NCBI RefSeq assembly: GCF_021502585.1
Contig: NZ_JAKFGM010000002.1
Location: 248,001 to 312,000, forward strand
Source: Sphingomonas cremea
Lineage (GTDB): Bacteria > Pseudomonadota > Alphaproteobacteria > Sphingomonadales > Sphingomonadaceae
Length of the DNA stretch: 64,000 bases
Direction of reading: 5' to 3'
The notes under the pieces were generated by a model that was not told the origin of the DNA, did not search any database, and saw only the letters and a list, made by a program, of their open reading frames with translations. Shown one piece after another: positions 1 through 64,000 of the stretch (its first letter is position 1; each line of letters begins with the position of its first letter). Made by a program: the position numbers and the translations under genes.

Positions 1-427
1 CGACGATCGGAGCGAACCAGTCGCGCTTCGCGCCGCCTTCCATATGTTCGATTTGGTCGGCCCGGCTCAGCGTGCGGTTGATCCGCCGCGCCAGCTCCGG
101 CCCGGTATTGGCCGGATAGAGGGATTGGTCGGGGTACATGGCGCCAGCGGTGTTGGCGTCGGCCGCAGCCTGCCAGCCCGAAAGATATATGGCTTCAAGG
201 CCGGCACGGACCATCTGCATCGCCTGGTTACCGGTCACTGCTCCCAAGGCACGGACCGGTTCATCGCGGTGCAGCAGCTCCCACAATCGCAAAGCACCCC
301 TCCGCGCCAAACTATGCTCGACTGGCACCGATCCCCGAAGGCGAAGCACGTCGTCCGGGCTGTACGGGCGTTCGATCCCGTCGAAGCGGCCTGGAGGGGC
401 CGGGACATATTGGTCAAAACTTGTCAT
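1..427 (-). CDS. aceA: isocitrate lyase, N-terminal part (cut by window edge)
   Basis: The leftward frame from the ATG at 427 begins [20 protein letters not shown] and continues through [38 protein letters not shown] and [21 protein letters not shown], which is typical of the isocitrate lyase N-terminus. The enzyme splits isocitrate into glyoxylate and succinate in the glyoxylate bypass, in the cytosol. About 142 codons are visible; the catalytic KKCGH loop lies beyond the edge. The gene is divergent from a fatty-acyl-type regulator starting at 563, which probably controls it. Identification is firm; only completeness is unknown. Confidence 0.93.
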
Positions 428-562
428 CGTAGCTTCACTCCGGCGCGGTCGCGGTTCGATGGTGCAATGCAACACAGAAGCGCGCCGGGCACACCGGCAA
501 AAAGCGTCGACTTGTCATAACTTGACTTGTGATGTTTGGGATAGATTGACAGACTCGGCCTT
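428..562. promoter_or_regulatory. aceA / regulator divergent control region
   Basis: This 135 bp gap separates the aceA and regulator starts. The 9-mer ACTTGTCAT occurs at 510-518, a one-mismatch copy (ACTTGTGAT) at 525-533, and a further exact copy at 419-427 overlapping the aceA start codon. The first two are spaced 15 bp apart. They could be operator repeats for the adjacent regulator; that is inference. No clear sigma-70 promoter was picked out. Confidence 0.45.
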
Positions 563-1969
563 ATGTCCACGTCGAAACTCTTTCTTGGGCCGCGCCTTCG
601 CCGCCTCCGTCGCGACAGGGAAATGTCGCAAACCGACATGGCGATTAGCCTCGGGATTAGTCCAAGCTATCTCAACCATCTCGAGCGCAATCAGCGGCCG
701 GTGACGGCGGCGCTGCTGCTGAAGCTGGCCGACAGTTACGAGATAGACGTACGCTCGTTCGCGTCCGGTGGTGGGGCACGAACCGGGCCTGACGAATTAG
801 GCGAGATTTTTTCCGATGCGCTTCTCAATGATCTGGATGTCCCCCGCTATGAGCTTGCAGAGCTTGCGCACAACGTCCCCGCGGTGGCCGACGCCATTGC
901 GCGCCTTTATGCCGCGCTGAAGGAAGCCGGGCGCAACCCTAGCATCGCCAGCGCCGGCGATGTCCGGGCGCTGGTGACGCCCGAGAATTGGGTGCGCGAT
1001 TACATCCAGCAGCATCGCAATCATTATCCGGAACTGGAGGCGTGCGCCGAAACTTTGGGCGGCGCTCTTAGCGATCCTCTGTCGATGTCGGAGCCAATGC
1101 GGCGGCGGCTGAAAGAAGCTTGGGGAATCGCCGCCAGGGTGGTCCCGCAAGACGAGCTGGGCAACATCAGCCAGCTGTATGATTCTGACCGTCGGCAATT
1201 CCTGATCTCATCGCAACTGCGCGCCGAAAACCGTACATTCGCACTCGCCTATCAGCTGGCTCTCGTAGAGTTCGCGCAGGTTCTCGACCGAATGGTCGCC
1301 GAGGCGGCCCCGCCCGACGACGGCGTCGCCCAGTTGCTGCACATGAGCCTTGCCAACTATGCAGCCGGCGCAATCATGATGCCCTACGGCCGCTTCCTCA
1401 AAGCATGTGAGGAAATGCGCTATTCGATCGACCGGTTGTGCGGCGAATTCGGCGCGAATGTGGAGCAAGTGGCGCACCGCTTCACCACGATGGGCCGGCC
1501 CGGGGCGCGAGGCGTCCCCTTCTTTATGCTTCGAGTGGACCCCGCGGGTAATATCTCCAAGCGTTACGCCGGCGACCAATTTCCATTCTCTCGTTTCGGC
1601 GGCACTTGTCCGCGCTGGAATTTGCACGCCGCTTTCCAGGCCGCCGGGCAGGTCGTCACCCAGTTGATCGAGACGCCCGACGGACACCGCTATTTTACGG
1701 TGGCGCGGACAATCGAGCGGCCGATCAAGAGCGACTTGTCGGGCGGGCTGCTCGCGATCGGCTTGGGCTGCGATATTCGCCATGCGCATAAATTGTCCTG
1801 CGCCGAGGGCTATGACCTTACCAATGCGCCGGTAACTCCCGTCGGCCCAGCCTGCGCCATTTGCCCACGGCTCGACTGTGGCTATCGCGCGACCGCCCCG
1901 GCGGGGAGGATGCTTGCCGTCGACCGACTGAAGAAGACTATTTCGCCCTACCCGTTCGTGCCCGCCTAG
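563..1969 (+). CDS. XRE/ImmA-type short-chain fatty acyl transcriptional regulator
   Basis: A 468 aa protein. Residues about 8-65 form an XRE helix-turn-helix (RLRRLRRDREMSQTDMAISL, then SYLNHLERNQRPV). The middle resembles the IrrE/ImmA peptidase-like domain but shows no HEXXH motif. The C-terminus carries a Cys-containing DUF2083 region (GPACAICPRLDCGYR). This is the architecture of RamB/ScfR-type regulators, which sense acyl-CoA or acetate status and control glyoxylate-bypass or propionate genes. Its divergent position to aceA supports that role. The ATG at 563 is used because the helix-turn-helix begins soon after it. The specific ligand is unknown. Confidence 0.85.
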   Translation: MSTSKLFLGPRLRRLRRDREMSQTDMAISLGISPSYLNHLERNQRPVTAALLLKLADSYEIDVRSFASGGGARTGPDELGEIFSDALLNDLDVPRYELAELAHNVPAVADAIARLYAALKEAGRNPSIASAGDVRALVTPENWVRDYIQQHRNHYPELEACAETLGGALSDPLSMSEPMRRRLKEAWGIAARVVPQDELGNISQLYDSDRRQFLISSQLRAENRTFALAYQLALVEFAQVLDRMVAEAAPPDDGVAQLLHMSLANYAAGAIMMPYGRFLKACEEMRYSIDRLCGEFGANVEQVAHRFTTMGRPGARGVPFFMLRVDPAGNISKRYAGDQFPFSRFGGTCPRWNLHAAFQAAGQVVTQLIETPDGHRYFTVARTIERPIKSDLSGGLLAIGLGCDIRHAHKLSCAEGYDLTNAPVTPVGPACAICPRLDCGYRATAPAGRMLAVDRLKKTISPYPFVPA

Positions 1970-2035
1970 CTTGCTCGCCCATCTTGCGCAGCTGCGCGGC
2001 CTGCTCAGACGCTCCCCCGGACGGAGCTGCGCCAG

Positions 2036-2953
2036 CTAGGGAGCGACCGGTTCCCGCTCCAGCGCAATTCGGTCCCAGCCGGCGAGATTGGCTGCGGCAT
2101 CGTACGTCGACTGCAAGAACGAGGTGAGCGCCGCATCGGGATCAGCGGCAGCGCGGACCGCCTCATAGGGCAGAACGAACTCTCCGAGCGTTTCGTCGAA
2201 CCGAGCAAGGGCCGGCGTGATGATCGCGCTCCGGAAGCCGTCTGGCTCAGGATAGGCATAGCTATAGAAGATTGGTTCGGCGGCGGTAACTCCGCCCGGC
2301 CAGAATCCCGCGCTAGACACCTCATGGCTATAGGCTTCTCGCGTGACCCGGTCAGGCAGGCCGGGGATGCCGCCGGGGTGGGGCGGCGCAGAGCGCCCCG
2401 AAAAGCGCGTTACAGCCAGGTCGAAGCTTCCCCAGAAGAAATGCACCGGGCTGGCCTTACCGGCAAAACCGGCGCGGAACCGTTCGAAGATTGGAACGAT
2501 CCGCGCAAGCGCGTCGCGTAGCCGCTCAGCAGAATTGCGATCGTAAGAGCGCTGCAGATCGTCTTCGGCAAAGGGAATTGCATCGGCGACCTCGTTCGGA
2601 CGGCCGTTGAAATTCGACGGAAGCCCGTGACGGTCGAGCATGTCGATAAGATCATGGTGCAAGGCGGCGATGCTCGTCGACTGAAGCGGAAGCTTGTCAC
2701 GAACGCCCTTGCTGGTGCGAAGGGCAATGGCGTGCGCGCAAAGATCGATGATCAGTTCGAACCGTTGGCCCCCGGCGGCAATCGGCGGCATCGCCAGACC
2801 TTCGGCAACTGGCAGCAGTGTCACATGCCAGCCGTGGTTGGCCCACGGCGCATGGGCAACGCGCAGCTTGCCCAGCATCTGGCTGGCAAGGTGAAGCAGC
2901 GCAAAGGTCGGCGCATCGCGCTCGACATCGAAGGCAGGCCATTCGTCGCTCAT
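2036..2953 (-). CDS. DUF5996 family protein
   Basis: About 305 aa, starting [20 protein letters not shown] after a strong ribosome site (AAGGAGG about 6 bases before the ATG at 2953); the frame stays open 48 bases further upstream, but this start is better. The sequence ([52 protein letters not shown]) matches DUF5996, a cytosolic family of unknown function that is widespread in bacteria. No catalytic motif is assigned. It is divergent from pheS with about 70 bp between them, so the shared gap probably holds both promoters. Confidence 0.8.
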
Positions 2954-3024
2954 CTCGCACCTCCTTGCGTTCAGGCCCCTTTCCCTGCTTAAGCCCGCCA
3001 ACGCTTCAGCCCAAGGAATCTTAC

Positions 3025-4095
3025 GTGTCCCTCCACCCGCTCCAGGCCCGTTTTAGCGAAGAAATCGCCGCAGCCACCGACCTTAACGCGCTGGATGCGG
3101 TGCGCGTTGCTGCGCTGGGAAAGTCGGGCGAGGTCACCGAGTTGCTGAAGTCTCTCGGAAAGATGGATGCCGATACTCGCATGGCCGAGGCACCGAAAAT
3201 CCATGCCTTGCGCGAAGCTGTGACGGAAGCCATCGCGACGAAGAAAGCCGCATTGGAAAATGCGGAGCTTGATCGACGCCTGGCGACCGAGCGGCTCGAC
3301 CTGTCGCTTCCGGCACGTGAAAATCCCAAAGGTTCAGTCCACCCCGTCAGCCAGGTAATGGACGAGCTTGCCGAGATTTTCGCCGACCTCGGCTTCGCAG
3401 TCGCCGAAGGTCCCGAGATTGAGGACGACTGGCACAATTTCACTGCGCTCAACATTCCCGAAACGCATCCGGCGCGGGCGATGCACGACACATTTTATGT
3501 GGCGGGCGAGCACGAATGGCCGATGGTGCTTCGCACCCATACTTCACCGGTTCAGATACGGACGATGCAGAATGGCAAGCCGCCGTTCCGGGTGATCGCT
3601 CCGGGCCGCGTCTATCGCAGCGACAGCGACGCCACCCATACCCCCATGTTCCACCAGATCGAGGGGCTGGTGATCGACAAGGCGATCACCATGGGCCACC
3701 TCAAATGGACGCTGGAGACATTCCTCAAGGCCTTCTTTGAACGCGACGACATCGTGCTCAGGATGCGGCCGAGCTACTTTCCCTTCACCGAGCCGTCAGC
3801 CGAGGTCGACGTCGGCTGGTCGATCGAGAAGGGCCGCCGCGTAGTCGGCGGCTGTGAGGGCTGGATGGAGGTGCTGGGCAGCGGCATGGTCCACCCTCGC
3901 GTCATCGCGGCGTGCGGGCTCGACCCCAATGAGTGGCAGGGCTTCGCATTTGGCACCGGCGTCGATCGGCTGGCAATGCTCAAATATGGAATGGACGACC
4001 TGCGCGCCTTCTTCGACGGCGACCTCCGTTGGATGAAGCACTACGGGTTCAGCTTCCTCGACGTGCCTACGCTCAGCGGCGGAGTAGGCGCATGA
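3025..4095 (+). CDS. pheS: phenylalanyl-tRNA synthetase alpha subunit
   Basis: A 356 aa class II synthetase subunit, the catalytic half of the alpha2beta2 PheRS that charges tRNA-Phe. It starts at GTG 3025 ([20 protein letters not shown]) behind AAGGA at 3013-3017; the N-terminal coiled coil follows. Motif 2 ([20 protein letters not shown]) begins near residue 193, and motif 3 ([17 protein letters not shown]) near 306. Length is normal for the family. It overlaps pheT by four bases (ATGA), so the two are co-translated. Confidence 0.96.
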
Positions 4096-6443
4096 AATTC
4101 TCCCTCTCGTGGCTCAAGGATCATCTCGACACCGACGCCGATGCGGCGACGGTCGCCGAGACGCTGACTCGCATCGGGCTCGAAGTCGAAGGCGTCGAAA
4201 ATCCCGCGGAAGCTCTGAAGCCGTTCCGTATCGTGCGCGTCGTCACCGCGGAGCGCCATCCGCAAGCCGACAAGCTGCAGGTTCTAACGGTCGATGCCGG
4301 CGATGGGGAAGCGCTGCAGGTCGTGTGCGGCGCACCCAACGCCCGCGCCGGCCTGGTCGGCGTGTTTGGCGGGCCGGGTACTTATGTTCCGGGCAGCGAC
4401 TTCGTCCTGAAGAAGGCGTCGATCCGCGGGGTCGAAAGCAACGGCATGATGTGCTCGGCGCGCGAGCTCCAGCTGGGCGAGGATCATGATGGCATCATCG
4501 AACTGCCGTCCGATGCACCGGTGGGTATCAGCTTTGCCGATTATGCCGGGCTCGACGATGCGGTGTTCGACGTTGCGATCACCCCCAATCGCCAGGACTG
4601 CATGGGCGTTCGCGGTATCGCCCGCGACCTAGCCGCGGCGGGCCTGGGGAAGCTGAAACCACTCAATGTCCCAGCAATCGAAGGCAGCTTCGATAACCCG
4701 GTCGAAATCCGTATCGAGGACGCGGAAGGTTGCCCGGCCTTCTTCGGGCGCACGGTGCGTGGGCTGACCAACGGCGCGTCCCCGGAATGGATGCAGCGCC
4801 GGCTGAAGGCGGCCGGACAGCGGCCGATCTCCGCGCTGGTGGACATCACCAACTATGTGATGCTTGACCTCGGCCGGCCGAGCCACGCCTATGACCTCAA
4901 GGAACTCAAGGGTGCGATTGTCGCCCGCCGTGCCAAGGACGGCGAGAAGGTCATGGCGCTCAATGAGAAGGAGTATGAGCTCAATTCGTCGATGACCGTC
5001 ATCGCCGACGAAGCCCAGGTCCACGACATCGGCGGAATCATGGGCGGCGAGCATTCGGGGGTCAGCGAGACGACCACCGCGACGCTTCTCGAAGTCGCTT
5101 ATTTCACTCCCGAACCTATCGCCCGCACGGGCCAGAAGCTCGGCCTTACGAGCGACGCACGCAGCCGGTTCGAGCGCGGCGTCGACCCCGCCTTCCTCGA
5201 CGATGGATTGGCGATTCTCACCAGCCTGATCCTCGACATCTGCGGCGGCGAAGCTAGCCGCGTGACCCGCGCGGGCCAACCGCCGGTCGAGGACAAGCAA
5301 GTCACCTTCGATCCCGAGCGCACCTCTGCGCTTGGTGGACTCGACGTACCGGCCGGCCGACAGGAAGAGATACTCGAGAGCCTTGGATTTCGGATCGATG
5401 GCGGCAAAGCGACGGTGCCCAGCTGGCGCCGCGACATCGACGGCCCCGCTGACCTGGTCGAGGAAGTGACCCGGATTGTAGGCTATGACGCCATTCCTTC
5501 GACTGCGCTTCCGCGCCAGGAAGGCGTCGCCAAACCGACCGCGACCCGATCGCAGCTGGTCGAGCGCCGGGTTCGCCGTGCGGCGGCGGCGCGCGGCCTC
5601 GACGAAGCAGTGACCTGGAGCTTCGTCAGCGAAAAGGAAGCGGCACTGTTCGGGGGTTCGGCCCACATCCTCGCCAACCCAATCAGCGAGGAAATGAAGC
5701 ACATGCGGCCTTCGCTGATTCCCGGCCTAGCCGCCGCGGCAAGACGCAACGAGGATCGCGGCGCAACCAGCATTCGATTGTTCGAAGTCGGGCGTCGCTA
5801 CCTTTCCGACGCCGAACGCCCGACCGTCGGCCTGCTGCTTGCCGGCGACAGTCAGCCGCGCAATTGGCAGTCCGGAAAGGCCAGGGGCTTCGATGCCTTC
5901 GATGCAAAGGCCGAAGTGATCGCTTTGCTGGAAGCGGCCGGCGCGCCGGTTGCCAACCTGCAGCTCGTAATGGGCGCGGGCGAGACATGGCACCCCGGCC
6001 GATCGGCGACGCTAGGACTTGGAAAGAATGTCCTCGCCGCTTTCGGAGAACTGCACCCGCGGGTCGCAAGGGAATTGGACACGCCAGCGGGAACGGTGGC
6101 GGCCGAAATCTATCTGGATGCGATTCCCGCGCCGCGCACCAGTGAGCATGCCCGCTCCGCCTTCACTCCGCCGGCACTGCAGGCGGTAACCCGCGATTTC
6201 GCGTTCATCGTTCCAGCCAGCCTAGCTGCGGATGCGCTGGTTCGCGCTGTCAAAGGTGCCGACAAGGCGCTGATCACCGATGCGCGTCTCTTCGACCGCT
6301 ACGAAGGCGAACAGGGATTGAGCCTGGCGATCGAAGTCACTCTCCAGCCGGGCGAGAAGAGCTTCACCGATGCAGAAATCATCGAGGTTTCGCGGAGGAT
6401 CGTCGCGTCGGCCGAAAAGCTCGGAGCGCAGCTTAGGGGGTGA
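4092..6443 (+). CDS. pheT: phenylalanyl-tRNA synthetase beta subunit
   Basis: 783 aa, normal length. The N-terminus is [20 protein letters not shown]. An EMAP-like tRNA-binding fold lies near residues 40-150 ([20 protein letters not shown]). The B3/B4 editing region ([20 protein letters not shown]) lies near 240-265, and the C-terminal anticodon-binding FDX-ACB domain ([20 protein letters not shown]) covers about 690-783. Partner of PheS. The start at 4092 is fixed by the ATGA overlap. The 3' end overlaps the convergent plsC by 11 bp, so no separate terminator exists there. Confidence 0.96.
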
Positions 6444-7116
6444 GCGCGTTGATCGCGGCGTGAACCCGTGATTCGACATCATCGCGTTTGAGCCCCGGCG
6501 GAATCACATCGCCGACCTTGAAATGAACCGTGCCGCTGCGCTTGACGAAACCCCTGTGCCACAGGCGACCCACGTCATGCGCGACGGGCACGACGGGCAA
6601 TCCAAGCGCTCGATAAAGACCGGCAAATCCGGGTCGAAGGGGAGGCGAAGTGCCGTAGGGGACGCGCGTGCCCTCGGGGAAGATGATCACTGGACGCCCG
6701 CCGGAAACGGCAGCCCTGGCTTCGGCCATCATTGTCCTTAACGCGCTGGCACCTGCTTCGCGGTCGACGCCGATTACGCCGTAACGACGGGTCACCCAGC
6801 CGAACAGGGGGATGACGGTCAGCTCGCGCTTCATCACGACCACCGGGCATTGGGCGAAATGGAGCGTATCGACCGCTTCCATCATCGATTGATGCTTGAC
6901 CGCGATCAGAAAGGGGCCGTCGGGAATCGCGCCATCCCAGACGATGCGGATCCCAAGCACGTTTCGCACCAGCCAATGGTGAAACTGAGACCATGCATGC
7001 ACCACGGCCTGCACCGGCGCGTCGCCGATCGGTGAAACGATGATCACCGTCAGCACGTAAAGTAACGTGCCGGGATAGAAGAGGAGCACGAACAACAGGG
7101 AGCGCAGCAAGTCCAT
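6433..7116 (-). CDS. plsC: 1-acyl-sn-glycerol-3-phosphate acyltransferase (PlsC family)
   Basis: 227 aa. Hydrophobic N-terminus (residues about 5-30), then the acyltransferase block I KHQSMMEAVDT with His75 in an HX4E form, seen in many proteobacterial PlsC proteins in place of HX4D. Block III FPEGTR is at 146-151. It makes phosphatidic acid from lysophosphatidic acid at the inner membrane. Its ATG touches the stop of the upstream YdcF-like gene (TGATG), placing it last in a ftsE-ftsX-ydcF-plsC operon. Confidence 0.88.
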   Translation of the reverse strand: MDLLRSLLFVLLFYPGTLLYVLTVIIVSPIGDAPVQAVVHAWSQFHHWLVRNVLGIRIVWDGAIPDGPFLIAVKHQSMMEAVDTLHFAQCPVVVMKRELTVIPLFGWVTRRYGVIGVDREAGASALRTMMAEARAAVSGGRPVIIFPEGTRVPYGTSPPLRPGFAGLYRALGLPVVPVAHDVGRLWHRGFVKRSGTVHFKVGDVIPPGLKRDDVESRVHAAINALTP

Positions 7117-7652
7117 CAGATGTCGAGCCAGACGCTAAGCCGGCGCAGCACATATTTATTATATTCGCCAAACAGGGTCATGAAATTGGGCTCCGTCCGG
7201 ACCGCGTCAGGAATGATCTTGACGTCCCGATCAAGCTGTCGGTTAAACTCATAGCGCGCGCGCCGCATGTGCCAGTCGCTGGTCACCAGTCGAACGCTCT
7301 TGTAGTGCCGCCGTTCAATCCAGCGCTTTGCTTCCTCGGCATTGGAGCGCGTGTCGACCGATTCCGAGCCAAGGTCGACGCAACAATCGAACAATATCTG
7401 CTTGCCGCCGAGGCGCCTGACCAGGTCAGATTTGCGAACCGAGGGATCGGCTCCAGCAATCAGGAGACGTTTGCCCTTGCCGTCGGCAAGCAGGGCGGCA
7501 GCATATTCGATTCGGCCCTTTCCGCCGGTGATGACAACGATCGCGTCGACCTTTGGCGCGTCCTTGGGAGCAGGCCTGCCAAGGGTTACCCCAAACAGTG
7601 CGAAACCGAGGACGTAAAGGATAGCCAAGAAGGAAAGCAGGCGGGCAATCAT
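7116..7652 (-). CDS. YdcF/DUF218 family membrane-anchored protein
   Basis: 178 aa, starting MIARLLSFLAILYVLGFALF (one membrane segment, residues about 4-22). The DUF218 core follows: VDAIVVITGGKGRIEYAAALL, then LIAGADPSVRKSDLV, a Thr-Arg-Ser-Asn-Ala-Glu-Glu motif, and LVTSDWHMRRARYEF. The family (SanA/YdcF/ElyC) is linked to envelope integrity and vancomycin sensitivity, but the reaction is not settled. The start at 7652 overlaps the ftsX stop by four bases. Position between ftsX and plsC fits an envelope role. Confidence 0.83.
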   Translation of the reverse strand: MIARLLSFLAILYVLGFALFGVTLGRPAPKDAPKVDAIVVITGGKGRIEYAAALLADGKGKRLLIAGADPSVRKSDLVRRLGGKQILFDCCVDLGSESVDTRSNAEEAKRWIERRHYKSVRLVTSDWHMRRARYEFNRQLDRDVKIIPDAVRTEPNFMTLFGEYNKYVLRRLSVWLDI

Positions 7653-8515
7653 AGGCGCTCGCGCAATGCCCTGAGCAACGCTGCCCTGGCAACCACCGTT
7701 GCAAGCAACGCCACGGCCAGGGGCAGCAAGGCGAGGAGCAACGCGTCTTTCCAACCGATCGGCGGCGCCCCCGCGAGCACGGTGGCGGTACTTGCTCCGC
7801 CGAGGATCAAGGCAATGATCAGCCCGGCCACAGCGGCCCCGGCGAGACCACCCAACAAGGCATCGATGGCGATCTGCCGTACGAAAAGGCGAGCGACCTG
7901 CCGGTCGGTGGCGCCAATTCCGTGCATGACTTCAATGGTCGCGCGATGATTGTCGAGTGCACCCCGCGCCGCCAAGATCGTCGCAGCAGCGCTAGCCATC
8001 GCGATCAGCATCACTAGCCCGAATGCCAGCAGGGTCAGTCCGGTCAAAGCCTGGAGCAATGGCGCCAGGCTGGCACGATGAGCGACAAAACGCGCCCCCG
8101 GAACGGCTCGTTCGATAATTTGCCCGATCCTGTTCGGGTCGGCGGCAGGTGCCACGTCGACATCGATGATCGCGGGCAATGGCAGGTCGGCCTCGGCGCC
8201 GGAAGGACCAAGCCAACGTTCGAGCGTCCGACGCAGATCATCGGGCGGGACCTGGTTGGCGCGTATCACGCCCGGTGCAGACCGTGCAGCGGCCATGGCC
8301 GCCGGAGCCTTGGCCGACCCGTCGGCGATCTGGATGGAATAGCGATGCTCCACGCCCGATTTGACCACCGCGGCGCTGTTGACGAGCGCCAACCCCGTAG
8401 CGGCGACGACGACCATGACAAATGTCATGATCGCGATAAGCAGCGGCACCGGTCCGCGTACGCCGCTTGACGGAATGAGCCGCCGCTCGGGCTCGGAGAT
8501 GACCAGGAAACTCAT
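7649..8515 (-). CDS. ftsX: cell division protein FtsX
   Basis: 288 aa ABC-type permease. The first membrane segment is near residues 27-47 (LLIAIMTFVMVVVAATGLAL). A periplasmic loop of about 110 residues follows, then three more segments, including LLAFGLVMLIAMASAAATIL and a final ALLPLAVALLATVVARA. FtsX with FtsE controls periplasmic murein hydrolases at the septum. It overlaps ftsE (ATGA at its start). Low sequence conservation outside the membrane part is usual for FtsX; the neighbour makes the call secure. Confidence 0.88.
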   Translation of the reverse strand: MSFLVISEPERRLIPSSGVRGPVPLLIAIMTFVMVVVAATGLALVNSAAVVKSGVEHRYSIQIADGSAKAPAAMAAARSAPGVIRANQVPPDDLRRTLERWLGPSGAEADLPLPAIIDVDVAPAADPNRIGQIIERAVPGARFVAHRASLAPLLQALTGLTLLAFGLVMLIAMASAAATILAARGALDNHRATIEVMHGIGATDRQVARLFVRQIAIDALLGGLAGAAVAGLIIALILGGASTATVLAGAPPIGWKDALLLALLPLAVALLATVVARAALLRALRERL

Positions 8516-9234
8516 CGGCCGAGTTCCCGCGTGGGTGCGCCCGGCGGATGCTTCAGTGCGCCGGTCGGATCGACCAGCAGGCCATTTTCCAGCCGAATCA
8601 ATTGGGCGCCCGGGGTCGCGGCGATGAGGCCGAGGTCATGGGTCGCGACGATCACCGTGGTTCCCAGCCGATTCATCGCGGTCAGCAAATGCAGGATCCG
8701 CTCGGCCATCGCCGCGTCGACGTTACCGGTAGGCTCGTCAGCGATGATGATTTCCGGCCGGGCGATAACCGCTCGGGCGATTGCGACGCGCTGCTGCTCG
8801 CCGCCCGACAGGGTCGGCGGGCGGGCGCTGGCGCGATCCGCCAAACCTACCCATGCCAACATCTCGCGCACCGGCCCCTCGACTTGCTGCTCGTCATGAC
8901 CGGCGATGCGTAGCGGAAGTGCGACATTGTCGAATGCGGACAGATGCCGGATCAGCCGGAAATCCTGGAACACCACCCCGATCCGGCGCCGATAGGCCGG
9001 CAGCGCGTCGCGAGGCGCGTCGGCCAGTTCGTCCCCGAACAAGGACATGCGGCCACGCGTCGGCCGTTGTGCCAGGTAAAGCAGCTTGAGCAACGACGTT
9101 TTGCCCGCGCCCGAGGGGCCAGTGAGAAAATAAAATGTGCCTTCGCGTAGCCGAAAGTCGAGATCGCGCAGCACCTCGGCACCCGTGCCGTAGCGCAGTC
9201 CAACCCGGTCGAATTCAACGATCGTGTTAGCCAA
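8512..9234 (-). CDS. ftsE: cell division ATP-binding protein FtsE
   Basis: 240 aa ABC ATPase. Start chosen at TTG 9234 (LANTIVEFDRVGLRYG) with AGGGAG about 7 bases upstream; an ATG 66 bases further out lacks a good site and would add a non-homologous tail. Walker A GPSGAGKT is at 39-46, the signature LSGGE at 142-146, and Walker B IIIADEP at 162-168. It partners FtsX at the division site. Divergent from the MJ0042-finger gene at 9345. Confidence 0.93.
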   Translation of the reverse strand: MANTIVEFDRVGLRYGTGAEVLRDLDFRLREGTFYFLTGPSGAGKTSLLKLLYLAQRPTRGRMSLFGDELADAPRDALPAYRRRIGVVFQDFRLIRHLSAFDNVALPLRIAGHDEQQVEGPVREMLAWVGLADRASARPPTLSGGEQQRVAIARAVIARPEIIIADEPTGNVDAAMAERILHLLTAMNRLGTTVIVATHDLGLIAATPGAQLIRLENGLLVDPTGALKHPPGAPTRELGR

Positions 9235-9344
9235 ACGCCGCTCCCTTTGCCCCGACACCGATGTGGCACGGCGCGCCCCGCCTTGCCAAGGCACGAGCAT
9301 TGCTGTTTATCCACGTTAACGCTTTCGGGAGGCACCAACCCCAA

Positions 9345-10214
9345 ATGATCCTGACCTGCCCCGCCTGCGACACCAAATATGTGGTGAAGGATGACGCCAT
9401 TCCGCCAGGCGGCCGCCAGGTGCGCTGCGCTTCATGCAAGCATAGTTGGCATCAGGAGCCGGAGGTGCTGGTCGCAGAACCGGCAACCGCCGCCGATATC
9501 GATTTCGGCGGAACGCCGCCGGAGGCCTTTGGTGAGCCGGTCGCCGAAACGCTGCAGGCAGCCGCGGAGGGAAGCCTGGTCGCCGAAGAGCCGCAATCCG
9601 ACATTGATGATGGCGGACAATCGGCCTGGGGAGAAGTTGCGGAGGAGCCGGTCACCGAACCCCCGGTCCTCCATGGCGGTGACAATGTTGCAATGGAAGA
9701 AGCACCGGCGGTCGCGGATGAGTGGCGGGCGCCCGCGTCCGTCGAAGAGCCGTCCGTGGAAGAGGATTTTGTCGGCTATGCGCCCATCACAGAAGATGGC
9801 GAAGCGCCACGGCGGCGCTGGCCGCTTCTGCTTGCTATTTTGGCGGTGATCATCGCAGCTGCAGCGGCTTTCTGGTTTTTCGCGCCCTCCGAATGGAAGG
9901 CACGGGCGGGAATTGCCCAGGCCGGTGCCACGCCGCTTCAGTTGATGATCACGACCAGCGATCGCCAGCCGCTGGAAAGCGGGAATGAGTTGGTCGCGAT
10001 CAGCGGACGGGTAATCAATCCTACCGACAAAGAGCAGAATGTGCCGCCGATCCGCGCCGAATTGCGGGACAAGGCGACCAGGACTCTCGTCCATCGCTGG
10101 ACCATTGCACCGCCTGCGCGCGTGCTCGCCCCGCGCAGCAGCGCCAGCTTCAATAGCGCAGAGGTCGACGTTCCCAAGGGCGGTGACGAATTGACTGTCA
10201 CGCTGGAGCAATGA
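9345..10214 (+). CDS. MJ0042-type zinc-finger membrane protein
   Basis: 289 aa. The N-terminal zinc ribbon has Cys5-Cys8 and Cys28-Cys31 (MILTCPACDTKYVVKDDAIP). A long acidic linker rich in Glu-Pro follows. One membrane segment covers about 161-180 (LLLAILAVIIAAAAAFWFFA), then a C-terminal extracytoplasmic domain of the DUF3426 type (TPLQLMITTSDRQPLESGNE). Function unknown; such proteins commonly sit beside ftsEX in sphingomonads. The ATG at 9345 has GGGAGG upstream. Confidence 0.78.
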   Translation: MILTCPACDTKYVVKDDAIPPGGRQVRCASCKHSWHQEPEVLVAEPATAADIDFGGTPPEAFGEPVAETLQAAAEGSLVAEEPQSDIDDGGQSAWGEVAEEPVTEPPVLHGGDNVAMEEAPAVADEWRAPASVEEPSVEEDFVGYAPITEDGEAPRRRWPLLLAILAVIIAAAAAFWFFAPSEWKARAGIAQAGATPLQLMITTSDRQPLESGNELVAISGRVINPTDKEQNVPPIRAELRDKATRTLVHRWTIAPPARVLAPRSSASFNSAEVDVPKGGDELTVTLEQ

Positions 10215-10223
10215 CGTCGTAAG

Positions 10224-10484
10224 CTATTGAAATTCCAGTAATTCTGCCTGGAATGCTTGGCCGGTACCGTCGGTCAGCGAGACTGGCCTGCGTATCGCTT
10301 CCGGGGGCAGCCCGCGGGTATAGTCGCGCCCAAACCTAATGCCTGAAACAATGCGAACACTGGCGGTGGCCTGTGCAGTTACATTGCTCGACGGCGTGAA
10401 GGTTGAAGAGCCAGCGTGGGCAGGCAGTGCCGGATCCGTTCCCCACGAAACCGCGACTGCCAGTAGAAGTGCAGGGCCGATCAT
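10224..10484 (-). CDS. small secreted protein of unknown function
   Basis: 86 aa: a short hydrophobic signal-like N-terminus (MIGPALLLAVAVSWGTDPAL), then ATASVRIVSGIRFGRDYTRG and a C-terminal AELLEFQ. The ATASVRI stretch loosely echoes the start of the nearby DUF4402 proteins (ASANVRILKPLELRGIRNLD). It lies on the other side of tRNA-Leu from the pilus genes. The ribosome site is poor, and an upstream ATG at 10514 is possible. I do not recognise a characterised family. Confidence 0.5.
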   Translation of the reverse strand: MIGPALLLAVAVSWGTDPALPAHAGSSTFTPSSNVTAQATASVRIVSGIRFGRDYTRGLPPEAIRRPVSLTDGTGQAFQAELLEFQ

Positions 10485-10646
10485 GGGGGGGGCATAACCC
10501 AATCTGCATGACATGGTTACTAGCTTGTTTACCAATGTCCCGAATTGGGTCGGCCGTTGGCCGTTGCCAGCAAGTGTTCGCTTTGCTAGAGGCCGCGCCC
10601 TACCCAGGGCAGCGCCCCAATGCTGGTGCGCTGCCTTTTCACGAGT

Positions 10647-10733
10647 GCGGTCGTGGCGGAACTGGTAGACGCGCAACGTTGAGGTCGTTGTGGGCGAAAG
10701 CCCGTGGAAGTTCGAGTCTTCTCGACCGCACCA
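10647..10733 (+). tRNA. tRNA-Leu (anticodon GAG)
   Basis: The acceptor arms GCGGTCG (10647-10653) and CGACCGC (10723-10729) pair. The anticodon stem CAACG/CGTTG encloses the loop TTGAGGT, giving anticodon GAG. A long variable arm (GGGCGAAAGCCC) marks a class II tRNA. T arm GTTCGAGTC. CCA is encoded at 10731-10733. Confidence 0.95.
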
Positions 10734-10787
10734 TTTTTCTAATGAACAGAATGATTTGCCTTCGGGCATCTCGCACTTGCGAGACTG

Positions 10788-10808
10788 AAGTCGTCCCAGA
10801 CGACTTTT
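10788..10808 (+). terminator. intrinsic terminator after tRNA-Leu
   Basis: Inverted repeat AAGTCGT (10788-10794) and ACGACTT (10800-10806) followed by TTTT. It is oriented to end the tRNA-Leu transcript. It also sits just past the stop of the convergent usher gene and may act on both strands. Confidence 0.6.
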
Positions 10809-10810
10809 GG

Positions 10811-13552
10811 TTAACGCGGGTTCAGGGTTGGCCCGCCGGCCGGTTCGGCGATAGCAATTCGCGCTGCCTTCTGGATCCGGATGGCGCCAAGCCGAACGAC
10901 AGTCTTGGTCGCGCTGATTTCGACTGTCTTGGGGATGGAGGCATCGACTCCGGCGGCCTTCGCAGAGTCCGCCGTGAGGCGTAGGCGATAGGCTCCATAG
11001 GCAACCCGTTCGAACAGGAAGAATCCGTCATAGTCGCTGCGCGCGGTCGCGACCGCATGGCCACTGGCATCCAACAGCTCGACATCGAGCCCTTCGAAAC
11101 CTCGGCCGTCATCCTGGACGAGCATTCCTTCGATATCGCCGGCGCCGACCAGGCCAATTTCGAGCATTGCGGCAACGCCGGGGCGAGGCACGACCACCTG
11201 CAATGCCTTTCTTGGCGTCAACGATGGATCGGGTAGGCTGGAGGTGTCGATACCGACTGCGATCGGCTGATATGGCTGCAGACCGCCGACGCGAACGACG
11301 CCTAGCTTGTTGGTCGCAACATCGGAGACGCGCTGACCGGTAGTGATAATCGCTCCCTCTTCCCATGGCTCCGCCTGATCGCGCCTGCCGTTGTCGTTGA
11401 TGTCTCGATAGACACGCGCTTCGACGGTTCCGGTGGAAGCCAGTCGTTGGTTGCTGAGCTTGAAGCCCCCAGCAGCGGAATCGAGCGAGAAGTTCAGGTT
11501 GATCCCGGCTGCGAAGCTGCCATCGGTCCCGCCCTCGATCGACGCCGCCGCGGCGAGCGTACTGAAGCGCCGAATATATGAGACTCGCGCGCGACCGCGC
11601 TTGGCGGCCGCATCATAGGCAAGCACTCCTTCCCAATCGGCCCTGTCCGATGCCGACCAGTAGGCGCTGAGCTCGGCGCTTCGGAAACGATTATGGGGAC
11701 TGACTTCCCAAGCGGTACCGCCGCGCAATCGGACTTCGCCGATATGTCCCGTGCCGATCAGCCCGACCTCCAGCCGGTCCTGTTGCGGCGGATCGCTGCT
11801 GCCCAGCCAGCGTTGCCAGTTGACCAGCGTCGACAGGTTGAAGCCGTTGAAATTAGTCGACAATCGACTTGATGCATTGAGGGTTTTGTTATCTTGGCCG
11901 CGGTCGACCAGGCGTACGTCGCCATGTGCGGCAAGGCTGCGATGGCCGATCTTAAGCGGGGCGTCGACGGATAGCCGGGCCTCGCGATAGCGCTTCTCCT
12001 TCTCCCCGTTGATGACAAAGTCGTTGGCCAGAAGCGCTTCGGCGCTGAAATTGACCGAGCCCATTTGCGCGACAGCCTGCGCCCGCGCCGCAATCCCGCC
12101 ATTGCTATCGCGTGCAAGCGCCGTCTCGACCAAGGCCGAGCCGATCGAGCGGCGCACTGAGCCCTCGATGAATGTCATTTTCTCGTTGTCTGCCAGCAAC
12201 ATGGCAGCAAGCACCCCAATCGAGGTGCGCTTGTCTAGGCCATGTTCTATCTGGACCGCCGCCTGCAGGTCAGGTCTGGTGAAGTCCGCTGGTTCACTGT
12301 CGATCGGCGGGCCTCCGCCATCATCGCGGCCGACGAAATCGCTTAAAAGATTGCGGCCCGGCTGGCTTATTCCTGCCCAATACCAGGTCTTGCCCGCCGG
12401 AACCTGGCTTTGGCCGATATTGATCGATTCCAGCCGGCTTCGCTGCTGGCCCTGTGGTCCATAGAGAATAACTTCGAACCGATTGTCGCCGTAGACCAAC
12501 GGAACGTCTGCGAAGACATAGCGCTGTGACCCGTCCGATTGGCTAAATGCAAGTAATTCTCCGTTGCGATAGAGCTCCGCGTCCCAACCGGCGGGCAGAT
12601 CACCTTCGAACCGGGTGCGGTCGAAAGCGACAGGGTTGAACAAGGGCCGGTTGGTAACTTCCAGCCCACGTCCGGTGGCTCCCGGAATGAGCCGGCTCGA
12701 CACGCCAGACACATCGCCGACCGCGAAATGGGTAGCATCGAGCGGGCCAAGAAGGCCGCCGTCGGGATCCGAGCGATAAGCGCGAAATCTGAGCGATTGC
12801 GGACGTCCGTTTTCGTCAGTCGACAACATGCTGTCATAGGACAGTCGCGCGATTTCCCCGGCAGCAACAACCGAGGCATGGCGATCGACCTGCATCCCGG
12901 TCGAGGCTTGATAAGTCACGCCTGCATTCACGATGAAATCCAGCGCTGGGGCGCGCCACAGTCGATAGGGCAGCCGGACCTTGGGCAGGCTTTCGATCGG
13001 CATCGCTGCCGGCCGAATCCGCGCCGCGCGCTCCTCACGCTCTCGGGCGAGTTCGACCGGCAGCTTGGCTTCGGATTCGAGCAACAATACGGACCCGGAG
13101 GTGATTGGCTTGACCCCCAGTTTGAACCAGCGGCCAAGTGCGGCGGTCTCTACGCACCAGCCTTCGGGCGTTTCGCGGATCGTTCCTTCGGCAAGTCTTT
13201 CCAGTTGGTCACCGTAACGAGCGGTGCCTGCCGCCTGGTCGATTTCAATCCGATGATTCTCGCGGAACGCCCATCCGGAAGCCCGCTTGGCCTGCAGGTC
13301 GATCTTCATCGGCAGATCCAGCGTCGTCAGGAAATCCCCGAAAATTACGCAGGTGCCTTCAGGAATCTGATATGCGCGTACGCCATCGCCGAGGCGCAGC
13401 TGCCGGATGTTGACGTCGAGCAGGAACTGCTCCTCGGGATCGGCCGTCCAGGCCGGACCGACCGGACTTGCGGCCCACGCGGCTGCCGCGCCCGCCGCAG
13501 CGAGAGCGGCGCAGGTGAAAACCCTGCGCAACCAGCGGGTTGGCCGCCGCAT
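10811..13552 (-). CDS. outer-membrane usher-like protein of a chaperone-usher pilus
   Basis: 913 aa with a signal peptide (RVFTCAALAAAGAAAAWAAS). The N-terminal domain resembles the alternative (CS1/alpha-fimbrial) ushers (FLLDVNIRQLRLGDGVRAYQ). A segment reading FEGDLPAGWDAELYRNGELL then FADVPLVYGDNRFEVILYGP looks like the usher plug/beta-barrel region. The C-terminal third contains SdrD-B/carboxypeptidase-regulatory-like folds (VEARVYRDINDNGRRDQAEP; YDGFFLFERVAYGAYRLRL). It would secrete and assemble the DUF4402 subunits made upstream. It follows the PapD-like chaperone by 30 bp in the same direction. Confidence 0.75.
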   Translation of the reverse strand: MRRPTRWLRRVFTCAALAAAGAAAAWAASPVGPAWTADPEEQFLLDVNIRQLRLGDGVRAYQIPEGTCVIFGDFLTTLDLPMKIDLQAKRASGWAFRENHRIEIDQAAGTARYGDQLERLAEGTIRETPEGWCVETAALGRWFKLGVKPITSGSVLLLESEAKLPVELAREREERAARIRPAAMPIESLPKVRLPYRLWRAPALDFIVNAGVTYQASTGMQVDRHASVVAAGEIARLSYDSMLSTDENGRPQSLRFRAYRSDPDGGLLGPLDATHFAVGDVSGVSSRLIPGATGRGLEVTNRPLFNPVAFDRTRFEGDLPAGWDAELYRNGELLAFSQSDGSQRYVFADVPLVYGDNRFEVILYGPQGQQRSRLESINIGQSQVPAGKTWYWAGISQPGRNLLSDFVGRDDGGGPPIDSEPADFTRPDLQAAVQIEHGLDKRTSIGVLAAMLLADNEKMTFIEGSVRRSIGSALVETALARDSNGGIAARAQAVAQMGSVNFSAEALLANDFVINGEKEKRYREARLSVDAPLKIGHRSLAAHGDVRLVDRGQDNKTLNASSRLSTNFNGFNLSTLVNWQRWLGSSDPPQQDRLEVGLIGTGHIGEVRLRGGTAWEVSPHNRFRSAELSAYWSASDRADWEGVLAYDAAAKRGRARVSYIRRFSTLAAAASIEGGTDGSFAAGINLNFSLDSAAGGFKLSNQRLASTGTVEARVYRDINDNGRRDQAEPWEEGAIITTGQRVSDVATNKLGVVRVGGLQPYQPIAVGIDTSSLPDPSLTPRKALQVVVPRPGVAAMLEIGLVGAGDIEGMLVQDDGRGFEGLDVELLDASGHAVATARSDYDGFFLFERVAYGAYRLRLTADSAKAAGVDASIPKTVEISATKTVVRLGAIRIQKAARIAIAEPAGGPTLNPR

Positions 13553-13582
13553 CGGAAAGTCCCGCTCGCCTTCCAGCCGGTC

Positions 13583-14407
13583 TTAGCGCAGCACCGCAGT
13601 GGTTTCGGCGATGGTCACCGGGCCGGTATCGGTCGGTTCGACATATTGGACGGTCACCTGGCCCGACGCCTGAGCGGCGTGGGCCGGATCGATGGCGATC
13701 GTCACGGATCGCTGACCGACCTCTGTATAGACGGCGACCCCGCGGACGAGGGCAATCGGGTCCGATACGCCGGCCTTGAGGACGCGGACCTCGCCAAAAG
13801 TCGAGCGATCGCCCGAACGGCTGATGTCGAGAGCAATGGCCGGCTTTCCATCCTCTGTGACTTTGCGAACGTTGGAGATCGCGGCCTTCGCTTCGAGGTT
13901 ACCGAGGCGGACGATGACCGGGATGGTGACGCCGTAGATTGGGATGAGCCTGAAGGCGATCCCCTCGACTTTCTGCGGCGAAGCCACAGGTTCAGGTGGC
14001 GGGACGGCGCGGAACAGCAAATGAACTCGATATTCGCCATCTGCCAGTCCCTCGGGGGCACGCGCCGAAAGGCGGATAGACTGTGGCTGGTTGGGCGGAA
14101 GTGTCACTCGGCGGGGCGCAAAGAGGACCATTTCCTGCGCAGCCTGCTCCTTGGCGTTGGGCGTTTCGACGTCGATCAGCTTCCCATCGGGACCCATCCG
14201 GCGGAATTCGGCCGAGATCCGATAGGTGGCGACCTCGCTTCCGATATTGTTCAGGACCACTTCAGTCCCGCGGCGACCGTCCAGAACCACGCGTGTTGGA
14301 GCGACGAGCAAGTCGCCGCCGCCTGCCTGGGCTGGCGGCGCGGCGAAGATCAGCGCAGGCGCAACTAGCGCGATCCTAGCAAAGCGGCCGAGTGCGAAAC
14401 GAGCCAT
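13583..14407 (-). CDS. PapD-like periplasmic pilus chaperone
   Basis: 274 aa with a signal peptide (ARIALVAPALIFAAPPAQAG). The Ig-like fold starts DLLVAPTRVVLDGRRGTEVV and NNIGSEVATYRISAEFRRMG, typical of fimbrial chaperones. It continues to LPPNQPQSIRLSARAPEGLA, which resembles the G1 region, and a second domain with IPIYGVTIPVIVRLG. It should fold and deliver DUF4402 subunits to the adjacent usher. Preceded by a terminator hairpin that partly uncouples it from the pilin gene. Confidence 0.82.
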   Translation of the reverse strand: MARFALGRFARIALVAPALIFAAPPAQAGGGDLLVAPTRVVLDGRRGTEVVLNNIGSEVATYRISAEFRRMGPDGKLIDVETPNAKEQAAQEMVLFAPRRVTLPPNQPQSIRLSARAPEGLADGEYRVHLLFRAVPPPEPVASPQKVEGIAFRLIPIYGVTIPVIVRLGNLEAKAAISNVRKVTEDGKPAIALDISRSGDRSTFGEVRVLKAGVSDPIALVRGVAVYTEVGQRSVTIAIDPAHAAQASGQVTVQYVEPTDTGPVTIAETTAVLR

Positions 14408-14489
14408 GAAACTTCCTCCAAAACGGTTGGGAGGAGAATGGCTCCAAAATGGTTATTATTCGGCTAACCATCTGCAGAAACCGATGATG

Positions 14490-14525
14490 AAAAAAGGGGG
14501 CCGTCGAACTTGTCGAAGGCCCCCT
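14490..14525 (-). terminator. intrinsic terminator between pilin-like gene and chaperone gene
   Basis: Inverted repeat AGGGGGCC (14495-14502) / GGCCCCCT (14518-14525). Read leftward it is followed by at least six T residues. It ends most transcripts of the DUF4402 gene at 14562-15071 before the chaperone gene. Confidence 0.75.
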
Positions 14526-14561
14526 CTTCCCTACCCGGCGTGCCGGGCGGTCTGGTCCGTC

Positions 14562-15071
14562 TTATTGATAATCGACGGTGACGTTCATCACGCCCGTATA
14601 GAGTCCCTCAGGTGTCGCGGCCGTAAGGCCGATCGAGCCGCCAACATTGAAGTTGTCGCCAGGAGCGCCCGAGCTGGTCAAGGTGACCGTCGCCGGTGCA
14701 TTAGGCGTAAACAGCAGGTTGGTGGTGCCGTTGCTGAGGTTTGACGCAACCGCGCTGATGGTCACGACGGCATTGTTCGAGCCGCGCACGTTGTACTGGC
14801 CCGAAGCAACGGTGCCCGAGCAGGTCAGCTGGCCTCCGCTTCCGCAGGTCAGGACGCCGGCCTGGGTGATCGAAACGGTGTCGGTGCCGACAACTGCGCC
14901 AACGACGATCGTACCGAAGTCGAGGTTGCGGATACCGCGAAGCTCGAGCGGCTTCAGGATGCGGACATTGGCCGACGCAGTCGGGCTAGCGGATACCGGA
15001 GCGGCTACGGCCGGTGTCGCAACGACAGTGACAGCAGCGGCGAGCGCCGCCAGGCGAATGAGTTTAGTCAT
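14562..15071 (-). CDS. DUF4402 pilin-like secreted protein
   Basis: 169 aa. Start at ATG 15071 (MTKLIRLAALAAAVTVVATP) with GGGGA about 8 bases upstream; a signal peptide ends near AVA-AP. The DUF4402 body is Gly/Ser/Thr/Asn-rich: ANVRILKPLELRGIRNLDFG, two Cys (LTCGSGGQLTCSG) likely forming a disulfide, and C-terminal GVMNVTVDYQ, which could act as a donor-type strand. Probably the major subunit of the local chaperone-usher fibre. Strong terminator downstream and a long upstream region suggest high independent expression. Confidence 0.83.
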   Translation of the reverse strand: MTKLIRLAALAAAVTVVATPAVAAPVSASPTASANVRILKPLELRGIRNLDFGTIVVGAVVGTDTVSITQAGVLTCGSGGQLTCSGTVASGQYNVRGSNNAVVTISAVASNLSNGTTNLLFTPNAPATVTLTSSGAPGDNFNVGGSIGLTAATPEGLYTGVMNVTVDYQ

Positions 15072-15232
15072 GATAAGATTCCCCACTAGTTCCGAGCATG
15101 GCGGCTGGCCGAACGATTAAGCCGTCCACCCGTGGGTCCCTCATTAACCTTGCCTGCTTACAGCTTTGCTCAATGATATGGTTATCGGACGATTAAGCTT
15201 TCCTTCGCAACGGACCAAGTTGCGTGAGGCAG
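15072..15232. promoter_or_regulatory. upstream region of DUF4402 pilin gene with 13-bp direct repeat
   Basis: A 161 bp non-coding stretch. CGAACGATTAAGC at 15110-15122 recurs as CGGACGATTAAGC at 15186-15198 (12 of 13 identical, same orientation, 76 bp apart). Both lie upstream of the leftward pilin-like gene and could be regulator sites. No sigma factor motif is convincing. Confidence 0.4.
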
Positions 15233-15766
15233 CTAGAGATAGTCGACGTCGATCGGTATTTCGCCACGAAACAGGCCATCGACATCGCCCGAAACCCTCA
15301 AGACTCCTCCGAATCGGAAGCTTAGGCGCCCATTGCCGTCGAGTCTCGGCATTGGCGGGAGGTTGGACTTGATTGATTCGAGGCGGATCGTCCCGCCAGC
15401 AAGTCCGAACAATTCGACCCGGCTGGGCAGATCGATCCGAACCAGGCGCCCCGGCTCACCGCGGATAACCACCTCGCCAACCATCGCCCGGGCGCCAATC
15501 GCGGCGACCGATCCACCAACGCTCTGGGAACCGTCCGGAGCAAGCTCGAAACTGCCATCGCCCGAGCCCAATTGGATCAGCTTGTCGAAATCGAGGCTGG
15601 TTTCGACGTCCAGCCGGACCGGCACGGCTGGCTTGCTGGCAACAACGGCATCCCCCGGCGCGCACAGGCGACAAGGTGCAGTCACGTCCTGCGGCCAGGC
15701 AGGCGCTGTGAGGCCCGTGGAGCCAGCCAGCACCATGGCAACAAGGACAGAGGTCCGGCCCATCAT
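15233..15766 (-). CDS. second DUF4402-type secreted protein (possible minor pilin)
   Basis: 177 aa. Signal-like N-terminus (VLVAMVLAGSTGLTAPAWPQ), then a paired Cys (APCRLCAPG), a core with LDFDKLIQLGSGDGSFELAP, and a C-terminal IPIDVDYL that parallels the VTVDYQ end of the major DUF4402 protein. Less Ser/Thr-rich than its neighbour. Likely a minor or tip subunit of the same fibre; that role is inference. Start could be either of two adjacent ATG codons. Confidence 0.7.
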   Translation of the reverse strand: MMGRTSVLVAMVLAGSTGLTAPAWPQDVTAPCRLCAPGDAVVASKPAVPVRLDVETSLDFDKLIQLGSGDGSFELAPDGSQSVGGSVAAIGARAMVGEVVIRGEPGRLVRIDLPSRVELFGLAGGTIRLESIKSNLPPMPRLDGNGRLSFRFGGVLRVSGDVDGLFRGEIPIDVDYL

Positions 15767-15903
15767 TACACGACGCTAGGCGAGCAGCGTTGAAACAAGG
15801 TTAACGGTGGCTTCATCCTCCATTCTGGAGAAAGCGCTGATCTGGGCACCGGTCGAACCGGCGCTTGTCGGAAGTGGCGCAAGCCAATAGGAACCTATCG
15901 CCA

Positions 15904-17991
15904 ATGGCCCGCTCCAATCCGTCCCGCGCCAAGGGAATCTTCGTCTCGGTCCTGAAATGGGCTCTCGCTATCGGCTTTCTCGGGCTGGTCAGCCTGGGCG
16001 TTGCCGTCGCGGTGGCGATGACCCAGCTACCTGACTACCAGCAATTGAGCCGGCGCTCCGACCTAGGCCAAATGGTTCGCGTGCGGGCTGCCGACGGGAC
16101 CTTGCTCGTTTCGCTTGGCCCAAGCTTTGGCCGATGGCTGAACTATGACGAAATCCCTCCGACGATGCGGAGCGCGATGATCGCGGTGGAGGACAAGCGT
16201 TTTCGCAGCCATATTGGTGTCGATCCAATCGGCGTCGCCCGATCATTCAAGGTTCGGATCCAGTCGGGCAGTTGGAAGCAGGGTGGCTCCACCATTACGC
16301 AGCAGCTGGCGCGCAACATATTCCTGACCAACAGCCGGACTTTCGGCCGGAAGGTCAAGGAAGCGATCCTTGCGCTGGCGCTGGAACGAAAATTCTCAAA
16401 GAACCAAATTCTCGAACTCTATCTCAACCGTGTCTATTTCGGCGGCGGCGCTTACGGCATCGACGCCGCCAGCCGCACCTTCTTTGGCCATGGCGCCGAG
16501 CGGCTGAGCCTGGGCGAAGCGGCGATTATCGCCGGGCTGGTAAAGGCGCCCTCCAACTATTCGCCCACTGCCGATGTCGAAGCTGCGCGCGGGCGCGCCG
16601 GCGTGGTGCTGAATTCTATGGTCGAAAACGGTTTCCTTCCGGCCTCCGCGGCGGTCGGAGTGGATCCCGCCGAGATCAAAGTCCAGCCGGCAGCCAAGCA
16701 GAACAGCGTTCGCTATTTCACCGACTGGGCATTGCCGCAGCTCGACACGCTGATCGACGAAACCAGCGATCCAATTGATGTCTGGACCACTCTTGATCCC
16801 GGCATGCAGTCGGCAGCCGATCGGGCAATCAACGGCTATACTCCGCCGGGTGCACAGGGAGCGCTGGTAGCGATCGACCGCGACGGTGCGGTCAGGGCAA
16901 TGGTCGGCGGTCGCGACTATGTCGATTCCATCTACAATCGCGCCACCCAGGCGGAGCGGCAACCAGGATCGGCGTTCAAATTGTTCGTTTATCTGGCCGC
17001 GCTCGAATCCGGAATGAAACCCGATGACACAATTGTCGACGAGCCCGTCACGATTGACGGCTGGACCCCTCGCAACTCCACCCGCACCTACGTCGGGCAG
17101 GTTACCCTGCGAGAGGCGTTTTCACGGTCGATCAATACCATCAGTGCCAAGATAGGAGATGCGCTCGGCTTCGGCACTATCGCCGACATGGCCCGGCGAT
17201 TCGGCATTTCCGGCCGCATTTCGACCTTCCCATCGATGGTGCTCGGAACCAGCGACGTTCGGTTGATAGACATGACCCGTGCCTTTGCCGCCGTTCAGAA
17301 CCGCGGCGTCAGTGTCATGCCTTACGCCATCCGCAAGGTGGTTACCGCCGATGGACGCCTGCTTTACCAGCACCAGGCAAATGAGGAGCGCGTCCTAGTC
17401 GCGCCATGGGTGGCTGCCGGGATGACCGACATGCTGCAATCTGCCGTTCTTTCCGGCACCGGGCGGGCGGCTCAAATCGGCCGGCCAGTTGCCGGGAAGA
17501 CAGGCACCACCACATCAAACAAGGACGGCTGGTTCATCGGCTTTTCGAGCGGCTTGACCACGGGCGTTTGGATGGGTCGCGACGATGCGCGCCCAGTTGG
17601 CGGCCTGCAGGGCGGTGCGGCGCCAGCCCGCGCCTTCGCGGACTTTATGAAGGTTGCGGTTGCGAAACGGCCGGTCGAGCAATTCGAGACCAAGGCGCCG
17701 ATGCCCGACTGGCAACTCGAGCCTGACGAGGAGGCTTGGGGAATGAATTATGTGGATTCAGCGCCGCTGGTCGATGCTGACGGCAACCCGATAGGGCGCC
17801 AGCCTGCCAATCCGCTGGCGCCGGAAGCTCAACCTCAACCTACGCAAGGCGGAAGTCAGGTCGATCAACAGTGGCTGGACGAGGTACTGCGGCGCAACCC
17901 GCAGAACCGCCCGCAACCGGCCCCCCGCAATCCGCCGCCAGAACAGCAGCCGTTAGAGCCCGCGCCCGATCCGCTTCAGCCGCGGCCCTAA
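15904..17991 (+). CDS. class A penicillin-binding protein 1A family (bifunctional)
   Basis: 695 aa from ATG 15904; a TTG 39 bases upstream is an alternative start. Membrane anchor at about 10-35. GT51 glycosyltransferase: catalytic Glu96 in AMIAVEDKRFRSHIGVD, then GGSTITQQLARNIFL. Transpeptidase: Ser356 in GSAFK, SIN from Ser409, and KTG from Lys532. The Pro/Gln-rich C-terminal tail is low complexity. It polymerises and cross-links peptidoglycan at the inner membrane. The end overlaps the convergent metallopeptidase gene by 39 bp. Confidence 0.92.
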   Translation: MARSNPSRAKGIFVSVLKWALAIGFLGLVSLGVAVAVAMTQLPDYQQLSRRSDLGQMVRVRAADGTLLVSLGPSFGRWLNYDEIPPTMRSAMIAVEDKRFRSHIGVDPIGVARSFKVRIQSGSWKQGGSTITQQLARNIFLTNSRTFGRKVKEAILALALERKFSKNQILELYLNRVYFGGGAYGIDAASRTFFGHGAERLSLGEAAIIAGLVKAPSNYSPTADVEAARGRAGVVLNSMVENGFLPASAAVGVDPAEIKVQPAAKQNSVRYFTDWALPQLDTLIDETSDPIDVWTTLDPGMQSAADRAINGYTPPGAQGALVAIDRDGAVRAMVGGRDYVDSIYNRATQAERQPGSAFKLFVYLAALESGMKPDDTIVDEPVTIDGWTPRNSTRTYVGQVTLREAFSRSINTISAKIGDALGFGTIADMARRFGISGRISTFPSMVLGTSDVRLIDMTRAFAAVQNRGVSVMPYAIRKVVTADGRLLYQHQANEERVLVAPWVAAGMTDMLQSAVLSGTGRAAQIGRPVAGKTGTTTSNKDGWFIGFSSGLTTGVWMGRDDARPVGGLQGGAAPARAFADFMKVAVAKRPVEQFETKAPMPDWQLEPDEEAWGMNYVDSAPLVDADGNPIGRQPANPLAPEAQPQPTQGGSQVDQQWLDEVLRRNPQNRPQPAPRNPPPEQQPLEPAPDPLQPRP

Positions 17992-18690
17992 CGCTCGCAA
18001 TTCGGCCCGAGCGGCGGCGACGTCGCCATCATAAAGCTCCGCCTCCAGCCGGCGGAACGCGGGGCCATGATCCATATGCCGGCGATGTGCCACTTCATGG
18101 GCCACGACCCACCGCAGCAAGCGCGGCGTGGCGAGAATAAGTCGCCAGCTGTAGCGGATCGCGCCACTAGCCGAGCAGCTTCCCCATCGGCTGGACGCAT
18201 CCCCAACGGCCACGGATCGGATGCTGACCCCGGCGCGCGCCGCGACATTGGCCGTCTCGGCGCTTAGCCGAGCCAAAGCTTCGATTCGAAGAAAGCGCTC
18301 GATACGTAACGCAAAGCTGGCTTCTGGACCGCCAGAGCTCAACTGATTGCCCTCCAGACGCGGCGCTCGTGGCAGTCCCTCTTCCCAGTGCAGCCGAATT
18401 TCTCGGCCTTCGAACAATATTGTGGCGCCGGCGCGAAACGGCTCTCCAGGTCTGAGCTGAGCCAGCTGCGCATCGACCCATTCCTCTTGGCCGCGCGCCC
18501 ATTCGAGTACAATGTGACGACTCAATTTCCGGGGGTAAGTCAGGGTCAATCGCTCGCGGACCTCGTCGAGCCGAAGCCGCATTGCCCGGGCCTTGGGGTG
18601 AGGCCGAAGCTCGACCGGCCAGGCAAGGCCAGCGAGGCTCAATGGTTCAGAGCGGGCGGTCAACCAAGTGCCATTCGAGCTCGCCTGCAT
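17953..18690 (-). CDS. YgjP-like DUF45 metallopeptidase
   Basis: About 245 aa. The zinc site is HEVAH in RLLRWVVAHEVAHRRHMDHG, with the third ligand likely the His a few residues on. Upstream is SSRWGSCSASGAIRYSWRLI, the second hallmark of the YgjP/SprT-like DUF45 family. The substrate is unknown. The start is uncertain: the ATG at 18690 overlaps the upstream YcgN-like gene by 44 bp, and TTG codons at 18663 or 18642 are possible. Homology begins near LAWPVELRPHPKARAMRLRL. Confidence 0.78.
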   Translation of the reverse strand: MQASSNGTWLTARSEPLSLAGLAWPVELRPHPKARAMRLRLDEVRERLTLTYPRKLSRHIVLEWARGQEEWVDAQLAQLRPGEPFRAGATILFEGREIRLHWEEGLPRAPRLEGNQLSSGGPEASFALRIERFLRIEALARLSAETANVAARAGVSIRSVAVGDASSRWGSCSASGAIRYSWRLILATPRLLRWVVAHEVAHRRHMDHGPAFRRLEAELYDGDVAAARAELRALGPRLKRIGRGL

Positions 18691-19084
18691 CGACTTCGCT
18701 GACCGTCCAGCCCCGGGTCGACTGGCCAGCTTCATGCACCGTCTCACGGCTGCCTGAAATGAGATAGTGCCAGTCGGGGAGCGGCTTGCCTTCCCAGCGG
18801 AGGCGATAGGCACAGGTCGTGGGCAGCCATTCCAACTCATCCAGCTTGTTTCGATCGAGCTTTACGCAGTCATGAACCAACTTCTTGCGGTGCGCATAGT
18901 CGGTGCATTGGCCAGCGCGGCGATCGAGCAGCTTGCAGGCCACATTGGTCGGGAATAGCTCGCCGGTTTCATCATCCTCCAGCTTGTGCAGGCAGCAACG
19001 CCCACAGCCATCGCACAGAGCTTCCCACTCGCCACGGTCGAGCGACGACAAAGGCTTTTCCCAAAATGCTTTTGCGCTATTCAT
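18647..19084 (-). CDS. YcgN/UPF0260 family cysteine-cluster protein
   Basis: 145 aa, close to the family norm. It starts MNSAKAFWEKPLSSLDRGEW. The cysteine cluster CDGCGRCC lies at 24-31, with further Cys in VACKLLDRRAGQCTDYAHR and LPTTCAYRL, consistent with iron-sulfur or zinc binding (CxxCxxCC family). Function unknown. The in-frame region upstream of ATG 19084 is not conserved-looking and was excluded. Confidence 0.85.
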   Translation of the reverse strand: MNSAKAFWEKPLSSLDRGEWEALCDGCGRCCLHKLEDDETGELFPTNVACKLLDRRAGQCTDYAHRKKLVHDCVKLDRNKLDELEWLPTTCAYRLRWEGKPLPDWHYLISGSRETVHEAGQSTRGWTVSEVDAGELEWHLVDRPL

Positions 19085-19144
19085 GTTGAACTCAGCCTTG
19101 GTCCGCCAAGGCGGCCAGATCAAGGCATGCTTCCTGGGGATTAG

Positions 19145-19750
19145 ATGATGCGTCGGTGGGTCAAGGCAGGATTGGCAATGGCACTGGTGACGGCAGCCGT
19201 TCCCGGATTGGCCCAGTTCGGAAGTTCCTCCGAAGGTGAGACCTTTCTCAAGGCCATTGAAGATGGCGACAATTCCAAGGCCATCCCGCTTCTCGAGGAT
19301 CCGGGTTTGAGAGTGGTGAATTATCGCGGCTTCAAGGGCGATACGGCGCTTCACATCGCAACTCGCAAGCGCGAGCTCGATTGGGTTGGCTATCTGCTAA
19401 AGAAGGGGGCCGACCCGAACATCGGTGATAATAAGGGCGACACGCCATTGATCGTTGCCGCGAGTATCGGATTCGAGGAAGCCGCCGACTATATGATCCG
19501 GCTTGGGGCGAAGGTCGACACGACCAATCGCCGTGGCGAAACCGCGTTGATCGTGGCGGTGCAGCAGAGGCAGCCGCGAGTGATGGAATTGCTGCTGAAA
19601 GCCGGTGCCAATCCCGACAAGGCCGATCACTCGGCGGGTTATAGTGCGCGCGACTACGCCAAACGCGACACGCGTAATCCGGGTCTGCTGAAGCTGATCG
19701 ATACGGTCAAATCGACCAAGAAACCGGTCGCGGGACCCAAACTGAACTAA
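19145..19750 (+). CDS. secreted ankyrin-repeat protein
   Basis: 201 aa with a signal peptide (GLAMALVTAAVPGLAQ). At least three ankyrin repeats between residues about 60 and 165: KGDTALHIATRKRELDWVGY, KGDTPLIVAASIGFEEAADY and RGETALIVAVQQRQPRVMEL, then a degenerate fourth. Probably a periplasmic protein-interaction module; no partner is evident. Its stop overlaps the convergent mmcB stop by three bases. Confidence 0.85.
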   Translation: MMRRWVKAGLAMALVTAAVPGLAQFGSSSEGETFLKAIEDGDNSKAIPLLEDPGLRVVNYRGFKGDTALHIATRKRELDWVGYLLKKGADPNIGDNKGDTPLIVAASIGFEEAADYMIRLGAKVDTTNRRGETALIVAVQQRQPRVMELLLKAGANPDKADHSAGYSARDYAKRDTRNPGLLKLIDTVKSTKKPVAGPKLN

Positions 19751-20232
19751 GAGGCGTCGCCGAGGGAGGGGTCGATCTGGGCGGACAATCGCCGCGCCGC
19801 CCGGCGAGCAAAGCGTAACGTTTCGGCCTTGCGCCTGGCCGGAGCAAGCGGTCGGGTCGAGGGCTCGCGAAGGACCACGGCATCGTAGCGATCGGCGACC
19901 ATCAAGCCGGCATGATCGGGAAGGAAGCGAGCTTCATCGAGCAGATGCGCCAGCGCCTGCGGCACCGCCCAAAAGAATCGATCGCAATATTCCAGATAAT
20001 CGGTCCACTTCTGATCTCCGAGAAGATCGGCCTTGCTGACCTTTATCTCAACGATCGTCAGTTCCCCCCGCGCCCCGATCGCCATCAAATCCGCGCGGCG
20101 TCCATTGGGCAACGGCACCTCGCACATTGCGAACAGGTCGTGTCGGCAAAGCAGCCGAGTCACGCCGCGCGCTACTTCCGCTGCAATTGGCGAAGCGTCT
20201 ATGAAGCAGTCGGGAATCGGATTGGATGCCAT
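19747..20232 (-). CDS. mmcB: MmcB family DNA repair protein
   Basis: 161 aa. A PD-(D/E)XK nuclease-like core: RRADLMAIGARGELTIVEIK with Glu-Ile-Lys, then WTDYLEYCDRFFWAVP. MmcB was named in Caulobacter, where it is SOS-linked and required for damage-induced mutagenesis with ImuB/DnaE2. No imuAB genes are adjacent here. Start ATG at 20232. The C-terminus is Arg-rich (RKAETLRFARRAARRL). Confidence 0.85.
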   Translation of the reverse strand: MASNPIPDCFIDASPIAAEVARGVTRLLCRHDLFAMCEVPLPNGRRADLMAIGARGELTIVEIKVSKADLLGDQKWTDYLEYCDRFFWAVPQALAHLLDEARFLPDHAGLMVADRYDAVVLREPSTRPLAPARRKAETLRFARRAARRLSAQIDPSLGDAS

Positions 20233-20308
20233 TCCCGACTAGTAGAACAAAAGGTGGCCGCAGCCAATCCGGCGGATTGGCAAGGATGCCTTGGACCCGC
20301 TGGAAACC

Positions 20309-20959
20309 CTAGCGGTAAAAGACGTGATTGCCGAGCGTACCCACCCGTGTCAGCTTCCAGCCCGGAGATACTCGGCGGGCGTGGAAGAATAGCGCCTTGC
20401 CCATCGGCGACGGATGTAGCTGAAGGTCAACGATCTTGGCGACTGCAACCGCATCCCGCCAATCCTGGCTGGCGTGTGGAATATACGGCATCGAGTGGCC
20501 GCGGACGAAGCTGAACTGACTGCGTTGGTAGACAACGCCGCAATAGCTGGATGGGAATCGGCCCGAGGCAGCCCGATTGGCAATGACCTGGCCGACCGCG
20601 AGCTGCCCCTGCAGGCTCTCGCTCTTGGATTCGAAATAGATAGCGCCGGCGAGGCATTCGAGTTCGCGGCTTCCGGCATCGGAGCTGCGCAGCTTGGCAA
20701 CCTTCTCCGCCAGAGTGGCGTCGGGTGAGATTTCGTCCGCCACTTGGTCCGCCACTTGCGGCTGACCGTCACCTGCCGTGGGAGCCAGCGGATCTGTCGC
20801 TTCCTCGGCGCCTAATTGCGCGGGTTCGACAGCGATTGAAACATCATTGGAGCCTTCGGCGATCAACGGCTCGGCGGCCGGATTGACTTGGGCCGGAGCG
20901 ACCGAAGAGGCGGTCAGGGCGGCGATCACCGTGAAGGCGGAACGAAACGACACAAACAT
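20309..20959 (-). CDS. SleB-type cell wall hydrolase
   Basis: 216 aa from ATG 20959 (a GTG 12 bases upstream is possible). Signal-like N-terminus (FTVIAALTASSVAPAQ), an acidic Glu/Pro-rich linker, then a SleB domain over about 105-216: ELECLAGAIYFESKSESLQG with the catalytic Glu, then GQVIANRAASGRFPSSYCGV and GKALFFHARRVSPGW. It is a probable muramidase/lytic enzyme remodelling periplasmic peptidoglycan. Confidence 0.86.
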   Translation of the reverse strand: MFVSFRSAFTVIAALTASSVAPAQVNPAAEPLIAEGSNDVSIAVEPAQLGAEEATDPLAPTAGDGQPQVADQVADEISPDATLAEKVAKLRSSDAGSRELECLAGAIYFESKSESLQGQLAVGQVIANRAASGRFPSSYCGVVYQRSQFSFVRGHSMPYIPHASQDWRDAVAVAKIVDLQLHPSPMGKALFFHARRVSPGWKLTRVGTLGNHVFYR

Positions 20960-21129
20960 GCAAACCGTCACTTGGGCGGTGAGCCGACCGTTTGGCGTGC
21001 TGCTCTATACAGCTCTCGCCGAGGGTAGCTCCCCGACTGCGTGGCATCTCAATTACGACCTACTTGCCGATGTGCGGATGCCCCCGCATTGGTTGTTGCA
21101 GCACCTGATTTCGGATTGGTTCCGTCCGG

Positions 21130-21471
21130 TCAACCTTTAGACGTTGTTTCAGCGATGAAACGTTGCGGGTCCGGGATATCCAGTTCAATTAGCCATAGAT
21201 CTTCATCAAACCGGACTCGTTTTTGGCTCCAATCCGCCAAAGCTTTTGTCTCTGCTCCGGCTGCGGGCCCAACTTGCTGCCAGCGGTACGAGCCGTCGGG
21301 ACCTAAGGCGCGTTCCAAGAAGGCATGATGCTCTCCGCGGCAGGTTATAACCAGGACCAGCGCGCCGCGATCGGGATCACCTCGTTTGACAATGGTCCCG
21401 TACCCGCCCCCCGCCTCCGCCTGGCGGACCAAAGCCGATGCCTCGAGCTGTGCCGGAAGCCGTTCCGACAT
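21130..21471 (-). CDS. DUF1491 family protein
   Basis: 113 aa beginning MSERLPAQLEASALVRQAEA, with GTIVKRGDPDRGALVLVITC, RALGPDGSYRWQQVGPA and DEDLWLIELDIPDPQRFIAE. This matches DUF1491, a small alphaproteobacterial cytosolic family of unknown function. Its ATG shares a base with the stop of the upstream thioesterase gene (TGATG), so they are co-translated in the hpf-ptsN direction. Confidence 0.85.
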   Translation of the reverse strand: MSERLPAQLEASALVRQAEAGGGYGTIVKRGDPDRGALVLVITCRGEHHAFLERALGPDGSYRWQQVGPAAGAETKALADWSQKRVRFDEDLWLIELDIPDPQRFIAETTSKG

Positions 21472-21935
21472 CAGCCCGGGCGGTAGCCGTCGAGACCGGA
21501 CAAGGCGATATGCGAGCGCATGAAGGTCCCGGTTCCGCGGGCACATTCCTCGCCTTCGAAATCCACGATGCGGGCCTCGGCGACGAAAACCCTGCGCTTG
21601 CCCGAAATCCACCGACCCTCGGCGCGCGCTTCACCTGCGCGCATCGGCTTGGTGAAATGCAGGTTGAAGGCGGTAGTCAAAAGGAAACGATCGCTGACCA
21701 GGCTGTTGGCGGCATAGAAAGCGGCATCGTCGAGCATCTTGAAGTAGAGCGTGCCATGGGCCGCCCCCGCCGCATGAAAGGCTTCCGGCGAAACCGAAAA
21801 GCGTATTTCGCTCCGCCCAGCCTCGGGCAGCGAAAGCCGGGATTCGAAAAGGCGGTTGATTGGTGCCGAGGCATATAGCGCCTCGAGAGACCGCAAATGC
21901 GCCTCCTCCCCCGTGGGCGCCGTGTCAGGCGGCAT
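21471..21935 (-). CDS. PaaI-family hotdog thioesterase
   Basis: 154 aa. Hotdog-fold pattern: SVSPEAFHAAGAAHGTLYFK, then MLDDAAFYAANSLVSDRFLL and NLHFTKPMRAGEARAEGRWI. It would hydrolyse acyl- or aryl-CoA; the substrate cannot be told. The start overlaps the end of ptsN by 11 bp, and the stop touches the DUF1491 start. Confidence 0.85.
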   Translation of the reverse strand: MPPDTAPTGEEAHLRSLEALYASAPINRLFESRLSLPEAGRSEIRFSVSPEAFHAAGAAHGTLYFKMLDDAAFYAANSLVSDRFLLTTAFNLHFTKPMRAGEARAEGRWISGKRRVFVAEARIVDFEGEECARGTGTFMRSHIALSGLDGYRPG

Positions 21936-22389
21936 CGCGTTCCTCTGCGCCGATCAGCACCGCGGCCATCGCGTCGCGACTGCGCGCGCCGCGCAGCTTT
22001 TCGACGATACCGGCATGCCGGACCAGCCGGCTGACCGCAGCTAGTGCCTTCAAATGCTCAGCCCCGGCATCGGGCGGCGACAGGAGCAGGAACACCAGGT
22101 CGACAGGCGCTCCGTCGATGGCTTTATAATCGATCGGGGCCGCCAGCCGCGCAACCAACGCATATACCCGGTCAAGCTTGTCGAGCTTGCCATGGGGAAT
22201 CGCGACTCCGCCGCCGAACCCGGTAGAGCCGAGCCGCTCGCGATCGGCAATGGCGTCTGCGATCAGCAACGGATCTTGCGACAGGCGCGCAGCAGCGATC
22301 TGCGCGAGCTGGTTCAGAAGCTGGCGCTTGTTTCCTGCCGCTAGGTCGACGCGGATCGCTTCGAAGTCGAGAAATTGGGAAAGCTGCAT
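21925..22389 (-). CDS. ptsN: nitrogen-regulatory PTS EIIA (EIIANtr)
   Basis: 154 aa. The phosphorylatable His66 sits in GFGGGVAIPHGKLDKLDRVY. Other signatures are DRERLGSTGFG and DLVFLLLSPPDAGAEHLKAL. EIIANtr receives phosphate from the PtsP-NPr relay and regulates metabolism and stress functions. It follows hpf, the usual order. The other usual partners, rpoN and lptB, are about 34 kb away here. Confidence 0.93.
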   Translation of the reverse strand: MQLSQFLDFEAIRVDLAAGNKRQLLNQLAQIAAARLSQDPLLIADAIADRERLGSTGFGGGVAIPHGKLDKLDRVYALVARLAAPIDYKAIDGAPVDLVFLLLSPPDAGAEHLKALAAVSRLVRHAGIVEKLRGARSRDAMAAVLIGAEERDAA

Positions 22390-22464
22390 TGAATAATACC
22401 CAGGACAGGCGAAAACGCGCGGACAGAGACTAGCTAGGCCGTTAGCCGACCATGGCCGTCATTG

Positions 22465-23034
22465 TCACTTCGACGATGGTTCGACCCAGCCGATTGTTCC
22501 ATCGTCCCGGCGATAGACCATGTTGTATTGGCCACTGATGGGGTTGCGGAACATCAGTGCATTGGTGTTCCGTAGGTCAAGCATCATCACCGCATCGGAA
22601 ACGCTGGCTTCGGGGATATCGACCTTTGTCTCGGCGATGATTGCGGGCGCCGGCGGGATCGGCTCCTCCTCGTCCATTGGCGCAGCGAAGACCGTATAGG
22701 CAGCGCTTTCCTCGATCACCGCGCCATCAATCTCTCCTCGCCGCTCGCGCAGCCGGCTCATATAGCGCTTCAACTGCCGCTCGATCTTGTCCGCGGCGCC
22801 ATCGAACGCGACATGCGCATCATTGGCCCTGTTCGACGACTTGAGCACGACGCCCTGGTTGACCGGGGCGACGATGTCGCAGGTGAAGTCTTCATAAGGG
22901 CCACGCCCGAACGTAACGTTGGCGGCCACGGCGCGGGAAAAATAGCGGTCGGCGATCGCCGACAGCCGGTCGGAGACATGGGAACGCAGCGACTCTCCGG
23001 TAGCGACCTGATGACCCGCGACCCGAATGTCCAT
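22465..23034 (-). CDS. hpf: long-form ribosome hibernation promoting factor
   Basis: 189 aa. The N-terminal RaiA/HPF domain covers about 1-100 (MDIRVAGHQVATGESLRSHV; RANDAHVAFDGAADKIERQL). After a linker comes the C-terminal dimerisation domain (DAVMMLDLRNTNALMFRNPI; YNMVYRRDDGTIGWVEP). The long form dimerises 70S ribosomes into inactive 100S particles. A good ribosome site (AAAGGAGA) precedes the ATG at 23034. Confidence 0.93.
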   Translation of the reverse strand: MDIRVAGHQVATGESLRSHVSDRLSAIADRYFSRAVAANVTFGRGPYEDFTCDIVAPVNQGVVLKSSNRANDAHVAFDGAADKIERQLKRYMSRLRERRGEIDGAVIEESAAYTVFAAPMDEEEPIPPAPAIIAETKVDIPEASVSDAVMMLDLRNTNALMFRNPISGQYNMVYRRDDGTIGWVEPSSK

Positions 23035-23077
23035 AATGGCTCTCCTTTCAACTCCAACGGCACTGGCGCCAACGGCG

Positions 23078-23794
23078 TCAAGCGGTGCCGCGTTCCGAAG
23101 TGGGAGCGAAAAACCGATCCCACAAGGGATTCACAATTTTGGCCAGGAAGGCGCGGTGCCGCGCCACTTCCTCCGGCCCCGCCATATGGGGGCGCGGCGG
23201 CCGGGGGACGCGCACTTCCGCGTCCGACGAAAGCTCCGCCGACACGACGCGTGGACTGTCGGCGATCAGGCCGAGCCCGATCTGCCGCCCGCCGGTCAGT
23301 TCGATATAGACCTGGGCGAGCAATTGGGCGTCGAGCAACGCTCCATGCTTGACCCGGTGCGAGCGGTCTACTCCGTAGCGTGTGCAAAGCGCATCGAGGC
23401 TGTGCTTTGCCCCTGGGTGGCGGGAGCGGGCGAGAATCAGCGTGTCGACCATCCGAGTGAGGCAGATCGATTCTTGGCCGCAGCGTTCCAACTCATGATT
23501 GAGAAAGCCGAAGTCGAAGCTGGCATTGTGCGCAACCAGAGGCGCGTCACCGATAAACTCCAATAGCTCTTGCGCCTTGTCGGAAAAGCGAGGCTTGTCC
23601 GATAGGAACATGTCACTGAGGCCATGCACGGCTTCGGCTTCGCTCGGCATCGGCCGTTCCGGATTGAAATAGCAATGGTAGTGGCGCCCGGTCTCTACCC
23701 GGCCGACCATTTCAATGCAGCCGATTTCAACAATGCGGTCGCCCCCCGCGGGGGAAAGGCCCGTGGTCTCCGTGTCAAAGACGATTTCGCGCAT
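23078..23794 (-). CDS. dnaQ: DNA polymerase III epsilon subunit (3'-5' exonuclease)
   Basis: 238 aa from ATG 23794 with GGGGG upstream. DEDDh proofreading exonuclease: Asp7 and Glu9 in MREIVFDTETTG, then LVAHNASFDFGFLNHEL, and the Exo III His-Asp in RVKHGALLDAQLLAQVY. It proofreads for the replicative polymerase. The C-terminal tail (HMAGPEEVARHRAFLAKIVN) probably contacts the polymerase alpha subunit. It starts 7 bp after the coaE stop, on the arm leaving the origin. Confidence 0.93.
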   Translation of the reverse strand: MREIVFDTETTGLSPAGGDRIVEIGCIEMVGRVETGRHYHCYFNPERPMPSEAEAVHGLSDMFLSDKPRFSDKAQELLEFIGDAPLVAHNASFDFGFLNHELERCGQESICLTRMVDTLILARSRHPGAKHSLDALCTRYGVDRSHRVKHGALLDAQLLAQVYIELTGGRQIGLGLIADSPRVVSAELSSDAEVRVPRPPRPHMAGPEEVARHRAFLAKIVNPLWDRFFAPTSERGTA

Positions 23795-23801
23795 GACCCC
23801 C

Positions 23802-24395
23802 TTAAACACCCGCTGCGAGGCCGAGACAAGCTAGGATCGCATGGACCTGGGCGCGAGTTTGCTCGATGCTTCCGGACGTATCGATGATGAAGTCGGCTCG
23901 CGCCCGCTTCTCCTCGTCCGGAAGCTGCCTGGAGAGAATCTGCTCGAACTTCCGCTTCGTCATTCCGGGCCGGGAAAGCACTCTTTCGCGCTGTAATTGG
24001 GGTGAGGCGGAGACCACGATCACCTTGTCGAATGCTGCGTCGCCGCCAGTCTCGAACAGCAGTGGAATGTCGAACAGAAGTGCCGGAGCGTCGCTATTCT
24101 CTATGATAAAGCGGGTCCGCTCATGGTGCACCGCGGGGTGAACGATCGCTTCCAGCGCCGCCAACTCGTCCCGATCGCCGAGCACCGCCGCAGATAGAGC
24201 CTCCCGAACGACCGCACCCTCGCAGGTCGTTCCGGGAAAGCGCGCTTCGATCAAGGGCACCAGCCGACCGCCCGGTCCCTGCAAGTCGCGGACGGTGGCA
24301 TCAGCATCGAAAGTCGGAATCCCAGCCTCGGCGAACATTGCGGCGACGGTCGACTTCCCCATGCCGATCGACCCGGTGAGGGCGAGCGTGATCAT
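23802..24395 (-). CDS. coaE: dephospho-CoA kinase
   Basis: 197 aa. P-loop GSIGMGKS at 8-15, then AEAGIPTFDADATVRDLQGP with the conserved Asp, and PLLFETGGDAAFDKVIVVSA. It catalyses the last step of coenzyme A synthesis. Its start overlaps the aroE stop (ATGA). The aroE-coaE-dnaQ order is conserved next to alphaproteobacterial origins. Confidence 0.95.
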   Translation of the reverse strand: MITLALTGSIGMGKSTVAAMFAEAGIPTFDADATVRDLQGPGGRLVPLIEARFPGTTCEGAVVREALSAAVLGDRDELAALEAIVHPAVHHERTRFIIENSDAPALLFDIPLLFETGGDAAFDKVIVVSASPQLQRERVLSRPGMTKRKFEQILSRQLPDEEKRARADFIIDTSGSIEQTRAQVHAILACLGLAAGV

Positions 24396-25210
24396 TGCCT
24401 CAGCCTTTGCCAGAGTTCGCCGTCACGGTCACGCGGGGGATCTTGGCCGAAGAACAGTTTGAAGCTGGTCGTCGCCTGCTCCACCAGCATTTCAAGGCCT
24501 GTGATCACCAACAGGCCGCGCACCCGCGCTGCCTCGACCAAAGGAGTGTCACCGGGGCTGGTCACCATGTCGAACACCCAGCCGCCGACCGGCATGCGCG
24601 ACAAGTCGCAGTTGAGGCATTCCTGTCCCGCCATGCCAAGCGGAGTCGCGTTGATCAGGCCGTCACTGACGATCTGCTCCGTAAATGGCGTAGGCTCGGC
24701 CTCAAGCCCGAATTCGACCGCCAGCTTCACCGCCTCACCAAGGTCACGCGCCTGGATCCGCACGACAGACAATCCCAGCAGTTTCAGTGCCACCAGCGCC
24801 GCCCGGGCAGCGCCGCCATTGCCCAGCAATGTGATGCTTCCCATCCGCGCCTTGGCGTCGTTCAATCGGGCAACAAGCGCTGCAATGGCGCCGACGTCGG
24901 TGTTTGCTGCAACCAGGCGACCTTCGCGCATCATCAGCACATTGGCCGCCCCGGCTGCGACGGCTCGGTCGGCGGCAGCGTCGGCCAGCGCGACCGCGTC
25001 TAGCTTCAGCGGCATGGTCACGTTGGAGCCGCGCCAATCAGGATCGGTGCGTCTTTCGTTTAGATAGGTTGGGAACTCCGCTCGGGTGACTCGCTGTCTG
25101 CCGTATCGGGCGTCGATTCCCAGGGCTTCGAGCCAAAAGCCATGAATTGCCGGCGACAGGCTTTGATCTATGGGATCGCCGATAACTTCGGCAAAGGGGC
25201 CGGTACTCAT
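24392..25210 (-). CDS. aroE: shikimate dehydrogenase
   Basis: 272 aa from ATG 25210. Substrate site SLSPAIHGFWLEAL and NVTMPLK with catalytic Lys69 (Met in place of a more usual residue before Pro). Nucleotide fold GNGGAARAALVALKLLG. C-terminal GLEMLVEQATTSFKLFFGQ. It reduces 3-dehydroshikimate to shikimate in aromatic amino acid synthesis. Overlaps maf by four bases at its start and coaE by four at its end. Confidence 0.94.
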   Translation of the reverse strand: MSTGPFAEVIGDPIDQSLSPAIHGFWLEALGIDARYGRQRVTRAEFPTYLNERRTDPDWRGSNVTMPLKLDAVALADAAADRAVAAGAANVLMMREGRLVAANTDVGAIAALVARLNDAKARMGSITLLGNGGAARAALVALKLLGLSVVRIQARDLGEAVKLAVEFGLEAEPTPFTEQIVSDGLINATPLGMAGQECLNCDLSRMPVGGWVFDMVTSPGDTPLVEAARVRGLLVITGLEMLVEQATTSFKLFFGQDPPRDRDGELWQRLRQ

Positions 25211-25788
25211 GACTGGAGCACGCCCCGCGCACGAAGCGCACCAAGCAGCGGAAGCAGCGGCATGCCCAAAATGGTGAAGTGGCTGCCCTCGACACTTTCG
25301 AAAAGCGTGACCCCACGGCCTTCCATCCGAAACACGCCCACGCAAAGCCCAACCGCGGGCCACTCAGCATCCAGATAGGCCTGAATGAAATTTTCGCTCA
25401 TCGGGCGGACCTCGAGCCGGGCGGTTTCCGCATGAGTCCAGTCGACATGGCCGCCTCCGGCAAGCGCCACAGCGCTCGACAACAGCATCGTTCGACTGGA
25501 AAAGGCACGAAGATGCGCGGCGGCCTCATCGCGATCGCGTGGCTTTGAATAGCGAACACCATCGACGATGACGATGCTGTCGCTGCCAATCACCCAGTCG
25601 TTCGGCCCGACCGTGACCGATGCAGCCTTCCCCTCGGCGAGCAGCCGAGCCAGCTTCTCGCCGTCAAGGGAGTGGGCTTGTTTGGCCTGATTCTCATCGA
25701 AATCGGGTGCGCGGACGGCAAACTCTACTCCGGCCTGCTCTAGCATCGTCCGGCGAATTTGGCTGTTACTGGCCAATATCAAAGACAT
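25207..25788 (-). CDS. maf: Maf-family nucleotide pyrophosphatase
   Basis: 193 aa. N-terminal LILASNSQIRRTMLEQAG, then PDFDENQAKQ and the catalytic Asp region VIGSDSIVIVDG. Maf proteins hydrolyse modified or canonical NTPs to NMP and PPi and have been linked to septum control. The first gene leftward of the putative origin. Start ATG 25788 with GGAG close upstream. Confidence 0.92.
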   Translation of the reverse strand: MSLILASNSQIRRTMLEQAGVEFAVRAPDFDENQAKQAHSLDGEKLARLLAEGKAASVTVGPNDWVIGSDSIVIVDGVRYSKPRDRDEAAAHLRAFSSRTMLLSSAVALAGGGHVDWTHAETARLEVRPMSENFIQAYLDAEWPAVGLCVGVFRMEGRGVTLFESVEGSHFTILGMPLLPLLGALRARGVLQS

Positions 25789-26090
25789 AAGGCTCCGGGG
25801 GAAAAGTCTGTGGAAAAGTCGCTCATCTTTCTAGCGCGAAGCCGGGGATGACCCAATGGCTTCAATCTGTCCGATTCCGCCCGCGACGGATTCAGGACTC
25901 CGCCCACAGGGGAAAAACATCGTCCACAGCCTGTGAATCATGGGAGAGTCTTGTGGCGACTCGCCAACAGCTGGCGATTCGCGCCGAATCGGCGCCTGTT
26001 GGCAAAGTCGGGAGGCGCGCTTAAATCCCACTCCCAACGCCCCATCTACTCCATCAATCTTCTAATCTTATATATAAGGAAGAATAGAGG
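25789..26090. other. oriC: putative chromosomal replication origin (oriC)
   Basis: A 302 bp gene-free gap between leftward maf and rightward hemE, the site of the origin in Caulobacter and Rickettsia. DnaA-box-like 9-mers: TGTGGAAAA at 25809-25817 (one mismatch to the inverse of TTATCCACA), TCGTCCACA at 25920-25928 and TGTGAATCA at 25932-25940 (each 7 of 9). Eight GANTC sites lie within 25873-25990. A nested palindrome spans 25957-26010. An AT-rich tract at about 26045-26088 could be the unwinding element. Genes diverge on both sides. The DnaA boxes are weak, so the call rests mainly on context. Confidence 0.8.
25957..26010. repeat. nested imperfect palindrome inside the putative origin
   Basis: Outer arms CGACTCGCCAACAG (25957-25970) and CTGTTGGCAAAGTCG (25996-26010) pair except for a short internal mismatch and bulge. 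Inner arms CGATTC (25975-25980) and GAATCG (25986-25991) enclose GCGCC. Three of the eight GANTC sites fall within it. Confidence 0.7.
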
Positions 26091-27152
26091 TTGGCCTCGC
26101 CCTTGCCCGACCCATCCAAGCAAGCGACCGGTCGCCCCGACAAGCCCTTGCTTGCCGTGCTCCGTGGCGAACGTCGTGATCCTCCACCTATGTGGCTTAT
26201 GCGTCAGGCGGGCCGCTACTTGCCCGAGTATCGCGCGCTGCGTGCGACCAAGGGCGGGTTTCTCGACCTGGCTTATGATCCCGAGGCGGCGGCCGAGATC
26301 ACGCTACAGCCCTTACGGCGATTCCCGTTCGACGGTGCGATCCTGTTTTCCGATATTCTGGTTGTTCCGCATGCGATGGGCATGGATTTGACCTTCGTCG
26401 CCGGCGAGGGGCCGCGGCTTTCCCCTCCGCTGGTCCATGCGCCCATTTGCGACCTTTCGCCGCAAATGGAACGGCTTAATCCGATTTATGAGACTGTGCG
26501 GCGAGTTAAGGCCGAATTGGCGCCCGAGACCACATTCCTCGGTTTTGCCGGAAGCCCCTGGACTGTCGCAACTTACATGATTGCGGGCCAAGGTAGCCGG
26601 GACCAGGCCGAAGCGCGCCAATTAGGCTATTCCGACCCGGGCAAGTTGGATGCCATCCTCGACGTCATTTCCTGTATCACGGTTGATTATCTTTCGCGGC
26701 AGATCGAAACGGGCGTGGATGCGGTGCAACTGTTCGACAGCTGGGCGGGAAGCTTGTCGCCGGCGCAGTTCGAGCGCCATGTGATTGCCCGTACCGCCTG
26801 GATCGTCGATCAATTGAAGCGCCGGCATCCAGGCACTCCGATCATCGGATTTCCCAAGGGCGCCGGAGGCAAGTTGCGGGCATATGCCGCGGAGACGAGG
26901 GTCGACGCAATCGGACTCGACGAAACGGTCGATCCTGCTTGGGCTCATCGCGAGCTTCCGGTCGGACTGCCGGTCCAGGGCAATCTTGATCCATTGGCGT
27001 TGGTCGCCGGGGGCGAACCACTGATTACGTCCGTGGAGCGGATCCTTGACGCGCTTGCCGACCGGCCCCACATCTTCAACCTGGGCCATGGGATCCAGCA
27101 GACGACGCCGATCGAGCATGTCGAGGAGCTGGTTGCGCTGGTGAAGGGCTAG
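26091..27152 (+). CDS. hemE: uroporphyrinogen decarboxylase
   Basis: 353 aa. Starts at TTG 26091 with AAGGA about 10 bases upstream; the next in-frame ATG lies past the conserved MWLMRQAGRYLPEY, so TTG is preferred. Substrate residues appear in RQAGRYLPEY and in FPFDGAILFSDILVVPHAMG (the catalytic Asp). C-terminal HIFNLGHGIQQTTPIEHVEE. It decarboxylates uroporphyrinogen III to coproporphyrinogen III in heme synthesis. First gene rightward of the origin; hemJ follows almost immediately. Confidence 0.95.
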   Translation: MASPLPDPSKQATGRPDKPLLAVLRGERRDPPPMWLMRQAGRYLPEYRALRATKGGFLDLAYDPEAAAEITLQPLRRFPFDGAILFSDILVVPHAMGMDLTFVAGEGPRLSPPLVHAPICDLSPQMERLNPIYETVRRVKAELAPETTFLGFAGSPWTVATYMIAGQGSRDQAEARQLGYSDPGKLDAILDVISCITVDYLSRQIETGVDAVQLFDSWAGSLSPAQFERHVIARTAWIVDQLKRRHPGTPIIGFPKGAGGKLRAYAAETRVDAIGLDETVDPAWAHRELPVGLPVQGNLDPLALVAGGEPLITSVERILDALADRPHIFNLGHGIQQTTPIEHVEELVALVKG

Positions 27153-27154
27153 GG

Positions 27155-27613
27155 ATGGGGCTTTCTGAATATCAGGGTTTCCTGGGCGCCGCCTATCTTT
27201 GGGTGAAGGCAGCTCACGTCACTTTCGTGATTTTCTGGATCGCTGGCCTGTTTATCGTTCCGCGCTATTACGTCCATCATCAGGCTGCGACGCCAGGATC
27301 GGCCGAGGACAGGGCTTGGATCGAGCGGGAGGACAAGGCTCGGACCATCATTCTCAATCCGGCGATGCTGATCGTCTGGGTGTTGGGTTTGATGCTCGCG
27401 ATACACCTCAACCTGTTCGGGACGCCATGGTTTCTGGCCAAGTTGTTCCTGGTGCTGATCCTCACGGCTTATCAGGGCTGGATCGGAAGCTACGGTCGCA
27501 AGCTGGCGAACGGCCACCGCGAGTTGGACGACAAAAAGCTTCGGTTGATGAACGAGGTGCCGGGCATCATCACCGCCCTGATCGTTGTTTTAGTAATCGT
27601 TCGCCCCTTCTAA
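27155..27613 (+). CDS. hemJ: protoporphyrinogen oxidase HemJ
   Basis: 152 aa with about four membrane segments: LWVKAAHVTFVIFWIAGLFI, then ILNPAMLIVWVLGLMLAIHL, WFLAKLFLVLILTAYQGWIG and IITALIVVLVIVRPF. The conserved His21 (WVKAAHV) and the PRYYVHH motif match HemJ (UPF0093), the heme-containing protoporphyrinogen IX oxidase of most alphaproteobacteria. It starts two bases after hemE, forming a heme operon. Confidence 0.9.
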   Translation: MGLSEYQGFLGAAYLWVKAAHVTFVIFWIAGLFIVPRYYVHHQAATPGSAEDRAWIEREDKARTIILNPAMLIVWVLGLMLAIHLNLFGTPWFLAKLFLVLILTAYQGWIGSYGRKLANGHRELDDKKLRLMNEVPGIITALIVVLVIVRPF

Positions 27614-27781
27614 GCCGTTGACTTCGCCCCTCTCGGCGACTTAAGCGCTAGATCAAGACGGCTGTATCGGCCCGATTTCCCATTCTCGCCGGTACGACCA
27701 TTTGCCCTGTCGTCCCCATTCACGGCGTCCTGCCGTTCGAGTTTCAAATTCCAAAATATTTTCGTTCGAAAGTTAATTTTC
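27614..27781 (+). promoter_or_regulatory. rho leader region
   Basis: 168 bp between hemJ and rho. It is pyrimidine-rich on the coding strand in the first two-thirds (for example TTGCCCTGTCGTCCCC), and A/T-rich just before rho, with no Shine-Dalgarno near the ATG. Rho autoregulates through its leader in other bacteria; a similar role here is inference. Confidence 0.4.
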
Positions 27782-29038
<1,257 letters not shown>

Positions 29039-29062
29039 CCGGACGCGGGCGTTCACCCGGTC

Positions 29063-29728
29063 GTGCTCTCCAGCCTCAACTTTTCCGCGGTATTCACTGC
29101 CTCCGGCCTTGCAAAGCTAGGCCAGATCATCGTCGGCGATCTGACGATGGCCGGCGACAATGTGGTCATCATGGGGTCGCTCGCTTCCGGCTTGCCGGAC
29201 AAGGACCGTCGAAGAGTGTTGATGCTCGGCGTCGGCATGGCGCTGGCTTTCCTCGTCACCTTTGCCTTGCTCGCCACGCAACTGTTGAAGATTACCGGCC
29301 TGGTGTTCGCTGGCGGCCTGCTGTTGCTGTGGGTTGCCTACAATATGTGGCAGGAGCTGCATCCGCGCCAACTCGTGGCAATCGATGATCCTTCGACCGT
29401 GGAAGTCGAGGGTATACCCGCAACGAAAACCTTCCTTCAGGCGGCGATCCAGATCACCATAGCCGACCTAAGCATGAGCCTCGACAACGTACTGCTGGTG
29501 GCGTCGATCGCGCGCGATAATCCCGCGCTGCTGGTCATCGGTCTCTGCTTTTCGGTGTTGTTCATGGGGCTGGCTGCCAATTATGTAGCCCGGCTGATCC
29601 AGCGCCACCACTGGATCAACTATATCGGGCTTGCCGTAATCCTCTATGTCGCGATCAACATGATTTTCGAGGGTTGGGTCGGCGGCGAGCATGTACTCGG
29701 CTTGAGAAACGCGCTCGGGTTCGCCTAA
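29063..29728 (+). CDS. TerC-family integral membrane protein (copy 1)
   Basis: 221 aa from GTG 29063. TerC signature GDLTMAGDNVVIMGSLASGL near the N-terminus, repeated in IADLSMSLDNVLLVASIARD, with acidic residues in membrane helices thought to bind metal ions. About seven membrane segments. The family exports or supplies Mn2+ or is linked to tellurite resistance. It lies 24 bp after rho and is followed by a paralogue. Confidence 0.88.
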   Translation: MLSSLNFSAVFTASGLAKLGQIIVGDLTMAGDNVVIMGSLASGLPDKDRRRVLMLGVGMALAFLVTFALLATQLLKITGLVFAGGLLLLWVAYNMWQELHPRQLVAIDDPSTVEVEGIPATKTFLQAAIQITIADLSMSLDNVLLVASIARDNPALLVIGLCFSVLFMGLAANYVARLIQRHHWINYIGLAVILYVAINMIFEGWVGGEHVLGLRNALGFA

Positions 29729-29791
29729 GCGGGAACAAATTCCGACGGACCGGCTTGGACCGGTAATCGCCACCGAGGACAGGGGGACAAA

Positions 29792-30517
29792 TTGTTCGAA
29801 CTGATGTTGACGACGCTTTCCGCCGTGTCGACGGGATTTGGCAGCCCGGCCGATATCTGGGCCGCGATAGTCAAGGATTTCGCCAACATTACCGAGCCGA
29901 CGGCATTTTCGGCTTTTGTGCAAGTGTTGATGATCGACCTGGTGCTGGCGGGGGACAACGCCATCGTGGTTGGCGCGCTTGCCGCCGGCCTGTCCGTCGA
30001 ACAGCGGCGCAAGGTTATCCTGATCGGCGTTCTGGCGGCGCTGGTTCTGCGCATCATCTTCGCGCTGATTGTGACGCAACTCCTGCAGATCATCGGCCTG
30101 ATCCTGGTCGGTGGCTTGTTGCTGCTTTGGGTCGCCTGGCGCATGTGGCGCGATCTTCGCCACGCAGGGGAATCGCCGGGGTCAGAGGAAATTGTTGGCG
30201 ACGAGCATTCGGGACTGCGGCCGGCTAAGAGCTTTGCCGGAGCGGTCTGGGCGGTTGCAGTTGCCGATGTGTCGATGAGCCTCGACAATGTTTTGGCGGT
30301 TGCCGGTGCGGCGCGCGATCATCCCGGGATCTTGATTGTCGGCCTGATCTTCGCGGTCGCCCTGATGGGCTTGGCCGCGAATCTGATTGCCCGCTACATC
30401 GAGCGCTATCGCTGGATCGCCTATGTGGGGCTGCTGGTGATCGTCTATGTAGCGTTCAAGATGATCTATGACGGCTGGATCCACCCCGAAGTCGGACTGG
30501 GCAGGCTCTTCGCCTGA
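29792..30517 (+). CDS. TerC-family integral membrane protein (copy 2)
   Basis: 241 aa from TTG 29792 with AGGGGGA upstream. The same pair of motifs: IDLVLAGDNAIVVGALAAGL and VADVSMSLDNVLAVAGAARD. Membrane helices include LIGVLAALVLRIIFALIVTQ and LVGLLLLWVAW-type stretches. It is clearly a paralogue of the preceding gene, probably a tandem duplication. Likely metal (Mn2+) handling; substrate not shown. Confidence 0.88.
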   Translation: MFELMLTTLSAVSTGFGSPADIWAAIVKDFANITEPTAFSAFVQVLMIDLVLAGDNAIVVGALAAGLSVEQRRKVILIGVLAALVLRIIFALIVTQLLQIIGLILVGGLLLLWVAWRMWRDLRHAGESPGSEEIVGDEHSGLRPAKSFAGAVWAVAVADVSMSLDNVLAVAGAARDHPGILIVGLIFAVALMGLAANLIARYIERYRWIAYVGLLVIVYVAFKMIYDGWIHPEVGLGRLFA

Positions 30518-30557
30518 ACGGTTGCGGATTACTCTAGCGACTGCGATTGCAGGCGGC

Positions 30558-31835
30558 GTGAGTTCAATTGATACGATTGTAGCCTTGTCGAGCGGCCGAC
30601 CGCCTGCGGCCATTGCCATCGTGCGCACCAGCGGGCCCGCGGCCTTCGCCGCCGCGGAAGCTATTGCCGGGAGTCTACCCGAACCACGTCAAGCCTCGCT
30701 ACGGCGGCTCATCGATCCACGGGACGGTTCGCTCATCGATGAGGCCTTGATACTTCGCTTCGATGGTGTTTTTAGCGCGACGGGCGAAAATACCGTGGAA
30801 TATCAATGTCATGGAGGTAGAGCGACGGTCGATGCGTTGATAAAAACATTGCTTTCCCACACCGGGGTCCGGATGGCGGAGCCCGGGGAGTTCACCCGCC
30901 GAGCGATGTCCAACGGCCGCATCGACTTAACCGAAGCAGAGGGGCTTGCCGACTTGCTTGCGGCTGAGACCGAGCTGCAGAGGCGCTCGGCCATGGCGCG
31001 CGCTGGCGGCGCGCTACGGGCACGTCTGGAGGATTGGCGTGACCGGTTGCTTGCTTTGTCGGCACGGACAGAAGTTGCGATCGATTACGCCGACGAGGAA
31101 GACGGAGAGTTCGATCTTGGGCTCATGCCCGATATCAAGCGACTTTCGGCCGAGATGGCCGAGCTCGTCGTTGCCCCCCGCGTCGAGCCAATGAGGGAAG
31201 GCGTACGGGTTGTCGTCGCAGGCCCGCCTAACGCCGGAAAATCTAGTTTGGTCAACGCTTTAGCACAATCTGAAAGAGCCATTGTCACGCCGATAGCTGG
31301 GACGACGCGTGATGTAATCGAGGTGCCGATTGCGATCGGGGGCGTACCATTCGTACTGGTGGACACAGCTGGACTGCGTGATTCGGACGATACCGTCGAA
31401 GCAATTGGAATTGACCGGGCGCGACATGAGGCGGGGCGAGCGGACTTACTGCTTTGGCTCGGCTCTCCAGGCGAGGCGCCGACCCACGATGAATTGATCC
31501 TCGTCTCGGCCAAGTCCGACCTGGCCGCCGACGGAGGTGAAGGCGTCCAAGTATCGGCGGTAACCGGAGAGGGTCTGGACGCCCTTACGGATTGCCTCAT
31601 GAATCGCGCTCGTCACCTTCTCCCTAAGGGAGATGAACTAGCTCTCGATCGGCGCCAACATGACCTTCTGGCCGACGGGCAAGCTGCGTTGGGCCGGGCA
31701 GTCGCGCTCAACGATGCGGTTTTGATCGCTGAAGAATTGCGAAATGCGCGCCTGGCTATTGATCGGATTTCGGGCAGGGCCGGTGTCGAGGATTTGCTTG
31801 ACGCGTTGTTTGGCCGATTCTGCCTCGGCAAATAG
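30558..31835 (+). CDS. mnmE: tRNA uridine-5-carboxymethylaminomethyl modification GTPase
   Basis: 425 aa from GTG 30558 (VSSIDTIVALSSGRPPAAIA). N-terminal formyl-THF-binding domain, helical domain, inserted GTPase with P-loop GPPNAGKSS near 222-230, then DTAGLRDSDDTVEAIGIDRA, and C-terminal FCLGK at 421-425. With MnmG it installs cmnm5 on wobble uridines. The G4 position reads AKSD rather than NKxD. The ribosome site is weak. Confidence 0.94.
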   Translation: MSSIDTIVALSSGRPPAAIAIVRTSGPAAFAAAEAIAGSLPEPRQASLRRLIDPRDGSLIDEALILRFDGVFSATGENTVEYQCHGGRATVDALIKTLLSHTGVRMAEPGEFTRRAMSNGRIDLTEAEGLADLLAAETELQRRSAMARAGGALRARLEDWRDRLLALSARTEVAIDYADEEDGEFDLGLMPDIKRLSAEMAELVVAPRVEPMREGVRVVVAGPPNAGKSSLVNALAQSERAIVTPIAGTTRDVIEVPIAIGGVPFVLVDTAGLRDSDDTVEAIGIDRARHEAGRADLLLWLGSPGEAPTHDELILVSAKSDLAADGGEGVQVSAVTGEGLDALTDCLMNRARHLLPKGDELALDRRQHDLLADGQAALGRAVALNDAVLIAEELRNARLAIDRISGRAGVEDLLDALFGRFCLGK

Positions 31836-31841
31836 ATAGAC

Positions 31842-31857
31842 AGTTTCACGTGAAACA
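31842..31857. other. parS: parS centromere site 1
   Basis: AGTTTCACGTGAAACA matches the ParB site TGTTTCACGTGAAACA at 15 of 16 positions. It lies in the 65 bp gap between mnmE and mnmG, about 5.8 kb from the putative origin and 2.5 kb before parA. Confidence 0.93.
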
Positions 31858-31900
31858 TCTCTGCGTTGAATGGGCAATGCACTGCCTGTAATGGCAGGCG

Positions 31901-33703
31901 ATGTTCGACGTATTGGTCATCGGCGGCGGTCATGCCGGATGCGAAGCGGCTTGCGCGGCCGCGCGCCGGGGCGCGCGCGTCGCGTTGCTGACGTTCCGCG
32001 CCGACGATCTCGGCCAAATGTCCTGTAATCCGTCGATCGGAGGCGTGGGCAAGGGACATTTGGTGCGCGAAGTGGACGCGATGGGCGGAATCATGGCGCG
32101 CGCCGCCGACTGCGCCGCGATACACCGCCGGATGCTCAACGCCAGCAAGGGTAGCGCAGTGCGCGGACCCCGCGTTCAGGCCGATCGGCGTCTCTATCGC
32201 CGCGCGGTTGCCGACTTGGTCGTAAGGTCAAACGTAACGCTCATTGAGGGCGAAGCGGTGGCGCTGCGGCAGGTTGGAAGCGTTGTTGGCGGCATCGAAA
32301 TTGCCGACGGGACGACGATTGGAGCCAAGGCAGTCGTGCTGACCACCGGGACATTTCTCGGAGCGACGATGTTTCGAGGCGAAGAGCGTTGGACCGGTGG
32401 CCGGCAGGGCGGCCAAGCAGCGACAGCTTTGGGCGCGCAGATCCGAGAGCTTGGTCTTGCTCAGGGGCGCCTCAAGACTGGGACGCCACCGCGGTTGGAC
32501 GGGCGCACGATAGATTGGTCGCGAACCGTTGCGCAGCCAAGCGATCGCATGCCCTGGACGATGGGCCTGCGAGCGAACCCGACTGCCCAGCCGCAACTCA
32601 GTTGTGCGATAACACGCACAAATCAGCGAAGTCATGACGTCATTCGTAAGAGTTTGGGTCGATCGCCGTTGTTCGCGGGGGCAATCGAAGGCCGAGGACC
32701 TCGCTATTGCCCATCGATAGAGGACAAGGTCCATCGGTTTGGCGATCGCGATGGCCACCAGATTTTCCTGGAACCTGAGGGCCTCGATACGTCGCTTGTC
32801 TATCCAAACGGAATTTCAACTTCGCTACCGGGCGACGTCCAAATAGAGTTGGTGCGCAGCATAGAGGGCCTTGAGCGAGCTGAGATCGTTCAACCGGGCT
32901 ATGCGGTCGAATATGAATATGCCGACCCACGCCGGCTTGAACCGACGTTTCAACACCGGGAAATGTCTGGATTATTCTTCGCCGGTCAGCTCAATGGGAC
33001 GACCGGCTACGAGGAAGCGGCCGCTCAAGGGTTAGTTGCAGGGCTTAACGCAGCTGCGGTTGCACTCAGCGTTGCCGCGGTCCGTTTCGATCGGGGCGCT
33101 AGCTATATTGGAGTGTTGGCCGATGACCTTACATTGCAGGGCGTCAGCGAACCGTATCGCATGCTAACGGCGCGTTCTGAGTATCGCCTGCATCTTCGCG
33201 CCGACAACGCAGTTTCTCGCTTGGGCCCATTGGCATTGGAGCTGGGTGTCCTCGACTCAGAACAGGAAGCATTGGTTCGCCACCGCCTTGAAGCGAAGGT
33301 TCAGGCGGCGGGCGAGCTAGAGGTTCGGGTGATCGGAAGCGAGCTCGGACTCGACGATACCGCGCGCAAGCCGCTGTCCGAGTGGGTAAGGCGTGAAGAT
33401 GCAAGCGCGTCCGTCCGTGCGATGCTTGGCCACATCGCGGCAATCGATGAAGCAATCGATGACGCCATTTACGCGCCCTACCTGACGCGTCAAAAGGACG
33501 AGCTAGCGGCGCGCTCCCGCGATTGTGAGCTCGCGATCCCTATTAGTTTCGAGTTCGACCGGGTCCCGGGGCTTTCGACTGAAATGCGCGAAAGGCTTGA
33601 GCAAGCTGGGCCTGCGGATATCGACCAGGCGTCCCGCGTCCCCGGTATCACGCCTGCGGCCTTGTCTGCCTTGCATTTCGCTTTGATGCGAAACGCCGCA
33701 TGA
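31901..33703 (+). CDS. mnmG: tRNA uridine-5-carboxymethylaminomethyl synthesis enzyme MnmG
   Basis: 600 aa. FAD-binding Rossmann motif GGGHAGCEAACAAARRGARV at about 8-27, then LGQMSCNPSIGGVGKGHLVR and QADRRLYRRAV. C-terminal GidA domain near ASRVPGITPAALSALHFAL. FAD partner of MnmE. Full length for an alphaproteobacterial GidA. Its stop overlaps rsmG by four bases (ATGA). Confidence 0.96.
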   Translation: MFDVLVIGGGHAGCEAACAAARRGARVALLTFRADDLGQMSCNPSIGGVGKGHLVREVDAMGGIMARAADCAAIHRRMLNASKGSAVRGPRVQADRRLYRRAVADLVVRSNVTLIEGEAVALRQVGSVVGGIEIADGTTIGAKAVVLTTGTFLGATMFRGEERWTGGRQGGQAATALGAQIRELGLAQGRLKTGTPPRLDGRTIDWSRTVAQPSDRMPWTMGLRANPTAQPQLSCAITRTNQRSHDVIRKSLGRSPLFAGAIEGRGPRYCPSIEDKVHRFGDRDGHQIFLEPEGLDTSLVYPNGISTSLPGDVQIELVRSIEGLERAEIVQPGYAVEYEYADPRRLEPTFQHREMSGLFFAGQLNGTTGYEEAAAQGLVAGLNAAAVALSVAAVRFDRGASYIGVLADDLTLQGVSEPYRMLTARSEYRLHLRADNAVSRLGPLALELGVLDSEQEALVRHRLEAKVQAAGELEVRVIGSELGLDDTARKPLSEWVRREDASASVRAMLGHIAAIDEAIDDAIYAPYLTRQKDELAARSRDCELAIPISFEFDRVPGLSTEMRERLEQAGPADIDQASRVPGITPAALSALHFALMRNAA

Positions 33704-34314
33704 TCGAAGTGCTGAGCGCGGCGGCGAACCGCGACGTTTCACGTGAAACATTTGAACGTCTCCGAGCTTATGCGGACCTTTTGCTTGCCGAGAATAATAG
33801 GCAAAATCTGATCGCACCGAAGAGCATTCCCGACCTTTGGAACCGCCATATCCTCGATGGCGCCCAGCTTCTCGGCGTGGCGCAAGGGGGAGGGAGTTGG
33901 TGCGATATCGGATCTGGCCCCGGGCTGCCCGGCTTGGTGATCGCCATCCTCGGCGGGACGCCCATGACCCTTGTCGAGCCGCGCCGGCTTCGTGCCGACT
34001 TTCTTCGCGGCGCAATCGAGCATCTTGGTCTGGAACACGTGGCGGTGGAGGAGCGCAGGGTCGAACGACTCTCGGGCCAGTTCGACTTTATCACCGCTCG
34101 AGCCGTGGCGCGGCTGGAACGACTGTTCGGCATGGCGTGTCATTTGGCCCACGCTGAAACGAAATGGATCCTGCCTAAGGGCGAATCGGCAAAATCGGAA
34201 CTGGATGAGGCGCGCGCGACGTGGCAGGGTGAGTTCTGCCTGGTACCGAGCCAGACACATAGTGGAGCGGCAATAGTCGTTGCCAAAAATGTCCAGCGGA
34301 GGGGGAAGCAATGA
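33700..34314 (+). CDS. rsmG: 16S rRNA (guanine527-N7)-methyltransferase
   Basis: 204 aa. N-terminal DVSRETFERLRAYADLLLAE, NLIAPKSIPDLWNRHILDGA, and the SAM site WCDIGSGPGLPGLVIAILGG. It methylates G527 of 16S rRNA. The DVSRET codons contain a parS site. Overlaps parA start (ATGA). Confidence 0.95.
   Translation: MIEVLSAAANRDVSRETFERLRAYADLLLAENNRQNLIAPKSIPDLWNRHILDGAQLLGVAQGGGSWCDIGSGPGLPGLVIAILGGTPMTLVEPRRLRADFLRGAIEHLGLEHVAVEERRVERLSGQFDFITARAVARLERLFGMACHLAHAETKWILPKGESAKSELDEARATWQGEFCLVPSQTHSGAAIVVAKNVQRRGKQ
33735..33750. other. parS: parS centromere site 2, inside rsmG
   Basis: CGTTTCACGTGAAACA matches the parS consensus at 15 of 16 positions. It lies within rsmG, where it is read as part of Asp-Val-Ser-Arg-Glu-Thr. 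Confidence 0.93.
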
Positions 34315-35096
34315 TCCGCGTCGCAGTGGCCAATCAGAAGGGCGGGGTCGGCAAGACCACTACCGCTATAAACCTGGCGACGGCGTTGGCGGCAATCGGC
34401 TGGAAAGTGGTCCTGATCGACCTTGACCCGCAGGGCAATGCCTCCACCGGTCTTGGCGTTGGCCAGGCAGCTCGCGAACATTCGAGCTATGACGTTCTCC
34501 TGGGCGAGACCAGCATCGTCGAGGCTGCGGTCGCGACCAAGGTTCCGCGACTCGATCTTGTGCCAGCGACGGTCGACTTGTCGGGTGCCGAAGTCGAGTT
34601 GGTGGGGATGGACGACCGCACTCATCGACTGGCGCAGGCTTTCGACGAAGTGCCGGAGGGGCGCTGGGACATTTGTCTGCTCGACTGCCCGCCATCACTC
34701 GGTTTGTTGACGGTCAACGCGCTGGTGGCGTCACGTCAGTTACTCGTGCCGTTACAGTGTGAATTCTTTGCGCTTGAGGGTCTAAGCCAGCTCCTGCAGA
34801 CGGTGGAGCGCATTCGATTGGCCTTCAATCCTGAGCTATCGATCCTTGGCGTTGCGCTTACGATGTTCGATCGGCGCAACAACCTGTCGCAGCAGGTATC
34901 CGAAGACGTGCGATCCTGTCTCGGAAGTGCCGTGTTCGACACGGTTGTGCCGCGCAACGTGCGGCTGTCAGAAGCGCCAAGCCATGGCTTGCCGGCATTG
35001 ATCTATGACCTGAAGTGCCCGGGATCCGAGGCCTATATCAAGCTCGCCCGTGAAATCATTACGCGCTTGCCGCGTTTCGCACTGGAGGCCGCATGA
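34311..35096 (+). CDS. parA: chromosome partitioning ATPase ParA
   Basis: 261 aa. Deviant Walker A KGGVGKTT at 10-17, VLIDLDPQGNASTGLG, and LLDCPPSLGLLTVNALVASR. C-terminal helix as in chromosomal ParA/Soj. It forms an ATP-dependent gradient on the nucleoid that moves ParB-parS complexes. Overlaps rsmG and parB by four bases each. Confidence 0.97.
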   Translation: MIRVAVANQKGGVGKTTTAINLATALAAIGWKVVLIDLDPQGNASTGLGVGQAAREHSSYDVLLGETSIVEAAVATKVPRLDLVPATVDLSGAEVELVGMDDRTHRLAQAFDEVPEGRWDICLLDCPPSLGLLTVNALVASRQLLVPLQCEFFALEGLSQLLQTVERIRLAFNPELSILGVALTMFDRRNNLSQQVSEDVRSCLGSAVFDTVVPRNVRLSEAPSHGLPALIYDLKCPGSEAYIKLAREIITRLPRFALEAA

Positions 35097-35977
35097 AGAA
35101 AGCCACCGGATTGGGGCGGGGCCTAAGCGCGTTGATCGATGAGGCGGTTCGGCCGGCGAAGGCGAGCACATCGCCTTCGGCTGACGGTGTAAGGGCGATT
35201 GAAATCGGCCGAATTCGGCCGAATCCATCGCAACCTCGCCAACATTTTGATAAGCAGGCGATCGACGAACTCGCGGCTTCTATAGCCGAACGTGGCGTGC
35301 TTCAGCCGATCCTCGTCCGCGTAAGTGGCGATGGTTTTGAACTCATTGCCGGTGAGCGGCGATGGCGCGCGGCGCAAAAAGCACGTTTGCATGAGATTCC
35401 TGCGCTAATCCGCGAGGTAAATGAGGAATCGAGCGCTGAGATAGCTCTAATCGAGAATATCCAGCGCGAAGATCTCAATGCGATCGAGGAAGCCGAGGCA
35501 TACCGGCAGTTGATCGGTCGATATGGCCACAGCCAGGAGGTGATCGGGAAACTTGTCGGAAAGTCGCGCAGTCACGTCGCGAATCTTTTGCGGCTGCTCG
35601 ATCTGCCCGAAGCAGTGCGCTTAATGCTGCTGCGAGGCGATATCAGTATGGGGCACGCTCGCGCCGTCGCGACTGCGCCGGATCCCGAAGCCTTGGCGCT
35701 GCAGATCGTAGATGGCGATTTGTCGGTCCGCCAGGCGGAACATTTGGCAAAGAAAGTCCGGCCTGGCCCAGGTCATGACATTGGCCGTGCATCGGCCCGC
35801 AACGCCGCTCGCCCCATGGACGCCGACCTTTCGGCCCTCGAGCGCCAGTTGAGCGATCTCCTGGGATTAAGGGTCAAGGTTAGCCATGGAAAGAGCGGTG
35901 GCTCGGTATCATTACACTATAGCACGCTCGATCAACTCGACCTGATCTGCCAGCGCCTGAGCGGCGAACCAATTTAG
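35093..35977 (+). CDS. parB: chromosome partitioning protein ParB
   Basis: 294 aa. N-terminal KATGLGRGLSALIDEAVRPA (ParA-stimulating region), CTP-binding box with GERRWRAAQKARLHEIPALI, ENIQREDLNAIEEAEAYRQL, and the helix-turn-helix GKSRSHVANLLRLLDLPEAV. C-terminal dimerisation domain. It binds the two parS sites nearby and spreads as a CTP-dependent clamp. Stop overlaps convergent holA. Confidence 0.97.
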   Translation: MKKATGLGRGLSALIDEAVRPAKASTSPSADGVRAIEIGRIRPNPSQPRQHFDKQAIDELAASIAERGVLQPILVRVSGDGFELIAGERRWRAAQKARLHEIPALIREVNEESSAEIALIENIQREDLNAIEEAEAYRQLIGRYGHSQEVIGKLVGKSRSHVANLLRLLDLPEAVRLMLLRGDISMGHARAVATAPDPEALALQIVDGDLSVRQAEHLAKKVRPGPGHDIGRASARNAARPMDADLSALERQLSDLLGLRVKVSHGKSGGSVSLHYSTLDQLDLICQRLSGEPI

Positions 35978-36996
35978 CCTTTCTGTCGCGCCGCTCGAGC
36001 CAGGGTCACCAGCATCTCACCAAGCGCCGCCTCGTCGGATAGCGGGCGCAGCATGATCTGGCGTTCGAGCGCCGACACCCGCGCCGCAGCTTCTGTGAGC
36101 CGCTCCGCCGACCAAACCGACAAAAGCCGCTGAATTAGCGGTTTATCTTTCCAGAACAGAGACTTGCCCATTGACGTCATGACGCTATCGACGCTCTGAC
36201 CCTGCTCCACGCGAGCGCGCAACGGAGCCAGCATCAGCAAACGACGCTGAAGCGAGCGAAGCACGGGAATCGCCTCGCTTCCACCGCTTGGCAATCGACC
36301 TAGCTCGTCGATCAACTCGTTCATCCGCCCGGCCAACGCCAGATCGCCCAGTCGCATAACATCGGCTTCAGCAGAATCGGCGCCCAGCAAGTCAAGCGTC
36401 TCTTGGTCGAGATCGCAGGGATTTGCCGTATCCGCGCCAAGATAAAGCGCGAACTTGCCCAACTCCTGAGCCGCAATAGCCTGGTTATTGGAAGTGGCCC
36501 CGGCGATCCGCTGGGCAATGGCCGGCATGATCCGCAGACCATTCTTCCGTCCCAGTTCAATCACGACTCTCTCCATGTCGCGCCCCTCCGGAACATAAGA
36601 GCAATGAGCCAGCGCAGCCGGATGAGCTTCGGCTAGCTTCAGCAACGCAGAGGTCTTTCGGATAGAGCCGGCCAGCGCCACCACCGCGCTTTCGCTGGCC
36701 GGTGCATCGAGCAAGGCGCCAACACCTTCGGCAATTTCGTCGCCAGCGGGCTCGACCCATATGGCGCGCTTTCCGCCGAACAGCGCCATTGCACCGGCCT
36801 CATCGGCCAGGGCGGCCGGGTCCGCCTTGATCGATTGACCAAGGACGATGAATTTCTCTGCGTCACCGAGCCCCTTCAGCAGCTGCATAGCAAGAGCGCG
36901 CGATCCGGCCTCGTCGGGGCCATGGAATAAATAAAAGCGAATCTTTGGATCGGGTCGCTCCAGCGCGCTCGCTAGGCTGGCCTTGACGGCTTTCAT
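35974..36996 (-). CDS. holA: DNA polymerase III delta subunit
   Basis: 340 aa. Sequence KIRFYLFHGPDEAGSRALAM, then GGKRAIWVEPAGDEIAEGVG and SNNQAIAAQELGKFALYLGA match the delta clamp-loader subunit, which opens the beta clamp. Co-oriented with lptE and leuS; its start overlaps the lptE stop by four bases, as in many proteobacteria. Confidence 0.92.
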   Translation of the reverse strand: MKAVKASLASALERPDPKIRFYLFHGPDEAGSRALAMQLLKGLGDAEKFIVLGQSIKADPAALADEAGAMALFGGKRAIWVEPAGDEIAEGVGALLDAPASESAVVALAGSIRKTSALLKLAEAHPAALAHCSYVPEGRDMERVVIELGRKNGLRIMPAIAQRIAGATSNNQAIAAQELGKFALYLGADTANPCDLDQETLDLLGADSAEADVMRLGDLALAGRMNELIDELGRLPSGGSEAIPVLRSLQRRLLMLAPLRARVEQGQSVDSVMTSMGKSLFWKDKPLIQRLLSVWSAERLTEAAARVSALERQIMLRPLSDEAALGEMLVTLARAARQKG

Positions 36997-37487
36997 TGCC
37001 CCGAAGCGCGGTTGCGGACGTAAAGTGAGATACGCGAAACCATCTGGTCGGCGATCACCGTCGCAAGCCTTTCCTGCGCTGTCTGCTCAGCCGCTACCGT
37101 CGCATATTCTGAGCTCACCACATCAATGCCGGCGTCAGAACCGGCGGTAGCATCCAGCACGACTTCCCCGGTCCCAATCTCCACCAGCCGATAGCGTGCA
37201 CGCAACGTGCGGCGTTCGCGGGTGGTGGTGCTGTCCCCGCGAATTCCGAATGCGATCAAATTGTCGTCAAGCTCCACTTCGAGCCGAAAGACGGGATTGG
37301 TGGCTTCGCCGCCCATCCGGTCGACCAGCGCGTTTCGCACCAGCCATCCCGCTCGCTCCGGGATCGGCGCCACCTGAACGGCGCTAAGCCCGCTTGCCAC
37401 CTGCCCCGACGATCCACCGGCATACATTGGCTTAAGCCCGCAGGCCCCGAGAGCTAGCATCATCGCCAAGGCAAGCGCGCGGATCAT
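36993..37487 (-). CDS. lptE: LPS-assembly lipoprotein LptE
   Basis: 164 aa. Lipoprotein signal with lipobox LGAC, Cys16, then [20 protein letters not shown], typical of alphaproteobacterial LptE. It plugs the LptD barrel in the outer membrane. Its ATG overlaps the leuS stop by four bases. The rest of the Lpt bridge found here (lptC-lptA-lptB) is at 55-57 kb. Confidence 0.9.
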
Positions 37488-40006
37488 GCGACGATATTGA
37501 CCAGCCTGTCGGGAACCACAATCACCTTGCGCGGCGTCCCGCCGCCCAATTGCGCTTGCACCTTGGGCAAGGCAAGCGCGAGCACTTCGGCATCCTCGCG
37601 GCTAAGGCCCCGCGCCGCCGTCATCGTGTCGCGCAGCTTGCCGTTAATTTGCACGGCAATCGTCACCTCGTCATCGACCAGCAGGCCAGGTTCGAAAGCG
37701 GGCCAAGAGGCGTCAGCGATCATTCCGGTTTCGCCCCGTGCGGCCCAGGCTTCCTCGGCCAAATGCGGCGCGCCTGGCGCAATCAACAGCAGCAGCGTCC
37801 TGATGGCTTCATCGCGGGTAGCCGAAGGTTTCGCCTTTTCGATCGCACTGGCCAGCTCGTAGAGAGCGGCGACCGACTTGTTGAACTGCAGCCCTTCGAT
37901 CGCTTCGCCGACCGCGGCAATGGCGCGGTGAAGCTTGCGCAACAGCGCCGCATCATGACCGTCATTTCCTTTAGGTGCCAAGGCCAGCCGCCAAACTCGC
38001 TGCACGAAACGGGCAGCGCCTTCGATTCCGCTTTCAGACCATTCGAGATCGCGCTCCGGCGGGGAATCGGAAAGCATGAACCAGCGCACGGCATCGGCAC
38101 CATAACGGTCGAGAATAGGCTCGGGGTCGACCGTATTCTTTTTCGATTTGGACATCTTCTCGACCCGGCCGAGCCGGACCGCGGTGCCGGTCGCACGTTC
38201 GACCAAAGCACCATTTTCGGCCACTGCAACCTCATCCGGGTTGAGCCACCGGCCGTCGAGGCTCTCGTAGGTTTCGTGGGTGACCATGCCTTGGGTGAAT
38301 AGGCCTTTAAACGGCTCCTTGATGCCGATTTTGCCTATCCGCTCGAGCGCACGGGTCCAGAATCGGGCGTAAAGCAGGTGCAGAATCGCATGCTCCACCC
38401 CGCCGATATACTGTCCGACCGGAAGCCATTTCTCGGCTTCCGCGCGGTCGAATGGGCGGTTGTCAGGCTGGCTGGCGAAACGAATGAAATACCAGCTGGA
38501 ATCGACGAAGGTGTCGAGCGTGTCGGTCTCGCGACGCGCGGCTGCCCCGCATTTGGGGCAATCGACCGTTGTCCAAGTCGGATGGCGATCGAGCGGATTG
38601 CCCGGAAGCTCGAAGCTGACATCCTCGGGCAGCACAACCGGCAACTGGTCGCGCGGCACTCCTACCGGCCCGCATTCTTCGCAATGGACCACCGGGATTG
38701 GCGTGCCCCAATAGCGCTGGCGGGATACTCCCCAGTCGCGCAGGCGATATTGGGTTTTGCCCTCGCCCCATCCGGCGGCTTCCGCGCGCTTAATGACTTC
38801 AGCCGTCGCCTGATCGCTCGCAAGACCGTCCAGGAATCGCGAATTGACCGCGATCCCGGCCCCCGGCTCCGCCTCCACGACCGGCTCGTCGGCCCCCCTT
38901 GGACTATCCGCGACGACTCGCCGGATTGGCAGGTGATATTTCTTCGCAAATTCAAAATCGCGCACGTCATGCGCAGGCACGCCGAACAATGCGCCGGTGC
39001 CATAGTCCATCAACACGAAGTTCGCGATCCACACAGGCAGGCGCCAGTCGGGATCGAGCGGGTGTAATACTTCAAGGCCAGTATCGAAGCCGAGCTTTTC
39101 GGCGGTTTCGATCTCGGCGGCGCTGGTCCCTCCAGCCCTGGCCCTGGCAATGAACTCAGCGACTTCTGGCCGTTCGGCCGCCAGAGCCTCGCCGATCGGG
39201 TGGCTTGGGGAAATGGCGACGAAGCTGGCCCCGAAGATGGTGTCGGGGCGCGTCGTGAACACTTCGATGTCGCAGGCGCCGCCAGGAGCGGTTCCTGCAA
39301 GCCGAAAGCAAAATTGCAGGCCGCGGCTCTTGCCAATCCAATTTTGTTGCATCAGCCGAACCTTGTCCGGCCATTGGTCAAGGGTTCCGAGACCCTCAAG
39401 CAGATCCTCGGCGAAGTCGGTGATCTTCAGGAACCATTGGCTCAATTTCTTGCGCTCGACCGGCGCGCCGGAACGCCAGCCCTTGCCGTCGATGACCTGC
39501 TCGTTGGCAAGCACGGTCATGTCCACAGGGTCCCAATTGACCTCGCTTTCCTTACGGAAAACGAGTCCCGCTTCCATCAGGTCGAGGAACAGCGACTGCT
39601 CGTGGCCGTAATAATTGGGCTCGCAGGTCGCGAGCTCACGGCTCCAGTCGAGAGCGAAGCCGATGCGCTGCAGCTGTTCGCGCATGGTGGCGATGTTCTG
39701 GCGAGTCCAGGTGCCCGGATGGACCTTCTTTTCCATCGCCGCATTCTCGGCAGGCATGCCGAACGCGTCCCAACCCATCGGGTGAAGAACCTCATAGCCC
39801 TGCATGCGGCGGAATCGGGCAAGGACGTCGCCCATGGTATAGTTGCGGACATGGCCCATGTGGATGCGCCCTGAAGGATAGGGGAACATCTCCAGCACAT
39901 AGGACTTGGGCTTGGCCGAATTGCTGTCGGCTTGAAAGCTTCGGGCTTCCGCCCAGCGCTTCTGCCAGCGCCGGTCGGCAACCGCCGGGTCGAAGCGGTC
40001 GGTCAT
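37484..40006 (-). CDS. leuS: leucyl-tRNA synthetase
   Basis: 840 aa class Ia synthetase. HIGH-type motif HMGH at 49-52 ([20 protein letters not shown]), KMSKS at 617-621, zinc-type Cys pairs ([20 protein letters not shown]), and an editing insert with [20 protein letters not shown]. It charges tRNA-Leu. Full length. First of the leuS-lptE-holA run. Confidence 0.97.
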
Positions 40007-40018
40007 GAGGCGATAACC

Positions 40019-40453
40019 TTAGCCGCCGACTGTGGTGCGGCGAAGATCGCGGGCGCGGGTGAGGATGATATCCTCAAGCTTCTGGACGGTGGCGGCGGCC
40101 ACCGGCGCATCGACCCAGACTCCATTCTGGTTGACCTGGCGGCTGGCCGCGACGCGGAGCGCATCGGCCCGAAGATCCTGGTCGATGATCGATACCGTCA
40201 GCTTTACTCGTTCGCCCGGCGTGGTGGGATTGGCATACCAATCGGTGACAATCACCCCGCCATTGCTGTCCGCGGTAATCAGCGGGGCGAATGACAAGGT
40301 ATCAACGGCCGCGCGCCACAGATAGGCGTTGACGCCGATCGACGTCATCCGCGAAGGCGCAAGCTCCGTCGGAAGCTCCCTATTCCTGGTGCACCCCGGC
40401 AGGGCGACGCCGGCGACGATCAGGGCGGCAAGTGAAAGGGTCAGACGGGACAT
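40019..40453 (-). CDS. DUF3576 family lipoprotein
   Basis: 144 aa from ATG 40453. Lipoprotein signal with LPGC, Cys21 (LIVAGVALPGCTRNRE). The body has IGVNAYLWRAAVDTLSFAPL, GGVIVTDWYANPTTPGERVK and a C-terminal helix, matching DUF3576. Function unknown. It lies 12 bp upstream of leuS in the same direction, the usual place for it. Confidence 0.87.
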   Translation of the reverse strand: MSRLTLSLAALIVAGVALPGCTRNRELPTELAPSRMTSIGVNAYLWRAAVDTLSFAPLITADSNGGVIVTDWYANPTTPGERVKLTVSIIDQDLRADALRVAASRQVNQNGVWVDAPVAAATVQKLEDIILTRARDLRRTTVGG

Positions 40454-40649
40454 AAACTCTCTCTTCGAGCAAAAAGGGCGTCGTTCAAGGGGCGTTATAG
40501 ATGCTGCCACCGTCCCGGCAAGCGACAGAATTTGGGACAGGCTCAGCGAATCTTGTGGACTCTGCGCAACAGGGGGCGTCTGAATCAAATTGAGTCATGG
40601 AACCGACAGGTTCGGAAGACTATATCCATGATGAACAGGAGTCTTTTTC

Positions 40650-41363
40650 GTGACCAACAGGGAAACCATGGCAGGAGGAAAACTGGCGCTCGCGCTGGCC
40701 GCTGCCGCTATGGTGATGACCCCTGCGATCGGGCTGGCCGCCGCGGCCAAGCAGCGTCCGCCCGCTATATCCTTGAGTTTCGACAAGATTTCTACCTTTA
40801 CTCCGGCGTCCGCGGATCCCCGGCTGGCGGCGATGTTCGCCGGTCGCAATACTTCGATTGCCGATTTCAAGTTTACACCGGCTGCGGCCAAGGGGCGTCC
40901 ATCGCAGCTTCGAGTCGCGGTTCGTGCCAGCGGCGTTGCGACTCCGGCGCGGCCGGTCGAGGTCGCGGTTGCTTCGTCCCCAACGGGATTGGCGCCGGCT
41001 CAATATGACCTTGGCCTTGCGGTAGGCTGGAAGCGTTTTGCGATTGCCGGCGACGTTGCCCGCTCGAGCAGCCCCGATCCGGTGATCGGCACGCGTGAAA
41101 CCGCGGTGGTCGGTGTCAGCTACAATCTGAAGAAATTTACCGGTCGAGTCGCGGTCGGCGGCGAGCGCAATGATAGCCGCGTCGCCCCGCTGGCACGCCC
41201 GGACAGCATGTCGGTTGACGTCGGGGCTTCCTACAGCATCAGCCGAAATATCGCGCTGACCGGCGGCGTTCGATACAAGGTCGAGCGCGATCAGATCCCG
41301 GCGCTGGCCGAGGACCATCGCGACAGCAAGGCCGTCTACGTCGGAACCGCTTTCAAATTCTAA
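40650..41363 (+). CDS. predicted outer-membrane beta-barrel-like protein
   Basis: 237 aa from GTG 40650, with AGGAG about 8 bases upstream; an ATG 18 bases on is an alternative. Signal peptide LALALAAAAMVMTPAIGLAA. The C-terminal half alternates hydrophobic and polar residues (YDLGLAVGWKRFAIAGDVAR, RIALTGG-like strands) and ends in Phe (VGTAFKF), the usual outer-membrane targeting end. No named family recognised. Confidence 0.65.
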   Translation: MTNRETMAGGKLALALAAAAMVMTPAIGLAAAAKQRPPAISLSFDKISTFTPASADPRLAAMFAGRNTSIADFKFTPAAAKGRPSQLRVAVRASGVATPARPVEVAVASSPTGLAPAQYDLGLAVGWKRFAIAGDVARSSSPDPVIGTRETAVVGVSYNLKKFTGRVAVGGERNDSRVAPLARPDSMSVDVGASYSISRNIALTGGVRYKVERDQIPALAEDHRDSKAVYVGTAFKF

Positions 41364-41375
41364 TCGCCTAAAGGC

Positions 41376-41915
41376 CTAAGATTCCAGCCAGGCGTCGATC
41401 CCGGCCCATCCGTGAAATGCGGGTCCAAGCTCCCAGAATTTGCCAAACGTCATCCCACCCAGTGCGATTGCTGGGCAATTGGCGAGCCTTGCCAATCTGG
41501 CGGCGCGATCGACTCCCAGCGCAGCCCCACCCGGATGTGAACGTGTCGGATAAATCGGGGAGATAAAGACTAGATGCGCCCCTTCCTTACCGGCCGCTCG
41601 CGCCTCGCACTCGTCGTGAACCGAGCGGGAAAAAGGTAAATCGCCTGCTTCTGACGGATTGTGAACCAGGCTGGCACCGAGCCGCCCTGCCAAAGTGGGA
41701 TCGCGGGCCACCGCCAGCATCAGTTTTCGAGCGCGGGCCAATTCTGCGACTCTTTCGCCAAGCTCAAGGCGTTCCGCGGGGACAAGGCTGCAATGGCGGA
41801 AGACAATTCCGCCCGTCCCTTGTGGAACCCGGCCGATTGCCTCCCACAATCCATCACCCATCCGCTCATCGGTCATCAGCCAGTCGCGCGGCCATTGGGG
41901 CTGGTTCACTGTCAT
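41376..41915 (-). CDS. thiamine phosphate synthase-like (ThiE/TenI fold) protein
   Basis: 179 aa from ATG 41915. ThiE/TenI-like pattern: WLMTDERMGDGLWEAIGRVP, GGIVFRHCSLV, AHLVFISPIYPTRSHPGGAA and CPAIALGGMTFGKFWELGPA. It is short, and no thi genes are adjacent, so true thiamine synthesis is uncertain; it could be a TenI-like relative. Divergent from yggS with 22 bp between starts. Confidence 0.72.
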   Translation of the reverse strand: MTVNQPQWPRDWLMTDERMGDGLWEAIGRVPQGTGGIVFRHCSLVPAERLELGERVAELARARKLMLAVARDPTLAGRLGASLVHNPSEAGDLPFSRSVHDECEARAAGKEGAHLVFISPIYPTRSHPGGAALGVDRAARLARLANCPAIALGGMTFGKFWELGPAFHGWAGIDAWLES

Positions 41916-41937
41916 GCGGCTTCCTATAGCGCGCCGC

Positions 41938-42594
41938 ATGACCGATGCCGCAACCCGCCTCGCCAACATTCGATCGTCCATCGTGCGCTCCGCCAAGGCA
42001 GCTCGGCGCGATCCGGGCGATGTGACCTTGGTTGCCGTGACCAAGCAGCGTAATCCGGAGGAAATTCAGCCGCTAATCACCGCCGGCGTCACCGATTTCG
42101 GTGAAAACCGCGTCGCTGAGGCAGCGAACAAATGGCCATTACTCCGGTCCGTGCATCCCACCATCAAGCTGCACATGATTGGCCGGCTTCAATCGAATAA
42201 GGCGGCCGAAGCGGTCGAGCTGTTCGACGTCATCCATTCGCTCGACCGTCAATCGTTGCTCAAGGGGCTGGTGGCGGCCGGCGAACATGCGCGGCGGTTT
42301 CCCGAGGTCTATGTTCAGGTAAACATCGGCGCTGAGGAGCAAAAAGGGGGCCTCCCAATCGCCGACTTGCCCGTATTTCTTGATGAGGTCCGAGCTTCGC
42401 CCCTGCCGCTGGCCGGGTTGATGGCGATGCCCCCGTTAGGGGTTGAGCCAGGCCCCTATTTCGCGCTGCTCGCAGAATTGGCGCGGCGTCATGGCGTCAA
42501 GGGTCTAAGTATGGGCATGTCCAGCGACTATGCCACCGCGGTCATGCTCGGCGCGACGGTCGTCCGCGTGGGATCGGCCTTGTTCGAAGACTGA
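41938..42594 (+). CDS. YggS-family pyridoxal-phosphate homeostasis protein
   Basis: 218 aa from ATG 41938. PLP Lys in VTLVAVTKQRNPEEIQPLIT, then DFGENRVAEAANKW, HMIGRLQSNKAAEAVELFDV and LSMGMSSDYATAVMLGATVV. A PLP-binding TIM-barrel without known catalysis that keeps vitamin B6 balance. Full length. Confidence 0.92.
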   Translation: MTDAATRLANIRSSIVRSAKAARRDPGDVTLVAVTKQRNPEEIQPLITAGVTDFGENRVAEAANKWPLLRSVHPTIKLHMIGRLQSNKAAEAVELFDVIHSLDRQSLLKGLVAAGEHARRFPEVYVQVNIGAEEQKGGLPIADLPVFLDEVRASPLPLAGLMAMPPLGVEPGPYFALLAELARRHGVKGLSMGMSSDYATAVMLGATVVRVGSALFED

Positions 42595-42629
42595 TCCAAT
42601 CTGCGCCAGTCGGTCCGCCGCTTGGACAA

Positions 42630-43676
42630 TTAGTCGAGGTGACCGCTGCGCTTGCGCTTGGTGGCCAGGTAATCAGCATTGTGCGGATTGGCGGGCATAT
42701 GATGTGCCACCCGCTCGACGACCTCGATCCCCTCATGCTCGAGGCCAGCGATCTTGTTAGGATTATTGGTCAGCACCCGCACCCGGTCGATACCCAATGC
42801 ACGGAGCATCGCCGCAGCCATGGCATAATTGCGCTCATCGTCGGCGAACCCTAGCCGGCGATTGGCATCGACCGTGTCAAGGCCACGGTCCTGGAGCGCA
42901 TAGGCTCGCAATTTGTTGGCAAGGCCAATTCCGCGGCCTTCCTGGCGAAGATAAAGCAGTATGCCCCCACCGGTGGCACCCAGGATGCGCAGCGCTTCCT
43001 TGAGCTGTGGGCCGCAGTCGCATTTGAGGCTGCCGAACACGTCGCCGGTGAGGCACTCGCTGTGCAAGCGGACGAGCGGCGGTTTCCCGCCGAACGCGCC
43101 GATCACCAGTGCGACATGCTCTTCGCCGCTGGCGGGATCGCGGAAGGCGACCATCTGGCTTGGCGGCAAATCGTCCAACGGCAGCTTGGCCCGGGCAACG
43201 ATCGTCGCCACCGGCGCATCGGTGGCTTCGGCAATCGACGCCGGATCGATCCGGATATTGGCATCGGAATCAACGAGCCAAAGCGCCGGTAGCAACCCGG
43301 CCAACCGCGCCAGCGTCAATGCCGCCCGGGCGCAGTCGGGATTGTCGACGGGAATGGCTTCCAGCGGTCCGATTGGCCCGCGGTCAAAATCAAGCGCCGG
43401 ATCGGCCAGCGCCCGCGCCGCGTCACGATCGAGCCATTCGCAATGGCGAACCTCCACCGGTCCAATTTGACCAGCGGCGTCATGGGCATTGCCTAGACCA
43501 AGGGCCATGGCACGGGAACCACTGAGAAGCATTGGAGCACACCCATCCGGGTCGACCAAATCAAGCATCGCCTCACCGGCAGTCTCGACCGACAACATGC
43601 TGGCCTGCCCTACCCTTACTGGCCGTCCCGCTTGCAGCGCAGCGATTGCCTGCTCGATCGATGAAGGCTTGCTCAC
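42630..43676 (-). CDS. ribA: GTP cyclohydrolase II with an N-terminal extension
   Basis: 348 aa. The C-terminal half is RibA: VRLHSECLTGDVFGSLKCDC supplies three zinc Cys, followed by GGILLYLRQEGRGIGLANKL and NNPNKIAGLEHEGIEVVERV. The N-terminal ~150 residues resemble a degenerate RibB-like domain without recognisable catalytic residues. First step of riboflavin synthesis. The start overlaps the xth stop by four bases. Confidence 0.9.
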   Translation of the reverse strand: MSKPSSIEQAIAALQAGRPVRVGQASMLSVETAGEAMLDLVDPDGCAPMLLSGSRAMALGLGNAHDAAGQIGPVEVRHCEWLDRDAARALADPALDFDRGPIGPLEAIPVDNPDCARAALTLARLAGLLPALWLVDSDANIRIDPASIAEATDAPVATIVARAKLPLDDLPPSQMVAFRDPASGEEHVALVIGAFGGKPPLVRLHSECLTGDVFGSLKCDCGPQLKEALRILGATGGGILLYLRQEGRGIGLANKLRAYALQDRGLDTVDANRRLGFADDERNYAMAAAMLRALGIDRVRVLTNNPNKIAGLEHEGIEVVERVAHHMPANPHNADYLATKRKRSGHLD

Positions 43677-44464
43677 ACCTCAAGCTCTAGAATCAGCGGG
43701 ACGTGATCGGAAGGCCGGTCCCACCCGCGGCAGGACTCCAGCACGCGGTGGGAGATCGCTTGCGGCGCAAGCTGGGGTGAAGCCCACATATGGTCGAGGC
43801 GGCGGCCGCGGTCGCTCGCCGCCCAATCCTGGGCGCGGTAACTCCACCAGGTAAAGTTGCGATCTGGTGCCGGGATGAACCGGCGGCCGAGGTCAACCCA
43901 ATCATGCGCCTGCCGCAGACTGCCAAGCGTCTCGACTTCGATCGGCGTGTGGCTGACGACGTCGAGCAGCGCCTTATGGTTCCAGACATCGCATTCCAGC
44001 GGCGCTATGTTGAAATCGCCGACGACCAAGGTCGGCTCAGCCAACTTCTCCGACCAGCGGGTCATTCGCTCGATGAAGTCGAGTTTCTGGCCGAACTTGG
44101 GGTTGAGGTTGCGGTCGGGAATATCTCCTCCAGCGGGGATATATACATTCTCAAGCCGGATGCCGCACTCGAGCCGAACACCGACATGCCGCGCCTCGCC
44201 ATTGTCCTGCCAGTCGTGACGACCGGGGTCGCCTAGCGGGACCCGCGACAGGATCGCGACGCCGTGATGCATTTTCTGGCCGTTGAGCTCGTGATGCACA
44301 TAGCCGCGTGAGTGAAACAAGGACGCGGGAAAGACATGGTCCTGGGCCTTGGTTTCCTGCAGGCAAAGGATATCGGGCCGCTCCTCGTCGAGCAGGCGTT
44401 CGACGATGGCCGCGCGGGCGCGCACCGAATTGATGTTCCAGCAAGCGATCTTGAGCGTAGTCAC
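43673..44464 (-). CDS. xth: exodeoxyribonuclease III
   Basis: 263 aa. Catalytic residues in LKIACWNINSVRARAAIVER, LCLQETKAQDHVFPAS, VVGDFNIAPLECDV and DRPSDHVPLILELEV. An AP endonuclease/3' exonuclease of base excision repair. Overlaps ribA by four bases. Preceded by the hairpin-rich gap 44465-44699. Confidence 0.93.
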   Translation of the reverse strand: MTTLKIACWNINSVRARAAIVERLLDEERPDILCLQETKAQDHVFPASLFHSRGYVHHELNGQKMHHGVAILSRVPLGDPGRHDWQDNGEARHVGVRLECGIRLENVYIPAGGDIPDRNLNPKFGQKLDFIERMTRWSEKLAEPTLVVGDFNIAPLECDVWNHKALLDVVSHTPIEVETLGSLRQAHDWVDLGRRFIPAPDRNFTWWSYRAQDWAASDRGRRLDHMWASPQLAPQAISHRVLESCRGWDRPSDHVPLILELEV

Positions 44465-44505
44465 GGAAAGTCCTGTAGCGCCCTATACAGCCGTGTGAAG
44501 GAGGA

Positions 44506-44542
44506 CCTTTTCATGCCAGTCCCCCGGACTGGCATGAAAAGG
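44506..44542. repeat. perfect 16-bp inverted repeat
   Basis: CCTTTTCATGCCAGTC (44506-44521), loop CCCCG, GACTGGCATGAAAAGG (44527-44542). It shares two bases with the next hairpin. It is the strongest palindrome I found in the window. Confidence 0.85.
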
Positions 44543-44638
44543 CCCTTGCTCCGGGGGCATGGAGCAAGGGCCGACCAAGCGTTCGTCACGCAAGGTAATC
44601 GCCGATTGACCCGGGTAACAGGGGGAAACCCCGGTTAG
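44513..44638 (+). CDS. possible 41-aa small protein
   Basis: Reads MPVPRTGMKRPLLRGHGARA and on to GGNPG. AAGGAGGA stands 7-8 bases before the ATG, an ideal ribosome site. Composition is basic (many Arg) and without a membrane segment. Its ATG falls inside the left arm of the inverted repeat, so translation would be masked in the folded RNA. The same DNA may instead encode a leftward RNA. Confidence 0.28.
   Translation: MPVPRTGMKRPLLRGHGARADQAFVTQGNRRLTRVTGGNPG
44537..44572 (-). terminator. intrinsic terminator downstream of lolA
   Basis: 12-bp perfect arms GGCCCTTGCTCC (44541-44552) and GGAGCAAGGGCC (44561-44572), followed leftward by TTTT (44540-44537). Ends lolA or a small RNA. Confidence 0.7.
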
Positions 44639-44647
44639 CGACGATCA
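44537..44647 (-). ncRNA. candidate small RNA between lolA and xth
   Basis: Read leftward, TATATA at 44659-44654 could be a -10 element. About 110 nt follow, including a small GGGG-TTT-CCCC hairpin, then the strong hairpin formed by 44541-44552 and 44561-44572, then TTTT. No -35 is clear. The alternative is a plain lolA 3' end. Confidence 0.33.
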
Positions 44648-44699
44648 CGCTCCTATATAAACCGGCAAAACTGTCGCCAGCATTAACCGTTTTCGATTG

Positions 44700-45323
44700 C
44701 TACGCTTTTTTGCGCTTCGGCTCGGCATAATTGAAGGCGCTGTCAGGCACTGCGACGTTGTAGCGCTGGTTCGAAAGTCGAACGGTTGTCTTCTTGTTCT
44801 GAGCGTCGATCGCTGTCCAGCCTTCAAGGCGCAGGCCGCCCGGAGCATCCGGCGCTCGCTGGAAGGCCATCACCAGCGTGCCGAATTCGGGCCGGCGGGC
44901 GTCGCGCGCGCGAACCACGATGATGTTTGGGCTCTCGGCCGGCATGATTCGCGCGATCCGACCTAGGTCGGGGTTGGGCGAGAGCAATACTGCCAACGGA
45001 GACTTGGCGATAGGCCAGCTCGACTTCTGGCCAACGTCATAGTCGATGAAGCTTAGAGTCTTGCCGTTGGCCACCAGCAACATGTTGACGCCGCCGCCAT
45101 AAGCAAAGCGAATCCTTCCTGGCCGCTTGAGACTAAGCGTTCCGGCCAACTGCCGGCCCTTTCCGTCGGTTTGCAGAAAGTCCGCGGTCATGGACTGGGT
45201 CGAGGCAAGGCTTGCTTCGACCGTTTTAAGCTCTCCGGAAGTTGCCGCCGGTGCCGGGGCTACTACCGTCGCGACCAGTGCAGCCGGAACGACGGCGCGC
45301 GCGATACTGTTGGCGAAACTCAT
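44700..45323 (-). CDS. lolA: LolA-family outer-membrane lipoprotein carrier
   Basis: 207 aa. Signal peptide AVVPAALVATVVAPAPAA. LolA fold pattern: TADFLQTDGKGRQLAGTLSL, RPGRIRFAYGGGVNMLLVAN, LSFIDYDVGQKSSWPIAKSP. It ferries lipoproteins across the periplasm. C-terminal basic tail PKRKKA. Follows ftsK leftward across a short hairpin-containing gap. Confidence 0.88.
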   Translation of the reverse strand: MSFANSIARAVVPAALVATVVAPAPAATSGELKTVEASLASTQSMTADFLQTDGKGRQLAGTLSLKRPGRIRFAYGGGVNMLLVANGKTLSFIDYDVGQKSSWPIAKSPLAVLLSPNPDLGRIARIMPAESPNIIVVRARDARRPEFGTLVMAFQRAPDAPGGLRLEGWTAIDAQNKKTTVRLSNQRYNVAVPDSAFNYAEPKRKKA

Positions 45324-45375
45324 TTCAAACTCCTGATTATTTGCCGCCAGTGATGGCCATTGCGCATTGAATGCG

Positions 45376-45407
45376 CCCTGAACCTGCCGGTTCCCTGTGG
45401 TTCAGGG
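45376..45407. repeat. inverted repeat between ftsK and lolA
   Basis: CCCTGAACC (45376-45384) and GGTTCAGGG (45399-45407), perfect 9-bp arms in the 94 bp between ftsK stop and lolA start. No T tract, so it may slow or process the ftsK-lolA transcript rather than end it. Confidence 0.5.
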
Positions 45408-45417
45408 TCGAAAGTGG

Positions 45418-47757
45418 TCAGATTGGATGACCGTCGGTGTCAATCAGCACCTCGCGGCGGCCCACATGATCGGGCTGGCCGACCAGCCCGTCCTTCTCCA
45501 TTCGCTCGATCAACCGGGCGGCACTGTTGTAACCAACACGGAGCTGGCGCTGCAGATAGCTGGTGGAGGCCTTCTGGCTTTCGGCGACGATCTGGATCGC
45601 CTTTCGATAAAGCTGGGTTTCTGGATCGTCATCGCCGACCGGCTGGCCATCGAACATATAGCCGCCGTCCTCGGGCTCTTCGGTCACCGCCTGGTTATAG
45701 TCGGGGCTTCCTTGCTTGCGCCAATGGTCGGCGACCGCCCGAACTTCTTCGTCACTGACGAACGGGCCATGGACGCGGATGATCTGCTTGCCGCCGGGCA
45801 TGTACAGCATGTCGCCCTTGCCCAGCAATTGCTCGGCGCCCTGCTCGCCGAGGATCGTCCGGCTGTCTATCTTGCTCGTCACCTGGAAGCTGATGCGGGT
45901 TGGTAAATTCGCCTTGATCACGCCCGTAATGACATCGACTGAGGGACGCTGGGTGGCCATGATCAAATGGATGCCGGCGGCGCGCGCTTTCTGAGCCAAC
46001 CGCTGGATCAGGAACTCGACTTCCTTGCCGGCCGTCATCATCAGGTCGGCCAACTCGTCGACCACGACGACGATCTGCGGCAATACCTCATATTCCAGCT
46101 CTTCGGTCTCGTAGACGGGCTGGCCGGTGTCGGCGTCGTAGCCCGTCTGGACTCGCCTTCCGAGCCTTGATCCCTTTGCCTTGGTATCACGCACCTTGGC
46201 GTTGAAGCTGGCCAGCTGGCGAACGCCCAGGCTGGCCATCATCCGATAGCGCTCCTCCATTTGCTCGACCGTCCATTTCAGGGCGCGGATCGCCTTGCCC
46301 GGCTCGGTGACGACAGGAGAGAGGAGGTGGGGGATGTCATCGTAGATGCTGAGCTCGAGCATCTTCGGATCGATCATGATCAGCCGGCACTCATCGGGAC
46401 TCATTCGATAGAGCAGGGACAAGATCATGCAGTTGAGGCCGACCGACTTGCCCGATCCGGTAGTGCCGGCGACGAGCAGGTGGGGCATCGGCGCGAGGTC
46501 GGCAATCACCGGATCGCCCGAGATATTCTTTCCCAGGATCAGCGGTAGCGACATGTTCTGATCTTCGAACGCCTGGCTGCCGATCAGTTCCGACAGGCTC
46601 ACGGTTTCTCGCTTCTGGTTGGGAAGCTCGATTCCAATCACGCTCCGTCCTGGGATTGTGGCAACGCGCGCTGACAGTGCCGACATGTTGCGGGCGATGT
46701 CGTCGGCCAGCTGGATTACCCGGCTGGCCTTGATCCCGCTGGCCGGCTCCAGCTCGTACATCGTTACAACCGGCCCTGGCCTGACCTCGACGATGTCACC
46801 GCGAACATGGAAATCCTCCAGCACGCTTTCGAGCAGGCGGGCGTTTCGCTCGAGGCCGGCACGGTCGATATGGCCCTTGGGCTTCTCTGGCGGCTTTGCC
46901 AGCAATTCGAGCGAAGGCAGCTGGTAATTGTCGCCGAGCGCGAGGCTCGCCTGGCCGGGAAGCGCGCCCGCCTTACCCCGCTTCGGCCCCAACTTGGCAG
47001 CCGCCGCGATCGGTCGGGCAGGGTCGGCAACCGCGACTGCTGGGCGCGAACGAGGTGGAATAGCGATGCCCTCCTCGTCGTCGGCTGGCGCTTCGCGGCT
47101 TCGGCGAGGTCGCGGCGCCGGACTGGTGTCGCGGCGCAGCTTGTCCGCCGCCCATTGCTTCTCCTCGGGCCGAATACCGAGCGCGAGCCAGCCAATCACG
47201 AAGCCGCTCAATATCAGTATCGCCATCAGTGCCAGCCGCAGTGGGCCTTCGATCGACGGATTGCCGACCAGCCGCACGGCGGAATCGACGCCGTAGGCGC
47301 CGGCCAGGCCAAGCGCGCCGCCATATCCCGCCGGAAGGCCGGAAACCGCGGATCCGGCGTAGAGACCGAGCGCGACCCCGATCAGTGCCACCCCCAGCGC
47401 CGCCACCAGCAGCGCCCGTCGCATTGAGCCGATATCGACCCCGCGCACCATCCTCAGCCCGATCAAACCGACCAGCGGCAGGAACAGCGCAGAGGCAGGC
47501 CCAAACAGGAATAGGAGAGCGTCGCTGGCATAGGCTCCGAATGGGCCAAGCCAATTGGTTGGAGGTCCTGCGGCCGCGGTCGTAAAGCTTGGGTCGACAC
47601 TTGAATGAGTGACCAGCGCCACGCCTAGCGCGATCGACAGTCCAATCAGCACAAGCCCGACCGTGCGCCGCACAAATCGCCGGATCGAGGCCGCCAACGT
47701 TTCGCGCCAGTCGGGTCCCAAATCTTTCTTCTGTGCCCGCTGTGCGGCGGTCGCCAT
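45418..47757 (-). CDS. ftsK: DNA translocase FtsK
   Basis: 779 aa from ATG 47757 (GGGGGAAG upstream; an ATG 30 bases earlier is weaker). About four N-terminal membrane segments (VGLVLIGLSIALGVALVTHS and following), a short Pro/Arg/Ala linker, motor domain with Walker A VAGTTGSGKSVGLNCMILSL, and a C-terminal gamma winged helix (QRQLRVGYNSAARLIERMEK). It pumps sister chromosomes at the septum. Confidence 0.95.
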   Translation of the reverse strand: MATAAQRAQKKDLGPDWRETLAASIRRFVRRTVGLVLIGLSIALGVALVTHSSVDPSFTTAAAGPPTNWLGPFGAYASDALLFLFGPASALFLPLVGLIGLRMVRGVDIGSMRRALLVAALGVALIGVALGLYAGSAVSGLPAGYGGALGLAGAYGVDSAVRLVGNPSIEGPLRLALMAILILSGFVIGWLALGIRPEEKQWAADKLRRDTSPAPRPRRSREAPADDEEGIAIPPRSRPAVAVADPARPIAAAAKLGPKRGKAGALPGQASLALGDNYQLPSLELLAKPPEKPKGHIDRAGLERNARLLESVLEDFHVRGDIVEVRPGPVVTMYELEPASGIKASRVIQLADDIARNMSALSARVATIPGRSVIGIELPNQKRETVSLSELIGSQAFEDQNMSLPLILGKNISGDPVIADLAPMPHLLVAGTTGSGKSVGLNCMILSLLYRMSPDECRLIMIDPKMLELSIYDDIPHLLSPVVTEPGKAIRALKWTVEQMEERYRMMASLGVRQLASFNAKVRDTKAKGSRLGRRVQTGYDADTGQPVYETEELEYEVLPQIVVVVDELADLMMTAGKEVEFLIQRLAQKARAAGIHLIMATQRPSVDVITGVIKANLPTRISFQVTSKIDSRTILGEQGAEQLLGKGDMLYMPGGKQIIRVHGPFVSDEEVRAVADHWRKQGSPDYNQAVTEEPEDGGYMFDGQPVGDDDPETQLYRKAIQIVAESQKASTSYLQRQLRVGYNSAARLIERMEKDGLVGQPDHVGRREVLIDTDGHPI

Positions 47758-47857
47758 GACGTCACTTCCCCCAGCATTATTGCGCATCCCATAGTGCCTG
47801 TCGCCGGACTCGGGGGCAAGACTTCCCTCGTCACGATGCGACGACTAGGGAAGGCGC

Positions 47858-49075
47858 ATGGACAGGGCGGACGTAATCATCTTGGGCGGTGGCCTGGTTG
47901 GCCTTGCACTGGCGGCGGCGCTGGATTCCAGCGGCCTTTCCTCGATCGTCGTCGACCCGGCCGATCCCGAACTGCGCAAGGATGCTGCGTTCGATGGGCG
48001 CACCAGTGCGCTTAGCTCATCTTCGAAGCGCATGTTCGACACGATTGGTATCAGCGATCATTTTCCCGTGCCGGGCTGTCCTATTCGACGGATCGAGGTC
48101 GCCGACGGGCTCGAACCAGGCGGGCTGGCATTCGATCCGGGCGACGATGAAGAGCCCTTGGGCTGGATGAATGAGAACCGCCATTTGCGTGCCGCGCTGC
48201 TGGCCCGCGCCGAGAAGGGCAAGAATATCTGGCTGATGTGGAAGGCCAAGGCTGCAGCCGTGGAGCGGGGTGATTTCGGCGTAACGGTTCGACTGGAAGA
48301 CGGGCGAGTGATCGGGGCGCCGCTGCTCGTCGCCGCCGAAGGCCGCAATTCGCCGATGCGCGAGGCCGCCGGCATCCGGGTTGCTCGCTGGAAATATGAC
48401 CATTCGGCCATCGTCTCGACGCTTCGGCATGAACGGCCGCACGACCATGTCGCCTATGAAATTTTTTATCCGCAAGGGCCGTTCGCGCTTCTGCCGATGA
48501 CCGATGACGACGGGGGTCACCGGTCGGCGATCGTTTGGTCGGTGGCTGGAGTTGACGCACCGGGGCTCCTATCGTTGAGCGATGCAGATTTCTCGTACGA
48601 GGCGGAAGCCGCGATGGGCGGTTTCCTCGGGAAGATATCGCTGCTCGCGCCGCGCTCGACTTATCCGCTCGGTTTTCATCACGCAGCTCGGATCACTGAC
48701 CATCGGCTGGCGCTGGTCGGCGACGCGGCCCACGGGATCCATCCGATTGCGGGCCAGGGCGTCAATCTCGGCTACCGCGATGCCGCCGCCCTGGCGCAGG
48801 TGTTGGTGGAAGGGGCACGGCTGGGGCTCGACCTGGGCGACCATCAGATTCTGGATCGCTTCCAACGCTGGCGTGGGCTGGACACTTTCATGGTCAGCCT
48901 GGCGACCGACAGCCTGACGCGCATTTATGGGGTTCCCGGCAAGACCGCGTCAAAGGTCCGCCGCTTCGGCATGAGCCTTATCAACCGGATCGGCCCCGTA
49001 AAGGACCGGTTGATGGCAGAGGCGAGGGGCACCAGCGGAGATTTGCCGCTGCTTCTTCGCGGCCTTCCGATCTAA
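47858..49075 (+). CDS. UbiH/Coq6-family FAD-dependent hydroxylase
   Basis: 405 aa. N-terminal FAD motif DVIILGGGLVGLALAAALDS, then a DG-type motif at GAPLLVAAEGRNSPMREAAG, and C-terminal LALVGDAAHGIHPIAGQGVN. These are the three signatures of ubiquinone-synthesis aromatic hydroxylases. Which ring position it modifies is not decidable here. AGGGAAGG precedes the ATG. Confidence 0.88.
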   Translation: MDRADVIILGGGLVGLALAAALDSSGLSSIVVDPADPELRKDAAFDGRTSALSSSSKRMFDTIGISDHFPVPGCPIRRIEVADGLEPGGLAFDPGDDEEPLGWMNENRHLRAALLARAEKGKNIWLMWKAKAAAVERGDFGVTVRLEDGRVIGAPLLVAAEGRNSPMREAAGIRVARWKYDHSAIVSTLRHERPHDHVAYEIFYPQGPFALLPMTDDDGGHRSAIVWSVAGVDAPGLLSLSDADFSYEAEAAMGGFLGKISLLAPRSTYPLGFHHAARITDHRLALVGDAAHGIHPIAGQGVNLGYRDAAALAQVLVEGARLGLDLGDHQILDRFQRWRGLDTFMVSLATDSLTRIYGVPGKTASKVRRFGMSLINRIGPVKDRLMAEARGTSGDLPLLLRGLPI

Positions 49076-49077
49076 CC

Positions 49078-49734
49078 TTATTGTAAAGTCTGACCGACAT
49101 CCGCGCCGCCCGGAGCCAGGCGCTGGAACTGCATCAACTGGACGACAAGGTCGGCGCGGCCGGCAAGCGTCGGCTCCTCGAGCAGGGCCTGCTTGGCGCC
49201 GGCATCGAATGGCGCGACCTGGGCGATGGCGTTGACCAGCATCTCATCGTCAAGCTGTCCGACCGCCGACCAGTCTACTGCAAGGCCCAACGCGTCGCCG
49301 AACCTTTTGGCTTCTCGCTCGACATCCGCGCGCTGCGCCAGCGCCAACGGCGGCGGTTCCGAATCGTCGAACGCAGCCAGATCCACATCGGCCTGGCGAT
49401 AGGCGGTACCGAGGTCGCGCTCCGCGATCAGCCGGAAACGGTTTGACCCATGAAGGACAATGTTGAACCGTCCGTCATCGAGCTCTTCCACTGCAACAAT
49501 CTCTCCGAGGCAACCTGCGTGAAACAGGGGCACGGGTTCGGGCTGCGACGAATCCCCGTCGCCCAACGTCGGGATCGGTTGAATCATTCCAATCCGTCCC
49601 GGCCCGGCTAGCGCGTCACGCACCATTTCGCGGTATCGCGGTTCGAAAATATGCAGCGGCAGCTGGGAACGCGGAAGCAGGATCGCTCCGGCCAACGGGA
49701 ACAAGGGGATTCGCGCTGGCTTGGTTCCCATCAT
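49078..49734 (-). CDS. LON peptidase N-terminal substrate-binding domain protein
   Basis: 218 aa, beginning with tandem Met (MMGTKPARIPLFPLAGAILL). Lon N-domain pattern: PLHIFEPRYREMVRDALAGP, GRIGMIQPIPTLGDGD, and GCLGEIVAVEELDDGRFNIV. No ATPase or protease domain. The start overlaps the stop of the thioredoxin-like gene. Role unknown. Confidence 0.88.
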   Translation of the reverse strand: MMGTKPARIPLFPLAGAILLPRSQLPLHIFEPRYREMVRDALAGPGRIGMIQPIPTLGDGDSSQPEPVPLFHAGCLGEIVAVEELDDGRFNIVLHGSNRFRLIAERDLGTAYRQADVDLAAFDDSEPPPLALAQRADVEREAKRFGDALGLAVDWSAVGQLDDEMLVNAIAQVAPFDAGAKQALLEEPTLAGRADLVVQLMQFQRLAPGGADVGQTLQ

Positions 49735-50636
49735 GTGAATAGCAAGGCCGATAGCCGACGACGCTGCGCCCTGGCCCATGGGTCTTCCAGACCGCTCGCC
49801 TCCAATATTTGCAGCAACCGAATGCGAGCCGCGCCTTCATTCCAATCCCGGTCGCGTGCGATAATCTCCAGCAATCCATCCGCTGCGGCATCACGGTCGC
49901 CAGCCGCCATACGTGCCTGGGCGACGGCAAAGCGCGCTTCATGATCATCCGGATTGGCGCTAACTCGCGCTTCCTCGGCAGTCACATCGGCCGGAGGAGT
50001 AGCCGCAACTTCCAGCGCTGCCCGTGCTCGACCAATCGCCGGGTGCTTGAATTCATCCTCCGACAGGGAATCGAGCAATGTTCGCGCCTCGTCAATTTTG
50101 TCGGCAGCTATCATTGCCCGGGCAAGGCCGCCGATAACCGAGGGATTCTTGGGATCCATTTCGAGAATCTGGCTGAAGATCGATTCGGCCCGGTGTGCGT
50201 CGCCCTCACCGAGCACCTGCTCGCCCATCGCGATTAGCGGCTCGACCTGGGCGGCAAGGTCTTGCGCCGCGCCCTTGACGGGCAACTGGCCCAGTAACTG
50301 ATCGAGAATGCGCTTCAGCTGCGCCTCGGTGCGGTAATTGGTGAGGTCCGCAATCGGCTGGCCTTGGAAGATCGCGTAGACTGTCGGGATCGACTGGACC
50401 CGGAATTGGGCCGCGATCAGCTTGTCCCGGTCGACGTCGACCTTCGCCAGGACAACGCCTTTTTCAGCATAATCCGCCGCGACCTTTTCCAGCACCGGAC
50501 CGAGTTGCTTGCAAGGGCCGCACCATTCGGCCCAGAAATCGAGGATGACGAGGCTGGCCATCGACGGCTCGACGACTTCGCGCTCGAACCGCTCGATCGC
50601 CGCGCGCTCATCTTCGCTCACGCCCAATGTCGCCAC
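49731..50636 (-). CDS. CnoX-like thioredoxin with TPR tail
   Basis: 301 aa from GTG 50636 behind GAGGAG. Thioredoxin domain about 15-115 with active site Cys39-Gly-Pro-Cys42 (WAEWCGPCKQL), then TPR-like helices (ESIFSQILEMDPKNPSVIGG) to the end. CnoX/YbbN proteins are co-chaperones. This one keeps the redox CGPC motif, unlike the E. coli protein. Confidence 0.88.
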   Translation of the reverse strand: MATLGVSEDERAAIERFEREVVEPSMASLVILDFWAEWCGPCKQLGPVLEKVAADYAEKGVVLAKVDVDRDKLIAAQFRVQSIPTVYAIFQGQPIADLTNYRTEAQLKRILDQLLGQLPVKGAAQDLAAQVEPLIAMGEQVLGEGDAHRAESIFSQILEMDPKNPSVIGGLARAMIAADKIDEARTLLDSLSEDEFKHPAIGRARAALEVAATPPADVTAEEARVSANPDDHEARFAVAQARMAAGDRDAAADGLLEIIARDRDWNEGAARIRLLQILEASGLEDPWARAQRRRLSALLFT

Positions 50637-50780
50637 GCCTTGCTCCTCGTTCGATGGCCTTGCGATATGGGCCCAGGCCAAGCAGTGGGCAAGGCCGGGC
50701 GGTTAGGGGTTGCATGGGTCCGGCGGAGTTGCTAGCTGCCCGCTCCACCCGACCGGACTTCATCCGGTCCGCCATGTCGA

Positions 50781-50855
50781 GCGGGCGTAGCTCAGGGGTA
50801 GAGCACAACCTTGCCAAGGTTGGGGTCGAGGGTTCGAATCCCTTCGCCCGCTCCA
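50781..50855 (+). tRNA. tRNA-Gly (anticodon GCC)
   Basis: Acceptor GCGGGCG pairs with CGCCCGC. Anticodon stem CAACC/GGTTG around loop TTGCCAA gives GCC. T arm GGGTTCGAATCCC. CCA is encoded at 50853-50855. Confidence 0.95.
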
Positions 50856-50921
50856 TTTTCTTGCGCTGCAGGCTTTGAAGGTCGGTCATGTTCCGGCGCC
50901 AACTGTGCGCCCAAAAGCAAT

Positions 50922-50949
50922 GGGGCGGCCCGGATTACCGGACCGCCCC
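50922..50949 (-). terminator. hairpin downstream of rpmG
   Basis: GGGGCGGCCCGG (50922-50933) and CCGGACCGCCCC (50938-50949) pair with one mismatch around ATTA. Leftward of it only a weak T run follows. It lies between tRNA-Gly and the rpmG stop. Confidence 0.5.
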
Positions 50950-50996
50950 GAATGATTGAGCTTCGATCCCCGCAAGGGCGAGGGTAACCTAGGGGG

Positions 50997-51164
50997 TTAC
51001 TTGATCTTGGCTTCCTTGAACTCGACGTGCTTGCGCGCGACCGGGTCGTACTTGCGGAACGACATCTTCTCGGTCTGGTTGCGCGGGTTCTTCTTGGTCA
51101 CATAGAAGAAGCCAGTGTCAGCGGAGCTGACCAGCTTGATCTTGACGGTTGCCGGCTTGGCCAT
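50997..51164 (-). CDS. rpmG: 50S ribosomal protein L33
   Basis: 55 aa, exact family length. It reads [20 protein letters not shown], then [20 protein letters not shown] and [15 protein letters not shown]. This is the Cys-free (zinc-independent) L33 type. Large-subunit protein near the E site. Confidence 0.96.
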
Positions 51165-51337
51165 CGCGAGAATCCTGTAGCGCTAGAAAAAATGAAGGCG
51201 GGCCGTAAGGCACCGCCCGAACCGCGGCTCCATGGCGAGCACGGCATCCTTTGTCAAGTTTCACGGAGCCGTCACAGGACTTTGACTCACCGTTAACCAA
51301 TTTGGGCGAGGCTTCACGGGTGAACGGAGAATCATCC

Positions 51338-51652
51338 ATGGCCGCGCTCGATTCGCTGAACATTGTCCGCATCCGCATTGGCGAGCGGATCGCCGAGATC
51401 GAGGAGCGCGTCGCTCGACTGAAGCCGGTCGATATTTGTGCGAAAATGGAGGCCATCCGGGCGCTGGCAACGGAGCATGGCCTCGCTGCGCTTGAAGGCC
51501 TTGCCGATTATGGCGCACACCACGCGTTGATGCCCGGCCATGTCGCGGCGACGCGAGCTTGCCTTGAGCATATGGATGAGGCCCTGATGAGCGAGGATGC
51601 CGCGCACGATCGCGAATCGATCCTCGCCGCCCTGGCTGTACGGATTCACTAG
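51338..51652 (+). CDS. small hypothetical protein, predicted helical
   Basis: 104 aa from ATG 51338 with GGAGA upstream. Mostly helical-looking (RIRIGERIAEIEERVARLKP; KMEAIRALATEHGLAALEGL), one Cys in VDICAKM, no signal peptide or membrane segment. The stop is 37 bp before the ligase start, so they may be co-transcribed. No family recognised. Confidence 0.65.
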   Translation: MAALDSLNIVRIRIGERIAEIEERVARLKPVDICAKMEAIRALATEHGLAALEGLADYGAHHALMPGHVAATRACLEHMDEALMSEDAAHDRESILAALAVRIH

Positions 51653-51688
51653 GCATCCACATTGCGCCTCGCGCATTGTCGCGGGGTA

Positions 51689-53287
51689 ATGCGCGCATTT
51701 TCCCAGCTGCTCGATGACCTCGTCTACACCCGCTCGCGTAACAGCAAGCTCAAGCTGATCGGCGACTATCTTAAGGGAACGCCAGATCCCGACCGCGGCG
51801 TCGCGCTCTCCGCACTGACCGGAACGCTCGACATTCCGGCGGTTAAGCCGGCTCAAGTTCGGGCGCTAGGCGAAGAACGGGTCGACCCGGTGCTGCTAGC
51901 AATGAGCCGCGACTATGTTGGCGATATGGCCGAAACGGTATCGTTGCTGTGGCCGGCACCGGAGGGGCAAGTCGGCGAGCTGGACGACGGCACTATCCGC
52001 ATCTCGGACGCTGTCGATCGGCTGCGGCTTGCAAGCCGATCGGATGCTTCTGCGACGCTTGCCTCAATGCTCGACCATCTCGATGCATCGGGGCGATTCG
52101 CGCTTCTCAAGCTGGCCACTGGGGCATTGCGGGTGGGTATATCCGCTCGGCTTGCAAAGCAGGCGTTGGCCGACGCTTTCGGTCTCAATGTCGATGAGGT
52201 CGAGGAGGTGTGGCACGGATTGCGCCCACCTTATCGGGAGCTATTCGAATGGGGCGAGGGCAGGGGGCCGCAGCCCACTACCATGGATGTGCCGACGTTT
52301 CGGCCGTTCATGCTCGCCCATCCGCTCGACGAGACGCGCGTCTCTCTCGAGGAATATGCTGCCGAATGGAAATGGGACGGCATCAGAGTTCAACTCGTTC
52401 ACACCGGAGGACAGACTCGGCTTTTTAGTCGGACCGGCGACGACATCAGCGCCAGCTTCCCGGACGTCGCGTCCGCCTTCGCGGTGCCAGCAGTTGTTGA
52501 CGGCGAGTTGCTGGTGCGTGGCGAAGAACAAGGGGCGGCAATGCACGGTGGGGCGGCCGCGAGCTTTAATGCGTTGCAGCAGCGGCTGGGTCGGAAGAGT
52601 GTCAGCGCCAAACTGCAGGGCCAATATCCAGCCTTTGTTCGCCTTTATGACATGCTGTTTGACGGCGGCATGGACCTGCGCTCCCTCGCCTGGAGTGAGC
52701 GGCGGGCCCGTCTGGAGGCCTTCGTCCCAAGGCTCGACCCGTCACGTTTCGACCTGTCTCAATTGATCGACGCCGCCAATTTTGAGGCGTTAGAGGACCT
52801 GCGTACCGGCGTGCGTGGCGAGGGGGTCGAAGGAATGATGCTCAAGCGCCGCGATTCGCCCTATGTCGCGGGTCGCCGGACGGGTCTCTGGTATAAATGG
52901 AAGCGCGATCCGCTGACCGCCGACTGCGTGCTGATGTATGCTCAGCGAGGCTCCGGCAAGCGGTCGAGTTATTATAGCGACTATACCTTTGGCTGCTGGG
53001 CAGGCGACGATGAGTTGCTGCCAGTGGGCAAAGCCTATTTCGGCTTCACGGATGAGGAATTGAAGTGGCTCGACCGTTTCGTCCGGCAAAATACCGTCAA
53101 CCGCTTTGGGCCGGTGCGGGAAGTTGAGCGGACCCTTGTGCTGGAAGTCGCATTCGATTCGATCCACCGGTCGACGCGACATAAATCCGGGCTTGCGATG
53201 CGCTTTCCGAGGATAAGCCGAATCCGGACCGATAAGCCAGCGCATGAGGCGGACCGCATTGATACGCTGCTGGCAATGGCGACCTGA
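51689..53287 (+). CDS. ATP-dependent DNA ligase, damage-response LigC type
   Basis: 532 aa from ATG 51689 (MRAFSQLLDDLVYTRSRNSK). N-terminal helical domain, adenylation motif I KWDG with Lys228, motif III-like RLYDMLFDGGMDLRSL, motif IV EGVEGMMLKRRDSPYVAG, motif V WYKWKR, then an OB domain. Matches the alphaproteobacterial cisplatin-response ligase family. The usual companion exonuclease, helicase and PdeM genes are not next to it. Confidence 0.88.
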   Translation: MRAFSQLLDDLVYTRSRNSKLKLIGDYLKGTPDPDRGVALSALTGTLDIPAVKPAQVRALGEERVDPVLLAMSRDYVGDMAETVSLLWPAPEGQVGELDDGTIRISDAVDRLRLASRSDASATLASMLDHLDASGRFALLKLATGALRVGISARLAKQALADAFGLNVDEVEEVWHGLRPPYRELFEWGEGRGPQPTTMDVPTFRPFMLAHPLDETRVSLEEYAAEWKWDGIRVQLVHTGGQTRLFSRTGDDISASFPDVASAFAVPAVVDGELLVRGEEQGAAMHGGAAASFNALQQRLGRKSVSAKLQGQYPAFVRLYDMLFDGGMDLRSLAWSERRARLEAFVPRLDPSRFDLSQLIDAANFEALEDLRTGVRGEGVEGMMLKRRDSPYVAGRRTGLWYKWKRDPLTADCVLMYAQRGSGKRSSYYSDYTFGCWAGDDELLPVGKAYFGFTDEELKWLDRFVRQNTVNRFGPVREVERTLVLEVAFDSIHRSTRHKSGLAMRFPRISRIRTDKPAHEADRIDTLLAMAT

Positions 53288-53296
53288 CCGGCTACG

Positions 53297-53332
53297 AAAA
53301 AGCCCGCCCGGCTCGGCGCCGGACGGGCCTTT
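53297..53332. terminator. bidirectional terminator between ligase and cold-shock genes
   Basis: AGCCCGCCCGG, loop CTCGGCG, CCGGACGGGCCT form a hairpin with A residues on the left and TTT on the right. Ends the rightward ligase and the convergent cold-shock transcript. Confidence 0.75.
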
Positions 53333-53353
53333 ATCCCCGCTCAGAAGTGAGCG

Positions 53354-54160
53354 TTAAGCCAGCGGCTGAAGATTCACCGCTGCATATTTGCCTCGACGAT
53401 CGACTTCGATGTCGAATTCGAACCGATCGCCTTCATTGATTGTCGGCAGGCCGGCGCGTTCGACTGCTGAGATGTGAACGAATGCATCCGGCTGGCCGTC
53501 ATCGCGGCTAATGAAGCCAAAACCCTTCATGGAGTTGAAGAATTTGACGGTGCCCTGAGCCTTTTCGCCGGTCAGCTGCCGTTGCGGGCCGCCAGCGGCT
53601 CCGCCCTCGCGGCCGCCTTCGCGCGGAGCGGCGGAGCGAACGACTTCCATCGGCTCACCATCGATCTTGAGGTTGGTCGCCGAGACGCGCCCCCCGCGAT
53701 CGACCAGCGTGAACTCAAGCGGCTGGCCATCGGCGAGATCGGTCAGACCTGCCTGCTCCACCGCCGAAATGTGCACGAACACGTCCTCGCCGCCGTCGTC
53801 GCGGACAATGAATCCAAATCCCTTCTGCGGATTGAAGAATTTGACGACGCCTTTGCCCTCGCCAACGACCTGGGGAGGCATTCCGCCACCCGCACCGCCG
53901 CCGCGGAAACCGCCGCCACCGGCGCCGCCTCCACGGAAACCGCCGCCGCCACCGCCGCCATAGCCGCCACCGCCGCCGCCGCGATAGCCACCGCCACCAC
54001 GGTCGCCAAAGCCGCCGCCGCCGGGACCGGCAAAGCCGCCGCGGTCACCGAAGCCACGGTCAAAGCCTGCGCCTGCGAACTCTTCACCACCACCGAAACT
54101 GTCGCGCTTGTCACGGCCGCGACCACCGCGGTCACCCTTACGCCCTCGATCGAAACCCAT
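53354..54160 (-). CDS. double cold-shock domain protein with RGG-rich N-terminus
   Basis: 268 aa from ATG 54160. Residues 1-93 are an Arg/Gly-rich low-complexity region (FDRGRKGDRGGRGRDKRDSF; runs of GGGG with Tyr/Phe). Two cold-shock domains follow: KGVVKFFNPQKGFGFIVRDD and GTVKFFNSMKGFGFISRDDG, each with KGFGFI and FVHIS. It should bind single-stranded RNA, and the RGG part may favour condensates. Such tandem CSD proteins are common in alphaproteobacteria; the long RGG head is less so. Confidence 0.9.
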   Translation of the reverse strand: MGFDRGRKGDRGGRGRDKRDSFGGGEEFAGAGFDRGFGDRGGFAGPGGGGFGDRGGGGYRGGGGGGYGGGGGGGFRGGGAGGGGFRGGGAGGGMPPQVVGEGKGVVKFFNPQKGFGFIVRDDGGEDVFVHISAVEQAGLTDLADGQPLEFTLVDRGGRVSATNLKIDGEPMEVVRSAAPREGGREGGAAGGPQRQLTGEKAQGTVKFFNSMKGFGFISRDDGQPDAFVHISAVERAGLPTINEGDRFEFDIEVDRRGKYAAVNLQPLA

Positions 54161-54259
54161 GAAATCTAAACTCTCTCGTGCCCCAAATCGAAAAAACCAA
54201 CGCGCTGGGCCAATGGCGCAACCGGCCGTGCCCGCGAGGTAGGTCCGCACGCACGGTGC

Positions 54260-54298
54260 GAGTCTCTACAGGAAAATTGGCGCTTATCCTAGAGACTC
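54260..54298. repeat. inverted repeat in cold-shock/ribonuclease D intergenic region
   Basis: GAGTCTCTA (54260-54268) and TAGAGACTC (54290-54298), perfect 9-bp arms 21 bp apart. Each arm contains a GANTC site. It lies in the 245 bp region upstream of both divergent genes; nothing else in that region is recognised. Confidence 0.55.
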
Positions 54299-54405
54299 CA
54301 TGGTTAAGGCTGGCAAGCGCTACCCTGATGCGACTAGAGAAGTAGAAAATCGAAGCCGTCACCGCCAGTTCAGGCGGCGGCGGCCAGTAGAAGACCGGGA
54401 CTGTT

Positions 54406-55029
54406 ATGGCGATCCATTTCCACGAAGAAGACCTTCCGTCCGACGATCTGTTCGCCCCGGGTGCGACGATTGCGGTGGATACCGAGGCGATGGGTCTCAT
54501 CCCGGGCCGTGACCGACTGTGCCTGGTTCAATTGAGCGATGGATCGCCGCACGAGCATTTGGTTCGATTTGGCCCGGATAGCGACTATTCTGCGCCCAAC
54601 CTCCGGGCGCTGCTGACCGACCCGGACCGGCTCAAGCTCTATCATTTCGCACGCTTCGACGTAGCGATCATCCGCGCCTATCTCGGCGTCATGGCTACTC
54701 CGCTCTATTGCACCCGGACCGCATCGAAGCTGATCCGGACATATACCGACCGTCACGGACTAAAAGAGCTGGTGAAGGAGCTCCTTGGCACGGACCTGTC
54801 GAAGCAACAGCAAACCAGCGATTGGGGCGCCTCCGAGATCAACGACGCGCAGCGCGAATATGCCGCCAGCGATGTGCGCTACCTTCACCGGTTGAAGGAG
54901 CAGCTCGACCAGCGGCTCCACCGTGAGAATCGCATGGAATTGGCCCAAGCCTGCTTCGATTTCCTGCCCGCGCGGGCACTGCTCGACCTCGCCGGCTGGG
55001 CGGAAGACGATATTTTCGCTCATGGATAA
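54406..55029 (+). CDS. rnd: ribonuclease D, short form
   Basis: 207 aa. DEDD exonuclease: Asp25 and Glu27 in ATIAVDTEAMGLIPGRDRLC, then YHFARFDVAIIRAYLG, and YAASDVRYLHRLKEQLDQRL. The HRDC domains of full-length RNase D are absent, as in many alphaproteobacteria. It trims the 3' ends of tRNA and other RNAs. It precedes lptC by 11 bp. Confidence 0.9.
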   Translation: MAIHFHEEDLPSDDLFAPGATIAVDTEAMGLIPGRDRLCLVQLSDGSPHEHLVRFGPDSDYSAPNLRALLTDPDRLKLYHFARFDVAIIRAYLGVMATPLYCTRTASKLIRTYTDRHGLKELVKELLGTDLSKQQQTSDWGASEINDAQREYAASDVRYLHRLKEQLDQRLHRENRMELAQACFDFLPARALLDLAGWAEDDIFAHG

Positions 55030-55040
55030 GCCGAACCACC

Positions 55041-55679
55041 TTGTCTGAAGCCGCTCATCGAAAGCAGGAGATCAAGCGCTACTGGGCCGAACCTGGGAGC
55101 CGCCACGACATGGTGATCCGTGCGATGAAGTACGGTTTGCCCATAATCATCGTCGTGCTTGTCTTCATGCTTGCCATCGCCCCATTCGAGAAGCGCGGGG
55201 ACGTCAGCTTCATTCTGGACAAGAATAAAGTGGATGAGGCGCGAGAGCGGATGAGGGTCGAGCAGGCGAGCTATGTCGGCGAGGACAATAAGGGTCAGAA
55301 ATTCCAAATCGTCGCCGATCGCGCGGTACAGCAGTCAAGCAATGTGCCGATCGTGATGATCGAAGGGATGCGGGCGCGACTGAACCTGGCGCGGGGACCA
55401 CTGAGTATCGCGGCGATGAAAGGCAGCTACGATATCGAACAGGAAAAGGTACAGGTCGTAGGGCCAGTCGCGGTGGTCGGGCCGGACGGTTATCGACTGC
55501 TGACGCGTGACGTGCGGGTCGATCTGGACAAGCGTACGATGCAATCGAGCGGTCCGGTCAGCGGGACTATGAAGCTTGGGCAGTTTCAGGCGGGCCAGCT
55601 GAGTGCCGACCTGGACGAGCGCATAGTGCGGCTCGATCGCGGAGTCCGCTTGAAAATCGAGCAGGGGGCAGTCAGATGA
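55041..55679 (+). CDS. lptC: LPS export protein LptC
   Basis: 212 aa from TTG 55041. Membrane anchor about 28-46 (YGLPIIIVVLVFMLAIAPFE), then a periplasmic beta-jellyroll (QKFQIVADRAVQQSSNVPIV; GDSR-like repeats). It accepts LPS from LptB2FG and passes it to LptA. Overlaps lptA by four bases. Confidence 0.86.
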   Translation: MSEAAHRKQEIKRYWAEPGSRHDMVIRAMKYGLPIIIVVLVFMLAIAPFEKRGDVSFILDKNKVDEARERMRVEQASYVGEDNKGQKFQIVADRAVQQSSNVPIVMIEGMRARLNLARGPLSIAAMKGSYDIEQEKVQVVGPVAVVGPDGYRLLTRDVRVDLDKRTMQSSGPVSGTMKLGQFQAGQLSADLDERIVRLDRGVRLKIEQGAVR

Positions 55680-56221
55680 TCTTCATGAAGTCGAAGCGGA
55701 TCATCGCATGCAGCCTGATTGCTGCCGGCCTCCTGGGCGCAGGGATGGCCCAAGCCCAAGAAGGTATTTCGGCGCTCAAAGGGCATGACAGTAAGGCGCC
55801 GGTCGACGTGACCGCTGACCGGATGGAGGTGCAAGACAGGGTGGATCGAGCTATCTTCGCGGGCAATGTACTTGCGCGCCAAGGCGAGCTTTCGCTTCGC
55901 ACGGCACGGCTGACGGTGGCCTATGCAAGCCAGGACGGAATCGACATTAATCGGATCGATGCCAGTGGCGGCGTGACCGTAACCAGCCCAAGTGAAACGG
56001 CGCGCGGCGATTTCGCGGTATACGACCTTAACGAGGGAATGATCACCATGGTCGGCAATGTCCGGCTCGAACGTGGCGGCTCTTATTTGAGCGGCGGGCG
56101 GTTGACGATCGATCTCGATACGGGTCGCGCGGTAATGGACGGCGGACTGCGCGGCGTGAATCAGGGTGGAGGACGGGTAAGCGGCCGCTTTACCGTCCCG
56201 AAGGGCAATTCGAAGCAATGA
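55676..56221 (+). CDS. lptA: LPS periplasmic bridge protein LptA
   Basis: 181 aa with a signal peptide (IIACSLIAAGLLGAGMAQAQ). OstA-like jellyroll: DVTADRMEVQDRVDRAIFAG, GDFAVYDLNEGMITMVGNVR. It forms the periplasmic LPS bridge. Overlaps both neighbours by four bases. Confidence 0.88.
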   Translation: MIFMKSKRIIACSLIAAGLLGAGMAQAQEGISALKGHDSKAPVDVTADRMEVQDRVDRAIFAGNVLARQGELSLRTARLTVAYASQDGIDINRIDASGGVTVTSPSETARGDFAVYDLNEGMITMVGNVRLERGGSYLSGGRLTIDLDTGRAVMDGGLRGVNQGGGRVSGRFTVPKGNSKQ

Positions 56222-56991
56222 ACGAAGCCGCGCTCTTCGAGGCACCCGCCGCCGCCGTTGGAACGGCGATGCGCGGACTTGAAGTGCGCTCGATTGCCAA
56301 AAGTTATGACAAGCGGGCGGTACTGCATGATGTCTCGCTCCACGTTGAGCGCGGCGAGGTCGTTGGCCTTCTCGGTCCCAACGGCGCGGGCAAGACCACC
56401 TGCTTTTACTCCGTGATGGGCCTGGCACGTCCAGATGCCGGGCGTATCTTCCTGGACGGGCGCGACATTACGCATTTGCCTATGTACCGGCGATCCATCC
56501 TCGGGCTTGGCTATCTGCCGCAGGAAACCTCGATCTTCCGGGGATTGACTGTCGAACAGAATATTCTGTCGGTGCTCGAAATATCCGAGCCCGACAGCAA
56601 CGCGCGTGAGGCTCGGCTTGAGCAACTGCTCGGGGAATTCGGCCTCGCCCACCTTCGCGACGCCCCGGCAATGGCGCTTTCAGGCGGCGAACGGCGGCGA
56701 TGTGAAATCGCGCGGTCGTTGGCCGCCGAGCCGTCGATCATGCTGCTCGACGAGCCCTTCGCCGGGATCGATCCGATTTCCATCGCCGATATCCGCGACC
56801 TCGTCTGCGAGCTCAAGCAGCGCGATATTGGCGTCCTCATCACCGACCATAATGTTCGTGAAACGCTCGACATCGTCGACCGCGCCTGCATCATCTATGA
56901 TGGGCAGGTCCTTTTCGAAGGCACCCCGCAGGCCCTGGTCGCGGATGAGAATGTGCGGAGGCTCTACCTTGGCGAAAGCTTCGCGCTCTAG
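56218..56991 (+). CDS. lptB: LPS export ABC ATPase LptB
   Basis: 257 aa. Walker A GPNGAGKT at 53-60, GLGYLPQETSIFRGLTVEQN (LptB-specific), signature ALSGGERRRCEIARSLA and Walker B IMLLDEPFAGIDPISI. It powers LPS extraction from the inner membrane. 18 bp before rpoN. Confidence 0.95.
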   Translation: MNEAALFEAPAAAVGTAMRGLEVRSIAKSYDKRAVLHDVSLHVERGEVVGLLGPNGAGKTTCFYSVMGLARPDAGRIFLDGRDITHLPMYRRSILGLGYLPQETSIFRGLTVEQNILSVLEISEPDSNAREARLEQLLGEFGLAHLRDAPAMALSGGERRRCEIARSLAAEPSIMLLDEPFAGIDPISIADIRDLVCELKQRDIGVLITDHNVRETLDIVDRACIIYDGQVLFEGTPQALVADENVRRLYLGESFAL

Positions 56992-57009
56992 CGCGGGAGT
57001 GTAGCAGCC

Positions 57010-58470
57010 ATGGGGCTAGGCCCGCGTATCGATATTCGCGTTTCACAGTCGCTGGTGATGACCCAGCAGCTGCAGCAGGCAATCAAGCTGCTTGCCTTGT
57101 CCAACCTCGAAATCGAGGCCGTCATCGCCGAGGAATTGGCCAAGAATCCGTTGCTTGAGGCTCGACCGGGCGAGGGAGGCGCCGGGGAAGGAGTCATTCT
57201 TCGAGAGGACCGCGAGATTGGTGAGGAAGCCGCCGATCCAACTGGATCGGACGAGCTGATCGGCAGACTCGGTGGCGCCGACGATAGCCCGGTCGATGTC
57301 GACTGGCGCGAGGCCGCGCTGGAGACCGACAGTTTCGCCGACGTCGGCGGCGTGTCCGGCGGAGAGGAAGCGTTCGATTTTGATCGGCTCGAAGGCGGCG
57401 AGGCAGGGCTTGCCGAGCATCTCATGAGCCAGCTGCACGGGGTAGGTGGGACTGTGGGGCGGCTGGCCGAAGCAATCGTCCATGAGCTTGAGGAAACCGG
57501 CTATCTTGAAACGCCGCTCCGGGTGATCGCGGGGGAACTGGAGGCCAGCCTTAAGGAGGCCGAGGACGCACTGGCCATCGTTCAGTCACTGGATCCGCCG
57601 GGGATCGCTGCACGAAATTTGGAAGAATGCATCGCGCTCCAGGCGAAGTCCGCCGACCGCTACGACCCGGCGATGGCTAGGCTGATCGCCAACCTCGACA
57701 TGCTCGCCAAAGGGCGAATGGCGGACCTTCGCCGCATCTGTGGTGTCGACGAAGAGGATCTTGCCGACATGGTGCGCGAACTTCGCGCCTACGACCCCAA
57801 GCCCGGTTGCCGCTTCGTCACCAAGGAGCCGGAGGCGATCACGCCCGACGTTTTCGTCCGGCAAACCAAGACGGGCTGGCTGGTAGAGCTCAACAATAGC
57901 GCGCTGCCGCAAGTCCTGGTCAACCGCCGCTACCACGCCGAGTTGAAGCGAGGGCCGCAGGACAAGGCGTCGAAGGCCTGGCTGGGAGATTGCCTGGCCA
58001 GCGCCAACTGGTTGGTTAAAGCTCTCGACCAGCGCGCCCGGACCATCGTCAAGGTGGCGACTGAAATATTGAAACAGCAGCAGGGCTTTTTCGAGCACGG
58101 CGTATCCGCACTCCGCCCGCTGACCCTCGCCAAGGTGGCCGAGGCGATCGAAATGCATGAATCGACCGTCAGCCGAGTGACGTCGAACAAGTTTCTTGCC
58201 TGTGATCGGGGCATGTTCGAGCTCAAATATTTCTTCGGCTCGGGCGTCGCAAGCGAAGGCGGCGAGGGCGCCGCCGCCGAGGCGGTCAAGGCCGCCATCG
58301 GCAAGCTGATTGCCGAAGAACGCGAAATATTGAGTGATGACACGCTGGTCGAGTTGCTCAAGGAACAGGGCTTCGACCTCGCCCGCCGCACCGTAGCAAA
58401 ATATCGTGAGGCGATGGGCATCGGCTCATCGATTCAGAGACGGCGCCAGCGGAAAATGGTGGGCGGATAG
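57010..58470 (+). CDS. rpoN: RNA polymerase sigma-54 factor
   Basis: 486 aa. Gln-rich activator-interacting N-terminus (QSLVMTQQLQQAIKLLALSN), core-binding region, HTH in VAEAIEMHESTVSRVTSNKF, and the C-terminal RpoN box ARRTVAKYREAMGIGSS. It needs enhancer-binding AAA+ activators. Convergent with the following hydrolase gene. hpf and ptsN, often adjacent, are at 22-23 kb. Confidence 0.95.
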   Translation: MGLGPRIDIRVSQSLVMTQQLQQAIKLLALSNLEIEAVIAEELAKNPLLEARPGEGGAGEGVILREDREIGEEAADPTGSDELIGRLGGADDSPVDVDWREAALETDSFADVGGVSGGEEAFDFDRLEGGEAGLAEHLMSQLHGVGGTVGRLAEAIVHELEETGYLETPLRVIAGELEASLKEAEDALAIVQSLDPPGIAARNLEECIALQAKSADRYDPAMARLIANLDMLAKGRMADLRRICGVDEEDLADMVRELRAYDPKPGCRFVTKEPEAITPDVFVRQTKTGWLVELNNSALPQVLVNRRYHAELKRGPQDKASKAWLGDCLASANWLVKALDQRARTIVKVATEILKQQQGFFEHGVSALRPLTLAKVAEAIEMHESTVSRVTSNKFLACDRGMFELKYFFGSGVASEGGEGAAAEAVKAAIGKLIAEEREILSDDTLVELLKEQGFDLARRTVAKYREAMGIGSSIQRRRQRKMVGG

Positions 58471-58472
58471 GG

Positions 58473-59711
58473 CTAGTGTTTGCGTGCGCGGCCGTAAGTT
58501 GCCGGCCTCGCACCTTTAATCCAGTCTGCCAACAGTCGGAAATAGCCATCAGTTATACGCGTGTAAGTTCGTGTGCCGTCCGCCGCTTCGACGAACTCGG
58601 CCATGCCATGGTCGGTGTCCGGAAAGCTATAGATCGTAAGATCGGCTCCCGCACCGCGGATCTTCAGCAGGCTGGCAAGGGTGGTTTCTGAAGGTGCTTC
58701 ACGGTCCGCTTCGGCTAGCACCCACAACTGCGGCGCCTTCACCCGGCGAATCACGGTCGGTCCGTCGTAGTTCCAAATCAACTCTAGGTTATCGAATAGT
58801 GGCCGTCCGATTCGATGCAGATCTGCCTCGCTCTCCCGAAGGACATCACCAGTGAATTCCCCTTGAATCTCGGTAAACCAGGGCCTCGATCCATATCGAC
58901 GCCTTACCGCAGCCAAGCGGTCAAAGCCGGTTGTGAAATTGGATCCGACCAGCAACCCCGTGGCTTCAGCTACCTCCGCAGCTGCGGCTAGGTCAGCAGC
59001 GCCATAACCTTTTGCCCGCATTTCGCTTAGCACTTGTTCGTGATCTTCTCCGATCGGGCTTTCGATTAGGCCGAAACCAACTGCGACAAAGTCGACAGGA
59101 GTGCGTGTAGCAGCCAACGGCGCGACCCAGCCGCCTTGGCTACCGCCAAAATACCCTGCTCTGTCAAATCGACCTTCGGCAAGCCGTCGTGCAGCTTTCA
59201 TCGCCGCCGCCGCATCGTCGGCAAGCAATTCGAAGTTCTGAGTATATTCGCCTGCGGACTTGGCGGTGCCGCGCTTGTCATAGGCAAACACGGTTAGGCC
59301 ATAAGACGCGAAAATATATGGATATGGGCTGGTGAGGGGAGAGGTTCGCTCCGAACCGTGAACCAGCACTACCAGGGGATGGGGCCCGCCCGGCGGCTCG
59401 ATCAATGTGCCACTTAGCTTGGTTCCATGACTGGTGAACTCTGCTGCTTCCATGCGAAGGGCGACCATCGACCATGGTGGGCTGGCAGCATTGTCGCCGG
59501 CGACCCATTTCCCGGATGTGCATTTCAGTGGACTATCGTCGGCGGCCAGGCTTCCCCGCCGACCATCCCCAAACATGAAGCGAAGATTGCCCGCTTGGGG
59601 CTGCGTGATCACTACATATTCATGCGATGTGGGGGAATGGAACAAGCCTGTGGGACAGATCGAGCCAGTCGAAGTCATGGCGAGTGCGGCGGCAATCCAG
59701 TTGGTAATCAT
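58473..59711 (-). CDS. alpha/beta hydrolase, probably secreted
   Basis: 412 aa. N-terminal hydrophobic stretch (ITNWIAAALAMTSTG) may be a signal. Oxyanion region LVVLVHGSERTSPLTSPYPY, nucleophile elbow GGSQGG, and a late His in SFPDTDHGMAEFVEAADG. Substrate unknown; the N-terminal ~100 residues have no assigned fold. The start lacks a good ribosome site. Confidence 0.8.
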   Translation of the reverse strand: MITNWIAAALAMTSTGSICPTGLFHSPTSHEYVVITQPQAGNLRFMFGDGRRGSLAADDSPLKCTSGKWVAGDNAASPPWSMVALRMEAAEFTSHGTKLSGTLIEPPGGPHPLVVLVHGSERTSPLTSPYPYIFASYGLTVFAYDKRGTAKSAGEYTQNFELLADDAAAAMKAARRLAEGRFDRAGYFGGSQGGWVAPLAATRTPVDFVAVGFGLIESPIGEDHEQVLSEMRAKGYGAADLAAAAEVAEATGLLVGSNFTTGFDRLAAVRRRYGSRPWFTEIQGEFTGDVLRESEADLHRIGRPLFDNLELIWNYDGPTVIRRVKAPQLWVLAEADREAPSETTLASLLKIRGAGADLTIYSFPDTDHGMAEFVEAADGTRTYTRITDGYFRLLADWIKGARPATYGRARKH

Positions 59712-59777
59712 CTACGCAACCCTAGCTTTGGCGTCGGCTGCGCTAGTTAATGAACAAGCGCTCGAAGGCAAGCGGGC

Positions 59778-60563
59778 TTAAAGGACTATTCGCGCCCAGA
59801 TCGGCAGGTGGTCGCTTGCCTTGCGCGCCTCCGAGCTGGCGTGGACTCCGGCCGCCTCAATCGCCAGTTCGTGGCCGACGATGATCCGGTCGAGCGCCGC
59901 GACTGGTCGGCGAGCGTGGAAGCTCGGCCCGGTCGGGGCGACGCGATAAGTGCCATTCAATTCCTTGAGGCAGCCGCCGGCCTCACGCCACTCGTTGGTA
60001 TCGCCCATCAGGATGGTCGGCATTTTCTGCGGGCGCCTGGCGATTGCTTCGAGGATCGCCCGCATTTGGCGCCGCCGCCAAAGGCCGCTGAGATCGAGAT
60101 GCATTCCGACGATGCGAACTGGCCGGTCGCCAAACAGTAGCTCCGCCATGACTGCTCCGCGAGGCTCGAGCGTCGGCAAATCGAGCGCAGCGACATCGAT
60201 CACACCGACATGCTTCTTCACCAACAGGGCGTTGCCGTGCCAGCCCAGGTTTCGGGTGTTCACGTTGAGCAGCCGCTCCGCATGTTTGACGCCCGGAAAA
60301 TTCTCCAGCGTACGGCGGTGGCGCACTCGGAATGGCACCGGCTTGTACAGGCCATGATCGTCGATCAACTCGTGCGGTACTGCCGCCCCGCGCCCGCCGA
60401 TACGTTTATCCGCCTCCTGAAGCGCGACGACATCGGCGTCGATTTCCTGGAGGACGTGGAGCACCCGCTCGGGCCGCCGCCGCCGGTCGGTCCCGATCGC
60501 CTTGCGCATATTATAGCTGGCGACGGTGATAGTTTGGGCAGCAATCATTGCTTCGCCAACCAT
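59778..60563 (-). CDS. endonuclease/exonuclease/phosphatase family protein
   Basis: 261 aa from ATG 60563 (or ATG 60548). Family motifs: TVASYNMRKAIGTDRRRRPE, VVALQEADKRIGG, VGMHLDLSGLWRRRQMRAIL, LMGDTNEWREAGG and KASDHLPIWARIVL. A Mg-dependent phosphoesterase; substrate (DNA, phospholipid or other) not decidable. Immediately downstream of gyrB, starting 20 bp after the gyrB stop. Confidence 0.87.
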   Translation of the reverse strand: MVGEAMIAAQTITVASYNMRKAIGTDRRRRPERVLHVLQEIDADVVALQEADKRIGGRGAAVPHELIDDHGLYKPVPFRVRHRRTLENFPGVKHAERLLNVNTRNLGWHGNALLVKKHVGVIDVAALDLPTLEPRGAVMAELLFGDRPVRIVGMHLDLSGLWRRRQMRAILEAIARRPQKMPTILMGDTNEWREAGGCLKELNGTYRVAPTGPSFHARRPVAALDRIIVGHELAIEAAGVHASSEARKASDHLPIWARIVL

Positions 60564-60582
60564 CGCCGCATGGCCGGGTTCC

Positions 60583-63096
<2,514 letters not shown>

Positions 63097-63105
63097 TCAC
63101 TCAAT

Positions 63106-63131
63106 CGCGCGCGCGTATGCGCACGCGCGTA
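63106..63131. repeat. 26-nt alternating purine-pyrimidine tract upstream of gyrB
   Basis: From 63106 to 63131 every step alternates pyrimidine and purine (mostly CG, with TATG and CAC steps), a Z-DNA-prone pattern, 43-68 bases upstream of the gyrB start. Confidence 0.75.
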
Positions 63132-63134
63132 AAG

Positions 63135-63168
63135 CGCGAGCCGTCCCACAATCGAAGGACGGCTCGCG
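63135..63168 (-). terminator. hairpin between the RNA helicase and gyrB
   Basis: Perfect 12-bp arms CGCGAGCCGTCC (63135-63146) and GGACGGCTCGCG (63157-63168). Read leftward it follows the helicase stop at 63190 and is succeeded by CTTTA. A likely terminator, with a weak T run. Confidence 0.6.
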
Positions 63169-63189
63169 GCAAGGGTCAAGCTTGCAGGT

Positions 63190-64000
63190 TTAGCCCTGCG
63201 CGCGGTTCGGCCGGCCCTGGCCCCCTCCGCCGCCACGACGGCCGCGGAACGGGCGCTTGCCGGCGCCACCCTCGGGACGATGGGCGGGATGACTGCCGAT
63301 GCGCTGCGGATGGCGCTGGCCATCACTGCGCACCGCGCCGTCACGACGCTGCCCCTGATCCGAACGCTGCTCGCCATGGCGACGATCGCCAATCGGCTGA
63401 ATTGCAACGCGCGGACCCGAGGGACGGCCATGACGATGGCCGCCGTCGCGGCGCCCGCCGCCACGTTCGCCACGCTCACCGCGAGCGGGGGTCGGCAGTT
63501 TGAGTGCCTTGAGCGCCTGGACAGCCGCCATAAAGCCGTCGGGCAGCGGGGCTGTGGGAAGCTTCTGGCGCGTAGTCCGCTCGATATCGCGCAGGTTTAT
63601 GCGCTCATCGTCCGAGCAAAAAGCAATGGCGATGCCGTCGGCCCCGGCGCGCGCTGTGCGGCCGATGCGATGGACATATTGTTCGGGCACGTCGGGCAGG
63701 TCGAAGTTGCAGACATGGCTGACGCCCGGGATGTCGATCCCGCGCGCGGCGATGTCGGTCGCGACAAGCACTGGCATCTGGCCGGACTTGAAGGCGGCCA
63801 GCGCCCGCTCGCGCTGCGGCTGCGACTTGTTGCCGTGAATGGCATTGGCGCCGATGCCCGCGGCGGTCAGCTGGCGGACGATCTTGTCGGCGCCATGCTT
63901 GGTGCGGCTGAAGACCAGCGCGCGCTCGATCTCTTTGGTCTGGAGATAGAGCGTCAGCAGGGCTGCCTTTTCCGCCTGATTGACGAAGGTAACGCTCTGG
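63190..64000 (-). CDS. RhlE-type DEAD-box RNA helicase, C-terminal part (cut by window edge)
   Basis: About 270 aa are visible. RecA-like domain 2: ALVFSRTKHGADKIVRQLTA, then NAIHGNKSQPQRERALAAFK, VLVATDIAARGIDIPGVSHV and the HRIGRTARAG motif VI. An Arg/Gly-rich tail follows (GERGERGGGRRDGGHRHGRP; RGRRGGGGGQGRPN), usual in RhlE proteins. The DEAD box lies beyond the edge. It remodels RNA in ribosome assembly or decay. Confidence 0.9.
   Translation of the reverse strand, partial: QSVTFVNQAEKAALLTLYLQTKEIERALVFSRTKHGADKIVRQLTAAGIGANAIHGNKSQPQRERALAAFKSGQMPVLVATDIAARGIDIPGVSHVCNFDLPDVPEQYVHRIGRTARAGADGIAIAFCSDDERINLRDIERTTRQKLPTAPLPDGFMAAVQALKALKLPTPARGERGERGGGRRDGGHRHGRPSGPRVAIQPIGDRRHGEQRSDQGQRRDGAVRSDGQRHPQRIGSHPAHRPEGGAGKRPFRGRRGGGGGQGRPNRAQG

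Follow-up and report, generated by a model that had tools for sequence, protein, structure and literature searches.

The intergenic gap between maf and hemE in Sphingomonas cremea, likely the chromosome origin, holds eight copies of GANTC, the recognition sequence of the methylase CcrM, within 118 bp. Judged by comparison of sequences, the array is non-random and conserved in the genus. That it is a maintained array of CcrM sites acting in replication control is given a probability of roughly 0.5; the maintenance of the sites is what the sequences suggest, and from there we infer the role in replication.

The sites start at 25873, 25889, 25896, 25935, 25946, 25958, 25976 and 25986 of the window (the whole stretch of 64,000 nucleotides that was analysed), and the site count agrees at all eight positions with the first-pass annotation. 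The whole window has 177 GANTC, one per 362 bp; its dinucleotide shuffles average 322. GANTC is thus under-represented in the window, and the chance rate that the same annotation had assumed, one per 250-300 bp, is somewhat too high for this genome. (Avoidance of GANTC overall has been reported for CcrM-bearing Alphaproteobacteria, PMC3973325.) When the 302-bp gap was shuffled 20,000 times with dinucleotides kept, eight sites in the gap were reached once and the most in any 118 bp was six. A genome sample of 664 kb, made up of the window and 30 further 20-kb stretches and amounting to 26% of 2.55 Mb, has a GANTC density of 2.17/kb, and this array is the one 118-bp span in it with eight sites. 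The runners-up are a span with six sites just upstream of the likely ccrM start and then one with five (window 40548). Similar clusters, which at many unrelated loci would have spoken against the first-pass annotation, are uncommon in the sampled 26%, although a second one lies at the ccrM promoter region. Among 243 segments from rough gene calls, that with the highest number of GANTC (10) is 25364-26090, which takes in part of the maf coding sequence because the rough calls missed maf. Some short intergenic segments of this genome are denser per kb: four sites in 94 bp at ccrM and three sites in 74 bp. The five GANTC at window 40548-40643, in less than 100 bp, have a DUF3576 gene on one side and a porin-like gene on the other.

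The features of the locus are these, with the basis of each in brackets:

25207..25788, minus strand: maf gene (Pfam PF02545).
25789..26090, 302 bp, no strand: maf-hemE intergenic gap, likely chromosome origin (gene calls, Pfam, alignment of 60 gaps, and DoriC predictions as reported in PMC4741004).
25809..25817, minus strand: DnaA-box-like TTTTCCACA, on the plus strand TGTGGAAAA (motif scan and 60-gap alignment).
25832..25837, no strand: conserved TAGCGC, no role assigned (alignment consensus).
25873..25990, no strand: GANTC array, eight sites (site count, genome-sample scan, shuffles).
25903-25908: CCCACA, listed beside the partial DnaA-box-like TCCACA (motif scan and 60-gap alignment).
25923..25928, plus strand: TCCACA, partial DnaA-box-like motif (motif scan and 60-gap alignment).
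25932..25940, minus strand: DnaA-box-like TGATTCACA, on the plus strand TGTGAATCA, with a GANTC inside (alignment of 60 gaps).
25956..25964, no strand: GCGACTCGC, which holds the most conserved GANTC (alignment of 60 gaps).
25997..26026, plus strand: putative hemE promoter, TGTTGGCAA (read from the sequence and the 60-gap alignment).
25999-26004, plus strand: -35-like TTGGCA of the putative hemE promoter.
26021-26026, plus strand: -10-like TTAAAT of the putative hemE promoter.
26050..26090, no strand: AT-rich end of the gap, candidate unwinding element (AT 0.80 at 26064-26088).
26091..27152, plus strand: hemE gene, start codon uncertain (Pfam PF01208).
31842..31857, plus strand: parS-like site (one mismatch to the parS consensus).
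33735-33750: second parS-like site (sequence match).
34311-35096 and 35093-35977, plus strand: parA and parB, respectively (recognised by eye from the translations alone).

Gene order, DnaA-box-like motifs and the nearby parS-like sites make the maf-hemE gap the likely chromosome origin. The first-pass annotation had placed the cluster in the origin outright; gene order and motifs agree with it, and it is from these that the position is drawn. The origin of Caulobacter crescentus also adjoins hemE, as does the likely origin here. An exact TTwTNCACA DnaA box has no match in the window's maf-hemE gap, where the conserved motifs are DnaA-box-like; 25781-26100 has no exact match to a CtrA-type TTAA-N7-TTAA site; the putative hemE promoter was not recovered by a strict sigma-70 consensus scan; and GC skew is too weak for placing the origin. 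Published predictions point the same way as gene order: Ori-Finder is reported to put the Sphingopyxis granuli origin close to hemE, DoriC to predict most Sphingomonadaceae origins there, and Sphingopyxis strains to have conserved DnaA boxes and a possible unwinding element at the predicted origin (all PMC4741004).

The first-pass annotation had pointed to the equivalent gap in relatives as the place to look for conservation, and the cluster is found there. With hemE located in 61/61 genus genomes searched (its own included), the gap set comprised that of the window and those of 59 relatives out of 60; G012 was left out as its hemE match begins at base 297 of the contig. Each gap has between 2 and 15 GANTC, with at least two in 60/60 and at least five in 35/60; the densest (L087) has 15, 11 of them in 118 bp. 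Together the 60 gaps hold 316 GANTC in 17,084 bp, 4.99 times the base-composition expectation, and none of 23 further pentamers with the same composition exceeds 1.48 times its own (kinship is ignored in both figures). The maf proteins at these loci are well diverged, the nearest to that of the window being 75% identical, and the window gap is 63-77% identical to those of five near relatives, with which it shares 5 to 7 GANTC.

The aligned gaps have in common a DnaA-box-like TGTGGAwAA near maf, TAGCGC, TCCACA motifs, the TGTG-box (25932), GCGACTCGC, TGTTGGCAA and an AT-richer end before hemE. Looked for on both strands and across the whole gap, TGTGGAwAA is present in 47/60, and TGTTGGCAA is present in all 60. 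Two alignment columns recur as GANTC sites, that of 25958 in 56/60 gaps and that of 25935, inside the DnaA-box-like motif, in 41/60. In that motif TGTGAATCA is the reverse complement of TGATTCACA, which is one position off TTATNCACA, the E. coli DnaA-box consensus. The 19 gaps without GANTC at the 25935 column have either a TGTGGA-type box (15) or TGTGA[AG]T lacking GANTC (4). Gaps scored for TGTGA[AG]TC anywhere within them (42/60) imply 8 changes on the maf tree, at least 6 of them forced by starred branches; GANTC has therefore entered or left the DnaA-box-like motif repeatedly. In a test for helical phasing the spacing of neighbouring sites is more periodic than random at periods 9.5 to 12, a broad signal from a test that ignores shared ancestry, and no weight is placed on it. 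Window 25957-26010 can form a strong hairpin (z -5.6) with GANTC in its stem; as a shared feature it was rejected, z being below -3 in just 4/60 gaps.

What appears to be preserved is the short recognition sequence. Without the two recurrent columns 219 of the 316 sites remain, spread over 56 alignment columns, and with these columns masked the enrichment is still 3.68-fold (218 counted), the next pentamer reaching 1.55-fold (kinship again ignored). At the 219 variable sites the N is T in 76, A in 60, G in 43 and C in 40, and the flanks are nearly even. GANTC (316, or 219 without the recurrent columns) outnumbers every one-step neighbour in the gaps (CANTC 102, AANTC 89, GANCC 77, others fewer), and in the 64-kb window it ranks ninth among the 13 patterns formed by itself and these neighbours. 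The free N, even flanks and scattered columns therefore speak for CcrM as the recognising protein and against one with a longer site, and the pattern is consistent with sites selected for being recognised by CcrM, wherever exactly they lie. That the packing is kept while many sites shift suggests that the tag itself matters, for the start of replication or for the adjacent gene.

The adjacent gene brings in the main rival, GcrA acting at the putative hemE promoter. On this account, which we regard as possible though clearly short of probable, methylated GANTC would recruit GcrA and RNA polymerase, or tune the hemE promoter or an origin-crossing transcript, and replication control would be incidental. 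The genome encodes gcrA as well as ccrM, as do systems with GcrA/CcrM-dependent promoters, and here too GANTC lies near a promoter-like element: TGTTGGCAA follows the array in all 60 gaps, and 249/316 sites start 11-120 bp before it. The GcrA motif is given as YGAKTCG (PMC7987155); the other strand of the most conserved site has CGAGTCG, which fits it, as do 52/97 sites of the two recurrent columns, and 53/60 gaps contain one or more of these extended motifs. A promoter inside Caulobacter Cori is also said to be essential for replication (PMC4287350). Against this, the 219 variable sites have no excess of YGAKTCG (27 seen against 31.3 expected), and 0/316 sites are in the putative promoter core, a zero that is partly forced because the core is conserved sequence. 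The sites lie before the -35-like element or past the core, whereas the Caulobacter group of transcription start sites activated at 40-60 min is reported to have GANTC between -10 and -35 (PMC4287350), and they are far more numerous than at GcrA/CcrM-dependent promoters. GANTC near promoters is otherwise on record in the order, with up to five reported in the 300 bp upstream of ctrA in Sphingomonadales (PMC8116508); in this genome gcrA has one in 300 bp upstream.

It is unlikely that another origin-binding protein has a motif that happens to contain GANTC, methylation being irrelevant. Such a protein would account for GCGACTCGC, which is in place in most gaps with its flanks conserved, but hardly for the 219 remaining sites, whose free N, even flanks and 56 start columns are unlike a longer binding site, nor for the coincidence of the enriched pattern with what CcrM recognises. 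Less likely again is that the array is there chiefly for CcrM, working together with the ccrM promoter cluster as a dense sink or a timer, or that it helps the duplex to open. N6-methyladenine weakens base pairing; the AT-rich end of the gap is nevertheless a likelier opening site than the array. For the sink or timer, the ccrM promoter region (L164:8171-8355, upstream of the likely ccrM start) has the second densest cluster of the 26% sample, and at all 30 ccrM loci (L204-L233, the best 30 matches of 61 genomes, its own included) the 400 bp preceding the DPPY codon carry 3 to 10 GANTC, a 4.85-fold enrichment, with 2 to 7 in the densest 118 bp; the next pentamer in this stretch, ATNGC, is however also raised, 2.79-fold, because the stretch includes coding sequence. 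Chance, or a general tolerance of GANTC between genes, is very improbable. By rough gene calls GANTC is indeed commoner in intergenic than in pseudo-coding sequence of this genome (3.16 against 2.06 per kb), and an intergenic excess has also been reported elsewhere (PMC3973325), but the gap, with 8 sites in 302 bp or 26 per kb, has about eight times the intergenic mean, and the clusters in the corresponding gaps of the genus, with the enrichment seen there, already contradict it.

Many GANTC positions recur across the 30 ccrM loci. The dnaA promoter of this genome has five GANTC within 112 bp upstream (L302:224-335), and over 29 of 30 dnaA loci (L305, of 195 bp, was dropped) the mean is 2.3 per 250 bp, a modest 2.48 times expectation. 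Upstream of dnaA in many relatives there are two GANTC, near -112 and -67.

The preferred reading, an array of CcrM sites in replication control, needs the methylase, and ccrM, which the first-pass annotation had counted on, is encoded in the genome with N6_N4_Mtase and RAMA domains. GANTC is reported as the most abundant methylated motif in Sphingomonas sp. AAP5 (PMC8067484), and in the species studied CcrM is described as confined to a brief late stage of the cell cycle (PMC8725594, PMC8116508). On this reading CcrM would methylate the sites of the array late in the cell cycle, and initiation would render all of them hemimethylated at once. A mark so dense amid DnaA-box-like motifs may alter the loading of DnaA on the origin, either directly, via the GANTC inside the motif at 25932-25940, or via a further reader protein. 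New origins would then differ from old ones until CcrM returned and restored methylation. The effect may be to delay initiation or to help it, and the mark or delay in the manner of GATC and SeqA that the first-pass annotation proposed is a step beyond what the cluster itself shows.

Likenesses to known systems are partial. E. coli oriC, under Dam and SeqA, also has many adenine-methylation sites in the origin (here the likely one): 11 GATC are reported, with several low-affinity DnaA sites overlapping GATC (PMC5145175), an overlap that sequence alone suggests here for GANTC. The methylase and the motif differ, and a search for the SeqA family PF03925 gave no match in this genome (among 14 control genomes E. 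coli alone matched). In Agrobacterium tumefaciens CcrM-dependent methylation has been proposed to time initiation at ori2, though there through repABC and gcrA expression and at a RepABC, not a DnaA, origin (PMC11514494). Caulobacter has CcrM and GcrA, and several GANTC motifs are reported in the origin of C. crescentus and its close relatives (PMC3973325). The window gap, whose GANTC density is high, differs from Cori in having maf as direct neighbour and in the missing exact CtrA-type site.

GANTC in the Caulobacter origin is thus already in print, as are models that make full methylation of Cori a precondition for the next initiation (PMC2217572, PMC8865702), and the first-pass annotation, which was aware of no described origin of such density, is right only in part: GANTC in origins is not new (PMC3973325), and among the matches listed in a literature search, which covered titles and abstract openings and few subscription papers, there was no GANTC array at a Sphingomonadaceae origin. 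CcrM over-expression is reported to give extra chromosome copies in Caulobacter, and initiation control to be normal in ΔccrM cells in minimal medium (both PMC3973325). The latter result counts against a role in initiation, and it may or may not transfer by analogy to an origin of such density. CcrM control of initiation in alphaproteobacteria has accordingly been printed both ways, with models that require a methylated Cori (PMC2217572, PMC8865702) against the normal ΔccrM strain (PMC3973325). An origin region whose GANTC seem to be maintained for CcrM, at a density far above background, offers a lineage for testing this and shows which sites to alter.

Beyond the genus the array thins out. 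Of 80 hemE loci 77 were used, 45 of them Sphingomonadaceae-like by hemE identity (some titled otherwise) and 32 others; L003 has too little upstream sequence, and L002 and L007 were left out because both carry the short maf-hemE gap of this genus. The 45 have GANTC at 3.54 times expectation in the 300 bp upstream of hemE (kinship ignored), or 12.9/kb there against 2.2/kb in the sequence that begins with hemE. In most of them these 300 bp hold 2 to 5 sites; single loci (L017, L038 and L079) reach 7 or 8 in 118 bp, with eight in L017 (Sphingomonas zeae). For the 32 other alphaproteobacterial loci the enrichment is 2.52-fold, kinship likewise ignored. A dense cluster occurs in 1/22 genomes from the order's other families: G063 (L197) has 14 GANTC in the 500 bp before hemE, which may be a dense array of independent origin.

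Class-wide, over 67 of 93 genomes with hemE (L267, of 42 bp, was dropped, and hemE need not adjoin the origin everywhere), the observed/expected ratio upstream of hemE is 1.74 in 49 genomes with CcrM and 1.32 in 18 without (Mann-Whitney p = 0.13), absence here meaning no RAMA match, with G514, G524, G526, G538 and G544 counted absent as missing among the matches listed. At GC below 0.5 the ratios are 1.01 and 1.14. Class-wide enrichment is therefore mild and not clearly tied to the presence of CcrM. Within the order 395/397 genomes have a RAMA match; the two lacking it, confirmed with the CcrM protein as query, are uninformative because their CcrM-bearing kin G068 and G078 are equally sparse, with 0 or 1 GANTC upstream of hemE. 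By these counts the dense array belongs mainly to the Sphingomonadaceae and is, of the groups compared, strongest in this genus.

The Sphingomonadaceae-like loci also bear on the direct route of the preferred reading, which in its most specific form is a switch that does without SeqA. Dense CcrM sites, in most examined species of the genus with one of them within a DnaA box (TGATTCACA replacing a TTATCCACA-type box), would let DnaA read methylation, and in contrast to Caulobacter initiation would be coupled to CcrM. The rest of the Sphingomonadaceae would have a weaker array, mostly without the in-box site. This version is doubtful, and it is rated lower because few loci beyond the genus have a GANTC within the DnaA-box-like motif: TGTGANTC or GANTCACA is present in just 4/45 Sphingomonadaceae-like loci, and a TGTGGAwAA-type box in 25/45. 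Since it is also absent from 19/60 gaps within the genus, an in-box GANTC cannot be a general requirement. Among 12 of the 45 loci that were inspected by sequence, L005, L013 and L026 carry TGTGGATAA.

In Sphingomonas zeae a Kinase-PPPase gene (PF03618; L017:1358-2311) is situated between maf and hemE. The distance between these two genes is about 1.1 kb in most other Sphingomonadaceae-like loci; in this genus there is the short gap alone. Two loci titled Bacillus sp. 2B10 (L018) and Microvirga sp. SRT01 (L033) have sphingomonad-like hemE regions and are possibly mislabelled.
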